A stretch of DNA of 64,000 nucleotides, from the NCBI RefSeq assembly GCF_020966755.1, contig NZ_JAJKFT010000004.1, positions 1 through 64,000 of the forward strand. The letters run 5' to 3'. Shown here one piece after another: positions 1-64,000 of this stretch (position 1 is the first letter of the stretch; each line of letters begins with the position of its first letter). The DNA is from Blastopirellula sediminis (lineage in GTDB: Bacteria; Planctomycetota; Planctomycetia; Pirellulales; Pirellulaceae). A program made the position numbers and the translations under genes. The notes below the pieces were generated by a model. It did not search any database and was not told the origin of the DNA. It saw nothing but the letters and a program-made list of their open reading frames with translations.

Positions 1-398
1 GAGCAATCGCTTAACTAGACGTCTACCATGGGACAGTCTCACTCAGCTCAGCTTGGTCACAACCATATTTATACGAAACCTCACGTCAGCTAACGCTGGC
101 GTGAGGTTTTTTTATGCGCGCTGCGACGCTGGCGACGAATGTCGAAATTCAACGCGCTGCATATCCTGGCAGTTCAACAGTTGGAGGAAGCAGATCGCGT
201 TTCGCGGCTTCTTTCTTTGCTTCACTCAGCAGCGCAACGGCCACGTTCCATGCGTTGTTTGATGCGTTGGTAGGGTGTTTTTCTCTTCGAGTGAAAGAAA
301 CGCCCATTTTATGCAAAGAGAAAAATCTTGTAATATCCAAAAAAGTGCGATTTAATCGAGTCCGCTATTCACATTCTCTTTTCTAGCGGGGTCGAGTC
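1..398. other. Leading intergenic region
   Basis: No gene is supported here. The first 18 bases can be read as the last codons of an upstream gene (EQSLN then TAG), but this is too short to prove. A strong terminator lies at 76-113. The rest, up to the DUF1559 start at 399, has only short overlapping frames with no recognisable protein. It becomes AT-rich around 300-380, which would suit a promoter for the downstream gene, but no clear -35/-10 pair is visible. Confidence 0.5.
76..113 (+). terminator. Intrinsic terminator
   Basis: Inverted repeat with arms at 76-90 and 95-109 (one mismatch), TAAC loop, followed by a T run. It probably ends the transcript of a gene lying left of the window. 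Confidence 0.8.
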
Positions 399-1343
399 AT
401 GTCGCGCTCTCATCTTTCGCGACGAGCCTTCACGCTCGTCGAATTGCTCGTCGTCATCGCAATCATCGGGGTCTTGATCGCACTATTGCTCCCCGCAGTG
501 CAGCAGGCCCGCGAAGCCGCGCGACGGATGTCGTGCACGAACAACCTGAAACAGCTCGGGTTGGCGTTTCACAACTACCATGACACGTTCCAAGTCTTTC
601 CGATGGCCACCAACTGCAATATCAATGGAGCGGACCCTGGCTACTCGGGCAATCGTCGCGTTTCCTGGTTCCATCTGATTCTGCCCTTCGTCGAACAAGG
701 CAATTTGTACGACCAATATAAGCCGCGGATCGAAAACAACGAGTTCCCCGGCGGTTGGCCGACGAACCTGCGGAACGTGGTGATCGACGGTTTCGTCTGC
801 CCTTCAGAGCCGCTCAAAGAAAAAGTTGAGCAACAAGGCTTCCACGGTAGCTACCTGGTCTGCAACGGAAATAGCCACACCGGCAGCGGAGCCGGCATAA
901 CCAACGGGATGTTTTATCCGCGCAGCAAAACCGATTTTGCGGCAGTTACCGATGGCACGTCAAACACAGCGATGATCGGCGAGATCCGCTTGCAGCAAGA
1001 TTCGATCGGCGCGTCTGGCGCCGGCAATGTCGTTTGCGGTGGTACGCACGATTTACGCGGACGCTACCACAATCCGTATCACGGCAACGTAGTGTTCACG
1101 ACGATGCGGGCTCCCAACACGCCGGTTGGCGATCGGTTGCAGTATTGCAACGGAACGGAAAAGGTTCCTTGCCGCGAGTGCACAAGCTCGAACATGGAAA
1201 CGCACGCTCGCAGCTATCATCCGGGAGGCGCTCACGTGGCGCTGGCGGACGGCTCGGTTCGCTTCATTCCAGAAACGGTCAATCAAACGGTGTTCCAGGG
1301 GATGGGGACGCGCAACGGAGGGGAAGTCTTCGAGCTTCCGTAG
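399..1343 (+). CDS. DUF1559 domain protein with type IV pilin-like N-terminus
   Basis: This 314-residue protein begins with a short basic leader and the prepilin-like motif [17 protein letters not shown], followed by a hydrophobic helix and then LLPAVQQAREAARRMSC, the signature of planctomycete DUF1559 proteins. The C-terminal part carries HPGGAHVALADGSVRFI, the usual closing motif of the family. The N-terminus should be cut by a prepilin peptidase and anchor the protein in the inner membrane. The role of the globular DUF1559 part is not known. The next gene encodes a small lipoprotein with a carboxypeptidase-regulatory-like fold, a pairing common in this phylum. Two more DUF1559 genes occur in the window (52689-53657 and 62203-63174). 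Confidence 0.93.
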   Translation: MSRSHLSRRAFTLVELLVVIAIIGVLIALLLPAVQQAREAARRMSCTNNLKQLGLAFHNYHDTFQVFPMATNCNINGADPGYSGNRRVSWFHLILPFVEQGNLYDQYKPRIENNEFPGGWPTNLRNVVIDGFVCPSEPLKEKVEQQGFHGSYLVCNGNSHTGSGAGITNGMFYPRSKTDFAAVTDGTSNTAMIGEIRLQQDSIGASGAGNVVCGGTHDLRGRYHNPYHGNVVFTTMRAPNTPVGDRLQYCNGTEKVPCRECTSSNMETHARSYHPGGAHVALADGSVRFIPETVNQTVFQGMGTRNGGEVFELP

Positions 1344-1434
1344 TCCGAGATCCAAGCTTGGATCAAATCGATTCCTGCGACTTGTTTGCGCAGGCCGCTT
1401 CCCAATCTGAATGGTTCGTAAAAGTAGATGTTCA

Positions 1435-1821
1435 ATGCGTATGAAGCTATTGGTCTTGGGGATCGTCGCGCTCGTCCCGATGCTCCAAGGGTGTTCGGGC
1501 TCAACCAAGAATACCTATCCCGTGACCGGCACGGTTACTTACAAGGGAGAGCCGATCGAGCAGGGGACGATTGTGTTTGACTCGGTCGATGGCGCCACCA
1601 TGGCCGCGATGGGGGAAATCGTCAACGGCCAAATCAAAGCCGAGGCTCCCCCAGGCGACAAGATCCTGCGCATCAGCGCCGTCCGCACCAAGAGCGAGAA
1701 AGATCAGTACGGCGAACAGATCACCGAGTCGTACATTCCCGCGAAGTACAACGGCGATTCGACGATCAAAAAGACCGTTTCGGCCGATGGCGAAAACGTG
1801 TTCGATATCACCTTGGAGTGA
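1435..1821 (+). CDS. Small lipoprotein, carboxypeptidase regulatory-like (transthyretin-type) domain
   Basis: The 128-residue product starts with a lipoprotein signal ending in LQGC. It is followed by the pattern YPVTGTVTYKGEPIEQGTIVF, typical of the beta-sandwich regulatory-like lipoproteins that follow DUF1559 genes in planctomycetes. It lies 91 bp after the DUF1559 gene on the same strand and is probably co-transcribed. The start is ambiguous: ATGs at 1411, 1435 and 1441 are in frame. I chose 1435 because it leaves a compact basic n-region before the hydrophobic stretch. The function is unknown, and exposure in the periplasm or on the outer membrane is inferred. Confidence 0.82.
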   Translation: MRMKLLVLGIVALVPMLQGCSGSTKNTYPVTGTVTYKGEPIEQGTIVFDSVDGATMAAMGEIVNGQIKAEAPPGDKILRISAVRTKSEKDQYGEQITESYIPAKYNGDSTIKKTVSADGENVFDITLE

Positions 1822-1855
1822 ACCGCTCACCGCCCAGTTCGACTTTGAATAGGTC

Positions 1856-1884
1856 CATAAGCAGGGCTTTGTCCCCTGCTTATG
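1856..1884 (+). terminator. Hairpin downstream of the lipoprotein gene
   Basis: A perfect 11-bp inverted repeat (CATAAGCAGGG and its complement at 1874-1884) lies 35 bp after the lipoprotein stop. There is no T tract on the plus strand, so it may be a processing or mRNA-stabilising hairpin rather than a classical intrinsic terminator. Confidence 0.55.
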
Positions 1885-2017
1885 AGGCGGACGCGTCTTG
1901 GAAAACAGGCCTTCGCGTTAACTTTCTGCGAAACTTCCCGTGGGCTAGAATTGCTTCGCGGCGGAATTGCTATCCTGGCAGTTGGATTAGCCGCTACTGA
2001 CTCGCAGGAGAGACTTG

Positions 2018-2947
2018 ATGCGACGACGCAATTTTCTTCAACTGGCCAGCGCCGCCCTTAGTGGATGCGTGTTGCCGAGCTTCGCCCGAGCCGATCAAAC
2101 CGCCAAGCCGTTTCGTTTCGCCCATTTGACCGACATCCATGTTCAGCCCGAACTCTCGGCTGCGGATGGTTTCCGCAAATGCCTGGCGGCGGTCAACGCG
2201 CTCGACGTGAAACCGGAAGTGATTGTCACCGGCGGCGACATGGTGATGGACGTCTTCGCTCATAACCGCAATCGGGCCGATAAGCTCTTTGCGCTCTACA
2301 GCGACGTCAGCAAAGGGGAGACCGACATTCCGTTCTACCCGTGCATCGGCAATCACGACGTCTTCGGTTGGTCGCACCGCCAGGACGTGAAGCCGGAAGA
2401 CGCCGCGTTCGGGAAAGGGCTGGTTTGCGAAAAGCTCAGCCTCGAAAAGACCTACTACGCCTTCGATCAAGGAGGATGGCGGTTCTATATCCTCGACGAT
2501 ATTCAGATGGCGCCGGACAATCGGTACCAGGCCTATATCGACGAAGAGCAACTCGACTGGCTCACCAAAGATCTGGAAGCGAAGCCGGCCGAAACGCCGG
2601 CGCTGGTCGTCTCCCACATTCCGATTTACACCGTGACCACTTTCGACAAAGGTCGCGAGGATGACCTGGCGTATCGCGTTGGCTATAGCGCGATGTGCCG
2701 CGACGCGCCGAAACTGGGGGCGCTGTTCGGCAAACACAATGTGAAGCTGGCCCTTTCGGGACATCATCACCAGCTCGAACGAATCGAATACAACGGCGTC
2801 ACCTACATCTGCGGCGGCGCGGTCTGCGGCAGTTGGTGGCGTGGACCATATCGCGGCATGCAGGAAGGTTTCGGCCTGGTCGACTTGAACCCGGACGGCA
2901 CGTTCGCGTACAAGTACGTCGATTACGGTTGGAATGCAGTGACGTAG
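2018..2947 (+). CDS. Tat-exported metallophosphoesterase
   Basis: A calcineurin-type phosphoesterase of 309 residues. All metal-binding motifs are visible in order: HLTDIH, VTGGDMV, CIGNHD, VVSHIPIY and ALSGHHH. The N-terminus has MRRRNFLQLASAALSG, a twin-arginine signal, so the enzyme should be exported folded. ATG 2018 was chosen because AGGAG sits 8 bases upstream; a TTG at 2015 is also in frame. The substrate cannot be told from sequence; relatives cleave phosphomonoesters or phosphodiesters. It stands alone, followed by its own terminator. Confidence 0.9.
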   Translation: MRRRNFLQLASAALSGCVLPSFARADQTAKPFRFAHLTDIHVQPELSAADGFRKCLAAVNALDVKPEVIVTGGDMVMDVFAHNRNRADKLFALYSDVSKGETDIPFYPCIGNHDVFGWSHRQDVKPEDAAFGKGLVCEKLSLEKTYYAFDQGGWRFYILDDIQMAPDNRYQAYIDEEQLDWLTKDLEAKPAETPALVVSHIPIYTVTTFDKGREDDLAYRVGYSAMCRDAPKLGALFGKHNVKLALSGHHHQLERIEYNGVTYICGGAVCGSWWRGPYRGMQEGFGLVDLNPDGTFAYKYVDYGWNAVT

Positions 2948-2977
2948 TCGCACATTCGCCCAACCATGAAACGAGAA

Positions 2978-3017
2978 AAACCCGGTTCGTCGTGAGAACG
3001 AACCGGGTTTCTTTTTT
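2978..3017 (+). terminator. Intrinsic terminator after the phosphoesterase gene
   Basis: Arms of 13 bp at 2978-2990 and 2998-3010 match perfectly and are followed by CTTTTTT. This is a strong rho-independent terminator. Confidence 0.88.
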
Positions 3018-3091
3018 GGCCCAGGCGGAGACTCTTTGACGGGGGCCATTGGCCCGAGCCGCCTTCAGTAGATCGAATTGGATAACTGCGA

Positions 3092-3574
3092 TCAAGCGGC
3101 GCTCGTGAGGCTTGGCGTCGCGTGATAGCGCCGGACTGCAAAGTAGCCGGCGATCAGGAAAGCGACCAGCACGACCAACTGTGCGACCACTTCCGTTTGT
3201 GCGATTGCATGCAGCGCCGGGATCTTTTGATACGACTGCACGACCAACACCAGGAAGTTCAGGTAAAAAGCGACGAGCGACGACAAGACGTAAGCGACTC
3301 GCCAACCCCCTTGGGCATGTTCGCGATACCTGGCATACGCCGCCAACGCAAACAGTCCCAGCGAAATCAGGCCGATGATCACCCCTGGGGTGAGGTGAAG
3401 GTTGGGAAAGCCGAATCCGGTCAGGCTGGTCAACACCGTTGAGGCGAAAAAGGTCGCGGTCCATGCCGGTTGCGGGCGGGAAGTAATCAGGGCATAGGCG
3501 AACCCGAATCCGGAAACGATTCCAACCAGGCTGATGGCGACGTGGATCAAAGTGTAGGCGGCTAGAGCGGACAT
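3092..3574 (-). CDS. Small integral membrane protein
   Basis: This 160-residue product has about five hydrophobic segments separated by short loops (for example HVAISLVGIVSGFGFAYALI and VVAQLVVLVAFLIAGYFAV). It is almost certainly an inner-membrane protein. I recognise no catalytic motif. A longer frame starts at 3703, but the extra residues are basic and non-membrane. ATG 3574 gives a normal membrane N-terminus (MSALAAYTLIHVA). It faces the phosphoesterase convergently. The function is unknown. Confidence 0.75.
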   Translation of the reverse strand: MSALAAYTLIHVAISLVGIVSGFGFAYALITSRPQPAWTATFFASTVLTSLTGFGFPNLHLTPGVIIGLISLGLFALAAYARYREHAQGGWRVAYVLSSLVAFYLNFLVLVVQSYQKIPALHAIAQTEVVAQLVVLVAFLIAGYFAVRRYHATPSLTSAA

Positions 3575-3740
3575 GGCGAACTCGGGTTCGTGTAAATAGT
3601 TTATGTGTCTACTACGTGGATGCTGGCCAAGCGGCGAGGTTACGGCGTGCCGCCGCGTGCGGGAAAAAGAGAGTCGCCGAGACAAGAAAAGAAAAAATCC
3701 CACTGCCCGCGTTACCGCGAAACAATGGGATTTCTTGAGG

Positions 3741-3825
<85 letters not shown>

Positions 3826-3910
3826 GGCTTTGGCCTTACTGTCGCCGTAAGCGACCGTAATGGAACACATTAGTCTAGGAAAACCGCGGTTGCGGTCAAG
3901 CGGGGGCAAA

Positions 3911-5452
3911 TTACCGATCTGGACGGCGTTTGACCACGAAAATCGTCCGGTCGCAAGCGGTAGGACGGTCGAGCTTGGCGAGAAGTTCACGCCCGGCCGT
4001 CAGAATTCGATCGGCCGGAAGTTCCAGGTGCTCCCGTAGTCGCTCGGCAAATTGGGCGATTCCTTCCGGACCTGCTTCATCGAACAGGTATTCCCGCACG
4101 CCGGACGACATCATTGTGATCGCCGAACCGGGCTTCAGGAGGCGTTCGACATACCGCGGATCGACGTCGGTGCGGGCTCCGAGCAGGAACGACATTTCCC
4201 ACAATTCTTCCCAACCGTCAGGCGTAATCAGCAGGCCGCACGTTTCGCCGGAGTTGGCGATCTCGATCAAACCGGTGTCGGGATGGATCACGCCGTACGA
4301 GAGCGAAGCGAAACGATCTCCGGCCGAGGTCGACCAGAAGGTGTGATTCACCCGATTGACCAAGGTCCGCGCGTCGGCGGCATAGCGGCTGTGCGCCTTA
4401 ACGGCGGTCGCCAATTGCCCGGCCATCATCGCCGCTTCCAACTGGCGTCCATCGACGTCGCCAACCGTGATCGCCAAGGCGCCGTCGTCGAGCATCGACC
4501 AGTCATGGAAGTCGCCGCCGGCTTGTTCGGCTTGTTCGGTCCAACCAGCCAGGTCCCAACCTTCGAGCAGCGGTTTGATGTGCGGAAGTTGGTGATCTTG
4601 TTGAGCGGCGACCGCATGCAGTTGTTGCGTCAGCTGACGCGACTCGGTCTTGTCTTGCAGGACGACGTCCAGTTCCAGTTCCGACGCGATTCGCCCAGCG
4701 ATGATCTCCAGCGTTTGCGTTTCGGCTTCCGAGAAGTCCCGGTATTCTTCGGAGAAAACCCAGAGGGTGCCGATCGGGTTCGACGCGGTCGAAATCGGTA
4801 TGCAGCAGGCCGAGGGGAAGTTTTCGGGGCAGCGCCAATGCGGCAACAGAGCGGTATCTTCCAGCACGACGGCGCTGCCGGAGAGTGCTTCGAGGTCGGC
4901 AACTGCTGCGGCCAGCGGTCGGGCCGGTTCCAGGAAGCGATCAGGCGGAAGGTTGAGAGCGGCGCGAAGTTTCAACTGGCTGGTCGAATCGTCGAGCATG
5001 TAGATCGCGGCGGCCGACGCATGGACGTTTTCGATCGCGCCGCGAAGGATGGCCTGGAGCTTCGTGGCGATGTGGTTCTTCGATTCGACGACCGAAACCG
5101 GAATATTGGTCGCGAGCTCCGCTTCACGACGCTCGAGCGCCGATTGCAGTCGCTTCACCTCCGACATCATCTCGGCCAAGGCGCCGGCAAGTTTCGCGAC
5201 TTCGCGGGGAGGAGCGAAGTCGGGGTCATTCAGCACCGGCTTCACCAGCAGTCGCCCGGTCGATTTGCCGTCCATGTCGACGACGGCGTATCCCTTTCCG
5301 GCGGCGCCTTCTTGGAATTCCAGTTGACAGCCGAAAGCTTCGACCAATGCTTCACTAGCGGAAGCGAGTCCTGGAAAGTGAGGCTTGTCGGCGACCGGTT
5401 GCGCCGAATCGTGTCGGTGAATACGAAGGTAGCTGGGAAAGGGCCGAGCCAT
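3911..5452 (-). CDS. GAF domain-containing PP2C/SpoIIE-type phosphatase
   Basis: A 513-residue cytoplasmic signalling protein with no membrane segment. After an N-terminal region of unknown type (about 1-115) comes a GAF-like sensor domain (about 125-280), with AAAIYMLDDSTSQLKLRAAL and CIPISTASNPIGTLWVFS. The C-terminal phosphatase domain (about 300-510) shows EQAGGDFHDW, ITVGDVDGRQLEAAMMAG, IEIANSGETCGLLI and ITMMSSGVREY, the acidic metal-binding pattern of SpoIIE/RsbU phosphatases. It probably dephosphorylates an anti-sigma-factor antagonist in a partner-switching pathway in response to a ligand. No anti-sigma partner is next to it. The ligand is unknown. Confidence 0.88.
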   Translation of the reverse strand: MARPFPSYLRIHRHDSAQPVADKPHFPGLASASEALVEAFGCQLEFQEGAAGKGYAVVDMDGKSTGRLLVKPVLNDPDFAPPREVAKLAGALAEMMSEVKRLQSALERREAELATNIPVSVVESKNHIATKLQAILRGAIENVHASAAAIYMLDDSTSQLKLRAALNLPPDRFLEPARPLAAAVADLEALSGSAVVLEDTALLPHWRCPENFPSACCIPISTASNPIGTLWVFSEEYRDFSEAETQTLEIIAGRIASELELDVVLQDKTESRQLTQQLHAVAAQQDHQLPHIKPLLEGWDLAGWTEQAEQAGGDFHDWSMLDDGALAITVGDVDGRQLEAAMMAGQLATAVKAHSRYAADARTLVNRVNHTFWSTSAGDRFASLSYGVIHPDTGLIEIANSGETCGLLITPDGWEELWEMSFLLGARTDVDPRYVERLLKPGSAITMMSSGVREYLFDEAGPEGIAQFAERLREHLELPADRILTAGRELLAKLDRPTACDRTIFVVKRRPDR

Positions 5453-5778
5453 AGTTGCGCGCCAATTCTGTCTGCATATGTCCTTTTCCGCCGCATCCGT
5501 GGCGATCTAAATTCGAGGCGCTGATCCATAGCGCCCGCCAACCTACGTCGACTTCCTTCGTCGAACAGTTAGGGAATCGGCGTCACAGCTAGCACGCATT
5601 AGCTGCTTTTCCTAATTTCACATGCGCCGCGGAAGATCGTACCCATTAGGCGGACTTTTCTGAGGAAGAACCGGAGGAATCGTTATCGCCTGCATCCCGT
5701 TTTGACCAAACGTGTCCCAAACCTGGTGGACAAAAAGACAGTTCCAAGTTCATCAGGCGGCTAATGAGGGCACAAGAC
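5453..5778. other. Intergenic region between divergent genes
   Basis: About 325 bp between the start of the phosphatase (minus) and the small plus-strand gene. It must hold both promoters. I see no clear consensus promoter, repeat or RNA. Short frames here are antisense extensions and show no protein features. Confidence 0.4.
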
Positions 5779-6255
5779 ATGAAATGGCACTACACCAACG
5801 GGCGGCGCATCGACGCGATTCTGAGTAGCGGGATTTTGAAACCAAGTTCGGACGGCTCTGGGCGAATTCGTCCAGCCGTTTGGTTTTCAACCAACCAGTC
5901 GTGGGAAGAGACGGCCAATCGCGCGGTGCGGCATATCAACGGTTCGTATCTCCGGTGCGATCGCGAGCAAACCGATCTCTACTGCGACGGATTGTTCCGT
6001 TTGGAAATTGACGCGGATCAACCGCTTCTGACTTGGCGCGAACTTGCCGCGATGTGCGGGATGCGGCCAGGAGACATGCTGAAGATCGAAGCGCTCGCGC
6101 GGCGGCTTGGCAGCGATCCGCAGCAGTGGTGTGCGTCGCTGCGTGCGATCGGCCGCAACGAGTGGAACGCGATTGAACGCTGGAACGGCTTCACGTGGGA
6201 ATCGGTCGAAGCGTACGCGTTGACTTCTTCGTTCGCGACCCGATTGGCGGGTTAG
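5779..6255 (+). CDS. Conserved small protein of unknown function, ADP-ribosyltransferase-like N-terminus suspected
   Basis: The 158-residue product begins MKWHYTNGRRIDAILSSGIL and continues with RPAVWFSTNQSWEETANRAV. A short His-Tyr-Thr start followed by 'IL-x-SG-x-L-P' and then 'AVWFST' resembles the opening of ADP-ribosyltransferase-fold proteins (DarT/TpT1 type), but this is only a pattern resemblance. The full catalytic set cannot be assigned by eye. ATG 5779 has GAGGG eight bases upstream; ATG 5764 is an alternative giving 163 residues. Its end overlaps the convergent pntB stop by 4 bp. No antitoxin-like partner is adjacent. Confidence 0.72.
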   Translation: MKWHYTNGRRIDAILSSGILKPSSDGSGRIRPAVWFSTNQSWEETANRAVRHINGSYLRCDREQTDLYCDGLFRLEIDADQPLLTWRELAAMCGMRPGDMLKIEALARRLGSDPQQWCASLRAIGRNEWNAIERWNGFTWESVEAYALTSSFATRLAG

Positions 6256-7637
6256 GCGTTTTCTTTGATTGCCGTGATGATGTCGAGAATCGCCTCTTTG
6301 CCGTCGGCGAAGAACATCAAGGTGTTGTCGGCGGCGAACAGCGGATTCGGAATGCCTGCGAAACCGGGGCTGAGACTCCGTTTAATCACGATCACGGTCC
6401 GCGCCTTGTCGACGTTGATAATCGGCATGCCGGCGATCGGACTGTTGGGATCGGTGTTGGCGACCGGATTGACCACGTCATTGGCGCCGAGCACGATCGC
6501 GACGTCGACCTGGCCCATCGTCGGATTGATGTCATCCATCTCGCGCAGCTTTTCGTAGGGGATGTCCGCTTCGGCCAGCAGGACGTTCATGTGCCCCGGC
6601 ATGCGACCGGCGACCGGGTGAATCGCATATTCGACGTTGATTCCTCGGTCTTCGAGGACTGTCGCCATGTCGCGAACGGCATGTTGGGCCTGGGCGACCG
6701 CCAGGCCATATCCCGGAACGACGACGACGCGCTGCGCTGCGTCGAGAATCATCGCTATGTCGTCGGCCGAAGTCGAGCGGACGTTGGCGTAGACTTCATC
6801 CGCCGCAGGGCCGGACGCCGCCGCGGCCGATTGCAAGCCGCCGAAGACGACGTTCGTCAGCGAGCGGTTCATCGCTTTACACATGATCTGCGTCAGGATG
6901 ATGCCGGAGGCGCCGACCAGCGAACCGGAGATAATCAGCACGTTGTTGTCGATCACAAATCCGGTTGCCGCCGCCGCGAGTCCCGAATAAGAGTTGAGCA
7001 GCGCGATCACCACCGGCATGTCGGCGCCGCCGATCGGCACAACGAGCGTAAAGCCCAGGATCGACGCGATGATCACGATCAAGATGTACGGCAAGACGCT
7101 CCAGTTGGATCCCGCCATGAAGATGGTCAGCAGCAGCAAGATCATCACCATGACGCCGTTCACGACCGCGCCCGAGGGGATGTTGATCGGCTTTTTGAAC
7201 ATCTTCAGTTCTTGCAGCTTGCCATAGGCGACCAGCGAACCCCAGAACGTGACCGCGCCGATCAAGCCGGAAAGAGCTGCGGCCAGCATCACGTCCGGGG
7301 CTGTCGAGGTATCAGGTTTGAGCAATTCAGCCCCGGCGACAAAAACGGTCGCCGCGCCGCCGAAGCCGTTGAACAACGCAACCAACTGCGGCATCTCGGT
7401 CATCTGCACCTTGACGGCCAATACCACGCCGATGATGCCGCCGATCACCAGGCCGGCAATCACATACGTGCCGACCATGCCGATCGCGGTGAGCGTCAGC
7501 ACCACCGCCAAGAGCATTGCGCCGGCGCTGATCAGGTTCCCCTTTACCGCGGTGCGCGGATGGGACATGTATTTCAGGCCGAAGATGAATAGGATCGCCG
7601 AAACGACATAGGCCAGATTGATTAAGGCGTCTCTCAC
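6252..7637 (-). CDS. pntB: NAD(P) transhydrogenase subunit beta
   Basis: 461 residues, the normal length for PntB. The first half is a chain of membrane helices forming much of the proton channel. The C-terminal domain III binds NADP(H), with VVPGYGLAVAQAQHAV and HPVAGRMPGHMNVLLAEADI clearly present. With the alpha subunits it couples hydride transfer between NADH and NADP+ to proton flow across the inner membrane and so supplies NADPH. It starts at GTG 7637, with AAGGG upstream. It is the last gene of the operon pntAA-pntAB-pntB. Confidence 0.97.
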   Translation of the reverse strand: MRDALINLAYVVSAILFIFGLKYMSHPRTAVKGNLISAGAMLLAVVLTLTAIGMVGTYVIAGLVIGGIIGVVLAVKVQMTEMPQLVALFNGFGGAATVFVAGAELLKPDTSTAPDVMLAAALSGLIGAVTFWGSLVAYGKLQELKMFKKPINIPSGAVVNGVMVMILLLLTIFMAGSNWSVLPYILIVIIASILGFTLVVPIGGADMPVVIALLNSYSGLAAAATGFVIDNNVLIISGSLVGASGIILTQIMCKAMNRSLTNVVFGGLQSAAAASGPAADEVYANVRSTSADDIAMILDAAQRVVVVPGYGLAVAQAQHAVRDMATVLEDRGINVEYAIHPVAGRMPGHMNVLLAEADIPYEKLREMDDINPTMGQVDVAIVLGANDVVNPVANTDPNSPIAGMPIINVDKARTVIVIKRSLSPGFAGIPNPLFAADNTLMFFADGKEAILDIITAIKENA

Positions 7638-7667
7638 AAGTTGTCCCTTCGTGGAAGCCGAGTCGCG

Positions 7668-8201
7668 TTATCGTTTCGGTTTGAACATTTCCAACATGCG
7701 GTGCGTCACCAGGTAGCCGCCAACCACGTTGATCGTCGCCAGGATGACGGCGACCAGGCCGATGATTGCGGCCAGTGGTGCGTTGTCGGCGCTGGCTGCG
7801 ATCAGCGCGCCGACGATCGAAATTCCGCTGATCGCGTTGGAGCCCGACATCAGCGGCGTGTGCAGCGTCGGCGGAACCTTCGTGATCAACTCGAAGCCGA
7901 TAAAGATCGCCAGGATGAAAATCGTGAGACTCGCGGCCAATGCGTCGTACCGCGTGTACGTCTTCGTCAGCGGCTGCGGCTCGCCATCGACCGGCGATGG
8001 AGTCGTTTCAGTTTCGGGCTCCTCTGGCGTCGCTTCAGCGGCCTTGGGCGTTTCCTCTGCCGGTGGCTTTTCCGCAGCCGGTTCTTTCTCCGCAGGTTCC
8101 GCGGCGGCCGGCTTTTCTTCGGCTTTGGGGGCTTCGCTCTCTTGGCCGATCGCCAGAGACCCGTTGCCCAAGATCAGCAGCATTAGTAACAGCCATCTCA
8201 T
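7668..8201 (-). CDS. pntAB: NAD(P) transhydrogenase subunit alpha, membrane part, with signal peptide and acidic linker
   Basis: The C-terminal 90 residues are the four-helix membrane module of the alpha subunit (TIFILAIFIGFELITKVPPTL, LMSGSNAISGISIVGAL). Unlike typical PntAB, which begins directly with this module, the protein starts with a signal-peptide-like segment MRWLLLMLLILGNGSLAIG. A stretch of about 60 residues rich in Pro, Glu, Ala and Lys follows. The total is 177 residues, against about 90-110 in common three-subunit systems. Its ATG overlaps the stop codon of pntAA by 4 bp, indicating translational coupling. The role of the extension is unknown. Confidence 0.93.
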   Translation of the reverse strand: MRWLLLMLLILGNGSLAIGQESEAPKAEEKPAAAEPAEKEPAAEKPPAEETPKAAEATPEEPETETTPSPVDGEPQPLTKTYTRYDALAASLTIFILAIFIGFELITKVPPTLHTPLMSGSNAISGISIVGALIAASADNAPLAAIIGLVAVILATINVVGGYLVTHRMLEMFKPKR

Positions 8202-9439
8202 GATGCGTTTCCTTCGGCAGGCGGCGTTGGCTCATCTTCCAGCGGGATTTTGTCATTGGGCTCCGGCGGAACGATCGGCGGCATTCCCAGCATCTCGCGA
8301 ATTCGATTGCTGACCACGTCGCCACCGCGAGCGACCAGCGTGCCGGCGACGATCTCATCTTTTTCCGGATCGATCGTCAGTTCCTTCTCTCCCTTTTTGA
8401 CCAGGTTGAGGAGGAACTTGGTGATGTTGCCGGAGAACATCTGGCTCGCGTGTTGCGGGACTTCGGCGGGCAGATTGGTCGGGCCGAGGATCAGTACGCC
8501 GTTGTGATCCACTCGCACGTCCGCTTCGCTTGGTTCGACGTTGCCGCCTCGTTCGGCGGCGAGATCGACCACGATCGAACCGGGACGCATGCCATTCACG
8601 GCGGCCGTGTTGACGAGCAGCGGCGACTTCTTGCCGGGGATCGCGGCGGTCGTGATGACGACGTCGCATTCGCGAACCGTATTGGCCATGAATTCGCGTT
8701 GTTTCTTGTAGAACTCTTCGCCCAGGTCTTTGGCATAGCCCCCTTTGTCTTGAGCGCCGCCCGACTCGAGTTGAAAGTCGACCGCTTTCGCGCCGAGGCT
8801 TTCGATCTGTTCTTGGGCTTCTTTCCGTACGTCGTAACCGAGGACGACGGCCCCCAGTCGCTTGGCCGTGGCGATTGCTTGCAAGCCAGCAACGCCGGCG
8901 CCGATCACGAAGACTTTGGCGGGAGAAAGGGTCCCGGCCGCGGTCATCATCAGGGGGAAGATCTTGTGGAGCTCGGTCGCCGCGATCAAAACGGCGCGGT
9001 AACCGGTAATGGTCGCTTGGGAGGAGAGGATATCCATGCTCTGAGCCCGCGTGATCCGGGGGATCAACTCCAGGGCGAACTGGGTCGCTCCTTTGGCAGC
9101 CATTTCCTGGATGGCGGCGGGATTGCCGAGCGGATCGCAGCCGCCGATGAGGATCTGGCCCGGTTTGACCAGGTCGAGGTCGACTCTCCCCGCTACTGGG
9201 TTGGATCCAAGCGAGCGGACTTGGAGGACGACGTCGGCCTGGGCAAAGGCGTCAGCCCGAGATGGGACGATTTTGGCGCCGGCAGCCTCATAATCGGCGT
9301 CTGGGAAGCCCGCAGCAACGCCGGCGCCGGTCTCGACGACGATTTCAGCGTCGATTTTGCGCAACGGGACAAGGGACGCGGGGATCAGGGCGACACGCTT
9401 CTCGCCCGGAAAATTTTCGCGAACGACGGCAATAATCAT
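8198..9439 (-). CDS. pntAA: NAD(P) transhydrogenase subunit alpha, NAD-binding part
   Basis: 413 residues forming domain I, which binds NAD(H) in the cytoplasm. Visible marks are MIIAVVRENFPGEKRVALIP, the alanine-dehydrogenase/transhydrogenase N-terminus, and FVIGAGVAGLQAIATAKRLGA, the Rossmann nucleotide-binding loop. The C-terminal tail is rich in Pro and Glu. It is the first gene of the minus-strand pnt operon, and its 390-bp upstream gap is shared with the divergent rplM gene. Confidence 0.96.
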   Translation of the reverse strand: MIIAVVRENFPGEKRVALIPASLVPLRKIDAEIVVETGAGVAAGFPDADYEAAGAKIVPSRADAFAQADVVLQVRSLGSNPVAGRVDLDLVKPGQILIGGCDPLGNPAAIQEMAAKGATQFALELIPRITRAQSMDILSSQATITGYRAVLIAATELHKIFPLMMTAAGTLSPAKVFVIGAGVAGLQAIATAKRLGAVVLGYDVRKEAQEQIESLGAKAVDFQLESGGAQDKGGYAKDLGEEFYKKQREFMANTVRECDVVITTAAIPGKKSPLLVNTAAVNGMRPGSIVVDLAAERGGNVEPSEADVRVDHNGVLILGPTNLPAEVPQHASQMFSGNITKFLLNLVKKGEKELTIDPEKDEIVAGTLVARGGDVVSNRIREMLGMPPIVPPEPNDKIPLEDEPTPPAEGNAS

Positions 9440-9829
9440 GATGTTTCCCTAGGTCGTGGGGCGCGGCGCCTGGGGATTCTGGAAGCGGCGAGCTGCAAAT
9501 GCCGCGCGGCACAACTTCAATGGTGGAAAATTCTTACACACGGAGGGGCGTCTGTGAACCCTTTTTTCTGGATCTCGGCGGCATCCAGTGCGGGTTTTCT
9601 CCCTTTCTTTAAATCAGTCCCCGCGGCACTTGCGGACTCGGCGGTAGGCCGGTAACATACGTGTTTCCCCTGACCAAGCTGGGGCCAGATAGGGCGTTTG
9701 AAAGCGGCATTTCCCTTTCAAAGCGGCTGCTGGGGAGAAATCCAAGTTCCGGGACAATTTCTGCGATCCGGATTGGACGATTGAGTCAGGATAAACTCGA
9801 GCCAAGAGAAGTCTGAGAGCCAGGATACT
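9440..9829. other. Divergent regulatory region pntAA / rplM
   Basis: 390 bp with no credible gene. It must carry the promoters of the pnt operon (leftward) and of rplM-rpsI (rightward). I cannot assign a convincing -35/-10 pair by eye. Around 9696-9735 the sequence has short matching GAAAG/CTTTC arms that could form a leader hairpin upstream of rplM. Confidence 0.4.
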
Positions 9830-10291
9830 ATGTCGACTACAACTTTCGTGGCGAAGCCCGGTCAAATCGAACAGCAATGGTGGCTGGTCGACGCGGAAGA
9901 TCAGATCGTCGGTCGCTTGGCGAGCGATTTGGCCATGATTTTGATGGGGAAACATCGCCCCACCTATACTCCCCATGTCGACACTGGCGATTTTGTCGTC
10001 GTCGTGAACGCCGAAAAGGTGAAGTTCACCGGCAGCAAGTGGGACAAGAAAGAATACAACTGGTACACCGGTTACCCCGGACTGCGGGTCGAAACGGCCG
10101 GCAAGCGTCTGGAACGTCATCCGGAGTGGATCCTGCGTGACGCGGTCCGTCGGATGCTGCCGAAGAACAAGCTGGCGGTCAAAATGCTCGACAAGCTGAA
10201 GATCTTCGTCGGTCCGGAGCACACCCATCAGGCTCAGCAGCCGCAGCCGCTGACCGGTCTGGGTCAAGTCAAACAAAAGAAGCGCAAGTAA
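9830..10291 (+). CDS. rplM: 50S ribosomal protein L13
   Basis: 153 residues with the family core: WWLVDAEDQIVGRLAS, ILMGKHRPTYTPHVDTGD, VVVNAEKVKFTGSKW and a C-terminal KIFVGPEHTHQAQQPQPL. The length is slightly above the bacterial norm (about 142) because of a short N-terminal extension and a basic tail. It lies 51 bp ahead of rpsI, the conserved pairing in bacteria. Confidence 0.98.
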   Translation: MSTTTFVAKPGQIEQQWWLVDAEDQIVGRLASDLAMILMGKHRPTYTPHVDTGDFVVVVNAEKVKFTGSKWDKKEYNWYTGYPGLRVETAGKRLERHPEWILRDAVRRMLPKNKLAVKMLDKLKIFVGPEHTHQAQQPQPLTGLGQVKQKKRK

Positions 10292-10342
10292 GCGATAACG
10301 AAATACAGCGAGTCTAAGGGAATACGAGACTAAGGTAACACA

Positions 10343-10819
10343 ATGTCGACCGACGAAACGAATGTCGAAACCCCCGCCGCCGAAGCTCCCGTTGAAGCCG
10401 CTCCGGCTCCGGTGAAGAAGGCGAAATCGTCTGACGGCGTCATCTTGGGCACCGGCCGCCGCAAGACGAGCGTCGCTCGCGTCCGCATCAAGAGCGGCAG
10501 CGGCAAGATCAGCATCAATGGCCGCTCGCTGGAAGACTTCTTCCCGAACATCCAAGACCAGGCCGCCTTCATGGGCCCGCTGGTTGATACCGGCTATGCC
10601 GAAAAGCTCGACGTCCGCGTTCTGGTCAACGGCGGCGGCACCTCGGGCCAAGCTGGCGCTTGCCGCATGGGTCTCGGTCGTGCTCTGGCCGCGCTGGACG
10701 ATGCCGCCTTCCCGGCGCTGCGTGAAAACGGTCACCTGACCCGCGACTCCCGCATGAAGGAACGCAAGAAGTACGGTCTGCGTGGCGCCCGCCGCGGAAC
10801 GCAGTTCTCGAAGCGTTAA
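10343..10819 (+). CDS. rpsI: 30S ribosomal protein S9
   Basis: 158 residues. The conserved core starts at GTGRRKTSVARVRI and ends with the classic tail GLRGARRGTQFSKR (usually KARKAPQFSKR). About 30 residues rich in Ala, Pro and Glu precede the core, an extension not found in E. coli S9. Co-transcribed with rplM and followed by a strong terminator. Confidence 0.98.
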   Translation: MSTDETNVETPAAEAPVEAAPAPVKKAKSSDGVILGTGRRKTSVARVRIKSGSGKISINGRSLEDFFPNIQDQAAFMGPLVDTGYAEKLDVRVLVNGGGTSGQAGACRMGLGRALAALDDAAFPALRENGHLTRDSRMKERKKYGLRGARRGTQFSKR

Positions 10820-10845
10820 TCGCTCGTACTGTCAGCAAGAATCAG

Positions 10846-10878
10846 AAAAAGCTCGTTCCGCTTGGGACGAGCTTTTTT
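10846..10878 (+). terminator. Intrinsic terminator of the rplM-rpsI operon
   Basis: Arms at 10846-10859 and 10864-10877 pair with one mismatch and end in a T run. It lies 27 bp after the rpsI stop. Confidence 0.9.
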
Positions 10879-10897
10879 CGTGCGCTTGATCGGATGC

Positions 10898-11083
10898 TGG
10901 TTAGCCGCGATAGCTGTCGCTATCGCGGCCGACAAGGTCGGCAGAAAGCATCGATCCGCGGCTGGCTGAAAATCGGCGGACAGCTTACCGAAACGGACCG
11001 CATGGAGCCCCGGTTCGGCTCGCCGTGGATTGACGCGTCCTGCGGCTGCGCCGCCCAGAAAGCGGAGCTATCTGGGCTAACCA
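10898..11083. repeat. Palindromic intergenic repeat, GGTTAGCC family
   Basis: The element is bounded by TGGTTAGCC (10898-10906) and its inverse GGCTAACCA (11075-11083). The left end holds a perfect 11-bp hairpin, GCCGCGATAGC with its complement at 10919-10929. A related unit sits at 57916-57956, sharing the pattern CTATC-x-GGGCTAACCA. It fills the space between the rpsI terminator and the stop of the convergent DUF1501 gene. Confidence 0.7.
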
Positions 11084-11091
11084 CGTTCGCT

Positions 11092-12396
11092 CTACGCCAA
11101 GATCGAAGCGATCGGCTTTCCGTCGCTGATCGCCATTGGGCGGCCGATCGGCGTGTCGTACATGTGGTGGAAGTTGATCCCCAGCGACTGGTAGATCGTC
11201 GCGTGGATGTCGGCGATACCGACGGCGTCGGTAAGATCGGCGGTCACTTTTTCACCCTCGGGATCGGTCTCGCCTAGCAATGCGCCGCCACGAATTCCGC
11301 CGCCGGCCAAAGCGACGCTAAAGCCATGCGGCCAATGATCCCGTCCGGCGGCCGGATTGATCTTAGGCGTGCGGCCAAATTCGCCTCCGCACAGGACGAC
11401 CGTACTCTTCAACAGGTCGCGTTCTTCCAGCAGGCGAATCAAGGCCGAGAAAGCCGGGTCCAATTCGGCGATTCGATTGCTTTGCAACTGGTGGTTATTC
11501 GCATGGGTATCCCAGCCGCCTAGGGTGACTTCAACGCAGCGGACGCCGGTTTCGATTAACTGGACGGCGCACAAGCAACCTCTGCCGAACGGCGTATCGC
11601 CGAAGTCATCGCGCAACGACTGCGATGCGTCTTCGATGTTGAACGCTTTGATCTGCTCCGAGTCCATCATCGTGATCGCTTTGTCGATCGTCGCCAGGTG
11701 GAGCGTCCGGTTCTTCTCCAGGTCGGAGCGGCGATTGCGGGTAAAGGTCCGCTCGAGAATATCGAGGTCCTTGCGTCGTTGGGCGAAACGTTCGTCCCCG
11801 ACGCGTCGCGGCAGGTCAGGGAGATCGCCAAGCGGATCGTACGTTTTGAACGCGTCGTATTTGTTCCCCAGAAATCCGCCGTGCCCAGGCCATTGATTGG
11901 GGAAGATCGAAACGTGACGCGGGATTTCAACTCCCGCGCTCGATAGCTCATGGCACATCACCGCGCCGATCGACGGATGGATGAGCGTCGGGTCGGGACG
12001 ATAGCCGGTCTTCATGTTGTAGGTGGCCCGCTCGTGATCCCCTTCTTTGCTGGTGACGCCGCGAAGGAGTGCGACGCGGTTCATGATCTCGGCGGTGCTC
12101 GGCATCAGGTCGGAGATTTCAACGCCGGAGGAGGAGGTCGAGATCCGTTTCGTGTCGCCGCCGATCATCGTGCCAGGATGAGGATCAAACGTTTCCAGCT
12201 GGCTTGGACCTCCTTGCATCCACAGGACGATCACCGACTTGGCCGGGGCGCCGCTTTTATCCGCTTCGGCCGCCGCGGCAAGCTGCGCTGCCAACGGAGT
12301 TAGCCAAGGCAATCCGCCGGCCGCTTTGAGCAGGGTGCGCCGCGAAAAGTGATCAGCTCCGCCGCAACCGGCGTGGTGGCTATGTTTCGTTGGCAT
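11092..12396 (-). CDS. DUF1501 domain protein, Tat-exported
   Basis: 434 residues beginning with a twin-arginine signal (FSRRTLLKAAGGLPWL) and followed by the DUF1501 fold, related to the alkaline-phosphatase/sulfatase superfamily. Motifs: SVIVLWMQGGPSQLETFDPHPG, VTLGGWDTHANN, GEFGRTPKIN and GRDHWPHGFSVALAGGGI. These are normal for the family. The substrate is unknown. It is encoded 16 bp after the DUF1549/DUF1553 gene, the constant partner of this family in planctomycetes, and the two are probably one transcript. Confidence 0.93.
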   Translation of the reverse strand: MPTKHSHHAGCGGADHFSRRTLLKAAGGLPWLTPLAAQLAAAAEADKSGAPAKSVIVLWMQGGPSQLETFDPHPGTMIGGDTKRISTSSSGVEISDLMPSTAEIMNRVALLRGVTSKEGDHERATYNMKTGYRPDPTLIHPSIGAVMCHELSSAGVEIPRHVSIFPNQWPGHGGFLGNKYDAFKTYDPLGDLPDLPRRVGDERFAQRRKDLDILERTFTRNRRSDLEKNRTLHLATIDKAITMMDSEQIKAFNIEDASQSLRDDFGDTPFGRGCLCAVQLIETGVRCVEVTLGGWDTHANNHQLQSNRIAELDPAFSALIRLLEERDLLKSTVVLCGGEFGRTPKINPAAGRDHWPHGFSVALAGGGIRGGALLGETDPEGEKVTADLTDAVGIADIHATIYQSLGINFHHMYDTPIGRPMAISDGKPIASILA

Positions 12397-12412
12397 CGAA
12401 AAACCTCGACCC

Positions 12413-14053
12413 TTAGTGATTCCAGGCGAATTCGGACGAGTTGAGCAGCGCCCAAATCAAATCTTCGACATGCTGACGGCGACCAAGCGACGGGTCTTCC
12501 AGGCGAGCGACGAAATAGTCCGACTCTTCCTGGCTGGGACGGCGCGTCAGCACGGTCAAATAGGCGATCTCCACGCGTGTCGGATCGTTCGGCGAAAGCT
12601 GCGAAATGTGCGTCGCCGCGTTGCGGACGATATTGTTCTCGGTTCGTTCCTTGACCAGCTTGCCGTTCATCATCAGCAGCCGCTGCGGAATGGTTCCCCC
12701 TTGTTCGGCGAACTCATCTTCGCCGGCGTCGCCGTATCGCCTTAAAAAATCGTTGTGTTCGCCGAAGTTGACCAACTGCGTCAGGATGTGGCTTTCGGCG
12801 TCGAGCGTCTTCAGGGCCGCCGCTTGTTGGATCGCGCCGATGATTTGTTCGGGACGCAACCGCGTGACCGGATAAGCGGCCCAGGCGTCTTCATGCTCGG
12901 CGGTGATCTCGAAGTCGGCTTGGCTATCGCGCTGGAACGCCTCGGTTGCGACGATCACGCGGATCAGTCGCTGCAGGTCGAACCCATGAGCGATAAAGTC
13001 GTCAGCCAGCGGTTCGAGTCCCGGCGGATACTCGCCCGTTTCAAACGAGCCTTCCAGCGGAATGCTGTCGACCGGCGTAACAAGCGGTTTGCCGGTGGTG
13101 ATCGCCCACATCCGATTGACGATCGCGCGGGCGAAGGGGCGGTTCTCGGGATGGGTCACCCAATTGGCGAGGCGTTCTCGCTCGGTCGCCGCGTCCTTCA
13201 GCAGATGTTGATTGAAGGGGACCTGCGATGGAACGGTCGTCGTCTCTTCCGAGTAGAGATACTGATATTCGTAGGTTGCTTTCCCATTGTCGCGGATGCC
13301 GACGAAGGAGTTTTCGGCCTCACGGAAGAACGACGCCAACTCGTGGAAGTCCTGCTGCTTCAGGTCTCCCCCCAGGTTGTCGTTGTGGCACTGCACGCAG
13401 TCGATGCGAGTCGCCAGAAAGGCCCGCGTTACCCGACCGGCCAGTTTGACCGGATCGGGACGCTTGGTTCCATCCTGATCAATGGTGGCCGTGACGAAGT
13501 TGACCGCCGGGGTATCGGTCCAGAGACCGTTCTCGGCGATCAGCTCGCGGGTCAACTGATCGTAGGGGCGATTCTCCATTAACTGATCGCTGAGCCAGGT
13601 CAGAAACCGGCGACCGCGATAGATGAGAAACGGACCGTTCTCGACGCCAACGTAAGCGCGACGGAGTCGCTCGGCGACAAAATCGCCATATCGTCGATCG
13701 GCGAACGTCTTGGAAAGCCACCACGAGAGCCGTTCCTCTTCGGGGCGAGCTTCAAAGACGCGAATCTCTTCCAGCGACGGAACCGTTCCGGTCAGGCCAA
13801 GCGAAATCCGGCGAATCAGGGCCAAATCGTCGGCGGCCGGAGCCGGCTCAAGTCCCGCTTCGGTCCAGGTTTCGTGGAATTGTTCGTCGACTCGGACGGC
13901 GACGGCCTGGATCTCATTTCGCTCAACTGGGCCGAGCGAATGAGCGATCTCCGCGACCTGGGGGGGGCGCTGTGGTACGACGAGTCCGCCGATCACGGCC
14001 GAGACTGCGACGCAGCAGATGGCGATAAAGAGCAGATTTCGTAGCCAAATCAC
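12413..14053 (-). CDS. DUF1549/DUF1553 domain protein with one haem-binding motif
   Basis: 546 residues. An N-terminal membrane anchor or signal (WLRNLLFIAICCVAVSAVIG) is followed by the DUF1549 domain (DDLALIRRISLGLTGTVPS) with a single CVQCH motif at residues 219-223 that could bind haem c. The DUF1553 domain then shows ANWVTHPENRPFARAIVNRMW. It starts at GTG 14053, with AGGAA upstream. This version is shorter than many relatives and lacks an N-terminal cytochrome (PSCyt) domain. It pairs with DUF1501. The role of these pairs is not established. Confidence 0.9.
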   Translation of the reverse strand: MIWLRNLLFIAICCVAVSAVIGGLVVPQRPPQVAEIAHSLGPVERNEIQAVAVRVDEQFHETWTEAGLEPAPAADDLALIRRISLGLTGTVPSLEEIRVFEARPEEERLSWWLSKTFADRRYGDFVAERLRRAYVGVENGPFLIYRGRRFLTWLSDQLMENRPYDQLTRELIAENGLWTDTPAVNFVTATIDQDGTKRPDPVKLAGRVTRAFLATRIDCVQCHNDNLGGDLKQQDFHELASFFREAENSFVGIRDNGKATYEYQYLYSEETTTVPSQVPFNQHLLKDAATERERLANWVTHPENRPFARAIVNRMWAITTGKPLVTPVDSIPLEGSFETGEYPPGLEPLADDFIAHGFDLQRLIRVIVATEAFQRDSQADFEITAEHEDAWAAYPVTRLRPEQIIGAIQQAAALKTLDAESHILTQLVNFGEHNDFLRRYGDAGEDEFAEQGGTIPQRLLMMNGKLVKERTENNIVRNAATHISQLSPNDPTRVEIAYLTVLTRRPSQEESDYFVARLEDPSLGRRQHVEDLIWALLNSSEFAWNH

Positions 14054-14231
14054 GATTCAAGTTCCTCCCACAATTCCGTTGTACTAATTACCTCCGTTGG
14101 TAGAAAATGGTTTCGCAGAAGAAATATGACTTGGCGCGAAAACCGCAGCCGCATTCGCTGGGTATATCCAAAGCCGGGACGCGCGAGTCCCACGGGCCTC
14201 CTTTTCCCCAACTTTTCACCTCCAGTAGCTC

Positions 14232-15446
14232 ATGGCGACGATATCCGAGCCGATCGAAGCGGTCGGTCACGACGATGATCTGGTAGCGAGCCTGCCGGCG
14301 GTCGCCGAAAAAGCGATGGCTGCGGCGCCGCCGATTCGTGGTTGGATCCGCTTTTGCTTCGATGGGGTTTGCAGCGGCGTCGAGTGGGTTTTCGGCCTGG
14401 TTTCGATGATCGTCCTGCTGGCGATCCTGGCGACCATTCCGATCGCCAACATGCTGAGCCTTGGCTATTTGCTGGAAGTAAGTGGGCGAATTGCGCGGAC
14501 CGGCAAGTTCACCGAAGGATTTATCGGGATTCGCAAAGCGGCCCGGATTGGTTCGATCGCACTGGGAACTTGGCTGCTGTTCTGGCCGCTGCGCTTCTTG
14601 GCCGACCTGCGGGACAGCGCCAACTTGATCGAACCAGGGGGGCTCGTTCCCCAGCGGATGACGATGGTTCTGATCGCGCTATCGCTGGCGGTCAGCTTCC
14701 ATATTGCATGGGCCTGGTTCCGCGGCGGGAAGTTTCGTCACTTTCTTTGGCCGGCGCCGATAAAGCTTTGGCGACGCGTGCGAGCTGGGGGAATGTTTGC
14801 AGAAGCGCGCGACAATTGTCTGGAATTTCTCGGTTCGCTGCGACTTGGTTACTACTTTTCGCTCGGCGTGCGTGGGTTTCTAACGACGCTGGTATGGTTG
14901 ATCTTGCCGGTTGGCTGGATGATCGCCGCACGTGGGATTCAGAATCCGCCGGTTGCGTTTTTGGTCAGCTTGCCAGGGATGTTGGCCTTTTGCTTCGTGC
15001 TGCTTTACTTGCCGTTCATGCAGGCCCACTTCGCCGCCGAGAATCGTTGGCGGGCGATGTTCGAGTGGCGCGAGGTCCGTAAGCAGTTCAAGAATGCTCC
15101 GCTCGCCTTCTGGTCGGCGCTGTTGATCACGCTCCTTTTCGCACTCCCCCTTTATCTGCTGAAGATCGAATTGATCGACCGGGAAATCGCCTGGCTGCCG
15201 AGTTTGTTCTTTGTGGCGCTGATGTTGCCGGCGCGACTGCTAAGTGGATGGGCGCTCGGAAGAGCGCGACGCCGGGGAACGCCGCGTAACTTTTTCTTTC
15301 GCTGGATCGCCCGGTTGGGTGAGGTTCCGGTGGTGGTGATCTACGTTTTCTTCATGTATTTGGCGCTCTACGTCTCGTGGAGCGGCGCCTACAGCTTGCT
15401 GGAACAACATGCGTTTCTGGTTCCGGCTCCATTCGTCGGCGGCTAG
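14232..15446 (+). CDS. Multi-spanning membrane protein of unknown function
   Basis: 404 residues with a soluble N-terminus of about 45 residues and then six to eight hydrophobic segments, such as GLVSMIVLLAILATIPIAN, GSIALGTWLLFWPL, GMLAFCFVLLYLPFMQ and VVIYVFFMYLALYVSW. Charged residues between helices (RDSANLIEPGG, AENRWRAMFEWREVRKQ) suggest cytoplasmic loops. I do not recognise the family. It is transcribed divergently from the DUF1549 gene and followed by its own terminator. Confidence 0.82.
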   Translation: MATISEPIEAVGHDDDLVASLPAVAEKAMAAAPPIRGWIRFCFDGVCSGVEWVFGLVSMIVLLAILATIPIANMLSLGYLLEVSGRIARTGKFTEGFIGIRKAARIGSIALGTWLLFWPLRFLADLRDSANLIEPGGLVPQRMTMVLIALSLAVSFHIAWAWFRGGKFRHFLWPAPIKLWRRVRAGGMFAEARDNCLEFLGSLRLGYYFSLGVRGFLTTLVWLILPVGWMIAARGIQNPPVAFLVSLPGMLAFCFVLLYLPFMQAHFAAENRWRAMFEWREVRKQFKNAPLAFWSALLITLLFALPLYLLKIELIDREIAWLPSLFFVALMLPARLLSGWALGRARRRGTPRNFFFRWIARLGEVPVVVIYVFFMYLALYVSWSGAYSLLEQHAFLVPAPFVGG

Positions 15447-15448
15447 CA

Positions 15449-15471
15449 GGGGGCGAAATCGCCCCCCTTTT
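15449..15471 (+). terminator. Intrinsic terminator
   Basis: GGGGGCG (15449-15455) and CGCCCCC (15460-15466) with an AAAT loop, followed by CTTTT, directly after the membrane-protein gene. Confidence 0.85.
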
Positions 15472-15570
15472 GCTCGACGGCGGCGGTCGCTGCTACCCCA
15501 ATTCGCCTGGGGGAGTTACGATGAAACCTGACGCTTGCTCTTGTCGTTCGTTTCGTCCCCGGGACCGGTT

Positions 15571-16905
15571 ATGCCGCGACGCAATCTTACGATCATCTTC
15601 GTTGCCGCGTTTCTGTCGCTGATATGTTACGGCGCCGCGAGTCGCAATCGCTTCATGCGGTTGTTCGGCGAGTCGCTCGACATCATCTCGTACGAATACG
15701 TGCGCCCGATCGACGATGAGACGTTGTTCAACTCGGCGATGAACGGCATGACGATGGAGTTGGATCAAAACTCCACCTACATTCCGCCGGTCGAATTCAC
15801 CGACTTCCGCGAAGAGCTGGATCAGGAGTTCGGCGGCATCGGCATTCACGTCATGTTTGACGAGAAGAAGAACCAGATGATGGTCGTGACGCCGGTCAGC
15901 GGCACTCCAGCCTATCAGGCAGGCGTGCAAGCGGGAGACGTCATCCTGGCGATCGACGGTCAGAAGGTGGAAGATTTTGGTTTTGAAAAATCGGTGCAGC
16001 GGCTTCGCGGCGTCATCGGAACCAAAGTCACGCTGCAAGTGCTGCATATTGGTCAGACCAAGCCGGTCGATATCGTCGTCGAACGAGCCCAGATTCAAGT
16101 CGCGTCGGTGCTCGGCGATACGCACGACGGCGAGGGGAACTGGAACTTCTTTCTCGAAGAAGATCCGCGGATCGGCTATATCCGGATTGAATCGTTCGGC
16201 GACCTGACCGCCGATGAGTTTCAAATCGCGTGGGAAAGCATTGACGGCAAGGTTGACGGTTTGATCGTCGACTTGCGGAACAATGCGGGCGGCTATCTGA
16301 CCGCGGCCGAAGAAATCTGCGACATGTTTTTGGACGCAGGAGTGATCGTCTCGACACGCGGACGAAATGGTCGCATCGAAGAGGTTTCGGAAGCTTCGCC
16401 GGCCGGCACGATTATTCCGAAGGATTTGCCGGTAGCGGTCCTCGTGAATCAGTACAGCGCCAGCGCCAGCGAAATCGTCGCCGCTTGTTTGCAGGACCAT
16501 GATCGTGCGGTGATCATCGGGCAACGTTCCTACGGTAAAGGGACGGTGCAAAGCATCTTTCCGCTCGATCGTCAGCAACGGGCGCTGAAGATCACCACCG
16601 CCACCTATTGGCGTCCCAGCGAGCAAAACATTCATCGCTTCCCCGACTACGGCGATGACGATCCTTGGGGCGTTTCGCCGAACGAAGGTTTCGCCATACC
16701 GCTCACGGACGATGAATTGAAGAACATGCTCCGCTCACGCAGTTTCCGCGACGTCGATCGTTCTAATATCGCCGATCAAGCGGCGATTGACGCACGGGAA
16801 AAATCGGACGAAGAAATCGAACTGGAGGGTTTCGTCGATCCGCAATTGCAGAAGGCGGTCGAGTACATCCAATCGCGGCTGAAAGACTCGGTCGCCGCTC
16901 GCTAA
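15571..16905 (+). CDS. S41 family carboxy-terminal processing protease
   Basis: 444 residues of the CtpA/Prc type. An N-terminal signal or anchor (LTIIFVAAFLSLICYGAAS) is followed by a PDZ domain (GGIGIHVMFDEKK to QVLHIGQTKP). The protease core contains YIRIESFGD, GLIVDLRNNAGGYL, the nucleophile serine in QYSASASEIVAA and the general-base lysine in GQRSYGKGTVQ. It should act in the periplasm, trimming C-termini of envelope proteins. ATG 15571 is preferred; TTG 15535 would add 12 residues. A separate ATG at 15521 with a good ribosome site is out of frame. Confidence 0.93.
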   Translation: MPRRNLTIIFVAAFLSLICYGAASRNRFMRLFGESLDIISYEYVRPIDDETLFNSAMNGMTMELDQNSTYIPPVEFTDFREELDQEFGGIGIHVMFDEKKNQMMVVTPVSGTPAYQAGVQAGDVILAIDGQKVEDFGFEKSVQRLRGVIGTKVTLQVLHIGQTKPVDIVVERAQIQVASVLGDTHDGEGNWNFFLEEDPRIGYIRIESFGDLTADEFQIAWESIDGKVDGLIVDLRNNAGGYLTAAEEICDMFLDAGVIVSTRGRNGRIEEVSEASPAGTIIPKDLPVAVLVNQYSASASEIVAACLQDHDRAVIIGQRSYGKGTVQSIFPLDRQQRALKITTATYWRPSEQNIHRFPDYGDDDPWGVSPNEGFAIPLTDDELKNMLRSRSFRDVDRSNIADQAAIDAREKSDEEIELEGFVDPQLQKAVEYIQSRLKDSVAAR

Positions 16906-16965
16906 ATGACGTTCTTACAACGCCGCCGTCGTCGCATCGCGCATAGAGAGTAAACCTTCGCAGCG

Positions 16966-16987
16966 ATTTACAAACGCGTTTGTAAAT
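16966..16987. promoter_or_regulatory. Perfect 22-bp palindrome, candidate operator
   Basis: The half-site ATTTACAAACG is followed directly by its exact complement, with no spacer. Symmetry like this is typical of dimeric regulator sites (TetR-type operators are one example). It lies 60 bp after the protease stop and about 195 bp ahead of the 82-residue protein gene. No regulator gene is adjacent. Confidence 0.45.
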
Positions 16988-17006
16988 TCTCTCAACGACC
17001 TGACCG

Positions 17007-17025
17007 CCGGCGCACATCGCGCCGG
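17007..17025 (+). terminator. GC-rich hairpin after the protease gene
   Basis: CCGGCGC (17007-17013) pairs with GCGCCGG (17019-17025) over a 5-base loop. There is only a weak T tract (GTTGCGTTCGCTTTTC), so termination is possible but not certain. Confidence 0.5.
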
Positions 17026-17181
17026 TTGCGTTCGCTTTTCCGTACGACTTGCTTCACCCGAGAGAATTCGGCTCTTTTTGCGAGTCTCGGCGATTTTTAT
17101 TCAAGTCGCTGAAAACGGCGCCGCGGTTGCTATGTAGGGACGGACCGAAAGCACAATGACGGCCTTCTTGCGGAGCCCCCT

Positions 17182-17430
17182 ATGGTAATGAATATCGATG
17201 CATGGGACGTAGCCGGAAACGGGATGACCTCGCCGCGTCGCGCGTTCGCAACCTCGAACTACGTCGTCTATCTGCTGAAGACGTTGCATCAGATCGAACG
17301 ATGCGGCGAGCTGGTGGCGGAAGAAGCGGACGAAGCCGATCTGCCGCTGGAGACGACCGCGCCGAACTTCAATCCGCCGGTGCGATTCGATCGCTGGATG
17401 ATCGATCCGAAAGGGGACGAAGACGTCTAA
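17182..17430 (+). CDS. Small hypothetical protein
   Basis: 82 residues, acidic, with no signal peptide or membrane helix. The middle part (YVVYLLKTLHQIERCGELVAEEAD) is likely helical. ATG 17182 has GGAG six bases upstream; ATG 17188 is also in frame. Codon use looks like that of neighbouring genes, which supports a real gene. It converges on the response regulator, with 18 bp between the stops. The function is unknown. Confidence 0.6.
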   Translation: MVMNIDAWDVAGNGMTSPRRAFATSNYVVYLLKTLHQIERCGELVAEEADEADLPLETTAPNFNPPVRFDRWMIDPKGDEDV

Positions 17431-17448
17431 ACGTTTTCGTCAGGCGAA

Positions 17449-17898
17449 CTAGGCCATCGCCAGCGTGCCGATCACGCGAAGCTTGTTCTCGATCTGCTCG
17501 CTGGTGAACGGCTTGGTCACATACGACTCGCAGCCGAGCATAAAGGCTTGCACGCAGCTGCGAGTATCGCGCGAAGAGGTGATCATCACCACCTTCGTGC
17601 CGTCACTGCCGGCCAGGCCCATCTCGTCTTCCGCCGAGCGAAGCGCACGCAGCAAATCTTTGCCGCCGCAGCCCGGCATGATCAGGTCGACGAACGCGAC
17701 GTCGTAACGGCGATGTTCGTCATCGGCGCCCAAAATCATCTTCAAGCCGGTATCGGCGTCCGCCGCTTCGTCGCACTCGCCGAACGGCGACAGCATATCG
17801 GACAGCATTGCCCGCGTCATGCGATCGTCATCGATCACCAGAAAACGCATCGGGCGAGCAGGGTAAGATTCGCGGCTGTCGTGTTGAGAAGGCGTCAT
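17449..17898 (-). CDS. Single-domain response regulator
   Basis: 149 residues forming one receiver domain and no output domain. Key residues are visible: the acidic pair and adjacent Asp in FLVIDDDRMTR, the phospho-acceptor Asp in VAFVDLIMPG, the Thr/Ser switch in VVMITSSRDT, and the conserved Lys in SYVTKPFTSEQ. CheY-like proteins act by binding a partner when phosphorylated. No histidine kinase is nearby. ATG 17898 has AGGAA upstream; a longer frame to 18060 has no support. Confidence 0.92.
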   Translation of the reverse strand: MTPSQHDSRESYPARPMRFLVIDDDRMTRAMLSDMLSPFGECDEAADADTGLKMILGADDEHRRYDVAFVDLIMPGCGGKDLLRALRSAEDEMGLAGSDGTKVVMITSSRDTRSCVQAFMLGCESYVTKPFTSEQIENKLRVIGTLAMA

Positions 17899-18079
17899 GA
17901 GAGCTGTTCCTGTAAGATCGCGCAGTGTGTTCGGCCAAAAAATGTCGCGGGCGTCTATACGTGGCGACGGGGCGATACGCTTACGATCGTTCGAAACATG
18001 AAAACTCTCGTCTGTCCCAGAGCGAATCGGAGAACTGCCAGGGTAGCGGCAGATACCCAAAACATAGGATGAGAATTCA

Positions 18080-19030
18080 TTAGGAGGCTGAATTTTCGTC
18101 CCGTGCTAGTAGATTGCGCAGGTGGATCTCTACCGATTCCGCCAGTTTTTCCGGGTTGTACCCTCCTTCCAGGAGAGAAACCAATTTGCCGTCAGAATAG
18201 GCGTCCGCTGCGCCCAGCACGATCTGGGACAATTCCTCGTAATCTTCCGATTCAAGGCCGAGATTGCCGACCGGATCAGCGGCGTGTGCGTCAAAGCCGG
18301 CGCTCAGAATGATCAGTTGCGGCTTCACCTTCGCGGTGAATTCTTCCATCGCTTGGGCGAATTTGGTGATGAAGTCGCGCCGCGAGATCCCAAATTTCAG
18401 CGGCAAATTGCGGGTATAGCCGAGCCCCGCGCTTTGGCCGATTTCCATCGAATCGCCGGTGCCGGGATAAAACGGATAGCGATGGGCCGAGAAAAATCCG
18501 ACTCGTTCACTCTCCCAAAAGGCGTCCTGCGTCCCATTTCCATGGTGGACGTCCCAGTCGACGATCAGCACGCGATCGAGATCGAGCTTCGTCAGGGCGT
18601 ACTGTGCGGCGATCGCGGCGTTGTTGAACAGGCAAAACCCCATCGGCATGGTCGGCGTCGCATGATGTCCCGGCGGCCGGACCAGACAGAGGGCGTTTTG
18701 GGCCTCGCCCGCCAAAACGCGACGAGTTGCGTCGATCGCGGCGCCGACCGCTCGAGTCGCAACATGGTACGAGTCATGGGATACGGCGGTGTCGACCTCA
18801 ATGCGGCCCCCTCCTTTTAGGGAGAACCCTTCGACCGATGTCCGCATCGCGGCGGTGTGAACCAGTTGAATATCGGCCGAAGTCGCATGCCCCCAGTCGG
18901 GACGCTGGCACCGCTCGATTAGGCCCGCTTGCTCCAGCTGGGCGGTTACGGCGACAAGTCGCTGGGCCGATTCGGGGTGATGTCCGGTGTCATGCTCGAG
19001 GAACTCGTGATCACTGTAGAGTAGGGTCAT
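18080..19030 (-). CDS. Class II histone deacetylase-like / acetylpolyamine amidohydrolase family protein
   Basis: 316 residues with the complete zinc-hydrolase signature: RPPGHHATPTMPMGFCLFNN, VLIVDWDVHHGNGTQ, LSAGFDAHAADPVG and LLEGGYNPEKLA. The family includes AcuC, acetylpolyamine amidohydrolases and eukaryotic HDACs. Substrates in planctomycetes are not known; deacetylation of small molecules or protein lysines are both possible. It is cytoplasmic and monocistronic. Confidence 0.95.
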   Translation of the reverse strand: MTLLYSDHEFLEHDTGHHPESAQRLVAVTAQLEQAGLIERCQRPDWGHATSADIQLVHTAAMRTSVEGFSLKGGGRIEVDTAVSHDSYHVATRAVGAAIDATRRVLAGEAQNALCLVRPPGHHATPTMPMGFCLFNNAAIAAQYALTKLDLDRVLIVDWDVHHGNGTQDAFWESERVGFFSAHRYPFYPGTGDSMEIGQSAGLGYTRNLPLKFGISRRDFITKFAQAMEEFTAKVKPQLIILSAGFDAHAADPVGNLGLESEDYEELSQIVLGAADAYSDGKLVSLLEGGYNPEKLAESVEIHLRNLLARDENSAS

Positions 19031-19075
19031 GCGAATCGTAGGGGGTGAGCAAACATCGTACCGCTTGCATTTAAA

Positions 19076-19105
19076 TTGACAGCCTCCCCATTCCGCAAGT
19101 AGTCT
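19076..19105 (+). promoter_or_regulatory. Possible sigma-70-type promoter
   Basis: TTGACA (19076-19081) followed 18 bases later by TAGTCT, a weak -10. It would give a leader of roughly 125 bases before the secreted-protein start at 19236. The -35 is a perfect match but the -10 is poor. Confidence 0.35.
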
Positions 19106-19235
19106 GAAGAGAAGCCGAACGCAATGCCGTACTAACCTACGGCGTGTAAATCGGTTAGGTTAAACCTATTCTGGCAAACCTCCTCGTCTCACTTTTCTGG
19201 CGCCTCACCGCCGTTTTCGGATCAGGGTGGAAATC

Positions 19236-21077
19236 ATGAAATTGCACGGATTGGCTATCGCCTTTGCGTTCTCTCTTGTCGTCTGTGGAAACGCTTGGGC
19301 ACAGCAATACAAAGTAATCCCCATGAACGCGCCGGAATTGAATCCGGACGATACCAAAATGCGGGCAGGGGTGACTGCCGCCAAGTTAGAGGTCCAGGAA
19401 TACACGCGTCGCAAGCCGCTGGATGACGCCGGCAAGCAACTGCTGACTCGCTTCTTCATGGGAGCGTACTTCCCTAGCTGGACCGCTCCTGCCAGTTGGG
19501 CGCACGTCGACGTGAAGCGTCACGACTTCATGCGTAACTTCAACGGCTCGCTCGACGTCCAGGCGACGACCAAGAAAGAGCTGAGTCGGCTGACGCTGCA
19601 AGCGATGTCTGAAATGATCAAACCCGACTACCATCCGGTCGTGCGTTACAACGCGATGCTGCTGATCGGCGATTTGAACGCCCAGGAATACGACCTGCGG
19701 ACCAACGCGCCGGTTTGCCCGTATCATGCGTCTCTCGACGTCATGCTGAAAGTCTTGGAAGACCCGAATGCGGACGACGTGGTGAAGGTCGGCGCGATGT
19801 TGGGCGTGCTGCGACATGCTCGCTTCGCTCAAAGCTTACCGAAACCGTCCGGCGAAGCGGTGACCATCGCCGATATCGAAAGGATGACCAAAGCCGCGGC
19901 CCAAGTCATCACGAGCGACGTGGCCGAAGGACGTTCCGCTGACGCTCATCAATGGACGCAGCGTCGCGCGATGGACTTGGTTCGCACGCTCTCGCCTGGA
20001 TATCAGCAGATGTTCAAGTCAGGCGGCAATCAGAACGCCAGCGGCGAGATTCGCAAGTCGCTGGAAGAGGTCGCAAAATCGCTCGGCAAGATGATTGAGA
20101 ATGAAAACGCCGATAAGTCGCTGCGAGTCGATGCGGCGCTGACGCTGGCCGCAATGCCGAGCGACGACGCGGTGAAGAAGAGCTTTGATCCAAACGTGCA
20201 AGTCGGTCTCGTCGCCAAGCTCGCTTCCAAGTCGGTGGACGACGACATCACCTGGTTCACTGAAAAGCTGAAAGAAATGAAAATGGGCGGCCCCGGAGGA
20301 CCCGGCGGCATGGGCGGCCCCGGCGGATACGGGATGGAAGGCTACTCGGCCATGCCGGCGATGGAATATGGCGGCGGCAGCGGCTACGGCGACGAAGCGA
20401 TGATGGGCCCTGACGGCAAGCCGATGAAGCCGAAGAAAAAGGAATTCGTCAACACGAACCCGCCGCTGCACAGCTTGCAGCTGACGTTCCGTCGTCGCGT
20501 TAAAGCGGACGTCGACTCGCTCAAAGTCAGTCTGGTCGGCAACGACGCGAAAGCGGATGACATCCGTAATTTGAGCAGCGGTCTGATCCGCTTTGTTCCG
20601 TCGGCCGAAGAGCAAGCGGCGATTATCGATCTGGCGAAGGCGATGGACGAACTGATCGTCGCCGCCGACACCGACACGACCGCCTCGACGACTCCGATGA
20701 ACAGCCCGATGGGTTTCCAGACGTCGACCGCGCCGATGGATCCCTTCCTGCCTTACGAAGATCTGGCGAAAGCCGTGAAAGATAAGCAGGCGAAGGTGGA
20801 ACGTTTGGCCAACAAGCTGGCCGCAGGCGCCGGCGTCGTTGAGGATGCTGCTGGTGAAGCGGTCGTCCCGAGCGCCGACATGCCGTTTGGCGCCGTTCCG
20901 GGAATGGCGCCGGCTGGGGCTGCTCCTGCGGCCGCTCCGAAAGGCCCTGTCGCTCCCGCTGGCGGCAAACCGGCCGCTCCGATGACTCCGACTGCCGATA
21001 TGCCGTTCGGCCCGGTCCCTGGGGCCGCTCCGGCTGCCGGCCGAGCCACGCCGATGCCGATGGGACCAATGCCGTAA
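19236..21077 (+). CDS. Secreted protein with low-complexity Gly/Met and Pro/Ala segments
   Basis: 613 residues with a classical signal peptide (MKLHGLAIAFAFSLVVCGNAWA). The first half is helical and alanine-rich. Around residue 350 comes a Gly/Pro/Met-rich stretch (GGPGGPGGMGGPGGYG). The C-terminus (about 545-613) is Pro/Ala-rich and contains a near duplicate: SADMPFGAVPGMAPA and TADMPFGPVPGAAPA. I recognise no enzyme motif. ATG 19236 is preferred over GTG 19227 because AGGGTGG lies 5 bases upstream of it. A terminator separates it from the HEAT-repeat lipoprotein, with which it may functionally pair. The function is unknown. Confidence 0.85.
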   Translation: MKLHGLAIAFAFSLVVCGNAWAQQYKVIPMNAPELNPDDTKMRAGVTAAKLEVQEYTRRKPLDDAGKQLLTRFFMGAYFPSWTAPASWAHVDVKRHDFMRNFNGSLDVQATTKKELSRLTLQAMSEMIKPDYHPVVRYNAMLLIGDLNAQEYDLRTNAPVCPYHASLDVMLKVLEDPNADDVVKVGAMLGVLRHARFAQSLPKPSGEAVTIADIERMTKAAAQVITSDVAEGRSADAHQWTQRRAMDLVRTLSPGYQQMFKSGGNQNASGEIRKSLEEVAKSLGKMIENENADKSLRVDAALTLAAMPSDDAVKKSFDPNVQVGLVAKLASKSVDDDITWFTEKLKEMKMGGPGGPGGMGGPGGYGMEGYSAMPAMEYGGGSGYGDEAMMGPDGKPMKPKKKEFVNTNPPLHSLQLTFRRRVKADVDSLKVSLVGNDAKADDIRNLSSGLIRFVPSAEEQAAIIDLAKAMDELIVAADTDTTASTTPMNSPMGFQTSTAPMDPFLPYEDLAKAVKDKQAKVERLANKLAAGAGVVEDAAGEAVVPSADMPFGAVPGMAPAGAAPAAAPKGPVAPAGGKPAAPMTPTADMPFGPVPGAAPAAGRATPMPMGPMP

Positions 21078-21117
21078 ACGGCGATTGCTCTTGTCTGCTG
21101 GCCCATAGATAGCTATC

Positions 21118-21156
21118 AACAGCCGCCGTGGTTTCTTCCTGCGAGCGGCTGTTTTT
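21118..21156 (+). terminator. Intrinsic terminator ending at the next start codon
   Basis: AACAGCCGC (21118-21126) pairs with GCGGCTGTT (21145-21153), followed by TTT. The T run ends right where the ATG of the next gene begins (21157), so the ribosome-binding region of that gene lies inside the right arm. Confidence 0.75.
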
Positions 21157-23568
21157 ATGCTAGCACTGCGCACATTGGCGATTCTATTGTTGGTCGTATT
21201 ATCGACGACCGGCTGTTTCGCGCTGCGCCCTCGTCTCGAACTGCCTCCCTCCGCGTCGCCCGAAGATGATTTCGACGCACTCTTGGAGACTTCGAAAGAG
21301 TCGTCGCAGGAGCCGAGCGAAGCGGAAACGCCGCCGCGGACCGAGATCTCGCGCAAGTTGGAAATTGCCAACGCCGAACGCAGGCTAACCTCCACGATTC
21401 AATTGCCATCGAAGTCGGGGCTTCGCGGTAAGGAGGTCGAAACCGACGGCTGGCGAATTACCGCCGCCGATCGCCGCTTCTTGACTTCGTATTTCCGACA
21501 GCCGCATTGGCGACATCGCGAATTGGATTCGGTCCTGCAGGACAAGCAACGGGACGAGATTCTTTCCGCCGCCGCCGAAGCGGAGAATCCTCAGGTTCTA
21601 GCGACCGCCGCGATCGGTCAAACGCGACGCGGTCAGGTGAATGCGACCGCGTTGATCGACGCCATCGAAAACCGCGATCTACCGACATCGACCCGCTGCG
21701 CCGCCCTGGAAGCGCTGGCGCTGGCCGGCGAACAAGTTGCGATCGACCAATTGTACGAATCGCGTGACGAATGGATGGCGCCTCGAGAAACCAAGGCCGC
21801 CGAGGTGCTCAGCGCCGAGAAGCTAGAGGCGGAGCTCATGTACGCTTTAGCGATACGTGAGCACGTACGAAGCGACGAGCGGGTGCTCGAGGCGCTCGCA
21901 TCCAACTACGACGACGTTCGCGCCGCGGCACTCGACGCGATGTATCTCGATTGGAACGGGCAAACGCCGAAAGAGGCGCAGCTGCTCCTCGAAGATCGGG
22001 CCGAGATGGTCTCCGCCGCCGCGCGGCGAACGGCAGCCCCGCTGGGAGATCTGCAGCGGGCAATCGGCTCGCCATCGATGAGCATTCGTCGCGACGCCGT
22101 CTGCGGAATGGCTCGCTGCAAAGATCAGGCGGCGGCCGACGTGCTGGCCGCGATCGATGAGAACTCTGCGATCGTCTGCGTCCTCGCGGCGATCGACGTT
22201 TGGGTGATCCGCGGCGAATTCGACCGCATCGCTGATTTCGCCTCCTCAACCGAACATCGCATCCGCTGCGCCGTCGCCGAACAATTGGCGATCGATCGCG
22301 AGCTGCGGATGCAAGCCGTCGCCCCCAAGCTGCTTGGCGATTCCAGCACGCTCGTACGCGACCTGACGCTCGATTCGCTCGAACATTGGCCCAAGCGCTC
22401 GGCGACCGAGACGATGCTCACGGCCCTTCGAACGATCGAGTCTCCTTATTCCGGCAAAGTGATCGCCCAGCGGCTCGCCATGCGACTCGGCGAGCCGAAA
22501 CCGGCGGCGGACGAAACGGTCGAACAGTCGCTCCAACGCCTGGAGAACGCTTGGCGCAGCGAGTTCGGCTCGCTCGGCGGAGAAGGGGAGTCCCCTGTGA
22601 AAAAGGGGATCTCACGCGAAGCGGCCCTGCAGACGATGCAATTAGTGCAGCAATACGAACAAGCGACGTCAGACGCCGAGGCGAATGAAATTCGCCGGCA
22701 ACTGATGACTCGTCGCGAACTGATACTAGATACGCTCGATCAACTTGCCCCGGAACTGAGAGAGGTTCCGCTGCCGCGGTTGCAGGCGAACGTCTTGCCG
22801 GAAATCGACGCCGACTTCGCCCACTGGAAACAAACCTTGGAGAAGGACGAGGCGTTGCGGCTTTCGGCGCTCCGTGCTCTGGAAGAAGCGAGTCGCAAGC
22901 ACCAGCTGAATCAGTATTTGCTGGAGCAAATTTCGTTGTCGTGTCGGCTCGACGCTCCGGAAGAAGAGATGCACGCGATCCTGGAGATTGTGAAGCTGGA
23001 TCGTCGCCCGGCGGCCGCTCGCATCGTTGGGTTGGCGCTGCATCATCGAGCGGCGACGGTCCGCCGGTTGTCGATCGCGTGGTGCGAGCGGTTCACGAAC
23101 CAAGATTACGGCGGCATTCTGTCGACAATGGTAACCGACAAAGATCGGGGCGTGCGTCTGGCGGCGGCGGTGACGCTCCGGCATTATCCTGGCTCAACGA
23201 CCGAAACGGTCTTATTGCAGACGCTTGCCGATGATGACGCCGAACTGGCGGTCGCGGCGGCCGGTTCGCTCGCCTATCTGCATGTGCAAGAAGGCGTCGA
23301 CGCGCTGAATCGCTTCTCGCGCGATCGAGTCGAACGAACGCGCCGGTTGGCGGTGGAAGCGATGGGAACGAGCGGTGAACAGTTGCTGATCCCCACGCTG
23401 ATCCGGACGCTCGGCGATTCCAAAAGCGTACAGCACGCGGCGCTGATCGCGCTGCCGAAAGTCGTCGGCGAAGATGTCGCCGCGCGAGAGAAAGGATTCC
23501 GCGACGCCAACTCGCAAGTCGCCGCCTGGCAAACGTGGTACGCGGGACAAGTCGGTACGCCCGAGTAG
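21157..23568 (+). CDS. HEAT-repeat lipoprotein
   Basis: 803 residues. The lipoprotein signal ends in VLSTTGC. The remainder is a long series of helical pairs typical of HEAT/PBS-lyase-like repeats, for example DDVRAAALDAMYLDW, SMSIRRDAVCGMARC, DRGVRLAAAVTLRHYP and DDAELAVAAAGSLAYL. Such solenoids bind other proteins. It should be anchored in the periplasm. The only in-frame ATG abuts the upstream terminator; a TTG at 21175 is less attractive because it would shorten the signal. The partner and function are unknown. Confidence 0.85.
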   Translation: MLALRTLAILLLVVLSTTGCFALRPRLELPPSASPEDDFDALLETSKESSQEPSEAETPPRTEISRKLEIANAERRLTSTIQLPSKSGLRGKEVETDGWRITAADRRFLTSYFRQPHWRHRELDSVLQDKQRDEILSAAAEAENPQVLATAAIGQTRRGQVNATALIDAIENRDLPTSTRCAALEALALAGEQVAIDQLYESRDEWMAPRETKAAEVLSAEKLEAELMYALAIREHVRSDERVLEALASNYDDVRAAALDAMYLDWNGQTPKEAQLLLEDRAEMVSAAARRTAAPLGDLQRAIGSPSMSIRRDAVCGMARCKDQAAADVLAAIDENSAIVCVLAAIDVWVIRGEFDRIADFASSTEHRIRCAVAEQLAIDRELRMQAVAPKLLGDSSTLVRDLTLDSLEHWPKRSATETMLTALRTIESPYSGKVIAQRLAMRLGEPKPAADETVEQSLQRLENAWRSEFGSLGGEGESPVKKGISREAALQTMQLVQQYEQATSDAEANEIRRQLMTRRELILDTLDQLAPELREVPLPRLQANVLPEIDADFAHWKQTLEKDEALRLSALRALEEASRKHQLNQYLLEQISLSCRLDAPEEEMHAILEIVKLDRRPAAARIVGLALHHRAATVRRLSIAWCERFTNQDYGGILSTMVTDKDRGVRLAAAVTLRHYPGSTTETVLLQTLADDDAELAVAAAGSLAYLHVQEGVDALNRFSRDRVERTRRLAVEAMGTSGEQLLIPTLIRTLGDSKSVQHAALIALPKVVGEDVAAREKGFRDANSQVAAWQTWYAGQVGTPE

Positions 23569-23600
23569 CGCCCGCGAAACGGTGCCACCTAATTCTTTAG

Positions 23601-23795
23601 TAGCCCGAAGCGCAAGCGAGGGAAATGCGTGCGGACTCTTCTGAGAAGTGTCGATTTACGATATCGACCAAACACTAGCCCGAGGCGCGAGCCGAGGGAA
23701 TGTGCGCGGACAATGAAGATGCTCCGCGCATGGTGCTAGATGGGACGTATGTCTCTGCTTTGCGACCGCTTTTCCCTCGCTTGCGCTTCGGGCTA
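23601..23795. repeat. Cluster of three TAGCCCGA-family repeats
   Basis: Three copies of a roughly 25-bp unit: 23601-23625 (TAGCCCGAAGCGCAAGCG then AGGGAAA), 23676-23700 (TAGCCCGAGGCGCGAGCC then GAGGGAA) and an inverted copy of the first type at 23771-23795. The outer pair forms a perfect inverted repeat around the inner copy. The cluster starts 32 bp after the HEAT gene stop. Two more copies lie at 35693-35824. Confidence 0.88.
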
Positions 23796-23808
23796 CCATT
23801 GGCGGCGC

Positions 23809-24414
23809 TTACTCGGCCGAAACGGCCGCAGCGGTTTCTTTCTGCGGCGCGGCGATCAGCAAGCAGCCGAGAGCGTACGCTCCGAAGATCGCCCCGTTGA
23901 AGACAAGGTCGCCGGTCAGCGTGTAGCGGAAGAACGGCAATGCGGCGGCGTAGCATTCGCCCAGCCCAACCAAGGTCGCTTCGTACATCGGCAGCCCCAA
24001 TCCAGTCGCGGAGGCGGCCCAGACGGCGAAGTTGCTGATCAGGAAGAAGAGGACCGAGCCGACGACCGAAGCGCCGCCGAGCATCACGCCTCTCGTCAGT
24101 TTGGCGAGCCAGCTCCCCGACTTCGGCTGGAAGCGGCGAACGGCGATTCCCAAAAAGACCGGCAGCGACAACGCGGCGTATACGGTCAGCATCACCGGCC
24201 AAGCGTAACCGCCGATCACCAAATCGCTGAGCGTGGTGATCCAGATCGGCACCATCAAGGCCCAACGGACGCTCGAAAGCTTGTACCCAGCGAACATGGC
24301 GAGTGCAGCGGTCGGAGCGACGTTCGGGTAGCTGTAGAGCATCCAGCGGAGTGCGACTCCAAGGGAGACCAGCAGCAGAACCAGCAACAATCGTTCAACG
24401 GTTTCTTTTTTCAT
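23809..24414 (-). CDS. DUF6580 family putative membrane transport protein
   Basis: 201 residues with five or six hydrophobic segments: VERLLLVLLLVSLGVALRW, VAPTAALAMFAGY, RWALMVPIWITTLSDLVIG, LTVYAALSLPVFLGIAV and LFFLISNFAVWAA. The pattern P-x-x-A-L-x-M-F-A-G and the Asn-Phe-Ala-Val-Trp block are typical of DUF6580, which resembles substrate-binding S components of ECF transporters. The substrate is unknown. ATG 24414 is chosen; the longer frame to 24450 adds a non-membrane tail. It follows the DUF4430 gene by 45 bp, so both are probably co-transcribed. Confidence 0.85.
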   Translation of the reverse strand: MKKETVERLLLVLLLVSLGVALRWMLYSYPNVAPTAALAMFAGYKLSSVRWALMVPIWITTLSDLVIGGYAWPVMLTVYAALSLPVFLGIAVRRFQPKSGSWLAKLTRGVMLGGASVVGSVLFFLISNFAVWAASATGLGLPMYEATLVGLGECYAAALPFFRYTLTGDLVFNGAIFGAYALGCLLIAAPQKETAAAVSAE

Positions 24415-24459
24415 CGTTTGCTCGCATCGACACATGGGTGAAGCTCCCATCTTACACGT

Positions 24460-24849
24460 TTATTCGTATCGCTGAAAACGCCACAAGATCACGTCGCCGG
24501 GAGCGACTTCGACCAGTTCGCAGCTCCGCGTCGCCAACTTGTCGTTGACGCGGAAAATCCAGTTTCGCCCGTTTCCCTCGTTTTTGACGTCGTCAATCGC
24601 GAAAACGAACCGCGTGGCGCCTGATCCGCGGCTTTGCAGGGCAAATCCGTGCGGATGCTCGCTGGCCGCCGCGGTGGCGGAGAAAACGTTGGCCTCCTCC
24701 TTCCAGGGAATCTGCGTGAAGTGCTTTTCGCTTCCATCGCCGAAATCGACGACCACTTTGACCGTTTTTTCAGGTTCTGCGGAGTAACCGGTCCCCGCGA
24801 GCGCGGCGAGAGCCAGGACGAGACCAAAAAACAGAGGGCGCGAAGTCAT
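24460..24849 (-). CDS. Secreted DUF4430 (transcobalamin C-terminal-like) protein
   Basis: 129 residues with a signal peptide (PLFFGLVLALAALAGTGYS). The mature part looks like the DUF4430 beta-grasp domain: VKVVVDFGDGSEKHF, GNGRNWIFRVNDKLA and GDVILWRFQRYE at the C-terminus. The fold is named after transcobalamin, but ligand binding is not proven for bacterial members. Its partner downstream, DUF6580, is an ECF-like membrane protein. Together they could form an uptake pair; this is inference from adjacency. Confidence 0.82.
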   Translation of the reverse strand: MTSRPLFFGLVLALAALAGTGYSAEPEKTVKVVVDFGDGSEKHFTQIPWKEEANVFSATAAASEHPHGFALQSRGSGATRFVFAIDDVKNEGNGRNWIFRVNDKLATRSCELVEVAPGDVILWRFQRYE

Positions 24850-25041
24850 GCAGCAAAATCCTTCCAATAGGCTAGGCGATGGGCCGGCCATTATTTTAGT
24901 CGCCGGAGCGATTGCTCGCGAGACAGTTGGGGCCAGTACACGGCTTGCCTGAAACGCTATAATTCCTTCGATGAATTTACCTTACGTCGCTGCAGATTGT
25001 CGGCGGCGATTTGGATTACTCGCGCAGAAGGACGCCGCTCG

Positions 25042-27189
25042 ATGTTACCGACCGCGACGATTGAGCTCTCGTTTCCCCAGGCCGGTATCGCCCTGCTGAC
25101 CTTTAACGACCCCTCCAAGGGCGCCAACATCCTGAGCCGCTCGGTGATGGACGAGTTGGCCAAGCATCTCGACGAGATCGACGGCTGCGACGACATCTAC
25201 GGCCTGGTGATCGCTTCGGGCAAGCCCGGGATCTTTATCGCCGGCGCCGACATTCGCGAGTTCGTCGCGTCAGTTGGCGCCTCCAAAGAAGAAATCGCCG
25301 CGATGAGTCAGCGCGGGCAGCAACTGTTCGCCCGACTGTCGAGCGGCCGCTACATGAGCGTCGCCGCGATTGACGGCGTCTGCGTCGGCGGCGGCGCCGA
25401 ACTGGCGGTCTGGTGCGATCGTCGCATTCTCTCGACCGGACCGAAAACGGAACTCGGTTTCCCCGAAGTCAAACTCGGCATCTTCCCCGGTTGGGGTGGA
25501 ACGGTTCGACTGCCGCGAATTGTCGGTCTTAGTAATGCCGTCGAAATGATCACCGGCGGCGAATCGGTCACGGCCGCGGCCGCTGCAAAGATGGGCCTGG
25601 CCGACGATGTGACCTCGCCTGACGATCTGGTCGCCGCCGCGATCCGGATGATCGAACAAGAAAAAGAAGCGCGGTCATTCCTGCAAGATCGCGAGAAGCG
25701 TAGCAGCGCCATTTCGCTGAGCGAGACCGAGTTCGGCTTCCTCGGCGCGACTGCTTCGGCCTATATCCAAGGTCAGACCAAGGGACAGTATCCGGCGCCG
25801 CTCGCCGCTTTGGAGACATTGCTTGGCGGCGCGATGATGGATGCGGCGTCGGCGCTCGAGATGGAAGCGCAGGGACTCGCCGGACTGTTCGGCACGCCGG
25901 TCAACGCGGCGCTGATGAACGTCTTCTTCCTGACCGATCGGAACAAGAAGGATGTCGGGGTCGAAAACTCCGATGTTGAAAAGACGAAGATTGATTCGGT
26001 AAGCGTCATCGGCGCTGGGATCATGGGCGCCGGGATCGCTGCGGCCAATATTCGCCGCGGCGTCTACACCACGATGGCCGACGCTAATGCCGAAGCGCTT
26101 CGCCGCGGAGTCGCCGGCGTCCTCGACGAAGCGTCGTATGATCGGGAAGCGGGCAAGAAGACGGTCGCCAAGGCGATCGAAGGCGCCGCACTTCTCAACG
26201 GTTCGAGCAGCGACGCCGAGATTACCTCGGCCAACCTGGTGATCGAAGCGATCGTCGAAAACATGGAAGTCAAACGCAAGATCTACGCTCGGCTTGAGCC
26301 GCTGATGGCGGACGATGCGATCCTTGCGTCGAACACGTCGACCCTGCCGATCACGCAGTTGGCGGCCAATCTGGCTAAGCCGGAACGATTCGTTGGGATT
26401 CACTTCTTCAATCCGGTTCGCAAGATGAAACTGGTCGAAGTGATCCGCGGCGAAAAGACGAGCGACGCCACCGTCGCTTCGGCCGTCGCCTACGCCAAGC
26501 GGCTCGGCAAGTTCCCAATCGTGGTGAACGACGGGCCCGGCTTTTTGGTCAATCGCTTGCTCTTCCCCTACATGAACGAATCGCTCGCGCTGCTCCAGGA
26601 AGGGGTTTCGATGGAGCGGATCGACAAATGCTCGAAGAAGTTCGGCATGCCGATCGGTCCGATCGCCCTATACGACATGGTCGGCATCGACACTGCCTTC
26701 TACGCCGGACGGACGATGTACGACGCGTTTCCAGATCGGACGCTCGCTTCGCCGATTTTGCCGGCGCTCGTGAAAGCGGGCCGCTTAGGGAATAAGTCAG
26801 GACGCGGCTTCTACAACTACGAGAATCGCAAAGGGAAAGCGGAGCCTGATCCGACGGCGGCGAAGTACATCGATCCTTATATTCGTGGAACTCCTCGTGA
26901 CGAAACCGACGCGCAGCTGACCGATCGTTTGTTCCTGCCGATGCTGTTGGAAGCGACCCGGGCGATGGAAGCGAAGATCGTCCGCGACGTTCGCGACATC
27001 GATCTCGGTTTGATTTTCGGCTTAGGTTTCCCGCCGTTCAAAGGGGGCCTGATGTTCTGGGCCGATACGGTCGGCGCGGCGAAGTTGGTCGAACGACTCA
27101 AGCCGTGGGAAGATTTCGGCGTTCGCTACAAGCCGACTGATTTGTTGTTGGAGATGGCCAAGAGCGGCAAGAAGTTTTACGACCTGTAA
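25042..27189 (+). CDS. fadJ: Fused enoyl-CoA hydratase / 3-hydroxyacyl-CoA dehydrogenase (beta-oxidation alpha subunit)
   Basis: 715 residues, the usual length of FadB/FadJ. The N-terminal crotonase domain shows KPGIFIAGADIREF (oxyanion hole), GGGAELAVWCDRRI and LGFPEVKLGIFPGWGG, with both catalytic glutamates. The NAD-binding dehydrogenase starts near residue 323 with VIGAGIMGAGIAAANI, and the catalytic His is in GIHFFNPVRKMKLVEV. It converts trans-2-enoyl-CoA to 3-ketoacyl-CoA in two steps. ATG 25042 is chosen over TTG 24997. First gene of a four-gene beta-oxidation operon. I cannot separate FadJ from FadB by eye. Confidence 0.95.
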   Translation: MLPTATIELSFPQAGIALLTFNDPSKGANILSRSVMDELAKHLDEIDGCDDIYGLVIASGKPGIFIAGADIREFVASVGASKEEIAAMSQRGQQLFARLSSGRYMSVAAIDGVCVGGGAELAVWCDRRILSTGPKTELGFPEVKLGIFPGWGGTVRLPRIVGLSNAVEMITGGESVTAAAAAKMGLADDVTSPDDLVAAAIRMIEQEKEARSFLQDREKRSSAISLSETEFGFLGATASAYIQGQTKGQYPAPLAALETLLGGAMMDAASALEMEAQGLAGLFGTPVNAALMNVFFLTDRNKKDVGVENSDVEKTKIDSVSVIGAGIMGAGIAAANIRRGVYTTMADANAEALRRGVAGVLDEASYDREAGKKTVAKAIEGAALLNGSSSDAEITSANLVIEAIVENMEVKRKIYARLEPLMADDAILASNTSTLPITQLAANLAKPERFVGIHFFNPVRKMKLVEVIRGEKTSDATVASAVAYAKRLGKFPIVVNDGPGFLVNRLLFPYMNESLALLQEGVSMERIDKCSKKFGMPIGPIALYDMVGIDTAFYAGRTMYDAFPDRTLASPILPALVKAGRLGNKSGRGFYNYENRKGKAEPDPTAAKYIDPYIRGTPRDETDAQLTDRLFLPMLLEATRAMEAKIVRDVRDIDLGLIFGLGFPPFKGGLMFWADTVGAAKLVERLKPWEDFGVRYKPTDLLLEMAKSGKKFYDL

Positions 27190-27242
27190 ACACGACCGAT
27201 TTCCGTCGACCAAGGCGGTAACCATAGAAAAGGAAGACGGCG

Positions 27243-28403
27243 ATGACGCAAGCCGTAGTGATTGATGGAGTTCGCACGGCGATCGGCCGCGCGCATCCCG
27301 AAAAGGGTGTTTATCGCGACGTTCGCAGCGACGACCTGGCGGTCGCCTGCGTTGAGGCGCTGTTGAAACGAACCGGCGTTTCGCCGCAGGAAATCGAAGA
27401 CGTCATCTTCGGCTGCACGCAGCAGACGCTCGAACAAGGTTTGAACGTCGGTCGCTTGATTGGGCTGATGGGCGGAGTCGCTCACACCGCCGGCGGCGCC
27501 ACGATGAATCGCCTTTGCGGCAGTAGTCTGCAGGCTCTCAATCAAGCCGCTCACAGCATCACGGCCGGCGCCGAAGACGTTCACATCGTCGGCGGGCTCG
27601 AGCACATGCAGCACATTCCGATGGATCATGGTCTCGACCTGAACCCAAAGCTGTTTCAGCAAACCTCCAAGGCGGCGCTGATGATGGGGATCACGGCCGA
27701 GTTCCTGGCGCAGACGCAGGAAATCTCGCGTCGCGATCAAGACGAGTTCGCGCTGGCCAGCCATCAGAAGGCGACCGCTGCGTTCGCCGCTGGCGAATTC
27801 GAGAAAGAAATCGTCCCGGTCTATGGTCGCAATGAAGAAGGTCAGCGGACGCTGATCACGATGGATCAGTGCGTTCGGACCGACGCGAGCATTGAGGCTC
27901 TCTCGATGCTGCAGCCCGCTTTCATGCCGGGCGCCGGAACGGTGACTGCCGGTAATAGCTCGCCGCTGAATGACGGCGCGTCGGCGCTGCTGATGATGTC
28001 GGAAGGGAAAGCGAAAGAGCTGGGCCTGAAGCCGCTCGTTCGCGTTGTGTCGACTGCCGTCGCCGGCGTCGATCCGAGCGTGATGGGAACCGGTCCGATT
28101 CCGGCGACCAAGAAAGCGCTAAAGCGAGCCGGGCTGAAACTGGAAGATATCGACCTGATCGAACTAAACGAGGCGTTCGCCGCCCAGTCTCTTTCCTGCA
28201 TCCGCGGGCTGAAGCTCGACGTCAGCAAGGTGAACGTTCGCGGCGGTGCGATCGCGATTGGACACCCGCTCGGCTGTAGCGGGGCTCGCATCGCGACGAC
28301 GCTGATTCACGCGATGGTCGATCGGAAGGTGAAGTACGGCCTGGCGACGATGTGCATTGGGGCCGGGCAAGGGATCGCAACCATCTTTGAGCGAGTCGAC
28401 TAA
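27243..28403 (+). CDS. fadA: Acetyl-CoA C-acyltransferase (3-ketoacyl-CoA thiolase)
   Basis: 386 residues. The nucleophile Cys92 sits in [16 protein letters not shown]. His341 is in [10 protein letters not shown] and the second catalytic Cys371 is in TMCIGAGQG. It carries out the last step of beta-oxidation, releasing acetyl-CoA, as partner of the preceding hydratase/dehydrogenase (53 bp gap). Length and motifs are normal. Cytoplasmic; probably forms an alpha2beta2 complex. Confidence 0.95.
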
Positions 28404-28405
28404 CG

Positions 28406-30031
28406 ATGTCGGCCCCGATCCATGGCGACTCGATCTTCGAACTGTTCGTTCGCCGCGCGATGATCAGCGGTGAAACGCCGGCGCTTTGGACGTTCGAGCA
28501 GGGAGAGTTTCGAAGTTGCACGTGGGACGATCTTGCCGCCGACGTCGCTGCCGTCGCCGCTAGTTTTCGGCGGCTCGGAGTCTCGCCCGGCGATCGCGTC
28601 GCGGTCGAATTGCCGAACTGCCATGAATGGATCATCGCCGATCTGGCGATCGCGGCGGTCGGCGCGGTGAGCGTACCGCTGCATGTCAGCTACAGGACGG
28701 AAGAACGGCTCCGCCTGCTGGAACACTGCGGCGCCAAGTATTCGCTTCGCTCGTTCGGCGAAGATTGGGAAGAGTCGGGGAGCACGACCGAAGACGTCAG
28801 CCTGGTTGATCTCGTCGACCAGACCGAACTGGAATCATGGGATTTTCTCACGGTCGACGCCGCGCCGCTCACCGAGTTTTCGCTGCCAAGGCCCGATGAC
28901 CTGGCCACGATCGTCTACACCAGCGGGACGACCGGGCATCCCAAGGGAGTCATGCTCTCGCACGGCAATCTGGCGTTCGATGCGCTGGCGCTGGTCGAAG
29001 CGTTTGACGATTCGTCGGAAGATCGCCGGCTCACGTTCTTGCCGTTTAGCCATTTGTACGCTCGGACGTGCGATCTTTACACCTGGATCATCCTCGGCAA
29101 CGAACTGGTCTTGGCGCGTTCGCGCGAGACGATCCTGGACGATTGCAAGTTGATGCGGCCGACGCTGATTAACGGCGTTCCCTACTTCTATCAAAAGGTG
29201 GCCGACGCGGTTCGCGCCCAAGGGAAGATCGAAGAGCCGGGGACGCTGCAAAAGATGCTCGGCGGCCGAATCAAAATGTTCGCCAGCGGCGGCGCGGCGC
29301 TGGCCGACTATGCCGCCGATATCTTCGCCAAGCAAGATTCGCCGATCCGCAACGGCTATGGGTTGTCGGAATCGGCGCCGGTCATCACCGCTTCTTCTCG
29401 CAAGATCTATCGCCCTCGCAGCGTCGGCCGAGCGCTCCCAGGCGTCGAAGTCCGTATCGCCGATGACGGCGAAGTGTTGACCCGCGGGCCGCACGTCATG
29501 CAAGGCTATTATCACGACGAAGCGGCGACCGCGGCGGTGATCGACGAGCAAGGTTGGCTCCAAACCGGCGACCTGGGACATTTGGACGAAGACAACTTTT
29601 TGTTCATCACCGGGCGAAAGAAGGAACTGATCGTCACCGCGACCGGCAAGAAGGTGGCGCCGGCTCAGATTGAATCGGTCCTCGCCTCCGATCCGCTGAT
29701 CGCTCAGGCGATAGTGATCGGCGAAGGACGCAACTTTTTGACGGCGCTGATTGTGCCTGAACCAGACGTGCTGCGAGAATTCATCCGCCTTGAGCGACTA
29801 TGGGTTTTCTCCAAGCGGGGCGCCTTGCGGCATCGGAAGGTGCTGGCGACCTATCGCGAGCGGATCGATCGTCTGCTGGCCGACCATCCAAAGCATGAGC
29901 AGATCGCCCGCTTTACGCTGATGGGACGCGGTTTTACGCCCGACTCCGGCGAGATGACTCCCAAATTGTCGCTGCGGCGCGACCTGATCCAGCGGAACTG
30001 TGCGGCCGAAATCGAGGCGATGTATCGATAG
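28406..30031 (+). CDS. Long-chain acyl-CoA ligase (AMP-forming)
   Basis: 541 residues of the ANL superfamily. The phosphate-binding loop IVYTSGTTGHPKGVM lies near residue 170, followed by NGYGLSESAPVITA, QTGDLGHLDEDNFLFITGRKKE and a C-terminal lysine region (MTPKLSLRRDLI). It should activate fatty acids to acyl-CoA for the two upstream enzymes. It begins 2 bp after the thiolase stop, so translation is probably coupled. The YGLSE motif has Ser where many ligases have Thr, a common conservative change. Confidence 0.93.
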   Translation: MSAPIHGDSIFELFVRRAMISGETPALWTFEQGEFRSCTWDDLAADVAAVAASFRRLGVSPGDRVAVELPNCHEWIIADLAIAAVGAVSVPLHVSYRTEERLRLLEHCGAKYSLRSFGEDWEESGSTTEDVSLVDLVDQTELESWDFLTVDAAPLTEFSLPRPDDLATIVYTSGTTGHPKGVMLSHGNLAFDALALVEAFDDSSEDRRLTFLPFSHLYARTCDLYTWIILGNELVLARSRETILDDCKLMRPTLINGVPYFYQKVADAVRAQGKIEEPGTLQKMLGGRIKMFASGGAALADYAADIFAKQDSPIRNGYGLSESAPVITASSRKIYRPRSVGRALPGVEVRIADDGEVLTRGPHVMQGYYHDEAATAAVIDEQGWLQTGDLGHLDEDNFLFITGRKKELIVTATGKKVAPAQIESVLASDPLIAQAIVIGEGRNFLTALIVPEPDVLREFIRLERLWVFSKRGALRHRKVLATYRERIDRLLADHPKHEQIARFTLMGRGFTPDSGEMTPKLSLRRDLIQRNCAAEIEAMYR

Positions 30032-30077
30032 GGCGCGAAACAGTGTCGCAACGAATAGGAGATTCCTGTCGTTTGTA

Positions 30078-30091
30078 ACCCTTTAAAGGGT
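30078..30091. other. 14-bp palindrome in the ligase/dehydrogenase gap
   Basis: ACCCTTTAAAGGGT is a perfect palindrome 46 bp after the ligase stop and about 90 bp before the next start. It could be a small hairpin or an operator. No T tract follows. Confidence 0.4.
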
Positions 30092-30182
30092 AGGGGTTTA
30101 TGCGGCAAATGCCCCCGTCGCAGGCCCCGCTTGCCGTCTTTTGCGCGGTAAAATGGAGTACACCCCTGGAAGGAGATCCCCG

Positions 30183-32105
30183 ATGTCGACCCAATTGCCT
30201 GAAGGTTCTCAGACCGAGACCGCCCCGGAAGAATCGTTCGCTGAAACTGCCCTCAAACTCGGCGGCAAGAGTGCGGAAGAAGCCCGTCGTACCGGCGCCA
30301 TCGACAGCGCCGACGATCAGGTCGAAAAGCTGTTTCAGCCGCAGTATCAAACCGTCAACAGCCCGGCGCACCGCGTGGTGTGGGATCGCGGCTTCGATAT
30401 CAATCTCTTTCTGCCGAAGCAGGAAGAAACGCCGGCCGAACTGCGCAAGGTGATGGACGACTCGATCGCCGTCGTCAACAAGTTCAAGGCCGAGAAAAAG
30501 CTGCACAACGAAGAAGGGAAGATCACCCGCGAAGTGATGGACGCTTTGGGGGAAGTCGGCTACTGGGGCCTGCTGGTCGACAAGAAATATGGCGGCAGCG
30601 GCGCGCCGTTTCGGAGCTTCGCCCCGTTTCTAACGCGGATGGCGATGGCCGATCCGACGATCGCCGGGCTCGCTTCGGTCCATGGTTGCATTGGCGCCGT
30701 CGATCCGGTCGGGACGTTCGGTGACGAAGAGCAAAAGCAACGCTGGCTGCCAAAATTGGCCAGCGGGGAAAGGCTATCGGCCTTCGCGCTAACCGAGCCG
30801 TGCGCTGGATCGGATTTGACGGCGCTCCGTACCACGGCGGTGCTCGACGGCGACTCATATGTGGTGAACGGCGAAAAGCTGTTCATCACCAACGTGACGC
30901 CGGGCAGGACGATCGGTCTGGTCTGTCTGATCGACGACAAGCCGGCAGTGTTGGTGGTCGACTTGCCCGACGCCGAGAACGACAACTTCCAGCTGCGCAA
31001 ATACGGCCTCTGGGCGCTGAAGCATACCTACAACCGCGGGATCATCTTCAAAGATTTCCGCGTGCCGAAAGAAAACCTGCTCGAGCCGATCAAAGGGAAC
31101 GGTCTGACGATCGCCTATCATGGTTTGAATCTGGGCCGTATTTCACTCTGTGCGAATGCCGCCGGGACGATGCGGCTGATGATGGCCAGCATGATTCCGT
31201 GGGCCAAGTTCCGCGAAACGTACGGCGAACCGATCGCCAAACGCGAACTGGTGCAGCGGCGGATTGGCCGGATGGCCGGTTTGATCGTCGCCGCCGACGC
31301 GCTGGTCGCGTGGTGCTCGACCTTGATCGACTCCGGCTATCGCGGCGAAATGGAATGCATTATCGCCAAGATCTTCGGCAGCGAAGCGCAGAAGGAAGCG
31401 GCGATCGAGCTGTTCATGAAGACGCACGGCGGTCGCTCGTTCCTGCATGGGCACATGTTTGGCGATAACGTCCACGAGTATCTCGCTCCCTGCATTTACG
31501 AAGGGGAAGGGGAGATGCTGGGAATGGCGTTCTTCAAGTCGCTGGTCAAACAGCACGGCACCACCTACTTTGAAGCGGTCGGTCGGGCTTTGGCCAAAGC
31601 AGGCATCAAGAAGCCGAATCCGCTCAATCCGGCTCACGCGTGGGCGCTCAAAGGGGCGATCGCGCCGTACGCCGGGTGGCTGATGAAGGAGTACTGCACG
31701 CCGAAACCACGGCCGCATTTCCCCGAAATGCCGAGCGAACTGAAGGCTCACGCCCAGTTCGCCGCCGAAAAGCTGCAATCGCTTCCGCTGACAATCTCCG
31801 GCGTGATGCGCAAACACCAGCTGAAGTTGGCCGATCGCCAATGCCGGATGTCTCTCCTCTCGGGCCAGGTGCAAAAATTGATTACCATACTTTGCACCAG
31901 TCTGTACGCGTCGCAGCAAGAGAACGAATTGGTCCGCGAAGCGGCCGATGTGATCTGCCGCGATTTGACGAACGAAGTGCTGAGCAAACCGGTCAGCGAT
32001 CGTCATTTCCGCCGCGTGACGCAACTGGGGGCGACGATCGCCGAACAGGGCTTCCCCGGAGTCGAAGGGGCGCCGGACGAAATCTTGATGAAGTACGAGA
32101 AATAG
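30183..32105 (+). CDS. Acyl-CoA dehydrogenase
   Basis: 640 residues, longer than standard acyl-CoA dehydrogenases (about 380). The size and C-terminal extension resemble the VLCAD/ACAD9 group. Motifs: [18 protein letters not shown] (FAD/substrate contact), [30 protein letters not shown] and [16 protein letters not shown]. It catalyses the FAD-dependent first step of beta-oxidation. ATG 30183 follows a strong GGAAGGAG site. It probably belongs to the upstream fad operon, or to a sub-transcript starting in the 150-bp gap. Confidence 0.94.
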
Positions 32106-32127
32106 CGAGTAGCGAGGAAATCAGCCG

Positions 32128-32811
32128 GTGAGAAACTTTGGCGTAATCTTGCCGGCGGCTGGTCGCAGCACGCGGTTCGGCGATCCGCGGCAGAAGAAAG
32201 TCTACGCTCCCCTCGCCGGCAAAGCGGTTTGGCTGCATAGCGCCGAGCGCTTCGCCGCTCGCGACGACGTTGATCAGGTGATTGTCGTCATCTCGCCCGA
32301 AGATGAAGAGTCGTTCCGCGCCGACTACGCTGCCGAGATCGATCGGCTCCACTTGTCGATCGCGCTGGGAGGGGCCGAACGCAGCGATTCGATATCCAAC
32401 GCAATCGCGCTGCTCGACGAAGATATCGAAATGGTCGCGGTCCACGACGCCGCTCGCCCCTGTATCAGCGACAAGCTGATCGACGACGTTTTCGCCGCCG
32501 CGATCGAACATGGCGCCGCGATGCTGGCCACGCCGGTAGCGGGAACGTTGAAACGGGTCTTCGACGATCGAACGATCCAGGAGACGGTCTCCCGAACCGG
32601 AATCTGGGAAGCGCAAACGCCGCAGGTATTTCGCCGCGACTGGTTCGCCGAAGCGTACGAAACTCGTACCGCCGATGCAGTGACCGACGACGCCCAATTG
32701 CTCGAACGAATGGGAAGAAGCGTGCTGGTCGTTCCGGGATCGCAGCTCAATCGGAAGATCACCACGCAGGAAGACCTGCTGATCGCCGCGGCGACGCTGG
32801 CGATGATCTAA
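32128..32811 (+). CDS. ispD: 2-C-methyl-D-erythritol 4-phosphate cytidylyltransferase
   Basis: 227 residues, normal for IspD. The nucleotide-binding start VILPAAGRSTRFGDPRQKKV, the VHDAARPCIS block and the tail SQLNRKITTQEDLLIA are all present. It makes CDP-methylerythritol in the MEP isoprenoid pathway. The start is GTG 32128 with GAGG upstream. It follows the acyl-CoA dehydrogenase by 22 bp, so it may be read through from the fad operon. A large inverted repeat follows its stop. Confidence 0.95.
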   Translation: MRNFGVILPAAGRSTRFGDPRQKKVYAPLAGKAVWLHSAERFAARDDVDQVIVVISPEDEESFRADYAAEIDRLHLSIALGGAERSDSISNAIALLDEDIEMVAVHDAARPCISDKLIDDVFAAAIEHGAAMLATPVAGTLKRVFDDRTIQETVSRTGIWEAQTPQVFRRDWFAEAYETRTADAVTDDAQLLERMGRSVLVVPGSQLNRKITTQEDLLIAAATLAMI

Positions 32812-32830
32812 CGATTTTGGGCACAAATTA

Positions 32831-32908
32831 GGGTGGCACTGCTGGCTTGTCCAGCAGTGGGCGATAGGTACCCAGTTCACACTGCTGGACAAGCCAGCAG
32901 TGCCACCC
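32831..32908. repeat. Large perfect inverted repeat after ispD
   Basis: Two 29-bp arms (32831-32859 and 32880-32908) are exact complements with a 20-bp spacer. Each arm also contains a smaller inverted repeat, CACTGCTGG/CCAGCAGTG, so the element can form either one long stem or two short hairpins. It starts 20 bp after the ispD stop. Confidence 0.9.
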
Positions 32909-33032
32909 CGTGATCTGAAATCCGACCTGCGTTCGGCTCGCCTTTTCGGATGGCCGCCGCGAACCTAAAATGGCCCCTTGGCTCTTCACTCTTTTGGGCC
33001 GCTCGCGACGACTACCTTGCCGAAAGCTGACG

Positions 33033-34319
33033 ATGAACGACATTTTCGCCGACCTGAAGTGGCGTGGACTGATTTTTCAAACCACTGCCGACGATCATCT
33101 CCCCAAGTGGTTGAACGAGAAGCCGCGAACCGTTTACGCCGGTTTTGATCCGACCGCCGAAAGCCTGCACGTCGGCAGCTTGTTGCCGCTGATGCTCCTC
33201 CGCCGCTTTCAAAAGGCGGGGCATCGCCCCATTGCGTTGGTGGGGGGAGCGACCGGGATGATCGGCGATCCGAGCGGCAAAAGCGCCGAGCGAAACTTGC
33301 TGACGGCTGAGCAACTCGAGAAGAACGTCGCCGGCATCAAGGCGCAGGTCGCCAAGCTGGTCGACTTCGACGACTCGCCGGCCGGCGCAAAGCTCGTCAA
33401 CAACTTCGATTGGATGAACAACTTCACCTACCTCGAATTCTTGCGCGACGTCGGCAAGCATTTTCCGGTCAACGTGATGATGGCGAAGGATTCGGTCCGC
33501 AGCCGTCTGGAGCGGGAAGACGCCGGGATCAGCTACACCGAATTCAGCTACATGCTCCTCCAGGCATACGACTTCGTGCACCTGAATCAGAAGTTCGATT
33601 GCGAACTGCAAATTGGCGGCAGCGATCAGTGGGGGAACATCACGGCTGGTACCGAATTGGGACGTCGGATGGCTCAGAAGCAGTTGTACGGCATGACCTG
33701 TCCGCTGCTCACCAAATCGGATGGAACCAAGATGGGAAAAACCGAGTCAGGCGCCATTTGGCTGTCGGCCGATCGGACCAGCCCCTACGCGTTTTTCCAA
33801 TACTGGTTCAACGTCGCCGACAATGACGTCAGCAAGTGTCTCCGCTTTTTGACCGAACTGGAGCACGAAGAGATCGAGGCGCTCGACAAGTCGCGTGAGG
33901 AAGAGCCGCATCAGCGGGCCAGCCAGAAGCGTCTGGCCGAGCATCTGACGCAGTTGATCCATGGCGACGAAGGATTGGCGACCGCCCAGCGAGCGACCGA
34001 CATTTTTTTCGGCGGGACGATCGAAGCGATGAATGACGCCCAGTTGGGCCAGATCTTCGCCGACGTGCCGAGCAGCGAATTGCCGCGTGAACGGCTCTCA
34101 GGCGACGGACTGGGCGTTCTGGACGCGTTTGTCGAAGCTGGCTTGGCCAAGAGCAAAGGGGAAGCCCGACGTGCCGTCACCCAGGGGGGCGCCTACGTCA
34201 ATAACATTCGCGCAGAAAGCGTTGATCAGTCCCTCACCGAAAAAGACCTGGCGAGCGAGACAGTGATCGTGCTGCGGAGCGGCAAAAAGAACTACGCGCT
34301 TCTGCGGTTTAACGGCTAA
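33033..34319 (+). CDS. tyrS: Tyrosyl-tRNA synthetase
   Basis: 428 residues. Class I synthetase motifs are clear: the HIGH equivalent in GFDPTAESLHVGSLLPL, the tyrosine-recognition region QIGGSDQWGNIT and the KMSKS equivalent in DGTKMGKTESGAIWL. A C-terminal S4 RNA-binding domain (EARRAVTQGGAYVNNI) closes the protein. ATG 33033 gives the usual N-terminus (MNDIFADLKWRGLI); the longer frame to 32970 lacks support. A palindromic repeat begins 14 bp after its stop. Confidence 0.97.
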   Translation: MNDIFADLKWRGLIFQTTADDHLPKWLNEKPRTVYAGFDPTAESLHVGSLLPLMLLRRFQKAGHRPIALVGGATGMIGDPSGKSAERNLLTAEQLEKNVAGIKAQVAKLVDFDDSPAGAKLVNNFDWMNNFTYLEFLRDVGKHFPVNVMMAKDSVRSRLEREDAGISYTEFSYMLLQAYDFVHLNQKFDCELQIGGSDQWGNITAGTELGRRMAQKQLYGMTCPLLTKSDGTKMGKTESGAIWLSADRTSPYAFFQYWFNVADNDVSKCLRFLTELEHEEIEALDKSREEEPHQRASQKRLAEHLTQLIHGDEGLATAQRATDIFFGGTIEAMNDAQLGQIFADVPSSELPRERLSGDGLGVLDAFVEAGLAKSKGEARRAVTQGGAYVNNIRAESVDQSLTEKDLASETVIVLRSGKKNYALLRFNG

Positions 34320-34332
34320 ACGGGCCACTGAG

Positions 34333-34443
34333 GCTGGTGCCATGCTCTTGCCGCGTCTTCGCGGGATGAGCATGTCTTCAGTGCGTGTTGCCGGGGGCAA
34401 AGACATGCTTACCCGGCTATCGCCGTGAAAGCATGGCACCAGC
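34333..34443. repeat. 111-bp palindromic repeat, GGTGCCATGCT family (copy 1)
   Basis: The ends GCTGGTGCCATGCT (34333-34346) and AGCATGGCACCAGC (34430-34443) are perfect inverted copies. The inside contains GTCTTCGCGGGATGAGCATG and AAAGACATGC, giving further pairing. A second copy lies at 46076-46185, with a left half nearly identical over about 60 bp. Confidence 0.88.
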
Positions 34444-34572
34444 AACATCTAGGGCGGGCGCCGACATCGCTAGCGGTCGGCAGGTTTCAATTGACCTGTT
34501 TTGACGACGCCCGTACCATTCGGAGGCCTTCTCCAATTGGGGCAATCGATTGATGCTAGGTGTCTGTTGAGT

Positions 34573-35346
34573 ATGAAATTGTCGTGGAAGATTGCGGCCG
34601 CCGCTTTCCTAACGCTTTTGCTTGCGCTGGGCGGGGTCGGCGTCTATCTTTATCAGGCCGCGCAATATGTGCCGGAGTTCTATACGCAGGCGCTCGAGAT
34701 CGAACCGGCGCAGGCGAAAGAGACCGGCGAGATTCTCGAAGAGCAGGTCTTCGCATTCACCAACGAAGTCCGCAAGCCGTCGCGGTGGCAGCTGCGTTTG
34801 ACGAACGATCAGATCAACGGTTGGCTCGCGTCCGACCTGGAAGAAAAGTTCCCGAAGCTGTTGCCAGAGGGAATGCACGATCCGCGGATTGCGATCGAAG
34901 AGCGTCAGGTAAAGCTGGGCTGTCGATTTGAAGGGCAGCAGTTCCACTCGGTCTTGTCGCTCGAAGTCGACGCTTACTTGGTCGAAGACGAAGAGAACGT
35001 CGTCGCGATTCAGATTCACAACGTCTCGGCCGGTTCGTTGCCGTTTCCGCTCGGTAGTCTGCTGAATGAGATTTCCCGCCGCGCGGAAGAGGCGAAGATC
35101 CCGCTGCGTTGGCAACAGGTCGATGGCGATCCGGTCGCCTTGGTGACGGTGCCGAGCGAAGGGGACGAGATCGACGGGACGATTCGGATCGATACGCTCG
35201 AACTTCGCAAGGGTGAGATCCTACTCGCCGGCGAAACGACGAAAACGCCGGAAGTGGAAAGCGGTCCCAGCGAACCGGTCGCGCCGGAAGCGACGACCGA
35301 TCAAGAGATCAAAACGGCCAGCCGCCCGATGAGCACGCTGCCGTAA
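34573..35346 (+). CDS. Membrane-anchored or secreted hypothetical protein
   Basis: 257 residues with an N-terminal hydrophobic helix (WKIAAAAFLTLLLALGGVGVYLY) and no cysteine for lipidation. The mature part is acidic, with beta-type patterns (VKLGCRFEGQQFHSVLSLEVDAYLVEDEENVVAIQI), and ends in a Pro/Glu/Thr-rich tail. I do not recognise the family. ATG 34573 is chosen because the longer frame lacks a signal-like start. The last 46 bp overlap the 3' end of the opposite-strand LigD-like gene. Confidence 0.75.
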   Translation: MKLSWKIAAAAFLTLLLALGGVGVYLYQAAQYVPEFYTQALEIEPAQAKETGEILEEQVFAFTNEVRKPSRWQLRLTNDQINGWLASDLEEKFPKLLPEGMHDPRIAIEERQVKLGCRFEGQQFHSVLSLEVDAYLVEDEENVVAIQIHNVSAGSLPFPLGSLLNEISRRAEEAKIPLRWQQVDGDPVALVTVPSEGDEIDGTIRIDTLELRKGEILLAGETTKTPEVESGPSEPVAPEATTDQEIKTASRPMSTLP

Positions 35347-35627
35347 AGCTGAACGATGAGCGTTTCGGCGTCGTCGCGGACCAACTCGTACTCACCGCGG
35401 TCGATCCGCGTTACCGAGCCCCGGTTCCCGGAGACTTCTCCTTCGTAGTCGAGATACGTCAGGCGATGGGGAAAGATCGCTTCCCCACGAACCGGCTGCA
35501 GCATGTCGGGCTTCTCAAGCAATCGCCACGTGCGCAGCGCGTCCCCCTCTTCCAACATCAGGTCATAGTGACTGACATCGTCATGATCGGCAGGGAATTG
35601 GTGGTAGAGAAGAACGAAGCGTTTCAT
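35301..35627 (-). CDS. Stand-alone LigD 3'-phosphoesterase-like domain protein
   Basis: 108 residues. The pattern FVLLYHQFPADHDDVSHYDL followed by MLEEGDALRTWRL, then HRLTYLDYEGEVSGNRGSV and RIDRGEYEL, matches the phosphoesterase domain of DNA ligase D (HYDFRLE, then a Leu/trp strand and DYxxFEG). Small single-domain relatives occur in planctomycetes. Whether the enzyme still removes 3'-phosphates cannot be told. The gene overlaps the convergent membrane-protein gene by 46 bp. No ligase or Ku gene is nearby. Confidence 0.75.
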   Translation of the reverse strand: MKRFVLLYHQFPADHDDVSHYDLMLEEGDALRTWRLLEKPDMLQPVRGEAIFPHRLTYLDYEGEVSGNRGSVTRIDRGEYELVRDDAETLIVQLYGSVLIGRLAVLIS

Positions 35628-35692
35628 GCCCGCATTCTAACAAAGTAGGGTCCGCTATGCGGACCAAGAATCGCCAGCGGAGCGACCAGTAT

Positions 35693-35824
35693 TAGCCCGA
35701 GGCGCGAGCCGAGGGAAAGCGGTCGGAACAAGGAGAAATACGGAAAACCTAGTTCGCGGCCAGACGCGATTCGCGTCGTTGTTAAAGCCGCCAACTCCAT
35801 TCCCTCGGCTCGCGCCTCGGGTTA
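35693..35824. repeat. TAGCCCGA-family inverted pair
   Basis: A unit at 35693-35717 (TAGCCCGAGGCGCGAGCC then GAGGGAA) and its inverted copy at 35800-35824 differ at one base. They bracket about 80 bp. This is the same family as 23601-23795. The element lies just beyond the stop of the minus-strand DUF11 gene. Confidence 0.88.
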
Positions 35825-35852
35825 GTATTGCGGTGCGAGAACGGCTCCCCGT

Positions 35853-38420
35853 CTACTGCGGGTAAGCGTTAGTCGTTTCTTGGGATGTGGCCAATTGACT
35901 GGAGCGTGCACTGGTCGCTTCGATGACGATCGTCTGCGGCCCGGCGGCGGTCGCTACGGCTTGGACTTCGTACTCCAGCGTCTCTCCCCCTCGCACAAAA
36001 TTGATCGCCGGGAAGATAACGCTGCCGTCTTGGCCCGGGCGAGGCATGCCGATGTTGCCAGTCCCGCGGGGGCGGATGCTTTGGAATTTCAGGCTCGGCG
36101 AAAAGCGGAGCGTCAGTTGCAAGTTGCTGTCGTCGGTCGACGATTCGTTCTTCACTGACATCACATAAGTGATCGCTTCGCCGACTCGGACGTCGCCTTG
36201 GAGCGAAGCGATTCGCGCGGTCAGCCGACCCGGCTGAGCCATCGGCGTATTATTGCCGGCGCCGTTCGGATTGACGGCCGGCGGTTGTTCCACCGGCGTA
36301 TTGCGCGGCGGGGTGATTTGGACGCAGGCTTGTTTGGTTTGCGGTTGCATATCGGTGGTGCTGACGGTAACGCGAGCACACGCGGCGCCGGCTAGTTCGG
36401 TCGCTTTGCACAAGACGCGAAGCTCGGCGCTGGCGCCCGGCGCGATCCCGTCGTTGTATTGCCATTTGACGGTCCGCTCTTGGCTGCTGTCGCCGTACTG
36501 GGTCGCCGACACGCCTTCAAAGTTGGCGTCATAGTTGATGACGATCTGCACCGCTCGCAGGGGAACGCTGCTGATGTTCTGCAACTGCATCAGGAAGAGG
36601 ACTTCGTCTCCCTGGGCCATCGTTTGGAGTTGCTGTCCCGAGGAATTCGGGCTGGTCGCGACGAACGACAAGTTGTAGTTCGGTTGTGCGGCCGGCGGAA
36701 TGACGTCGACGCACGCTTCTCGCAACACCGGAGCTTCGCCGTCGGCGGTGACCGTGACGCGATGACACTGGCGACCATTGGCGAGGGCGTTGAAGGTGAG
36801 CGTTTCGTTGATCGTCTGGCCGGGGCCGAGCGAAATCGGATCGGTCGCGATCATATTGCCGGCGCCGCTGATATGTTGCAGCCCGGCCGAAAACTCGTCT
36901 CGCAGGACCAAGTTCGTGAGCGGAGAGGTTCCGTTGTTGCGAATCGTGATGATCGTGTCGAACTCGGCGCCGTTGGTGATCTGCTGCGGACCGTTGACCT
37001 GGACCGAGATGTTGTTCGATGCGACCTGCGTGTTGGCGCAGCTGCGGTGCCGGAGTTCTCCGTCGCCGGAGACCGAGAGGCAAAGCTGGTGGTTGCCGGC
37101 GCCGCGGACCGCACAGACCATTTGAATGCGTCGATAGCCGCGAGCTTCGATCGTACCCAGGCTCCATTCTACGTCATTGCCACGCTGCGTCGCCGGAATG
37201 CTGCTCTGGGCGTATTCCATTCCGCCGGGAAGCGGGATGAAGGCGACGACGTTCGTGGCCGGGACATCCCCTTGGTTGGAGATGATCAGATCATACGTGG
37301 CGGTCGAATCGATCTCGGCGATGGCCGGACCGGCGATTTCAGCCGTAAGTTGAGCGGCGCTCCACGTGACCGTCGCGTCTTGCGTGGCCAGCGTCAAGCG
37401 TTCGGTGGTGCCGTAGTTGGCGTTGTCGGGACGAATCACCGAGATACGAACGCGAGCGACGCCCGGCTGATCACGAGTCGCAGGGACGATCTCGGCGGTG
37501 GCGCGGCCGGCCGAATCGGTCGTCACTTCGACGGCGGGCGCCGTCGACATCGCGCCGTTGACCATAAAGCCGGCTGCAGCGCCGTCGATGATTTCGTATT
37601 TCACGATCCACGAATGGAGCGGCGATTGCGTCGTTTGCGTGGTGACGACCGTCGTCAGGAAGGCGCGTTCGCCGGCTCGCTGGAAGGCGGACGCGGGAAT
37701 CTGCCACTGCGCGTCGATCCATTCGACCGTCGCGGTGCGCTGACGAGCGGGCCAGTTTTCTAATTTATCGGCTAACGCGGTAACGCGGCTGGTGCCGGGG
37801 GAAGAAGAGCTGACGCTGATCCAGTTTTGTCCGCGCAAGACGCGAACGTCGTCGCCGGGGATTTCTGTTCCGCGATCGATCGTCTTGTCGCATAGTTGCG
37901 TGCGGCCGATCGCGTAGGTTGGGCTGACGATTCCTTGCTCGCCGCCAAGGGAAATGAATCGCGTGGTCGTGTCACGGCCGCCGACTTCGGAAAAGTGGCC
38001 GACGCTGTCTTGCGAGAGCATCCATTTGATCGGACGGCCCCCTTCATGCAGACAGCACTCTTCGCCATTCAGACCGGCGACCAGCACCACTTCGGTGCCA
38101 ACCGGCGCGACGACGCGCGACGGCGACAAGCTGAGCGACTTCTCCGGTTCGACGACCCCTTTGGGCGGCTTGGGAAGCGGCGTGCTGACGGCGACTCCCG
38201 ATCCCGTGCAAGGACCAGGCGTCGGCGGAACGGCGTAGGCGGGCTTCGGCATGCAATCCGAAGGGGTGGAGAGCGTCGTCGACTGACTGCAATCGAAGAC
38301 GCGACGGCCGGTCGGATCGATGGCCGGAACGCGGATCGACGAGCAACCGCTTCCCAGCAGGGAAACCAGCAGGCCGATCGCGATCAATCGCTTCGAGTTG
38401 TCAGGGTGAAACGAACGCAT
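35853..38420 (-). CDS. Large DUF11-repeat lipoprotein
   Basis: 855 residues starting with a lipoprotein signal (LIAIGLLVSLLGSGC). After an Ig-like N-terminal part come at least four copies of the DUF11/conserved-repeat module, seen as NQGDVPATNVVAFIPLPGGM, NNGTSPLTNLVLRDEFSAG, NISSVPLRAVQIVINY and NESSTDDSNLQLTLRFS. Such repeats build extended surface or periplasmic proteins. A Pro/Asn-rich linker precedes the last repeat. ATG 38420 is chosen; the longer frame to 38474 only adds a basic leader. The role is probably structural in the envelope. Confidence 0.85.
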   Translation of the reverse strand: MRSFHPDNSKRLIAIGLLVSLLGSGCSSIRVPAIDPTGRRVFDCSQSTTLSTPSDCMPKPAYAVPPTPGPCTGSGVAVSTPLPKPPKGVVEPEKSLSLSPSRVVAPVGTEVVLVAGLNGEECCLHEGGRPIKWMLSQDSVGHFSEVGGRDTTTRFISLGGEQGIVSPTYAIGRTQLCDKTIDRGTEIPGDDVRVLRGQNWISVSSSSPGTSRVTALADKLENWPARQRTATVEWIDAQWQIPASAFQRAGERAFLTTVVTTQTTQSPLHSWIVKYEIIDGAAAGFMVNGAMSTAPAVEVTTDSAGRATAEIVPATRDQPGVARVRISVIRPDNANYGTTERLTLATQDATVTWSAAQLTAEIAGPAIAEIDSTATYDLIISNQGDVPATNVVAFIPLPGGMEYAQSSIPATQRGNDVEWSLGTIEARGYRRIQMVCAVRGAGNHQLCLSVSGDGELRHRSCANTQVASNNISVQVNGPQQITNGAEFDTIITIRNNGTSPLTNLVLRDEFSAGLQHISGAGNMIATDPISLGPGQTINETLTFNALANGRQCHRVTVTADGEAPVLREACVDVIPPAAQPNYNLSFVATSPNSSGQQLQTMAQGDEVLFLMQLQNISSVPLRAVQIVINYDANFEGVSATQYGDSSQERTVKWQYNDGIAPGASAELRVLCKATELAGAACARVTVSTTDMQPQTKQACVQITPPRNTPVEQPPAVNPNGAGNNTPMAQPGRLTARIASLQGDVRVGEAITYVMSVKNESSTDDSNLQLTLRFSPSLKFQSIRPRGTGNIGMPRPGQDGSVIFPAINFVRGGETLEYEVQAVATAAGPQTIVIEATSARSSQLATSQETTNAYPQ

Positions 38421-38611
38421 GCTTTTACTCGGTTTGGGCTGACTTAGCCGCCGAATCGGATTGCCGCCGCGCACAGAAAGAATGCGGGCTAGGCAAACCT
38501 AGCATGCGAAAATGACACATGCGGCGTTTTTTCAACGCCGCATGTGGTAAAAAAACAACGTTCTAGCGCCGGCTGTAGCGGATGTGCCGGCGATAGGGGC
38601 TTCTCGCCTGA

Positions 38612-39469
38612 CTAGCGGTTCTTGGCGAAGATCCCGGTGGCGTACCAGATGCCGTTATTACCGCGCTTCATGTCATAACCGTAGTAGGTGTTGTCGGCGC
38701 TGACGGCGGACCAGTGACCTGACGAATGACGCCAGCTACGGACGCATTCAATCGCCGCATCTTCCAGATTCTGGCCAGGCCAGCTTTCGGCGCAAACTTC
38801 GGTCGGCAACATGTGTCCCGGAAGTTGGCCGGCAATTTGGTGAAAGCGGGAATCCCACGAGTGATGTCCCTGCAACTGCATCCGAGCCTGCAAACGACTG
38901 TGCTGGAAGGTCGCCGCCGCTAGCACGCGACGGAAGACGCCGTTGGTGCTGCGGGGAGCTTCGGGATGCATACGAACGGCGTAGATCAACGTCCGTTGGG
39001 TGAGCGTCCCGCGAGGAAGGCCCAGGATGGTCTGCATCTGCTGAGCGTTGCGAATGCGGTTGTCGCGGAAGGGAAACTGGCTAACGACATAGCCGTAATG
39101 TTCATCACTGGAGTCGACATAGTCGACGATTGCGACGCCAGACTTTCCATACATGTGTTGGAAGGCGCCGTGCGATAGCAACTTGGCCTTTTCGTCTTCG
39201 TTGCCGACGGTCGCATTAACCGGCAACTCGGCGAGGATATAATTGTCAAGAAGTTGGGCGACTTTGGGGTCAGCCATGACTCGCTGGAATTCCTCATGCT
39301 TCTTTTCATCTTCCGCGCGGAAGTAAATCAGCAGCATTCGGTTTTCATTGATCGCGGTACGGACGGCGGTGGAATAGTCGTCGTACCAATAAGGCGAGTC
39401 CGCGTATGCGGATTGCGTGAGGGAGATCGCAAGCAGCGTGACGATGGCCAGGAGAGTTCGCTTCAGCAT
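38612..39469 (-). CDS. Secreted thioredoxin-like / CAP-like fusion protein
   Basis: 285 residues with a signal peptide (LLAIVTLLAISLTQSAYA). Residues about 35-130 look like a thioredoxin fold of the thiol:disulfide type (MLLIYFRAEDEKKHEEFQ, VAQLLDNYILAELPVN), but the CxxC active site is absent. Residues about 165-285 resemble a CAP/SCP domain, with HHSWDSRFHQIA, CAESWPGQNLEDAA, WRHSSGHWSAV and YGYDMKRGNNGIWYATGIF. It stands alone next to other envelope genes. No enzymatic role can be assigned. Confidence 0.75.
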   Translation of the reverse strand: MLKRTLLAIVTLLAISLTQSAYADSPYWYDDYSTAVRTAINENRMLLIYFRAEDEKKHEEFQRVMADPKVAQLLDNYILAELPVNATVGNEDEKAKLLSHGAFQHMYGKSGVAIVDYVDSSDEHYGYVVSQFPFRDNRIRNAQQMQTILGLPRGTLTQRTLIYAVRMHPEAPRSTNGVFRRVLAAATFQHSRLQARMQLQGHHSWDSRFHQIAGQLPGHMLPTEVCAESWPGQNLEDAAIECVRSWRHSSGHWSAVSADNTYYGYDMKRGNNGIWYATGIFAKNR

Positions 39470-39804
39470 CTACTTTGCCCTGGGGGTGATTTGTAACAGC
39501 ATGTGCAGAATAGAACGATTCTGCCGAATTCATGAGCTACGTAAGGGGTTCAGAATAGCGCGTGCCGATTATGCCAGTCAATCGGGTAACGAGGCCGCCG
39601 TGCCGTAGAACAGGGCATCCACACACAACAGGAAGAAAAGTAAGCGTACGTGTATTCCGAAGAATAGGATAAATGGGAATTGTGTGCGGTTCAATGCATA
39701 ACGATTGGGAAAACCTAGTGGCTTTCCCAGCCTATTCGTGATATCAAGTCAAGGACCTTTGCAGCGATCTGCACCCCCTCTCGTTTGCTCTTGAAGGACG
39801 ATTC
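39470..39804. other. Divergent intergenic region
   Basis: 335 bp between two divergent secreted-protein genes. It is AT-richer than its surroundings, particularly 39620-39740, and should hold both promoters. I see no repeat, RNA or small gene with good support. Confidence 0.4.
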
Positions 39805-41955
39805 ATGTTTGTCAGCACGGTGGCTAAATATTCAAGTCGGGTAGTAGCTCTTCTGGCGATAGCGCTCGGCATCTTTGCCGCAGACAATGCATTGGGGGAG
39901 GATACGAGCCCGCAGCAAGTTTTCGCTGCGCATCAAGCGCTGAACCAATGGTTGGGAAGCGGCAAGAAACGGGAAGGCTGGCGCCATTATCTCGAGAGCG
40001 ACAAGCTCGATACCCAGATCCAATTGGGGAAATTTGCGTCACCAGCCACTCTGAAGGAAATTCTGGCGAAATATGAGGGGGATGCGCAAGGTCTAGATTT
40101 GCCGCAATTTGTTCTAGTTCGAACGAAATTGGCAAAATGGATTCAAGAATTTCCGGCGAAGGAAGCTTCCATCGCGGACGAAATAGGGGGCGCACAAGGG
40201 GAATTCAAGCCTGTTACTGTTGAGCAAGCCGCCAAGGCGAAGCAGCAATTGGAACAAGCGATGAGCGTGCTGGAGAAGTTCATTCATCACTCCGGCAAAG
40301 CGACTGAAGAGGGTTGGAAGTCGTTTCTGCGTTGGGACGAACTGACCGAGCAGTTGGCGGCGGAGACGCCGGATCTTGCGACGCTTGAACGTTGCTATCT
40401 CCGTTTTAACTCGGGCGCGAAAGGAATGGAGTACCCGAGATTCTCCGCCGTTCGCAAGGCGCTGCGTCAGTACATCGACTTGCAGTTCTTTGCCACGACT
40501 CCGCAATTCAAAGAAATGTACGAGATGCAGCTTGGTCTGCTCTCGGAGAACTTGAAGAAGTATCAGGCCGATCCAAATCCGGACGACGCGGCGGCGATTG
40601 GCGCTCAATTGGGGTGGCTAGCGCAAGGTGGGCAAATTCCGGAACTGGTCGCTGACGCTCGCAAGTCGCTCAACCATCCGAACCTGTTTCTTTCCGCTTC
40701 CGAGCGATTCGTCGGCTACGGCATTCATCGCAAAGTCGATGATGTCGCGCCGGTTCGGGACAACATTTTGGGAACGTCGATCCACGGTACGGGACGCACC
40801 GTTGGCGAATTGAAGGTTGATCTCGTTCCGAACCTGATGGCGGCTCAATTGCAGTTGGTGTTGGACGCCGTCACGAGCACCAACAACGTTGGCTATAACG
40901 GACCGGTCACCGTCCATTCCAGCGGCGTCACTTCGGTCCATGGCACCAAAACTCTGCTCGTTGATCCGGAAGGAGTTCGCGGCTTGCCGGCGACCGCCGT
41001 TTGCGACACCGACACCACCTTTAACTCGATTAATGCGAGTTCCGCGATTGCGCGCAGGATCGGGACCAGCAAAGCGTACGAACAGAAGTCGCAGGCCGAA
41101 GCGATTGGTTCGCGACATGCCGAGCAGCGGGTCGCTCGCCGACTCGACGAACAGACGGTCGATTTCCTGAAAGACGCCAACACCCGTCTAAAGAAGGAAG
41201 TTCGCCAGCCGCTCGACAGCCGAGGCGAATTCCCCGAGTTCTTCAACATCTCGTCGACCTCCGACGAGTTGAACGTCATCATGCTGAAGGCGAATCGCTT
41301 CCAGCTAGCGGCGCCTGACGCTCCGCCCACTCCGGCGCCGCAAGCGGCCGATGTGGCGGTTCAAATGCACGAATCGATGCCGACCAACATGGCCGAAGTG
41401 CTGGTGGGCGGGATGAAACTGACCGATGTGAAGATGGTCGACATCCTCAAAGAGCGGGGAACGGAGATTCCGGAGGAACTGCAGATTACCCCAGATAAGG
41501 ATCCCTGGTCGATCACGTTCGACTACCATCGCCCGGTCGAAGTCCGCTTCAGCAAAGACCGCGTCGAGATCACAATTCGCGGCCGCCAATTCACTCGTGG
41601 CGACACCGAATTCAACGATACGGTGAAGATCAGTGCGGTCTACACCGTCGAGCGTGGAGAAAAAGGCGCCAAACTGACCCGCGACGGCGACGTAAATGTC
41701 GAATTTATCGGGAAAGAAAAGCAGGGGATTCGGGTCATCACCTTCAAGACCTTCCTTCATAAGAAGTTCACCGCCCTCTTCGAGCCCGAAGTCGTCGGCG
41801 AAGGGCTGAAACTGAAGGGACGCTGGGAAGGCGCCGGACCGCTACAAATGGAAGATTTGGTGGTCGATGAAGGCTGGGCGACGATTGGTTGGGTCATGCC
41901 GCCCGAGAAAACCGCCAAGAAGGATCTCGCTAGCAGCGCGAAATCGCTAAAATAG
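39805..41955 (+). CDS. Large secreted protein with an internal duplication
   Basis: 716 residues with a signal peptide (VVALLAIALGIFAADNALG). The N-terminal third holds two related segments: about 48-113 (GWRHYLESDKLDTQI to RTKLAKWI) and about 165-230 (GWKSFLRWDELTEQL to RKALRQYI). A central region has beta character, a Pro-rich linker follows near residue 510, and the C-terminal 190 residues form a second beta-rich domain (WSITFDYHRPVEVRF). I recognise no enzyme. Periplasmic or extracellular location is inferred. Confidence 0.83.
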   Translation: MFVSTVAKYSSRVVALLAIALGIFAADNALGEDTSPQQVFAAHQALNQWLGSGKKREGWRHYLESDKLDTQIQLGKFASPATLKEILAKYEGDAQGLDLPQFVLVRTKLAKWIQEFPAKEASIADEIGGAQGEFKPVTVEQAAKAKQQLEQAMSVLEKFIHHSGKATEEGWKSFLRWDELTEQLAAETPDLATLERCYLRFNSGAKGMEYPRFSAVRKALRQYIDLQFFATTPQFKEMYEMQLGLLSENLKKYQADPNPDDAAAIGAQLGWLAQGGQIPELVADARKSLNHPNLFLSASERFVGYGIHRKVDDVAPVRDNILGTSIHGTGRTVGELKVDLVPNLMAAQLQLVLDAVTSTNNVGYNGPVTVHSSGVTSVHGTKTLLVDPEGVRGLPATAVCDTDTTFNSINASSAIARRIGTSKAYEQKSQAEAIGSRHAEQRVARRLDEQTVDFLKDANTRLKKEVRQPLDSRGEFPEFFNISSTSDELNVIMLKANRFQLAAPDAPPTPAPQAADVAVQMHESMPTNMAEVLVGGMKLTDVKMVDILKERGTEIPEELQITPDKDPWSITFDYHRPVEVRFSKDRVEITIRGRQFTRGDTEFNDTVKISAVYTVERGEKGAKLTRDGDVNVEFIGKEKQGIRVITFKTFLHKKFTALFEPEVVGEGLKLKGRWEGAGPLQMEDLVVDEGWATIGWVMPPEKTAKKDLASSAKSLK

Positions 41956-42002
41956 AGATCGTGTTCCACGTCACGCGGCTTCTGTTTTCATAGAGCAGGC
42001 AC

Positions 42003-42479
42003 ATGCAGCGCTGGGTAGAGATTGAGTTTGATTGTTTGCCGCTTCGGTCGATCGGCCGCCTCGACGTTCCGATGGATGCGTCGCCGAAGTACCAGAAGCA
42101 CTGCATGAATCTGAAGAATGCGCTGGAGAAGCATGGAACGCTCAATACGTTCTATCTCTACAACGCAAAGTGCGTCTTCCACCTCCTCAATCATGATTCG
42201 GACGGGATGCTCGAATTCGAGTTTGAGGGGACGGTGATGACCAACGCCGACGATACGAAGGCGGTTCGAGCCGATCTGAACGTTTCCCTCTCGCGAGAGA
42301 CTTGCTCGTGGCTCTCCGAACCGATCGTCGAATGGTTCGCTTCGACCGTTTCCCGCAGCGTGCTAGCGGAATTTGATCGCTACATCGCAGCCGGCGATCT
42401 CTCGGCGACGGAAAAACGCATCCAAAAAATCCAGGCCGAAAGCGACGAAGCAGGCGGTTTTGTCGGGATGTATCTCTAA
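42003..42479 (+). CDS. Conserved hypothetical cytoplasmic protein
   Basis: 158 residues without signal or membrane segments. It mixes beta strands (WVEIEFDCLPLRSIGRL, DGMLEFEFEGTVMT) with a helical C-terminus (VEWFASTVSRSVLAEFDRYIAAG). Length and coding pattern suggest a real gene. It lies 47 bp after the 716-residue gene on the same strand and may be co-transcribed. The family is not recognised. Confidence 0.75.
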   Translation: MQRWVEIEFDCLPLRSIGRLDVPMDASPKYQKHCMNLKNALEKHGTLNTFYLYNAKCVFHLLNHDSDGMLEFEFEGTVMTNADDTKAVRADLNVSLSRETCSWLSEPIVEWFASTVSRSVLAEFDRYIAAGDLSATEKRIQKIQAESDEAGGFVGMYL

Positions 42480-42489
42480 ATCTCCGCCT

Positions 42490-42511
42490 CGCTAGCCATG
42501 CTGGGCTAGCG
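42490..42511 (+). terminator. Hairpin after the 158-residue gene
   Basis: CGCTAGCC (42490-42497) pairs with GGCTAGCG (42504-42511) over a 6-base loop, 11 bp beyond the stop. No T tract follows, so it is more likely an mRNA 3'-end hairpin. Confidence 0.45.
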
Positions 42512-42761
42512 GACGCGTGGAAAACTTTGACGATTTTAGGGATTCGCCAAAGTTTGCGGGTTAGGCGGGCCGATAACTCTACCAAGCTGGATTACGGCCG
42601 CTCCGCACCAAGTGCGGGCGATCGGTCCCGGGGGGGAATCCGGTGCATTCGTTGGCGCGAAATCCGCATGGAATTTGCGCTCAACCAACGTACTGATTAC
42701 CTTCCCGAGCCGAAAAAAACGCCCAGCGTTCCAGTACGGCTCAATCAGGAAACGGAATTCC

Positions 42762-45152
42762 ATGAGCCGGCACACCGCGAAGTTTTGGGCGATCATTTTG
42801 ATCGGCGCTTCGGCCCTGACGGGTTGTCATCCGACGCAGCCTTTCTACTTCACGGAGAGAAACGATCTCTCCACCTACCTCGATAAGGCGACCGATATCG
42901 AATATCCGGACGTCTGCGAGCCAAGTCTGGCCGAGGTGGAGAACGCCGCCGAGCCGTTCACTCTGTCTGATCCGTTCTCGCTGGAGAGCAATCAGATTTG
43001 GGAACTCTCGCTCGAGGAAGCAGTCCAGATCACGCTGAAAAACAGCAAGGTTCTGCGCACCGCCGGCGGTAACGCGGTCTTCCGGGTCATCCCGGGCACC
43101 ACGCTCACCAGCCAGGCGGTTCCGACCAGCATGATCACTCGCAACGACGCGATGCCGACGATCTACGATCCGTCGATCGTCGAGTCGGATCCGACCCTGG
43201 GTGTGGAAGGCGCCCTGTCGGAATTCGACGCGCAGTTGAACATGACGGCCAACTACCAAAACAACGATCGCCCGCAAAACTACTCGGCCAACACCCTCTT
43301 CCCGTCGGTCTTCCAACAGAACCTGGGAACGAGTGCGATCGAGTTGACGAAGAAGTCCGCGACCGGCACCACGTTCTTCCTGCGTAACAACTACACGTAC
43401 GAATGGAACAATCGTAGCCCGATCACTCGTCCGTTGCCGAGCGACTGGCAAACCAACATCGAACTCGAAGCTCGTCATCCCTTGCTTCGCGGTTCGGGCG
43501 TGCAGGTCAACCGCGTCAACGTGATGTTGGCTCGCGTTCGAGAAGACGTCAGCCTGGCCGACTTCGAGACCAACGTTCGCAACCTGGTCAGCGACGTCGA
43601 AGAATCGTACTGGCAGCTCTACTTCTCATACCACAACCTGGAAGCCGCCAAGACCGGCCGCGACAGCGCCTTGGTCACCTGGCGTCGCATCTTCACCCTG
43701 ATGCAAAAGGGCGCCGAAGGGGGCGAGGCTGAAAAAGAAGCTCAAGCTCGCCAACAGTACTACGAATTCCGCGCTCGCACCCAAGCCGCTCTTCGCGACT
43801 TGTACAAAGCCGAAAACCAACTTCGCTACTTCATGGGGATCGCCGCCAACGACGGTCGCCTGATTCGTCCGTCGTCGGAACCGAGCGACGCCTGGGTGAA
43901 GTTCGACTGGTTCCAGATTCACGAAGAAGCGATCGCCCTGTCGGCCGAACTTCGCCGTCAACGCTGGCGCCTGAAGCAGCGTGAGATCGAAATGATCGCC
44001 GCTCGCAACCAACTGCTGCCGCAACTCGACGTGGTCGGTCTGTACCGGTTCCTCGGTGTGGGCGATAAGCTGATCTCCGGCAACAGCAACACTCCGGACT
44101 TCCCGGCCGTCGGCTCGACCGCGTGGTCGGAACTGACCGGGGGCAACTACCAGGAATGGACCGTGGGCGCCCAATACAGCATGCCGATCGGTTTCCGTCA
44201 GGAATTGGCCGGGGTTCGCAACGCTCAGCTCCGCATCGCTCGCGAAAAGGCGGTCTTGGAAGACATGGAACTGGAAGTGTCGCACTTGCTGACCGACGCG
44301 GTTCGCGACCTCGACTCGAACTACAACCTGGTTCAGTCGAACCTGAACCGCCTGATCGCCGCCGACAAAGAAGTCGACTCGGTGCAAGCCGCCTACGACG
44401 CCGGTACGGTCACCTTGGACCTGTTGCTCGAAGCTCAGCGTCGTCGTAGCGAAGCTCAGATCGCCTACTTCCAGTCGCTGGTCGAATACAACATCGCCAT
44501 CAAAGACGTGGAGCTCCGCAAGGGTACGCTGCTCGAATACAACGGCATCTTCCTGGCGGAAGGCCCGTGGCCGGACAAGGCTTACTTCGACGCCAAGGGA
44601 CATGCTCGCCGTCGTGCCGCCAGCCATTACATGAACTACGGCTACACTCGCCCGGCCGTCATCAGCCGCGGTCCGGTGCCGGAAGGCATGCACGGCGAAG
44701 AAGGGGTTCACTGGGAAGAAGCTCCGCTGCCGAACCAGCCCTACTTTGAAGAAGTGCCGACTCCGGCCGCCCAGCCGACCCCGGCTATCGGCCCGCTCGA
44801 CACGCAAGCGATGGCTCCGGCCGCCAAGCGGCAGCAAGTCGCCAGCGAAGGCGCCACGCTGCGTCCGATCGGCGTAAAGCAGATGCAAAGCGGCACGCAG
44901 GTCGCCCGCGTCTCGCACCAGGCTCCGGCCGCCAAGACTCCGGTCGCCGCGGTGAAACCGGTCGCCAACAATTCGCAAGCGAAGCTCGATTTTAATAAAC
45001 TAGGACTGTCGGAAACGATGAAGGACATGAACGTTCGATCGACGCCGACCGCCACAAAAACGACTTCGACCGCCAATCATGAATCTGTCACGAATTCAAC
45101 GTCTGCTGCAACTTCTGGGACTGCTGCAAAGTGGACGGCCACAAAACGTTGA
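42762..45152 (+). CDS. TolC family outer-membrane lipoprotein
   Basis: 796 residues. The signal ends with IGASALTGC, so it is a lipoprotein. Residues about 80-560 form the TolC/outer-membrane efflux fold with long helices (SDVEESYWQLYFSYHNLEAA and AYDAGTVTLDLLLEAQRRRS). The C-terminal 150 residues are a Pro/Ala/Thr-rich tail not found in standard TolC. It would form the outer channel of an efflux or type I export system, but no inner-membrane pump is adjacent. ATG 42762 is chosen over a longer frame. Its last 74 bp overlap the WYL regulator start. Confidence 0.9.
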   Translation: MSRHTAKFWAIILIGASALTGCHPTQPFYFTERNDLSTYLDKATDIEYPDVCEPSLAEVENAAEPFTLSDPFSLESNQIWELSLEEAVQITLKNSKVLRTAGGNAVFRVIPGTTLTSQAVPTSMITRNDAMPTIYDPSIVESDPTLGVEGALSEFDAQLNMTANYQNNDRPQNYSANTLFPSVFQQNLGTSAIELTKKSATGTTFFLRNNYTYEWNNRSPITRPLPSDWQTNIELEARHPLLRGSGVQVNRVNVMLARVREDVSLADFETNVRNLVSDVEESYWQLYFSYHNLEAAKTGRDSALVTWRRIFTLMQKGAEGGEAEKEAQARQQYYEFRARTQAALRDLYKAENQLRYFMGIAANDGRLIRPSSEPSDAWVKFDWFQIHEEAIALSAELRRQRWRLKQREIEMIAARNQLLPQLDVVGLYRFLGVGDKLISGNSNTPDFPAVGSTAWSELTGGNYQEWTVGAQYSMPIGFRQELAGVRNAQLRIAREKAVLEDMELEVSHLLTDAVRDLDSNYNLVQSNLNRLIAADKEVDSVQAAYDAGTVTLDLLLEAQRRRSEAQIAYFQSLVEYNIAIKDVELRKGTLLEYNGIFLAEGPWPDKAYFDAKGHARRRAASHYMNYGYTRPAVISRGPVPEGMHGEEGVHWEEAPLPNQPYFEEVPTPAAQPTPAIGPLDTQAMAPAAKRQQVASEGATLRPIGVKQMQSGTQVARVSHQAPAAKTPVAAVKPVANNSQAKLDFNKLGLSETMKDMNVRSTPTATKTTSTANHESVTNSTSAATSGTAAKWTATKR

Positions 45153-46065
45153 TTCGTTAGCGGTCGAGTGCGGCGTGAGCCGCCGGACGATCTTTCGAGA
45201 TTTGGATACGTTGCGAGGGGCTAGTGTGCCCCTCGCTTTCGATTCTGAGACGCAGCGGTATCACATTCCTGATACCTACTTTCTGAGCCCGACCAACTTG
45301 AACGCCGAAGAGGCGCTCTCGGTGATGGTCCTCTGCAGCGAACTGGGTGACGGCGGAGGATTGCCGTACTACTCCAACGCCCGCAAAGCGGCGACCAAGC
45401 TGGAGAACAGTTTGCCCGATCGCTTGAAGTCCCGACTGCGGCGTGTCTCCGGAGCCGTCGAGATCAAGCTGAATCATTCGCCTCAGCCGGAAGAGGCCGA
45501 AGAGGTCTATCAGCAGCTGGTCGATGCGGTCGGCCATCGCCGCTCGGTTCGGATTCGCTACAAGAGCCTGTTCGACGACGGAGAGGAGATCGGCACGAAG
45601 CTTTCCCCTTACAAACTTCTCTTCAGTCGCCACAGCTGGTACGTGATTGGACGATCGTCGCTCCATCGTTCGACGCGAACCTTCAAGGTGGGACGGATTC
45701 AGTCGCTCGAGTCGCTCGAAGACGAATTCAAAATCCCGACCGGCTTTCGCGTCGAGCGTTATCTACGCAGCGCCTGGCACATGATTCCGGAAGAAGGCCC
45801 CGACCAGGAAGTGGTGGTTCGCTTCCACAAATTGGTGGCCTCCAATGTGGCGGAAGTGCAGTGGCACAAGACGCAGCAAGTCACATGGAACGACGACGGA
45901 TCGATCGATTTTCGCGTCACCGTCTCTGGCCTGCGCGAAATGTCATGGTGGATTCTCGGCTACGGAGAACAAGCCACCGTCCTTTCGCCTCCCGAGATGC
46001 AGCAGATCGTCGTCGGGCACGCGCGGGCGATCATTGATAAGTACCCAACTAACAGTCAAGCGTAG
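45079..46065 (+). CDS. Helix-turn-helix / WYL domain transcriptional regulator
   Basis: 328 residues. The N-terminal DeoR-type helix-turn-helix is visible in VDSLAVECGVSRRTIFRDLDTLR. The WYL domain is around residues 140-215 (HSWYVIGRSSLHRSTRTFK), followed by a C-terminal WCX-like extension. WYL proteins sense ligands, often nucleic acids, and control transcription. The start lies inside the 3' end of the TolC gene in another frame (74-bp overlap), implying co-expression. A palindromic repeat begins 11 bp after its stop. Confidence 0.92.
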   Translation: MNLSRIQRLLQLLGLLQSGRPQNVDSLAVECGVSRRTIFRDLDTLRGASVPLAFDSETQRYHIPDTYFLSPTNLNAEEALSVMVLCSELGDGGGLPYYSNARKAATKLENSLPDRLKSRLRRVSGAVEIKLNHSPQPEEAEEVYQQLVDAVGHRRSVRIRYKSLFDDGEEIGTKLSPYKLLFSRHSWYVIGRSSLHRSTRTFKVGRIQSLESLEDEFKIPTGFRVERYLRSAWHMIPEEGPDQEVVVRFHKLVASNVAEVQWHKTQQVTWNDDGSIDFRVTVSGLREMSWWILGYGEQATVLSPPEMQQIVVGHARAIIDKYPTNSQA

Positions 46066-46075
46066 CCGAATAGGC

Positions 46076-46185
46076 CTGGTGCCATGCTCTTGCCACGTCT
46101 TCGTGGGATGAGCATGTCTTCAATGCGGTGTAACAGGGCAAAGACATCCTCTTCCGTCGAAGACGCCGTACGAGCATGGTGCCTG
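46076..46185. repeat. Palindromic repeat, GGTGCCATGCT family (copy 2)
   Basis: Starts CCTGGTGCCATGCTCTTGCC and runs nearly identical to the copy at 34333 for about 60 bp. The right end (AGCATGGTGCC) is partly degenerate. It lies between the WYL stop and tmk, again directly at a gene 3' end. Confidence 0.85.
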
Positions 46186-46289
46186 TCGGAGCCGCACTTT
46201 GCGAAAGACACGCGGCCTGACGCCGACTATGCATTTCCCCCATTGGAGCGTAAAATGGGCCGGTTTTCTGTCGCGCCTGTGAGCCTGCT

Positions 46290-46901
46290 ATGTTTTTCGT
46301 ATTCGACGGATTGGATGGAGTCGGCAAGTCGACGCAGCAAACGCTGCTGACCGCTTGGCTGGAGATGCAAGGAGCCCGCGTCGTCTCGTGTCGCGACCCT
46401 GGCGCCACGCCGCTGGGCGAACGTTTGCGTTCGATCTTGCTCGACAAAAGCGATCTGGAAATCTCTCCGGTCAGCGAAATGCTCCTTTACATGACGGCCC
46501 GCTCGCAACTGGTCGCCGAAACGATTCGTCCCGCGATCGAGTCTGGCGCTGCGGTCGTCTGCGATCGTTACCTGATCGCCAATATCGCCTACCAAGGCTA
46601 CGGCGCCGGCGTCGATATCGAGTCGATCCGCCAGGTCGGCAAGGTGGCGACTGACGGCGTGATGCCTGACGCGACCTTCCTGCTCGACATGCCGACCAAG
46701 TTCGCGCTGGGGCGATTGCATCGGACGCTTGATCGGGTCGAGAGCCGCGGTGAGGAATACTTCGATCGCGTTCGGCAAGGCTTTCTGACCGAAGCGAAGA
46801 AGTTTGACAACGTGCATGTGATCGACGCGAGTCGCTCGGTTGAGCAGATCCAGTCCGACATTCGCAGCATTGCGCTGGCGGTAATGGAGAAGCAAGCGTA
46901 A
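46290..46901 (+). CDS. tmk: Thymidylate kinase
   Basis: 203 residues with the P-loop FDGLDGVGKSTQ, the DR(Y) motif in VCDRYLIANIAYQGYG and the lid region RVESRGEEYFDRVRQGF. It phosphorylates dTMP to dTDP. It is directly followed by holB with a 2-bp gap, the conserved tmk-holB order. Confidence 0.97.
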   Translation: MFFVFDGLDGVGKSTQQTLLTAWLEMQGARVVSCRDPGATPLGERLRSILLDKSDLEISPVSEMLLYMTARSQLVAETIRPAIESGAAVVCDRYLIANIAYQGYGAGVDIESIRQVGKVATDGVMPDATFLLDMPTKFALGRLHRTLDRVESRGEEYFDRVRQGFLTEAKKFDNVHVIDASRSVEQIQSDIRSIALAVMEKQA

Positions 46902-46903
46902 CG

Positions 46904-47977
46904 ATGAGTTGGGACGAGATCCAAGGGCACGACGCGATCCTGGCGAACTTTCGTAAAGCGGTCGCTCGCGAGCGGCTCGCCAGTACGTTCCTCTTCGTCG
47001 GACCGCCGGCGATCGGCAAACGGAAGTTCGCGCTGAAGCTGGCCGAAGCCCTCCTTTGCGAAAAGTCCAAGTCGACCGACTTGAATCCGTGCGGCAAGTG
47101 CGAAAGCTGCGTGCAGGTCCGCGCTCATTCTCATCCTGACTTGATCCTGGTCGAGCGGCCCGCTAACCGAACGCGTATCCCGGTCGAACTGCTGATCGGC
47201 GAAGGGCAGAACCGGATGCGGGAAGGGTTGTGCCATGACATTACGCTCCGTCCTTATCGCGGCGGTCGCAAAGTGGCGATCATCGACGACGCCGACTATC
47301 TGAACGTCGAAGGCGCCAACTGTCTGCTGAAGACGCTCGAAGAGCCGCCGCCCAGGTCGGTGATGATTCTCCTCTCGACCAGTTTGCAGCGTCAGTTGCC
47401 GACGATTCGTTCCCGCTCGCAGATCATTCGTTTCTCGCCGCTGCCGAACGACGTCATTGCGTCGCTGCTCGTCGAGCAGGGCGTGGTCGCCGATCTGGAG
47501 GAAGCTCGCGTCCTGGCCGAACTGGGACATGGAAGTCTAGAGCGAGCGATGCAAGTCGCCGATCCTGAACTACGTGAGTTTCGCGCCGCTCTGTTGCCGC
47601 GACTTGCGGTCCCTGATTTTCCGAGCGTCGCCCTGGCGAAGGAAACTGCCGATTTCGTTGACCGGGCCGGCAAAGAGGCGCCGCCGCGCCGAGCCCGCTT
47701 GATCCTGGTCATGCAGTTCGCCGCCGAGTTCTACGAGCAACTGATGCGTGCCCTTTGCGGGCGACCAGTCTCGGGGGACGATCTCCTGTTAAAGCAAGTC
47801 GAGCGCGCCGCGGGGCGGTTTACCGCCGGACCTGACGCAGCCGGGGCCTGCTTGGCCCGCTGCATTGAAGCGGAGCAGGAAGTCGAAATGAACGCCAATC
47901 TGGCGACGTTGGTCGACGCCTGGCTCGACGACCTCTCGTCAGCGGGGCGATTAGGTTATGTGCCGCTGGCCCAGTAA
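46904..47977 (+). CDS. holB: DNA polymerase III subunit delta'
   Basis: 357 residues. The AAA+ fold shows FLFVGPPAIGKRKFALKLAE, a Walker A-like loop with Arg in place of Ser/Thr, as expected for the ATPase-inactive delta' subunit. A zinc-binding cysteine set follows (CEKSK...CGKCESC). IIDDADYLNVEGANCLLKTL and EEPPPRSVMILLST complete the clamp-loader pattern. It forms part of the clamp loader with DnaX and delta. Confidence 0.96.
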   Translation: MSWDEIQGHDAILANFRKAVARERLASTFLFVGPPAIGKRKFALKLAEALLCEKSKSTDLNPCGKCESCVQVRAHSHPDLILVERPANRTRIPVELLIGEGQNRMREGLCHDITLRPYRGGRKVAIIDDADYLNVEGANCLLKTLEEPPPRSVMILLSTSLQRQLPTIRSRSQIIRFSPLPNDVIASLLVEQGVVADLEEARVLAELGHGSLERAMQVADPELREFRAALLPRLAVPDFPSVALAKETADFVDRAGKEAPPRRARLILVMQFAAEFYEQLMRALCGRPVSGDDLLLKQVERAAGRFTAGPDAAGACLARCIEAEQEVEMNANLATLVDAWLDDLSSAGRLGYVPLAQ

Positions 47978-48040
47978 GCTATAGTGGAGCTAGTCGCGAC
48001 AATCGCGAACGCTTCACGCCTTGCTCTCCCCCCGCCTGCC

Positions 48041-49258
48041 ATGTTGTCGCTACGTATTGCCGTTGTTCTCGGTATCGCCACGATTGCGAATCTCGCCGTC
48101 GCCGCCGACTGGTTTGTCGCTCCGGATGGAGACGACGCCCAATCCGGCAAGATCGACGCTCCGCTCGCCACGGTGACGAAGGGGCAAGAGTTGGCCTCTC
48201 CTGGCGATACGGTCTACATTCGGGGTGGCCTCTACAACGACTTCGCCGAACTGCCGCGCGTCGGGTGGTACAACGTCGCGATTCATTTGAAGAAAAGTGA
48301 CGTCAGCTACGTCGCTTACCCCGGAGAGACGCCGGTCTTTGACTTCTCCAAGGCGCCGACCAATCGTCGCGTGACCGGGTTTTTGATCTCCGGTACGAAC
48401 GTTACGATGCGCGGCATTCACGTCACCGGCACGCCGGTTGGCGAACAAAAGCAATCGGAGTGTTTCCGCATCGCCGGATCCCGGGCAGTCGGGCATTTCT
48501 ATGATTGCGTTGCCCGTGGCAATGCGGCGATCGGGTTCTATTGGACCAGCGGTTCGCGCGGCTCCGCGACGCGCTGCGACGCTTACGACAACATCAGCCG
48601 CAATCCAAAATCGATCGGCAATATTGACGGCTTTGGCGCTCATGCCGAAGGAGTCGAGTTCCGCTACTGTCGCGCTTGGAATAACAGCGACGATGGTTTC
48701 GACGCGATCAGTTCCCCCGGCGCCAATCTGTTTGACCACTGCTGGGCCTTCAATCATCGCGCCGGGGGCGACAGCAACGGATTTAAAATTGGCGGCTTCG
48801 GGGCAGATCCAAAAACGAAACTGCCGGTACCGCTGCCGGTTCACGAAGTTCGCTTTTGCATCGCCGCGTTCAACGGCGCGAAAGGGTTCTACGCCAATCA
48901 CCATCCCGGCCAGGCGGCCGTCTGGACGCGTAACTCGGCCTACGGCAACGGCGGCGGAAACTTCAACATGCTCGAACGTCGCCCCGACATGAGCGAAGAC
49001 ATCCCCGGCGACAAGGAAGTGTTGCACGGTAACCTGGCGTTTCGCGGTCCGAGCACCAAAGCGGACGCGACTCCGGCGGAAAACGCGACCGACAACTCCT
49101 GGACGCGCCCTGGCGTGACCGTCGATGCGAAGGACTTCGTCAGCGTCGACTGGAAAGAACTGATGCGCCCCCGCACGCCGGAAGGTGACTTGCCGCATAT
49201 CGACTTTCTGCGTTTGAAGGCCGATAGCGATTTGCAAGGCTTGGGGGCGGTGGAGTAA
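48041..49258 (+). CDS. Secreted parallel beta-helix protein, PL9 pectate-lyase-like
   Basis: 405 residues with a signal peptide (SLRIAVVLGIATIANLAVA). The N-terminal FVAPDGDDAQSGKIDAPLAT is a DUF1565-type start. The body is a right-handed beta-helix with CRAWNNSDDGFDAIS, HCWAFNHRAG, DSNGFKIGGFG and NSAYGNGGGNFNM, the pattern of polysaccharide lyase family 9 enzymes, where the Asp cluster binds calcium. It probably acts on uronic-acid-containing polysaccharides outside the cell. ATG 48041 is chosen; GTG 47984 would bury the signal peptide. Confidence 0.82.
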   Translation: MLSLRIAVVLGIATIANLAVAADWFVAPDGDDAQSGKIDAPLATVTKGQELASPGDTVYIRGGLYNDFAELPRVGWYNVAIHLKKSDVSYVAYPGETPVFDFSKAPTNRRVTGFLISGTNVTMRGIHVTGTPVGEQKQSECFRIAGSRAVGHFYDCVARGNAAIGFYWTSGSRGSATRCDAYDNISRNPKSIGNIDGFGAHAEGVEFRYCRAWNNSDDGFDAISSPGANLFDHCWAFNHRAGGDSNGFKIGGFGADPKTKLPVPLPVHEVRFCIAAFNGAKGFYANHHPGQAAVWTRNSAYGNGGGNFNMLERRPDMSEDIPGDKEVLHGNLAFRGPSTKADATPAENATDNSWTRPGVTVDAKDFVSVDWKELMRPRTPEGDLPHIDFLRLKADSDLQGLGAVE

Positions 49259-49265
49259 ATCCTTT

Positions 49266-50180
49266 CTAAGTGGGAACCATGGCCAGCGATTTGGCCAATT
49301 TGGTTACTTCTTGAGCAAGATCGATAGACTCAAAGATTCCTTGTTCGTTCTGAAGGCCGGTGCCGCCTTTCGACGCTCCAACGATCTGTCCCGCCATGGA
49401 GCCGATTGTGTCGGTATCGCCTCCCGACGCGCAAATGGCGCCCATCATTGCGGTGATCATAAAGGGATTTTGAATTGCGTGAGCGAGCGCTACGGGGACG
49501 GAATCGGCGACGTACCCGGATGAGCCGAATCTCTTGAAAGCGTCGAAAGGTTTCAGTCGCTCAACGTGGATCTGTTTCAACCGATCGCGCGTGACGGAGT
49601 CGGGTAGCAGTTCGACTACACGCGGCAACAGCTCCTGTTTGAGCGAGATTCCCTCCGCCGCTAAGCGAATCGACGCCAGCATTGCGAGCGCCCCGCAGTA
49701 CGCTTCCTCATTACGATGCGTGATTCGGCAAACATCATGGAGCGTCCGCCGATCGGCGTCGCTGGTCGGATCCAGAAAGAACGCCAGCGGTGCGATTCGC
49801 ATCGCGGCTCCATTGCCGGCAGAGCGTTCCCCCGATGCTCCGACCAAAGCCCAATGACCGCCGGCAGCCAGCTCCGTCAGCGCTTTCAGCGTGCTGGAAC
49901 CGATGCCGGTGATTCGTCTCGCTTGAAACCACGCGACGAATCTCTCCGCAATCGTATCGGGATCGACTCGGCCTGCTTGGACGATCGCTTCGCAGGTCGC
50001 CAGCGTCAGTTGGGTATCGTCCGTAACGCATAGATCAAGTTCCCACATTGGCTTGGGGGACTCGTTGGGATCGGTTCCGGAGACCGGCGCCGATCCTTCG
50101 TAATGTGCGCCAATCGCATCTCCAATCGCCCCGCCCATCAGGCAGCCCAAGATTCGATCCGCACGCGTTTTCATGTCCAT
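49266..50180 (-). CDS. ADP-ribosylglycohydrolase family protein
   Basis: 304 residues. Both metal-binding motif groups are present: GGAIGDAIGAHYEG with VTDDTQLTLATCEA near the N-terminus and ASGGDTDTIGSMAGQI near the C-terminus. Such enzymes remove ADP-ribose from proteins or small molecules (DraG/ARH type). No DraT-like ADP-ribosyltransferase is adjacent; the candidate at 5779-6255 is 43 kb away. It has no signal peptide and is cytoplasmic. Confidence 0.93.
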   Translation of the reverse strand: MDMKTRADRILGCLMGGAIGDAIGAHYEGSAPVSGTDPNESPKPMWELDLCVTDDTQLTLATCEAIVQAGRVDPDTIAERFVAWFQARRITGIGSSTLKALTELAAGGHWALVGASGERSAGNGAAMRIAPLAFFLDPTSDADRRTLHDVCRITHRNEEAYCGALAMLASIRLAAEGISLKQELLPRVVELLPDSVTRDRLKQIHVERLKPFDAFKRFGSSGYVADSVPVALAHAIQNPFMITAMMGAICASGGDTDTIGSMAGQIVGASKGGTGLQNEQGIFESIDLAQEVTKLAKSLAMVPT

Positions 50181-50205
50181 GATCGAATCTCTGGGGGGCG
50201 TTGGT

Positions 50206-52689
50206 TTACGGCGCCGGATGCAACCCAGGCAGCTCCGGTGGGCGAACTCTTAGCTTCGCTTCTTCCAGCGTCGACAAAAACGCAGCCAGGTCGGCCAGGT
50301 CTTGGCGGTTCAAGCCGAGCGGCTTCAGCAGCGGCGACTTGGTGGGGAAGAGCTCGTCTTCGAGTTGCTCTTCCTTCCGCTTGATCGTCGGCATGCCGGC
50401 ATTATACATGTTTAGCACGCCGGGAAGCTCGAATAGTCCGTTGTGCATCAGCGGCGTGGTGGCCGTCACGTCGCGTAGGGTCGGCGTCTTGAACTTGCCG
50501 ACGTCGGCCGTTTCGCCGGTCGTCGCGTAGCGCCCCAGGTCCTGATACTTGCGGCCGTAGTAGCTGAGCCCTACTTCGTGGAATTTGCCATCGCTGAACA
50601 TCGGGCCGTTGTGGCAGTTCATGCAGCGAGCGTCGCGGCGGAAGAGATCCATCCCCCGAATCGCCGAGTCGGACATCATGTCCGACTTCCCTTGCAGGAA
50701 CGCATCGAACCGAGTCCGACCGTGAATGATCGTTCGCTCAAAACAGGCGATCGCCTGGGCGACACGCTCCAGCGTGATCTGTTCATCGCCAAACGCTTCG
50801 CACATCAGTTCGCGATAGGCGGCGTGAGCCGAGACCGTTTCGACGACATGTTCGGCCGACGCGTGCATCTCGTCGGGGTTCAAGAAGACGGCGATCGCCT
50901 GATCGGCGAGCGTTTCGGCTCGGCCGTCCCAGAAGAACGTCTCCTGAAACGCAACGTAGCGAATCGACGGAGCGTTGCGTCCCAGCAGTTTCCGCGAATG
51001 CCCAAAACTGGTCGTGCGACCATCTCCCCACGCGAGATCCGGATCATGACACGAAGCGCAAGCGATCTGCCCGCTCCCGGAAAGTCGCGGATCAAAGAAG
51101 AGGGCTTTGCCGAGCTGTTCCTTCGCGTCGTTGTGCGGATTCTCCGCAGGATGCGTTACCTCCGGAAGCAGCCCGATCTCGCGCCATTCGACGCCGGCGT
51201 CGACGGTCGGAGCCGGCCATGTGTCGGGCGATTGCGAGTAAACCTCGCGGAGTTTCTCGGCCAACTCGGCAAGTTCCGCCGCTGATTTTTCCGGGCGAGG
51301 GGGAAGTCGCGTCGATGCGACCGATGGAGCGACCGACTTTAATCGCGATTGGAGTCGTTCAACGACTGCCGCCATTTCGCTCTCGGCCAGTTGCGTCCGT
51401 TCGTCGGCTGCCGCGATGTGAGCGGCTGCATGTTTGGAGAGGGAGCGAATGCCGAACGGCGCTTGTCCGCCCCCATTGGTTAGGCGATGGCATAGTGCAC
51501 ACTGCGCCGCGTAGGTCGCATGTTTCAAGCTGCCATACTCGACGAACAGCGCCTGCGCCGTATCGGGGACGAAGCGAAAGGGATGTTCCGGATCGAGAAT
51601 CGACCCAGCGCGCGTGCGGCGAAAGATCCAGTGGCTGGAGCCGTCGCGGCTGCTGCTTGCGTCGAGCGCGTTTTGATCGGTCGACGGATTCGACATTCGA
51701 ATGCGGATGTCGTCGATCACCGGCGTTGCGATGGGGCGTAGTTGGTCATCGACCACAACTAGCGTTTGGACCAGGGCGGTTTGAATCGTGCCCGGCGGGT
51801 TCGGCGAAACGTCGTCGCCTGCTTGGATCGCAGCGAGCAAGTCTTTCGTTTCGTTGCGGCCGCCGAAATTGTAGTAAACATGCGAGGCGTGCAGCGTCCG
51901 TTCGGCCTGAAAGAGTGCGGAACTCTTTCGACCGATTTCCAGCCAGGGGGAACTATCCGTCGCCGCGGAAGGATCGAAGTCGTCTGGCAGGAAGGGCTTC
52001 GATGTCGCAATCGGCGCCGAGTTTTCAAATTGCGACTGCAGCTGTGCGAAGCCGCTTGGCAACTGCTCGATTTCGTCTCGCCCAAGGGCGAGCGAACGAA
52101 TGGCGCTGGCCATCGCCGTCAGCAGTTGCAGATCATCAGAGTTCGCTTTTTCCAGCTGCCACCAGACGCTCATCACATCCCACTGCACTAGCAACTGCTG
52201 AAGCGGACTCGCGATCAACTCCTCTCGTCGTTCTGGCGATGAAAGTTCGGCGAGCAGTTTTACTAGTTCAGCGCGCTCTTCCGTAGAAAACTGACGCACC
52301 GGGCTGACCCGAACGTCGCCGCCGAAATATTTCAGGTCGGCGTCGGTCCCGGCTCGTTTGCCGAAGTACCACTTTCCTTGATATAACTCCTGCGGCGTGA
52401 CGCCGGCCGATTGCATCTCGCCCGGAAGTTGCGTCTGAACTTCTTCCGGCACGAGTTGGTCGACGAAGAGTAAATGATGCAAGCGGTTTAGCGAATGATT
52501 GACATCCGCGTGATATACCGCTTGCGATTGTTCGGACGCAGGCAAGCCTTCCAGCGAATGCCCGACGGGATAAAACGCTGCGGCGGGCTGCTGCGCCATC
52601 GCGTATTGCGCTGGCACGAACGCGCTGACGAAAAAAATCGCCATCGCCCCACGCAGCAATTTGCTCCAGGATGCGTCCCCTGCGGCCAT
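50206..52689 (-). CDS. Cytochrome c peroxidase-like protein with three CxxCH motifs
   Basis: 827 residues with a signal peptide (LLRGAMAIFFVSAFVPAQYAMA). An N-terminal half of unknown fold carries one CALCH site (residues 397-401). The C-terminal half is a MauG/di-haem peroxidase module with CASCH (544-548) and CMNCH (689-693) and motifs such as FFDPRLSGSGQIACASCHDP. It should act in the periplasm as a peroxidase or haem-based oxidase. Its ATG overlaps the stop of the upstream DUF1559 gene by one base, suggesting coupled translation. Confidence 0.9.
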   Translation of the reverse strand: MAAGDASWSKLLRGAMAIFFVSAFVPAQYAMAQQPAAAFYPVGHSLEGLPASEQSQAVYHADVNHSLNRLHHLLFVDQLVPEEVQTQLPGEMQSAGVTPQELYQGKWYFGKRAGTDADLKYFGGDVRVSPVRQFSTEERAELVKLLAELSSPERREELIASPLQQLLVQWDVMSVWWQLEKANSDDLQLLTAMASAIRSLALGRDEIEQLPSGFAQLQSQFENSAPIATSKPFLPDDFDPSAATDSSPWLEIGRKSSALFQAERTLHASHVYYNFGGRNETKDLLAAIQAGDDVSPNPPGTIQTALVQTLVVVDDQLRPIATPVIDDIRIRMSNPSTDQNALDASSSRDGSSHWIFRRTRAGSILDPEHPFRFVPDTAQALFVEYGSLKHATYAAQCALCHRLTNGGGQAPFGIRSLSKHAAAHIAAADERTQLAESEMAAVVERLQSRLKSVAPSVASTRLPPRPEKSAAELAELAEKLREVYSQSPDTWPAPTVDAGVEWREIGLLPEVTHPAENPHNDAKEQLGKALFFDPRLSGSGQIACASCHDPDLAWGDGRTTSFGHSRKLLGRNAPSIRYVAFQETFFWDGRAETLADQAIAVFLNPDEMHASAEHVVETVSAHAAYRELMCEAFGDEQITLERVAQAIACFERTIIHGRTRFDAFLQGKSDMMSDSAIRGMDLFRRDARCMNCHNGPMFSDGKFHEVGLSYYGRKYQDLGRYATTGETADVGKFKTPTLRDVTATTPLMHNGLFELPGVLNMYNAGMPTIKRKEEQLEDELFPTKSPLLKPLGLNRQDLADLAAFLSTLEEAKLRVRPPELPGLHPAP

Positions 52690-53657
52690 TAGTATTCTCC
52701 AACCACTTCTTCGCCGGCGACCGTCAGCAGCGAGCAGATCACGTCCGCACTGGCGGTTTCGCCAATAAAACGAGCAGATCCATCGACCAACGCGACGTTG
52801 GCGCCGCCGGGATGAAATGCGTAGATGCTGTAGTAGTTCGAGCCGTTAATCATTTGCGGACCGGGATAGGACCAGCGGCTATCCTCATCCGCGATCGAAC
52901 TGTCGTAAGCATAGCCGCGGACGGCGAACAGATTACCTTCCGCCCAACTGCAGACGGAGACGTAATTGCTCGAAGCGCTGGTCAGTTCGCCCGAACCGTC
53001 GACCATCTTGCGGCCTTGCCATTTTTGCGGACGAGCGGCCGCTTCGACGAAGCCGATCGAGTTTGAAGTTCCGTCAGTAATGTCGCGAATGCGGCGTCCC
53101 TTTTGTCCCGGTTTCACGCTGCCGTTAAACAGTCCTTCAATCGTTCCCGGTTTCGGATAGCTGACGTAGCCAGGGCTGTTCCACTGACTGCTAGCCGGCC
53201 CCGAAGAGCCTGCATAGTCCGTACCGATCGAGCCCCAGGTTTCGGGACTGGAAGAGGTAGCCGTTTTGAACTTCGGGTGCGGAATCGGGCTGCCTGGCGT
53301 GCTAGGGCAAAGCATAAAGGGGACCGGATATTGCACCGCGTCACGATTCTTGACGTCTTTGAAACTCACCGTGTAGTCGTAGATGTCGGCCAGGGGATTC
53401 TGCTCCATATACGGGAGAATCTGGGCGCACCAATAGTGTGCGGCGCCGTTCCCTGAGACGCTTGTTGGGAAGCAGTCATACGCCGCGTGGAAATTCTGCA
53501 TTCCGAGGCCTACTTGCTTCAAGTTGTTGATGCACTGCATGCGGCGTGCAGCTTCACGAGCTTGCTGCACCGCGGGAAGGAGCAAGCCAATCAACACGCC
53601 GATGATGGCGATCACAACAAGCAGTTCGACCAGCGTAAAACCAACGCGACGACTCAT
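52689..53657 (-). CDS. DUF1559 domain protein with pilin-like N-terminus
   Basis: 322 residues beginning [20 protein letters not shown], a prepilin-like signal, then LLPAVQQAREAARRMQC. The C-terminal part has HPGGANVALVDGSARFIG. ATG 53657 is chosen; the longer frame adds 26 residues without signal character. The stop codon shares one base with the start of the peroxidase-like gene, so the two form a unit. Function unknown. Confidence 0.93.
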   Translation of the reverse strand: MSRRVGFTLVELLVVIAIIGVLIGLLLPAVQQAREAARRMQCINNLKQVGLGMQNFHAAYDCFPTSVSGNGAAHYWCAQILPYMEQNPLADIYDYTVSFKDVKNRDAVQYPVPFMLCPSTPGSPIPHPKFKTATSSSPETWGSIGTDYAGSSGPASSQWNSPGYVSYPKPGTIEGLFNGSVKPGQKGRRIRDITDGTSNSIGFVEAAARPQKWQGRKMVDGSGELTSASSNYVSVCSWAEGNLFAVRGYAYDSSIADEDSRWSYPGPQMINGSNYYSIYAFHPGGANVALVDGSARFIGETASADVICSLLTVAGEEVVGEY

Positions 53658-53864
53658 GACGAAACTCTCTCTTTCGGCGGGGGGATTCTGGCGTGCTGGC
53701 GGCGGCTTGCGGAGGTTACTGAGACTCTGTCTCATGAATGTTAGGTTTGTAGCCTAAGTAAACTTCCTCCCTAATTCAATCCCCACGATGCTTGCCAGAG
53801 CGAGAGAAACTGGTGGGGGAATTGCGCAAATGCCGCTGATAGAAGAGTTTCCGCCTGTCGAGCG

Positions 53865-54284
53865 CTATTCGCCTTGCAGGGTCAGCACTAAACGGCGACT
53901 TCCGCCGCGATCCCGATGCTCGCAGAGATAGATCCCCTGCCAGGTTCCGAGCGCCAATCGTCCGCCGCTGACCGGGATCGAGACGCTGCTGCCGAGCATC
54001 GCCGCTTTGATATGGGCCGGCATGTCATCCGGGCCTTCCGTCGTGTGGACGTACGGAAAGCTTTCCGGGGCGATCTTCGAGAAGGCCATTTCCAGGTCGA
54101 CCCGGACGTCGGGATCGGCGTTTTCGTTCACCGTCAGCGACGCCGAGGTGTGCTGGATGAAGACATGGAGCAGTCCGACCTGAAGCGAGGCCATTTGCGG
54201 AAGCGCATCGACGACGTGACGCGTGATGAGATGAAAGCCGCGCGGCATCGCCGGCAATGTTATCGTCCGCTGAGTCCAGGCCAT
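53865..54284 (-). CDS. YjbQ/UPF0047 family protein
   Basis: 139 residues with the family motifs GLLHVFIQHTSASLTVNENAD, FPYVHTTEGPDDMPAHIKAA and LGTWQGIYLCEHRDRG. The fold binds a metal through the His residues. E. coli YjbQ has weak thiamine-phosphate synthase activity, but the true function is uncertain. Monocistronic, minus strand. Confidence 0.95.
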   Translation of the reverse strand: MAWTQRTITLPAMPRGFHLITRHVVDALPQMASLQVGLLHVFIQHTSASLTVNENADPDVRVDLEMAFSKIAPESFPYVHTTEGPDDMPAHIKAAMLGSSVSIPVSGGRLALGTWQGIYLCEHRDRGGSRRLVLTLQGE

Positions 54285-54809
54285 GAATCAGAGGTCCTTT
54301 TTGGTAGTTTTTGCTAGCTTTTGGGCGCGGCAGTACGATCCGCAAGCTTTGCCAGTATTGCTGGAGCAGGAGATTTTGCGTAGGCGAAAATCTCCCAGTA
54401 GGTAAGTAATAATTCCATAAAGAAGGCGTGAAGGGGAGGTCAGTGGGCCTCCTTGACACAAGGGGGAGCTAGCACCAGTGCGGTTCTGCGCATGAAACCG
54501 AAGTGTTTGAAAAGTCAAAACTTAGATGCGAAACTGCGGGTACCCGAGCCTTCCATAAATTCTATTGACACTGCCCCGGGTGCGTAAATAATGTAACGCT
54601 CCTTCGAGGCGTCCCAGGGGCGCCAATCGCCGACTCACGGAAGTGCAATGGCGACGAAGTGGTACGCCGTTCATGTGAGAAGGCGTATTTTCTGCGGAAT
54701 CGCTCGACCGGAATGGAGCGGACGCCGCATTTTGCCGAGTTAGTGATAGGTTGCGTTCGCGGTACGCGCGAATGCCGCTCGTCTCCAGATGTGAGGGAGG
54801 CGAGGCCCC
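54285..54809. other. Long intergenic region with a hairpin and a promoter
   Basis: 525 bp without a credible gene. A hairpin lies at 54369-54395 (GGAGATTTT and AAAATCTCC), upstream of yjbQ. A good promoter lies at 54565-54592. The 200-bp stretch between this promoter and the start of the next gene is a long leader of unknown structure. Confidence 0.55.
54565..54592 (+). promoter_or_regulatory. Strong sigma-70-like promoter
   Basis: TTGACA (54565-54570), 16-bp spacer, AATAAT (54587-54592). It is the best promoter match in the window and points to the small protein at 54810, which would have a leader of about 210 bases. Confidence 0.65.
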
Positions 54810-55061
54810 ATGTCGTTTGGAGGAAGAGTTAGTTCGATGCAGAAAATTCGTAACGTTTTCGATGCGATTCTGAAGTATGGCCACGACGAAGATTTCGTCC
54901 CGGACGCTTCGGAAGAATTCTCGGCGACCAGCGCCCCGGCCGGATCTCCTGAAAAGATCGAAATCCTGCGCCGTCGCGTTGAGCTTGGCCTGCCGCTGTG
55001 GCACCAAGACGATCGCTGTGACTACTCCGGTTTGACCGGAGCGATTCGCCCCCGCGAGTAA
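54810..55061 (+). CDS. Small conserved protein of unknown function
   Basis: 83 residues, charged, with no signal or membrane segment. The block MQKIRNVFDAILKYGHDEDF and the end IEILRRRVELGLPLWHQDDR give it a clear helical character. ATG 54810 has GGGAGG nine bases upstream; ATG 54837 (MQKIRNV, 74 residues) is a reasonable alternative. It has its own strong promoter, long leader and terminator, which suggests a highly or specially regulated protein. I do not know the function. Confidence 0.72.
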   Translation: MSFGGRVSSMQKIRNVFDAILKYGHDEDFVPDASEEFSATSAPAGSPEKIEILRRRVELGLPLWHQDDRCDYSGLTGAIRPRE

Positions 55062-55090
55062 GCGGACGGAGCGAACAACTTGTAACGTAG

Positions 55091-55124
55091 GGGCGCCATG
55101 AAAAGTCGGCGCCCTTTCTTTTTG
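55091..55124 (+). terminator. Intrinsic terminator
   Basis: GGGCGCC (55091-55097) and GGCGCCC (55108-55114) followed by TTTCTTTTT, directly after the 83-residue gene. A second hairpin (GCTCCGCG/CGCGGAGC) sits just beyond it, towards csrA. Confidence 0.85.
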
Positions 55125-55226
55125 CGCTCCGCGTTCTGGGAAATCGCGGAGCGGGCCTGTCGTAGATCGACGAGTCTCGAGGACCCGTCGATCGTCTGAC
55201 CCGATTACCGGCCGTCAGCCTTCTTA

Positions 55227-55412
55227 CTAGGCGGCCGGAGCGATCGATTCCGATTCCTGCTCATGCAGCTCAAGCTCGTCGCGAAGCACCAGCACATTCG
55301 GTGGAGCTTCAATCCCGAGGCGGACCTTGTCGCCCGCCACTTTCACCACGGTGATAACGATTGAGTCGCCGAGTTTCAGCCGTTCGCCTTCCTTGCGCGA
55401 AAGTACCAACAT
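55227..55412 (-). CDS. csrA: Carbon storage regulator CsrA
   Basis: 61 residues starting MLVLSRKEGERLKLGDSIVITVV and continuing VRLGIEAPPNVLVLRDEL, the full CsrA/RsmA pattern. It binds GGA motifs in mRNA leaders to block or alter translation. ATG 55412 has AGAAGG upstream. In many bacteria it controls motility and metabolism; here no flagellar gene is nearby. Confidence 0.96.
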   Translation of the reverse strand: MLVLSRKEGERLKLGDSIVITVVKVAGDKVRLGIEAPPNVLVLRDELELHEQESESIAPAA

Positions 55413-55522
55413 TATCGAGAGCCTTCTTAGGTGTCAGGTGGATATGTGATCAAATGTATAGTTTGAGAATTTTCGGCCCAATGTCAAGCAATTCCGTCTG
55501 CGTTGACTTTGTGCCCTGTTTC

Positions 55523-55816
55523 TTAAGCAGCATTTTGCAGCGCGGGCGCCGCCGTCAGGTGCGTTCTGAGGAATCGCTCGCCGCTCGCTCCATAGAACAA
55601 GATCGAGTTGGTTTCGGTTTCCCAGATGGCCGTGCATTTGACGCTACGCGGTCCATGCAAGCAGAAGTAAATTCCGCAAGGATCGCCGGAGCGGACAAGC
55701 ACGCGTTCGGTCATAGGGAAGACGCCGGGTTCGAGATGTTCCTGTTGGCAAAGCATTTCATAAACGTACTGACGGAGATGTTCCAAACGCGTAAAACACG
55801 GGAACGAATTACTCAT
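55523..55816 (-). CDS. Small hypothetical protein
   Basis: 97 residues, no signal peptide. Notable parts: FTRLEHLRQYVYEMLCQQEH, LVRSGDPCGIYFCLHGPRSV and ATIWETETNSILFYGASGERF (approximate block). It looks like a small cytoplasmic alpha/beta protein. ATG 55816 has AGGAG upstream; a TTG four codons earlier is unlikely. It lies 110 bp upstream of csrA on the same strand and could share its transcript. Function unknown. Confidence 0.72.
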   Translation of the reverse strand: MSNSFPCFTRLEHLRQYVYEMLCQQEHLEPGVFPMTERVLVRSGDPCGIYFCLHGPRSVKCTAIWETETNSILFYGASGERFLRTHLTAAPALQNAA

Positions 55817-55988
55817 GTGGTATATCAACTCCTAGCGAGGTCATCGCCTGCTTGGATGCGCAGAAGGCAATGACTGGGATGTTTGGGAGGCTTGGTCGTA
55901 CAGGTAACTATCGGCAGACTGGGCTGTGAAGTTTTACGAGGAAGACTCGGTAGTTTGGATGTTTTTTGATGTTCTTCAGCGCAAGCCA

Positions 55989-56018
55989 AAGCTCTACGAG
56001 ATTTCTCTCGTAGAGCTT
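55989..56018 (-). terminator. Hairpin terminator of the PmoA-like gene
   Basis: A perfect 12-bp stem, AAGCTCTACGAG with its complement at 56007-56018, and a 6-base loop lie about 30 bp beyond the minus-strand stop at 56050. A short T run follows on the minus strand. A 72-residue plus-strand frame over this spot is not credible. Confidence 0.7.
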
Positions 56019-56049
56019 GAAGAACGGCTAAAGATTGTCGCGGCAGAGG

Positions 56050-56997
56050 CTACTTTTTCGTCGCTTGATAGGCCTCAAAAGCGCCAGCAACGTCAGCATC
56101 CTTCTCGTCACCGGCGTGTAGTAGGACGCGATAGGAGAACTTGATCGACTCGCCCGGCGAGAGGGTGTAGGAGCCGTCTAGTGACTTGTCCCCTTTGAAG
56201 TCATGCAGGCCGAATGGGTTGGCGGCGAACAATCCATAGGTGCGAACGTGCCAATAGGTCGGAGCACGGAAGCTGCTCGGATGTTCGAGAATCGCAACGC
56301 CCCCTTTCTTGTCGCCAACCGGGCCGTGATAGTCGACCCAAGGGGCCGGCTTGCCCCACGCTTTGACGTCTTTGTCTCCGTGGCTGTTGACGATCTCGCC
56401 CCCCTTCTTCGCTTCGACTTTCATCGTGCCGGCGACGCGAATCCCGAACGAGCCTTCTTTGGTATCGCCAAACTTGACAGGAGCGTCTGTCGCCGTCAGC
56501 GTGACGTCGAGATCGATATAGCGAGCGTCGCCGAGAACGCCGAACTTGTAGGTCCGCTCGTCCTTCAAGATCTTCTTGCCGTTGTGGTCGACCCAATCGC
56601 AGTCGGCGACGATCACACCTTCCTGACCGCTGGCGAGCTTCTTGAACGCCGTATGTTCCTGCGTTCCGAGCTTGTCGCCGGTTTCGGCCCAGAAGTCGGT
56701 ATCGTTCACCTCGCCATGAGTGAACCAGAACGAGCGATGGTGGATATGGTCGTTCTTTTCGTCGGGGCCCGCTTCCGTCATCGGATAGTTGCGGGTCATT
56801 TGCATATCGGCCGGGCCGATAATGGGGTAAAGAATCGGCTTGGCGCCCGATTTTTTCAGATAGCGGGTGAAAAGTTCGCCGTCGATCAAGACGTCGGCGC
56901 CATCGGCCGTTTCCTTGACGGTGACTTCGGCGGAAAGCGCGGAAGCGGCGCAGAGCGGTGCGGCCAGCAACGCTAGCGCAGCGAGAAAACGATTCAT
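56050..56997 (-). CDS. Secreted PmoA-like (DUF6807) protein
   Basis: 315 residues with a signal peptide (FLAALALLAAPLCAASALSA). Family marks are ILYPIIGPADMQMTRNYPM, DHIHHRSFWFTHGEVN, FGDTKEGSFGIRVAG and ANPFGLHDFKGDKSLDGSY. The Pfam name refers to methane oxygenase, but planctomycete members are secreted proteins with a sugar-mutarotase-like fold and no proven activity. It probably acts on carbohydrates in the periplasm. ATG 56997 has AGGA upstream; TTG 57006 is also in frame. Confidence 0.88.
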   Translation of the reverse strand: MNRFLAALALLAAPLCAASALSAEVTVKETADGADVLIDGELFTRYLKKSGAKPILYPIIGPADMQMTRNYPMTEAGPDEKNDHIHHRSFWFTHGEVNDTDFWAETGDKLGTQEHTAFKKLASGQEGVIVADCDWVDHNGKKILKDERTYKFGVLGDARYIDLDVTLTATDAPVKFGDTKEGSFGIRVAGTMKVEAKKGGEIVNSHGDKDVKAWGKPAPWVDYHGPVGDKKGGVAILEHPSSFRAPTYWHVRTYGLFAANPFGLHDFKGDKSLDGSYTLSPGESIKFSYRVLLHAGDEKDADVAGAFEAYQATKK

Positions 56998-57068
56998 GGC
57001 GGGCAATTCCTAGTGAGGCGGGATAGCGACAGACTGTCGTCTATCCTAATCGCTAGAAACTGGCCGTG

Positions 57069-57815
57069 CTACTTTGCCTGCCCTTGAATCCAGTCGGTCA
57101 GCGTCACTTTCTCGAACTGGGCCTGCTGATCCCGCAGATGCTGCACCGTGACCAGGTCGGTTTGGTTCAGAGTCCAGCGATAGACGTGCTGGCTGCGGAC
57201 CGTGTTATTGGCGGCTGGATTGGCGTCCCGAATGACGCGACGAATCTCGACCGGCAGGACGTTATTCTGGCTGAAATAGCCGTTCACTTCTTTTCGAGCC
57301 TGAGCCGGCAGTCCGGCCGAATAAGCGAAGTTGATATCGGCCGACCAGTCGCAGAAGCGAGCGTAATCCTGCACGATTCGCTTGTCGGTGATCGGCTGCG
57401 TCGTCAGATCGTAGGTGAGTGGGTTTCCGCCGAAGACGACGCGATTGTTTTGCGGCTCGTTTTGGACCTGAAACTGCGGCTTGTTGCAGAAGGTCAGCAG
57501 CGGCTTTTTCAAATCGAGATGCGTCCGCATGTAGGTCGACGTTTCGATGATTTCACGAATGTCGAGCGATAGCTGACGTTTGCGTTGCGGATCGAGGAGC
57601 GTCACGCGGTTCGCATCAAAGTCGATGATCATCGCCTGCCCCACTTGGCCGAGGGAATAATCGTAGACGACGTTCTCTTTGAAGATGGTCTGCGTCGTCA
57701 TGAACGGTTGCATATCGTTGTCGACGAAGATCGTATTGGTGACCTGAAAATCGGCGGCCAGTACCGAGCCGGTCGACAGGATGCAAACGACGATCGCAAG
57801 CCAATTACGCAACAT
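57069..57815 (-). CDS. Secreted hypothetical protein
   Basis: 248 residues with a signal peptide (WLAIVVCILSTGSVLA). The mature part is beta-rich at the start (FQVTNTIFVDNDMQPFMTTQ) and helical later. It has a lone cysteine pair (TFCNKPQ, RFCDWS) that could form a disulfide. I recognise no family. ATG 57815 is chosen; the longer frame to 57899 adds a non-signal leader. Confidence 0.78.
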   Translation of the reverse strand: MLRNWLAIVVCILSTGSVLAADFQVTNTIFVDNDMQPFMTTQTIFKENVVYDYSLGQVGQAMIIDFDANRVTLLDPQRKRQLSLDIREIIETSTYMRTHLDLKKPLLTFCNKPQFQVQNEPQNNRVVFGGNPLTYDLTTQPITDKRIVQDYARFCDWSADINFAYSAGLPAQARKEVNGYFSQNNVLPVEIRRVIRDANPAANNTVRSQHVYRWTLNQTDLVTVQHLRDQQAQFEKVTLTDWIQGQAK

Positions 57816-57915
57816 TTTCTCTTCCTCGGTTAGCGAAACCTTGGGGGCGACGGGAAAAATCGTCGCGGAGAGTACCGAATAGCCCGCCAGCGCGTCCACC
57901 CCGATTCCAGAGCCG

Positions 57916-57956
57916 ACTGGTTCGCCGTGATAGCTCCGCTATCGGGGCTAACCAGT
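57916..57956. repeat. Palindromic unit, GGTTAGCC family
   Basis: ACTGGTT (57916-57922) and AACCAGT (57950-57956) bracket GATAGC/GCTATC inner arms. It resembles the ends of the element at 10898-11083. The stop codon of the endonuclease V fusion gene (57948-57950) lies inside it. Confidence 0.65.
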
Positions 57957-58913
57957 GGTGATCGATTGGCGACTTAGACGATCGGCTGCAGCGATCGGCG
58001 TCGGTAAACGTTTGCCGACCATGAAGTGAGAGACCAGCGCTTCAGCCTGGTCGCAGCTGACCAGACCGCCGGGTGAGACGAAGATCGGGCGTTTCGTTTT
58101 TCGCGTCGGCAGAATCGCCGCCCCCAACTTCGTAGGGCCAGCTTTCTCTTCAACGTGCAAATCGCAAAAGCGATCGGCCGAGAGATCGCTCGCCAAATAG
58201 GAACCGCAGAGGTGCTTTTTGGTGACGCCAATTGTCGGCAGTCCCGTCAAAGCCGAAAGCATGCTGGCGATGCCGCTGCGGCGCGGATGAAGGATGCCGC
58301 TGCCGTCGATCATCAACAAGTCGGCGATTCGACTAGCTTGCATCGCGGTAGCCAGCACCGACAAATGAAGCGGCAACTCGCGGTACGAAAGATAAGACGT
58401 AATATAAGGAAAGAGTACTGGCTGTCTCGTGATATGCGACCAAACCATTTCGCGCGTCGCGTAGTCGAATAAGACGTAGGCGACGACGCCATCATCGCCG
58501 TCATAAGAAACGTCGAGTCCAGCTACCAGTGCGGGCCCTCGCTTCATCTCGCTCAAGCGATTCCGCTCCGCCAGTTCTTGCTGCCACTTGCGCAGGTCGG
58601 CTAACGGAGCAGTTCCCGCAAACTCGCAAAACTCATATTCGGCCAGGTTCACCTTGCCGTCGACCACGACGACCCCTTCCGATTCCAGCAACCTTTGTTT
58701 GTCGGTCGGGTCGCCGGTGTGGAAAAGGCCCAGTTCGCCGCCGGCGCGGACCACGCGATGGGCCGCTGGCTGCTGGGCTGCCGGCCCGTGCAGCAGTTGC
58801 TCCCCAATCCAGCGGCTCGCCAAGCGATCTCCCAGCGAAGCGGCGATTTGCCCGTAAGTCGCTACTTTTCCGACCGGGATTTGGGCAATTCGGTCGCGCA
58901 AATTACTATTCAT
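57948..58913 (-). CDS. Alkyltransferase-like domain fused to endonuclease V
   Basis: 321 residues. The first 90 residues form the DNA-binding domain of O6-alkylguanine alkyltransferases ([37 protein letters not shown]), but the active-site Cys before HR is Ala, so it is ATL-like and cannot transfer alkyl groups. The rest is endonuclease V, with [50 protein letters not shown] and FVSPGGLVS, which cleaves near deaminated bases such as inosine. ATG 58913 is used; a GTG at 58964 with GGAA upstream would add 17 residues. Likely role: damage recognition plus incision. Confidence 0.9.
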
Positions 58914-59047
58914 ATCTGGTAACCGCGCCCGGAACTGCGACTCTAGTTGCGAAAAGTCAGGCACGGCTTGTTCCAGATCGGTGGATTTCGATAATCAGTT
59001 CAGAGACTTCACTACATGTATTGCCAGCAAAGCCAGGAGAATTCGGC

Positions 59048-60025
59048 GTGTCGCAACTAAAGCGAATCCTCGTTACCGGAGGCGCCGGGTTTCTCGGTTC
59101 GCACCTCTGTGAGCGACTTGTCGAAGCGGGGCATGACGTCATTTGTCTCGATAACTTCTTCACCAGTCAAAAGGCGAACATTGAACGCCTGCTCGATTAT
59201 CACAACTTCGAATTCATCCGGCACGATATCACGATGCCGATCTGGTTGGAAGTTGATGAGATTTACAATCTCGCTTGTCCCGCCGCGCCGGGACACTACC
59301 AATACAACCCGATCAAGACGACGAAGACTTCCGTGATGGGAGCGATCAACGTCTTGGGGATGGCCAAGCGTTGTCGCGCTCGCATTCTGCAAGCGTCGAC
59401 CAGCGAAGTCTACGGCGATCCCGAAATTCATCCGCAGACCGAAGCGTATCGCGGCAACGTCAATCCAATCGGACCGCGGGCCTGTTACGACGAAGGAAAA
59501 CGCGTCGCTGAAACGCTCTTCATGGATTATCACCGCTCGAACCGGGTCGAGATCAAGATCGTGCGGATCTTTAATACGTATGGTCCGCGGATGCATCCGT
59601 ACGACGGCCGCGTCGTCTCAAACTTCATCCGCCAGGCGATCAACAACGAATCGATCACGCTCTACGGCGACGGCAGCCAGACCCGTTCGTTCTGCTATCG
59701 CGACGACCTGGTCGAAGCGATGATTCGCATGATGAATAGCGACGCCGGCTTCATTGGCCCGGTGAACATTGGCAATCCGCACGAGTTCACGATTCGCCAG
59801 TTGGCGGAGTTGGTCGTGAAGCACACCGGCGCAACGTCAAAATTCATCCATAAGCCGCTGCCGGAAGACGACCCGTTACAACGTCAGCCTGACATTCGCC
59901 TGGCGAAAGAGAAGTTGGGCTGGGAACCGAAGATTCAACTCGAAGAGGGGCTGAAAGCGACGATCGATTGGTTCCGCAACATTAATATGTCGCACTATCG
60001 TCCGCCGACCCCAAACCACGACTAA
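59048..60025 (+). CDS. UDP-glucuronate decarboxylase-type SDR enzyme
   Basis: 325 residues. The NAD-binding [20 protein letters not shown], the active-site YxxxK in [14 protein letters not shown], and [19 protein letters not shown] with [18 protein letters not shown] match UXS enzymes, which make UDP-xylose from UDP-glucuronate. It starts at GTG 59048 with AGGAG upstream. The longer frame (from 58529) is antisense to the endonuclease V gene and rejected. It works in the cytoplasm, supplying sugars for cell-surface glycans. Confidence 0.93.
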
Positions 60026-60420
60026 TCGGAGAGAGGAGTCTCGGCCGGTTCCGGATTGCGAAGCCGCGCGAAAAGGAAGTATAGTCCGACGCCGACCGCG
60101 GCTCCCAGGCAATCGGTCATCCAGTCCAGTCCGTCGCAGGTTCGCCCCGGCACGAACGATTGAGTCACTTCATCAAGCAAACCATAGGCGGCGAGGACCG
60201 GCCAGACGAACAACGGGCCAATTTTGCTGAACCGACCGGCGATCACCGACAGGATCAAACCAAGCACGACGAACATCGAAAAGTGAATCGCTTTGTCCCA
60301 GTTTTCCCAGCCCCGTAAGAGGGTTGGAAAACGTTCGCCGGGCCAGTGGGTTGCGACGAACGCAGAGAGCCAGAGCGCTCCGGCCAGGATATACCAACGG
60401 GCGGCGACAAGGCGATTCAT
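60022..60420 (-). CDS. VanZ family membrane protein
   Basis: 132 residues with four hydrophobic segments ([69 protein letters not shown]). The motif DKAIHFSMF together with DEVTQ and [12 protein letters not shown] is typical of VanZ-like proteins. The function is uncertain; VanZ itself gives low-level teicoplanin resistance. It overlaps the decarboxylase stop by 4 bp convergently. Confidence 0.9.
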
Positions 60421-60527
60421 GCAGATGACAAGTTAAAAGTGAAGAAATACGACTCGACTGGGCCGATGCGAGGATCGCTCGCCCGCAAGTCCCTATTGTA
60501 ATACATACGCAAGGAGCAATTGGAGCC

Positions 60528-61484
60528 GTGGCGATTCTAATCACCGGCGGGGCCGGATTTATCGGCAGTCACTTGATCGAGCGTCTGCTCGCCCGATCGA
60601 GCGACGATCTGATCAGCATCGACAATTTCAACGACTACTATGATCCGGCCCTGAAGCGAGCGAACGCCGCCCGGTTCGATAATGAGCCCCGCGTGACGCA
60701 AATCGAAACCGATTTTTGCGATCCCGGCGCCATGGAGAACCTGTTCACCACGCACCGGATCGATTCAGTCGTCCATCTCGGCGCGTACGCCGGCGTGCGG
60801 GTCAGCGTCGCTGAGCCCCACATTTACCAGCATACGAATGTCGGCGGGACGCTCAACTTGCTCGAGACGGTCCGTCGCCACCCGGTGAAGCGGTTCCTGC
60901 TCGCCTCCTCTTCGACCGTTTATGGCCGCGGCGCGGCGATTCCGTTTCATGAAGATTCGCACCACGGAGTTCCGGCTAGTCCTTATGGGGCTACCAAGCG
61001 TGCGGCCGAATTGTTGGGGCTCTGCTACGCCGAACTGCATGGGACGCCGGTCGTATGCTTGCGTCCGTTCAGCGTCTACGGTCCGCGGCTGCGGCCTGAC
61101 TTGGCCCTGACGATCTTCGCCAAAGCGATCCATACCGGCGCGACGATTCCGCTGTTTGGCGACGGGACGATCCGCCGCGACTTTACCCACGTCAGCGATA
61201 TCTGCGACGGGTTGATCTCGGCATTGACGGCCGAGAATGTGGTTGGCGAGACGATCAATTTGGGGCATAGCGATCCGATCGAAATGCGGGGGCTGATCGC
61301 CTTGTTGGAATCGGCGTTCGGTAAAAAGGCGAACATCCAGAAGCTTCCCGAGCGGCCGGAAGATCTGCCGGTGACGTTCGCCAATTTGGACAAAGCGCAT
61401 CACCTGCTGAACTACCACCCGCAAGTGCCGATCGAAGCCGGGATTCGCGAGTACGTCGAGTGGTTCCAATCGTGGTACGGCTAG
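60528..61484 (+). CDS. Nucleotide-sugar epimerase, UDP-glucuronate 4-epimerase-like
   Basis: 318 residues. ITGGAGFIGSHLIERLLARS binds NAD, SPYGATKRAAELLGL holds the catalytic Tyr and Lys, and NFNDYYDPALKRANAA is characteristic of UDP-glucuronate 4-epimerases. It should produce UDP-galacturonate or a related sugar. Start GTG 60528 with AAGGAG further upstream. With the decarboxylase at 59048, it uses the same precursor, UDP-glucuronate, for surface polysaccharides. Confidence 0.9.
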   Translation: MAILITGGAGFIGSHLIERLLARSSDDLISIDNFNDYYDPALKRANAARFDNEPRVTQIETDFCDPGAMENLFTTHRIDSVVHLGAYAGVRVSVAEPHIYQHTNVGGTLNLLETVRRHPVKRFLLASSSTVYGRGAAIPFHEDSHHGVPASPYGATKRAAELLGLCYAELHGTPVVCLRPFSVYGPRLRPDLALTIFAKAIHTGATIPLFGDGTIRRDFTHVSDICDGLISALTAENVVGETINLGHSDPIEMRGLIALLESAFGKKANIQKLPERPEDLPVTFANLDKAHHLLNYHPQVPIEAGIREYVEWFQSWYG

Positions 61485-61561
61485 AATTTGGCTTTCGCTG
61501 CGCCGCCGGTTATCCTGATATCGATTTCCTACCTTTCCGCATTCTCACCGGAGGCGTCCTG

Positions 61562-62206
61562 ATGTCGGTTCGCGCTCAATCCTTATTCGCTTGCGCTTTG
61601 CTCGTTCTACTCTCCGTCGGCGCTATGGCGCATGCGGAAGAGCAACCGTGGCGTTCGCTGTTTGACGGCAAGAACCTGGGAGACTGGAAGCCGGTCAACT
61701 TTGGCGGGGAAGGGGAGGTCACCGTCGAGGATGGCGCGATCATCATGGCGCAGGGAGTCAGTCTGACCGGCGTTACCTATCAAAAGAAGCCGCCGAAGAC
61801 AAACTACGAAATCCGCTTCGAGGCGAAACGCCTGGAAGGAATCGACTTTTTCGCCGGACTTACCTTTCCGGTCGGCGATTCGTTTTGCAGCTGGATTAAC
61901 GCCGGCTGGGGCGGCGCGGTCGTTGGGCTGTCGAGCATCGACGGCAATGACGCATCGCAGAACGAAACGACCAAGTACATCGGGTTCGACGACAACCGTT
62001 GGTATCGCTTTCGCCTGAAGGTGACGCCGGAGAAGATCCAAGCCTGGATCGACGACAAACTGACGATCGATCAGAACATCAAGGATCGCAAAATCACGAC
62101 CCGCAATGAAGTGACCGATTCGCAGCCGCTCGGTTTCTCGGCCTGGCAAACGACCGCGGCGCTGCGGAAGATCGAGATTCGCGAACTGCCGAAGAAAGCG
62201 GACTAG
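61562..62206 (+). CDS. Secreted DUF1080 (3-keto-disaccharide hydrolase-type) protein
   Basis: 214 residues with a signal peptide ([19 protein letters not shown]). The DUF1080 beta-sandwich starts with [20 protein letters not shown] and ends with [18 protein letters not shown]. Some family members cleave 3-keto-disaccharides; this cannot be confirmed here. ATG 61562 follows GGAGG. It converges on the next DUF1559 gene with a 4-bp overlap of stops. Confidence 0.9.
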
Positions 62207-63174
62207 TTCTTGTAGTCCGATTCGTTCAGGATGTAGGTCAGCGGGCCAGATCCGCCGGCGCGAACTTTCGTCGCATCCGTGACGAGCAACTGAGCGTAAA
62301 CCAAGTAGCTGATCTTTTCCGAGAGTCTAAAAGCGGAGCCGTCTCCCATCGCAGCGATGACGATGCTGGGATGTTCTGAAGAAGGTCGAGGCGCCGAACC
62401 GCGAGCAAGATCGTACTTATCGCCGTTGATCGACATCCAAGTGGCCGATGGGGGATTCACGACGGTCGCTCCGCTGGTGAACCATGACATCACGACTCCA
62501 CTTTTTAGCCCGTAGGTCGCTGGAGGAGCTGGAGGAGGTGTACCAACGACTTGGAGCGTTGGCGCGAGTACATACCAATCGGATGCCTGCAGGTTCTCTG
62601 AAAGCAACAGCGTATTGCTGAGCCCATCCTTAATGGATGCGTCCGTGATTTTCGGCTTCGGCGTACTGGGCGCCAGACTGCCGCGATATGCGAAGATGCC
62701 GTTTTCCGATCCTTCCATGGTATAGACGCCGGTCGAAGCGAGGATGCCCTGACTCGCCCTGCCGCCGTTTGCGCAGTACGAATTGAATGCACCGAGCCAG
62801 TCTTCGCGATTGCTGGGGCAAATCAACAGGTTAATCCGAGGAGTCAAGGTGCTGGGGGGCGGTGTGACAGTACCGGTGTAGGAACTCCAGTTTTCGGAAA
62901 GTGCGGTTTGTTCGACATACGGAAAGATCGCTTGAATCCAGGTCTGGTCATTCGCCACATTCATTGGCTCGACATAACCCGGAAAGTGCTTTTTGTTGAT
63001 CGTGAATTGCGTCACGCCCAGCGCTAATTGCTTTTGATTATTAAGACAAGTCGTTTGTCGCGCGGTTTCGCGCGCATAGTTTACCGCGGGCAACAGCAAG
63101 CCTGCCAAGATGCCGATGATGGCGATAACGACCAATAATTCCACGAGGGTGAAACCGCGACGAGCCAGAGACAT
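62203..63174 (-). CDS. DUF1559 domain protein with pilin-like N-terminus
   Basis: 323 residues starting [21 protein letters not shown], then [17 protein letters not shown]. It carries a version of the C-terminal motif in [19 protein letters not shown], more divergent than in the other two DUF1559 proteins of the window. ATG 63174 has CGGAG upstream and is preferred over ATG 63210. It stands alone and reads away from the riboswitch. Function unknown. Confidence 0.92.
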
Positions 63175-63490
63175 TCGCTTCGCTCCGTGATAAGCGCGAA
63201 AAGCCAGCATGAGGAAAAGGGAGAAGGGAAGCTAGCGCAGGAAAAGCCTTGCCAGAACTTCATTTTGTCAAAACCGTGCGCCTAAGTCCAGACATTGGAT
63301 CGCGTTAGCGGGAATTCCGGCCCCCTGAACCCCAGATGGTAAGGGAAATTCTCCACAGAATGCTGACATATCCTCCGCAGGCTTCAAAATGGGAAGAATT
63401 CGAGTAACCCGCAGGATAGGAAAAAGCCGATGACTCATGCGTCAATCTACGTTTTCCGCATAAGCCTGGGAAACGAGCAAGGACGCACGT
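63175..63490. other. Divergent intergenic region
   Basis: About 315 bp between the DUF1559 start (minus) and the cobalamin riboswitch (plus). No gene is supported. It should hold both promoters, but I cannot assign clear elements by eye. Confidence 0.4.
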
Positions 63491-63647
63491 TTCGCCGGAT
63501 TTCAGGGAAGCGGAGTGAAAAGCTCCCGCCGCCCCGCGACTGTAACGAGGACGAACGCCCCGAAAAACCACTGACCTTAACGGTCCGTTAGGGTTGGGAA
63601 GGAGGGCCAGTAGAACGAATCGGAGCCAGGATATCTGGTCCGGCGAA
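63491..63647 (+). promoter_or_regulatory. Cobalamin (B12) riboswitch
   Basis: The aptamer is closed by a perfect 9-bp P1 stem (TTCGCCGGA at 63491-63499, TCCGGCGAA at 63639-63647). Conserved parts follow in order: GGGAAGCGGAGTGAAAAGC, CCCCGCGACTGTAAC, CCACTG, GGGAAGG and the B12 box AGCCAGGATATCTGGTCC. It ends 42 bases before the TonB receptor start. A CCTCGAGG hairpin next to the ribosome site at 63670-63688 could be the expression platform. When adenosylcobalamin binds, the receptor should be switched off. Confidence 0.95.
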
Positions 63648-63689
63648 GTCACTATTCGAATCAAGTTTTTCCTCGAGGGAAGGGAAACG

Positions 63690-64000
63690 ATGCGATTTCG
63701 CTGGACTTCGGCATGCGCAGTAGCCGCATGTCTCTCGTGGTTACCAACCACGCTCCCGGCTCAAATGCCGGAACCTGAATCTCCCCTGGCCGAGACCGAG
63801 ATCGCGCCGCTCGACAATTCGGAGCAAGAGATGACCTTGCCCGAAGTCGAAGTGGTCGGACGGCTCGACTCCTTTCCCGCCAATCCGTTACCGGATGACG
63901 CCGCGATCACGCCGACTGGAACGACGGTCGCCGTCGGCAAGACCGGCAGTAGCGTGACGGTCATCACCGCTGAAGAAATTCAGCGAACCCAACAAACGAC
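63690..64000 (+). CDS. TonB-dependent receptor, probably cobalamin-related (partial)
   Basis: The reading frame runs open to the window end (103 residues seen). A signal peptide (SACAVAACLSWLPTTLPA) is followed by MTLPEVEVVGRLDSF and then VGKTGSSVTVITAEEIQRTQ, the start of the plug domain. This is the layout of an outer-membrane TonB-dependent receptor. Control by the B12 riboswitch directly upstream makes a BtuB-like cobalamin receptor likely. The barrel lies outside the window. Confidence 0.9.
   Translation, partial: MRFRWTSACAVAACLSWLPTTLPAQMPEPESPLAETEIAPLDNSEQEMTLPEVEVVGRLDSFPANPLPDDAAITPTGTTVAVGKTGSSVTVITAEEIQRTQQT

Follow-up and report, generated by a model that had tools for sequence, protein, structure and literature searches.

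Alkyltransferase-like proteins (ATLs) bind alkyl lesions with low-nanomolar affinity and mark them for repair by other systems, and contacts with UvrA and UvrC are described for E. coli ATL and S. pombe Atl1, according to excerpts of a review (PMC10779285). Ferroplasma acidarmanus AGTendoV (Kanugula et al. 2005), a fusion of an O6-alkylguanine-DNA alkyltransferase (AGT) with endonuclease V (EndoV), repairs O6-alkylguanine, as stated in excerpts of PMC10779285 and PMC3489907. An ATL-EndoV fusion from archaea, credited to Tubbs et al. 2009, also appears in the review excerpts, which speculate on its role, with EndoV acting like XPG or aiding DNA scanning. Thermus thermophilus TTHA1564 is annotated as an ATL and is the sole AGT homologue of its organism in the consulted part of PMC7216122.

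Here we analyzed a fusion gene of the planctomycete Blastopirellula sediminis within a 64,000-nucleotide stretch of contig NZ_JAJKFT010000004.1 (hereafter the window). Like Ferroplasma acidarmanus AGTendoV, its product lacks the usual AGT N-terminal domain and has the C-terminal one fused to EndoV; unlike that protein, it has Ala in place of the acceptor Cys and Gly in place of the hinge Asn. With the archaeal ATL-EndoV of the PMC10779285 excerpts it shares a non-transferring AGT-like domain joined to EndoV, but the present fusion is bacterial and carries Ala. S. pombe Atl1 and V. parahaemolyticus ATL are the closest solved folds and sequences to the first domain, lack an acceptor and match its C-terminal extension, but they are free proteins with Trp and no nuclease. 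Thermotoga maritima (Tma) and E. coli EndoV share the fold, metal ligands, wedge Tyr and Lys of the second half, but they stand alone and keep a G-H His that is Gly300 here. Since an ATL-EndoV fusion already figures in the review excerpts, what is new is the variant, the fact that it recurs and the type II motif described below.

A single ORF joins an AGT-like domain to EndoV

The fusion ORF lies at positions 57948–58964 on the minus strand and encodes 338 aa from a GTG start codon (58962–58964), as delimited by the ORF, Pfam matches, the start in a congener and a predicted helix. An earlier note on this DNA had placed the fusion at 57948–58913; the ORF is real, but 58913 marks an internal ATG (Met18), with the GTG 17 codons upstream. 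In the congener L006 an ATG stands exactly at the position of the window GTG, and AlphaFold2 predicted a confident helix at residues 4–14, within the 17-residue extension. On both grounds, the probable start of the gene is 58964, not 58913.

The joining of an alkyltransferase-like domain to EndoV, as proposed in that note, was borne out by two Pfam domains above cut-off in the one ORF: PF01035 (DNA_binding_1) at residues 24–98 (60.3 bits, cut-off 27) and PF04493 (Endonuclease_5) at residues 130–329 (158.7 bits, cut-off 23.4). The AGT part precedes EndoV in the single chain, as in the AGT-EndoV fusion family, and the predicted structure and its structural matches place a short join at residues 115–119 (58608–58622, minus strand). 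AlphaFold2 modeled the whole fusion with a pLDDT of 97.2 and a pTM of 0.93.

The first domain resembles ATLs and lacks the acceptor Cys

The AGT/ATL domain covers residues ~14–114, the extent of the S. pombe ATL match (58623–58925, minus strand). As only ~13 residues precede it, the protein has the AGT C-terminal fold without the AGT N-terminal domain. The AGT hallmark PCHRV is absent and the site reads AAHRVV, with Ala68 (codon GCC, 58761–58763, minus strand) at the alkyl-acceptor Cys position by sequence comparison; the motif is as given in the earlier note, and Ala stands at this position in 4/4 searched genomes of the genus. Trp, present at the acceptor position in most ATLs but not all, is also absent. 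Ala occupies this position in Thermus thermophilus TTHA1564 as well, a protein that to our knowledge is not fused to EndoV. We looked for a conserved substitute Cys across the domain in the four genomes of the genus and found none common to all four: the window copy has a single domain Cys (YEFCEF), which L006 also has and L007 and L008 lack.

Other residues of the domain are retained, including equivalents of the base-flip tyrosine, Tyr37 (58854–58856), and of the arginine finger, Arg51 (58812–58814), both on the minus strand and assigned by comparison, with roles taken from the excerpts of PMC10779285. His69, Arg70 and Glu96 are retained too, and Gly60 (58785–58787, minus strand) occupies the AGT Asn-hinge position, eight residues before the acceptor.

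The alkyltransferase model NCBIfam TIGR00589 was missed (34 bits versus a cut-off of 46.4), and the broader PF01035 was passed. Searched against the PDB by sequence, residues 1–115 matched S. pombe Atl1 at 1.8e-8 and V. parahaemolyticus ATL at 1.2e-7, compared with 1.2e-5 for the best AGT. The first domain, modeled separately (pLDDT 94.1), matched three ATL structures with Z scores of 13.9–14.6 over 95–98 residues, DNA-bound S. pombe Atl1 being the top match (Z 14.6 over 98 residues), and human AGT with a Z score of 11.9 over 85 residues. The structural match ran to residue 114 for ATLs, taking in their C-terminal extension, and no further than residue 104 for AGTs. By both comparisons, the first domain is closer in predicted fold and in sequence to ATLs than to AGTs.

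The EndoV half keeps its catalytic residues and differs at a conserved His

The EndoV domain spans residues 120–337 (57954–58607, minus strand) by Pfam and predicted fold, and its predicted structure matched Tma EndoV with a Z score of 32.5 and E. coli EndoV with 29.3. We took the residue list from the Fig. S1 legend of PMC3489907, a source consulted in excerpt, and matched human positions by motif and by eye. On this basis the metal ligands are Asp151 (58512–58514; Tma Asp43, human Asp52), Glu196 (58377–58379; Tma Glu89, human Glu100), Asp220 (58305–58307; Tma Asp110, human Asp126) and Asp328 (57981–57983; after Tma Ala213, Asp in E. coli, human Asp240), and the active-site stabilizing Lys is Lys249 (58218–58220; human Lys155), all on the minus strand. 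Tyr187 (58404–58406, minus strand; human Tyr91 by motif) corresponds by comparison to the strand-separating wedge described in excerpts of PMC4842958. When the human pocket list (Tyr91, Gly94, Leu96, Gly127, Asn128, His132, Gly137 and Leu158) was matched by eye, six of the eight residues were kept (Tyr187, Leu192, Gly221, His226, Gly231 and Leu252) and two differed, Gly94 being Ser190 and Asn128 being Ser222.

Gly300 (58065–58067, minus strand) stands where the His of an S-x-G-H motif is found in 13/13 stand-alone EndoV sequences read (14 were fetched and one, having no frame, was left out). The description of this half as a complete endonuclease V thus holds for the catalytic residues, which are all present, but not for this conserved His. 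Together with Ser190 and Ser222, Gly300 could mean an altered EndoV activity or specificity. Equating this His with Tma His214 was rejected, as Tma position 214 aligns to Asp328. Across the 135 fusions counted below, the His is kept in only 92, the others having Asn, Phe, Gly, Tyr, Gln and so on, with Gly in this genus. It is present in 58/81 fusions with the acceptor Cys versus 34/54 without it, and a link between the two losses was rejected (Fisher p 0.35, with no support from independent pairs).

The acceptor Cys is missing from many members of an old fusion family

A search with the fusion profile A1 matched 66/396 genomes at the order level (E ≤ 1e-40), 12 of these matches spanning EndoV alone or nearly so, and 60/397 genomes at the class level (E ≤ 1e-60). 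At the phylum level, A2 matched 21/392 genomes (E ≤ 1e-60), 20 of them in the same class and one outside it, over EndoV alone. The best 80 of 537 relatives found with A1 in named genomes were mostly planctomycetes, Bipolaricaulota/Acetothermia and Thermoplasmata; the same scan with the single protein as query yielded no loci. All these samples favor sequences resembling the window protein. AGT-EndoV is an old family, found across planctomycetes, Bipolaricaulota and Thermoplasmata. We kept 135 distinct full-length fusions for the counts and dropped nine sequences (L014, L015, L016, L078, L089, L091, L115, L200 and L201) that were stand-alone, cut off or broken.

The acceptor residue was Cys in 81 of these fusions, Ser in 16, Val in 14, Trp in 10, Ala in eight, Thr in four, and Ile and Arg in one each. 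A fusion without the acceptor Cys is hence not the isolated oddity that it had seemed from the window, 54/135 being of this kind. The EndoV positions Asp151, Glu196, Asp220, His226 and Lys249 were invariant in 135/135 fusions. On a tree built from the EndoV columns, the distribution of Cys versus any other residue required 16 changes, at least four of them forced by well-supported branches. The comparison suggests that the acceptor Cys was lost recurrently while the EndoV catalytic core stayed unchanged, and the recurrence of this loss would be new here.

In the same tree, the genus with Ala (four sequences) and nine sequences with Ser (eight of the sister genus g58 plus L071) formed one supported clade. 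Its 13 members share 24 invariant first-domain columns, including Tyr37, Arg51 and H-R-V. Among all 54 Cys-less fusions, Tyr or Phe was kept in 53, an Arg or Lys finger in 45, and both in 44.

A histidine-cysteine motif marks most planctomycete Cys forms

We distinguished three types of first domain, with six Cys forms matching neither of the first two. Type I, with an Asn hinge and Cys, comprised 26 fusions, including 14 from Thermoplasmatota, five from Bipolaricaulota and one from a planctomycete (L087), which also has C-x-C and whose Asn-hinge placement may be a chance of spacing. The type I protein L140 was nearest to true AGTs (60 bits versus 51 for ATL). Type II, with an H-x-H-x3-C-x-C motif ending at the "acceptor" Cys, comprised 49/135 fusions, 48 of them from planctomycetes, and its member L067 (fusion at L067:5010-5990) scored higher against ATL (38 bits) than against AGTs (30 bits). 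Type III, without Cys, comprised the remaining 54 fusions.

H-x-H occurred in 49/51 Cys forms with C-x-C, in 0/30 other Cys forms and in 0/54 Cys-less fusions, counts that cover related sequences rather than independent events; independent-pair tests on the motif residues had at most four supported pairs, which puts significance out of reach. The same search in 40 stand-alone AGT domains (39 with Cys and one, L031, with Trp) found H-x-H in 0/40, and where the motif would lie, stand-alone AGTs carry the hinge Asn and in most cases (I/V)PC. L031, from genome G015 of the same family, is a separate ATL-type domain reading IPWHRV with no EndoV match. A tree of the fused AGT domains and the 40 stand-alone ones put the fused domains on one side of a branch that was without support and based on few columns. 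Judged by this sequence pattern, H-x-H-x3-C-x-C might supply four metal ligands within the lesion pocket, its Cys serving as one of them or as a metal-activated acceptor. A metal-activated Cys acceptor is known from the Ada N-terminal domain. Titles and abstract openings in the literature, with subscription papers mostly outside, yielded neither an AGT with H-x-H-x3-C-x-C nor a bacterial AGT-EndoV fusion, and the type II domain, absent from 40/40 stand-alone AGT domains read, would be new here.

The H-x-H set appears to have been dismantled along with the Cys. For the state preceding the Ala genus, equal-cost parsimony tied H-x-H/C-x-C with a Cys-less state, and the former is favored only because repeated gain of a four-residue motif is improbable. 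As most planctomycete Cys forms read have H-x-H-x3-C-x-C and no Asn hinge, descent from an ordinary PCHRV alkyltransferase need not be assumed. We tentatively raise the possibility, which we consider doubtful, that the history of planctomycete AGT-EndoV fusions included a metal-thiolate stage, in which case the window protein would be a lesion reader that lost its metal center and not a nucleophile-stripped alkyltransferase.

A damage reader tied to a nicking nuclease is the best explanation

The best explanation, to which we give about an even chance, is a single-chain damage reader joined to a nicking nuclease; lesion binding, incision at the lesion and cooperation of the two domains are what we infer. 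The ATL domain, unable to accept an alkyl group, would hold O6-alkylguanine or a similarly distorted base by means of its helix-turn-helix, Tyr37 and Arg51, with Ala68 in place of the acceptor in the pocket. Having flipped the alkylated base, it would stay bound without being consumed, and the tethered EndoV, a metal-dependent nuclease, would nick the strand near the held lesion or, alternatively, act on deaminated bases met during scanning. The nick would start excision repair. The earlier note had proposed such a lesion sensor tied to EndoV; the fusion, the missing acceptor, the kinship with ATLs and the purifying selection described below fit it, but the protein is not isolated and the idea was already in print. 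The fusion is the only EndoV match found in its own genome, where the two other PF01035 matches both read PCHRV. Across 57 fusion-bearing genomes (of the 60 class-level matches, without G079, G492 and G616, and including G007 with a broken copy), 56 carry another PF01035 match, so alkyl transfer can be done elsewhere; the exception is G678, whose fusion is a Cys form. Counted against the reader are Ala rather than the usual ATL Trp, Gly300, Ser190 and Ser222. In 9/54 Cys-less fusions neither Arg nor Lys stands at the finger, so a reader function may not be general.

The acceptor position, replaced by Ser, Val, Trp, Ala, Thr, Ile or Arg as if its chemistry were irrelevant, also fits a domain that serves only as a tether, a general DNA-binding or sliding module of ATL origin beside an EndoV that acts on inosine, with no alkyl lesion read. 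Speculation in the excerpts of PMC10779285 that EndoV contacts speed DNA scanning points the same way. The retention of Tyr37, Arg51 and H-R-V as invariant residues without Cys in the Ala and Ser clade goes beyond what plain DNA binding would be expected to require, and we regard this alternative as rather unlikely.

No free ATL was found in the genome, its two other PF01035 matches both reading PCHRV. This would suit a domain that marks alkyl lesions for UvrA and UvrC, as free ATLs do, with EndoV carrying out its own deamination repair, and the contacts of E. coli ATL and S. pombe Atl1 with UvrA and UvrC offer a precedent in the excerpts of PMC10779285. Such recruitment would require putative protein contacts and leaves the retention of the fusion through repeated acceptor loss unexplained; we consider it improbable.

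Both halves appear to be under purifying selection

We compared median NG86 dN/dS values, taking residues 14–114 as the first domain and leaving out undefined pairs; the values are rough because dS in the larger sets was around 1 or above and several pairs were undefined. In the Ala genus the median was 0.16 for the first domain (5/6 pairs defined) and 0.17 for EndoV, and in the sister genus with Ser it was 0.22 (23/28 pairs defined) and 0.15. First-domain values were 0.26, 0.23 and 0.29 in the three larger Cys sets (28, 3 and 3 pairs), and single pairs gave 0.31 for Trp, 0.06 for Val and 0.12 for Cys, the last below the Ala genus. Compared with EndoV, the first domain evolved a little faster in the Ser genus, as it did in the single Trp pair (0.31 versus 0.17 for EndoV).

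That the first domain is a decaying relic, a folded leftover without function since the loss of Cys, would agree with the several losses of Cys and with one broken copy in the same family (L014, genome G007), although this copy, with a frameshift and stops, is of the Cys form and still reads CHCHRIV. The broken copy indicates that loss of the gene is under way in one or more lineages of the family. The two Cys-less genera do not exceed the three larger Cys sets in first-domain dN/dS (0.16 and 0.22 versus 0.23–0.29), 24 columns are invariant across 13 sequences, and the domain has a confident predicted fold. The sequence comparisons, dN/dS among them, argue against decay and for purifying selection on both halves after the loss of Cys, and leave the relic explanation very unlikely.

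Gene order is kept around the fusion within the family

Three congeners carry the same fusion gene at 70–76% identity. Its neighbors in the window are CsrA (55230–55433), a 102-residue ORF, DUF6807, an unknown ORF, a divergent sugar-nucleotide epimerase/dehydratase and VanZ. This order is kept in L224–L226 of the same genus and also in L227–L229 of the sister genus g58, where no epimerase/dehydratase gene separates the fusion from VanZ. L230, from another family, has the epimerase gene and VanZ to one side of the fusion and, some 3.6 kb away to the other, CsrA, the 102-residue ORF and the unknown ORF; in the more distant L231 and L232, no window neighbor was in place around the fusion. The order kept around the fusion suggests that it was inherited vertically within the family and, with less confidence, as far as L230. 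The 102-residue ORF beside CsrA (55526–55831, minus strand) has no Pfam match; its identity is 94–96% among members of the genus and 78% in the sister genus, a conservation about that of CsrA.

An artefact of assembly, frameshift or start choice has a negligible probability and was ruled out by the congeners and synteny, as the fusion, the Ala residue and the gene order are identical in 4/4 searched genomes of the genus, so that the fusion is genuine and Ala68 is not a sequencing error.

Implications for the AGT-EndoV family

That the acceptor was lost repeatedly and the EndoV catalytic core did not change is evidence, of a purely evolutionary kind, that some parts of the family have kept the first domain for recognition and not for transfer. 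The fusions further offer natural variants (Cys, Ser, Val, Trp, Ala and Thr) for dissecting AGT versus ATL function. The protein makes it possible to test the speculation, present in the repair literature, that an ATL domain may pass O6-alkylguanine directly to a nuclease on its own chain.
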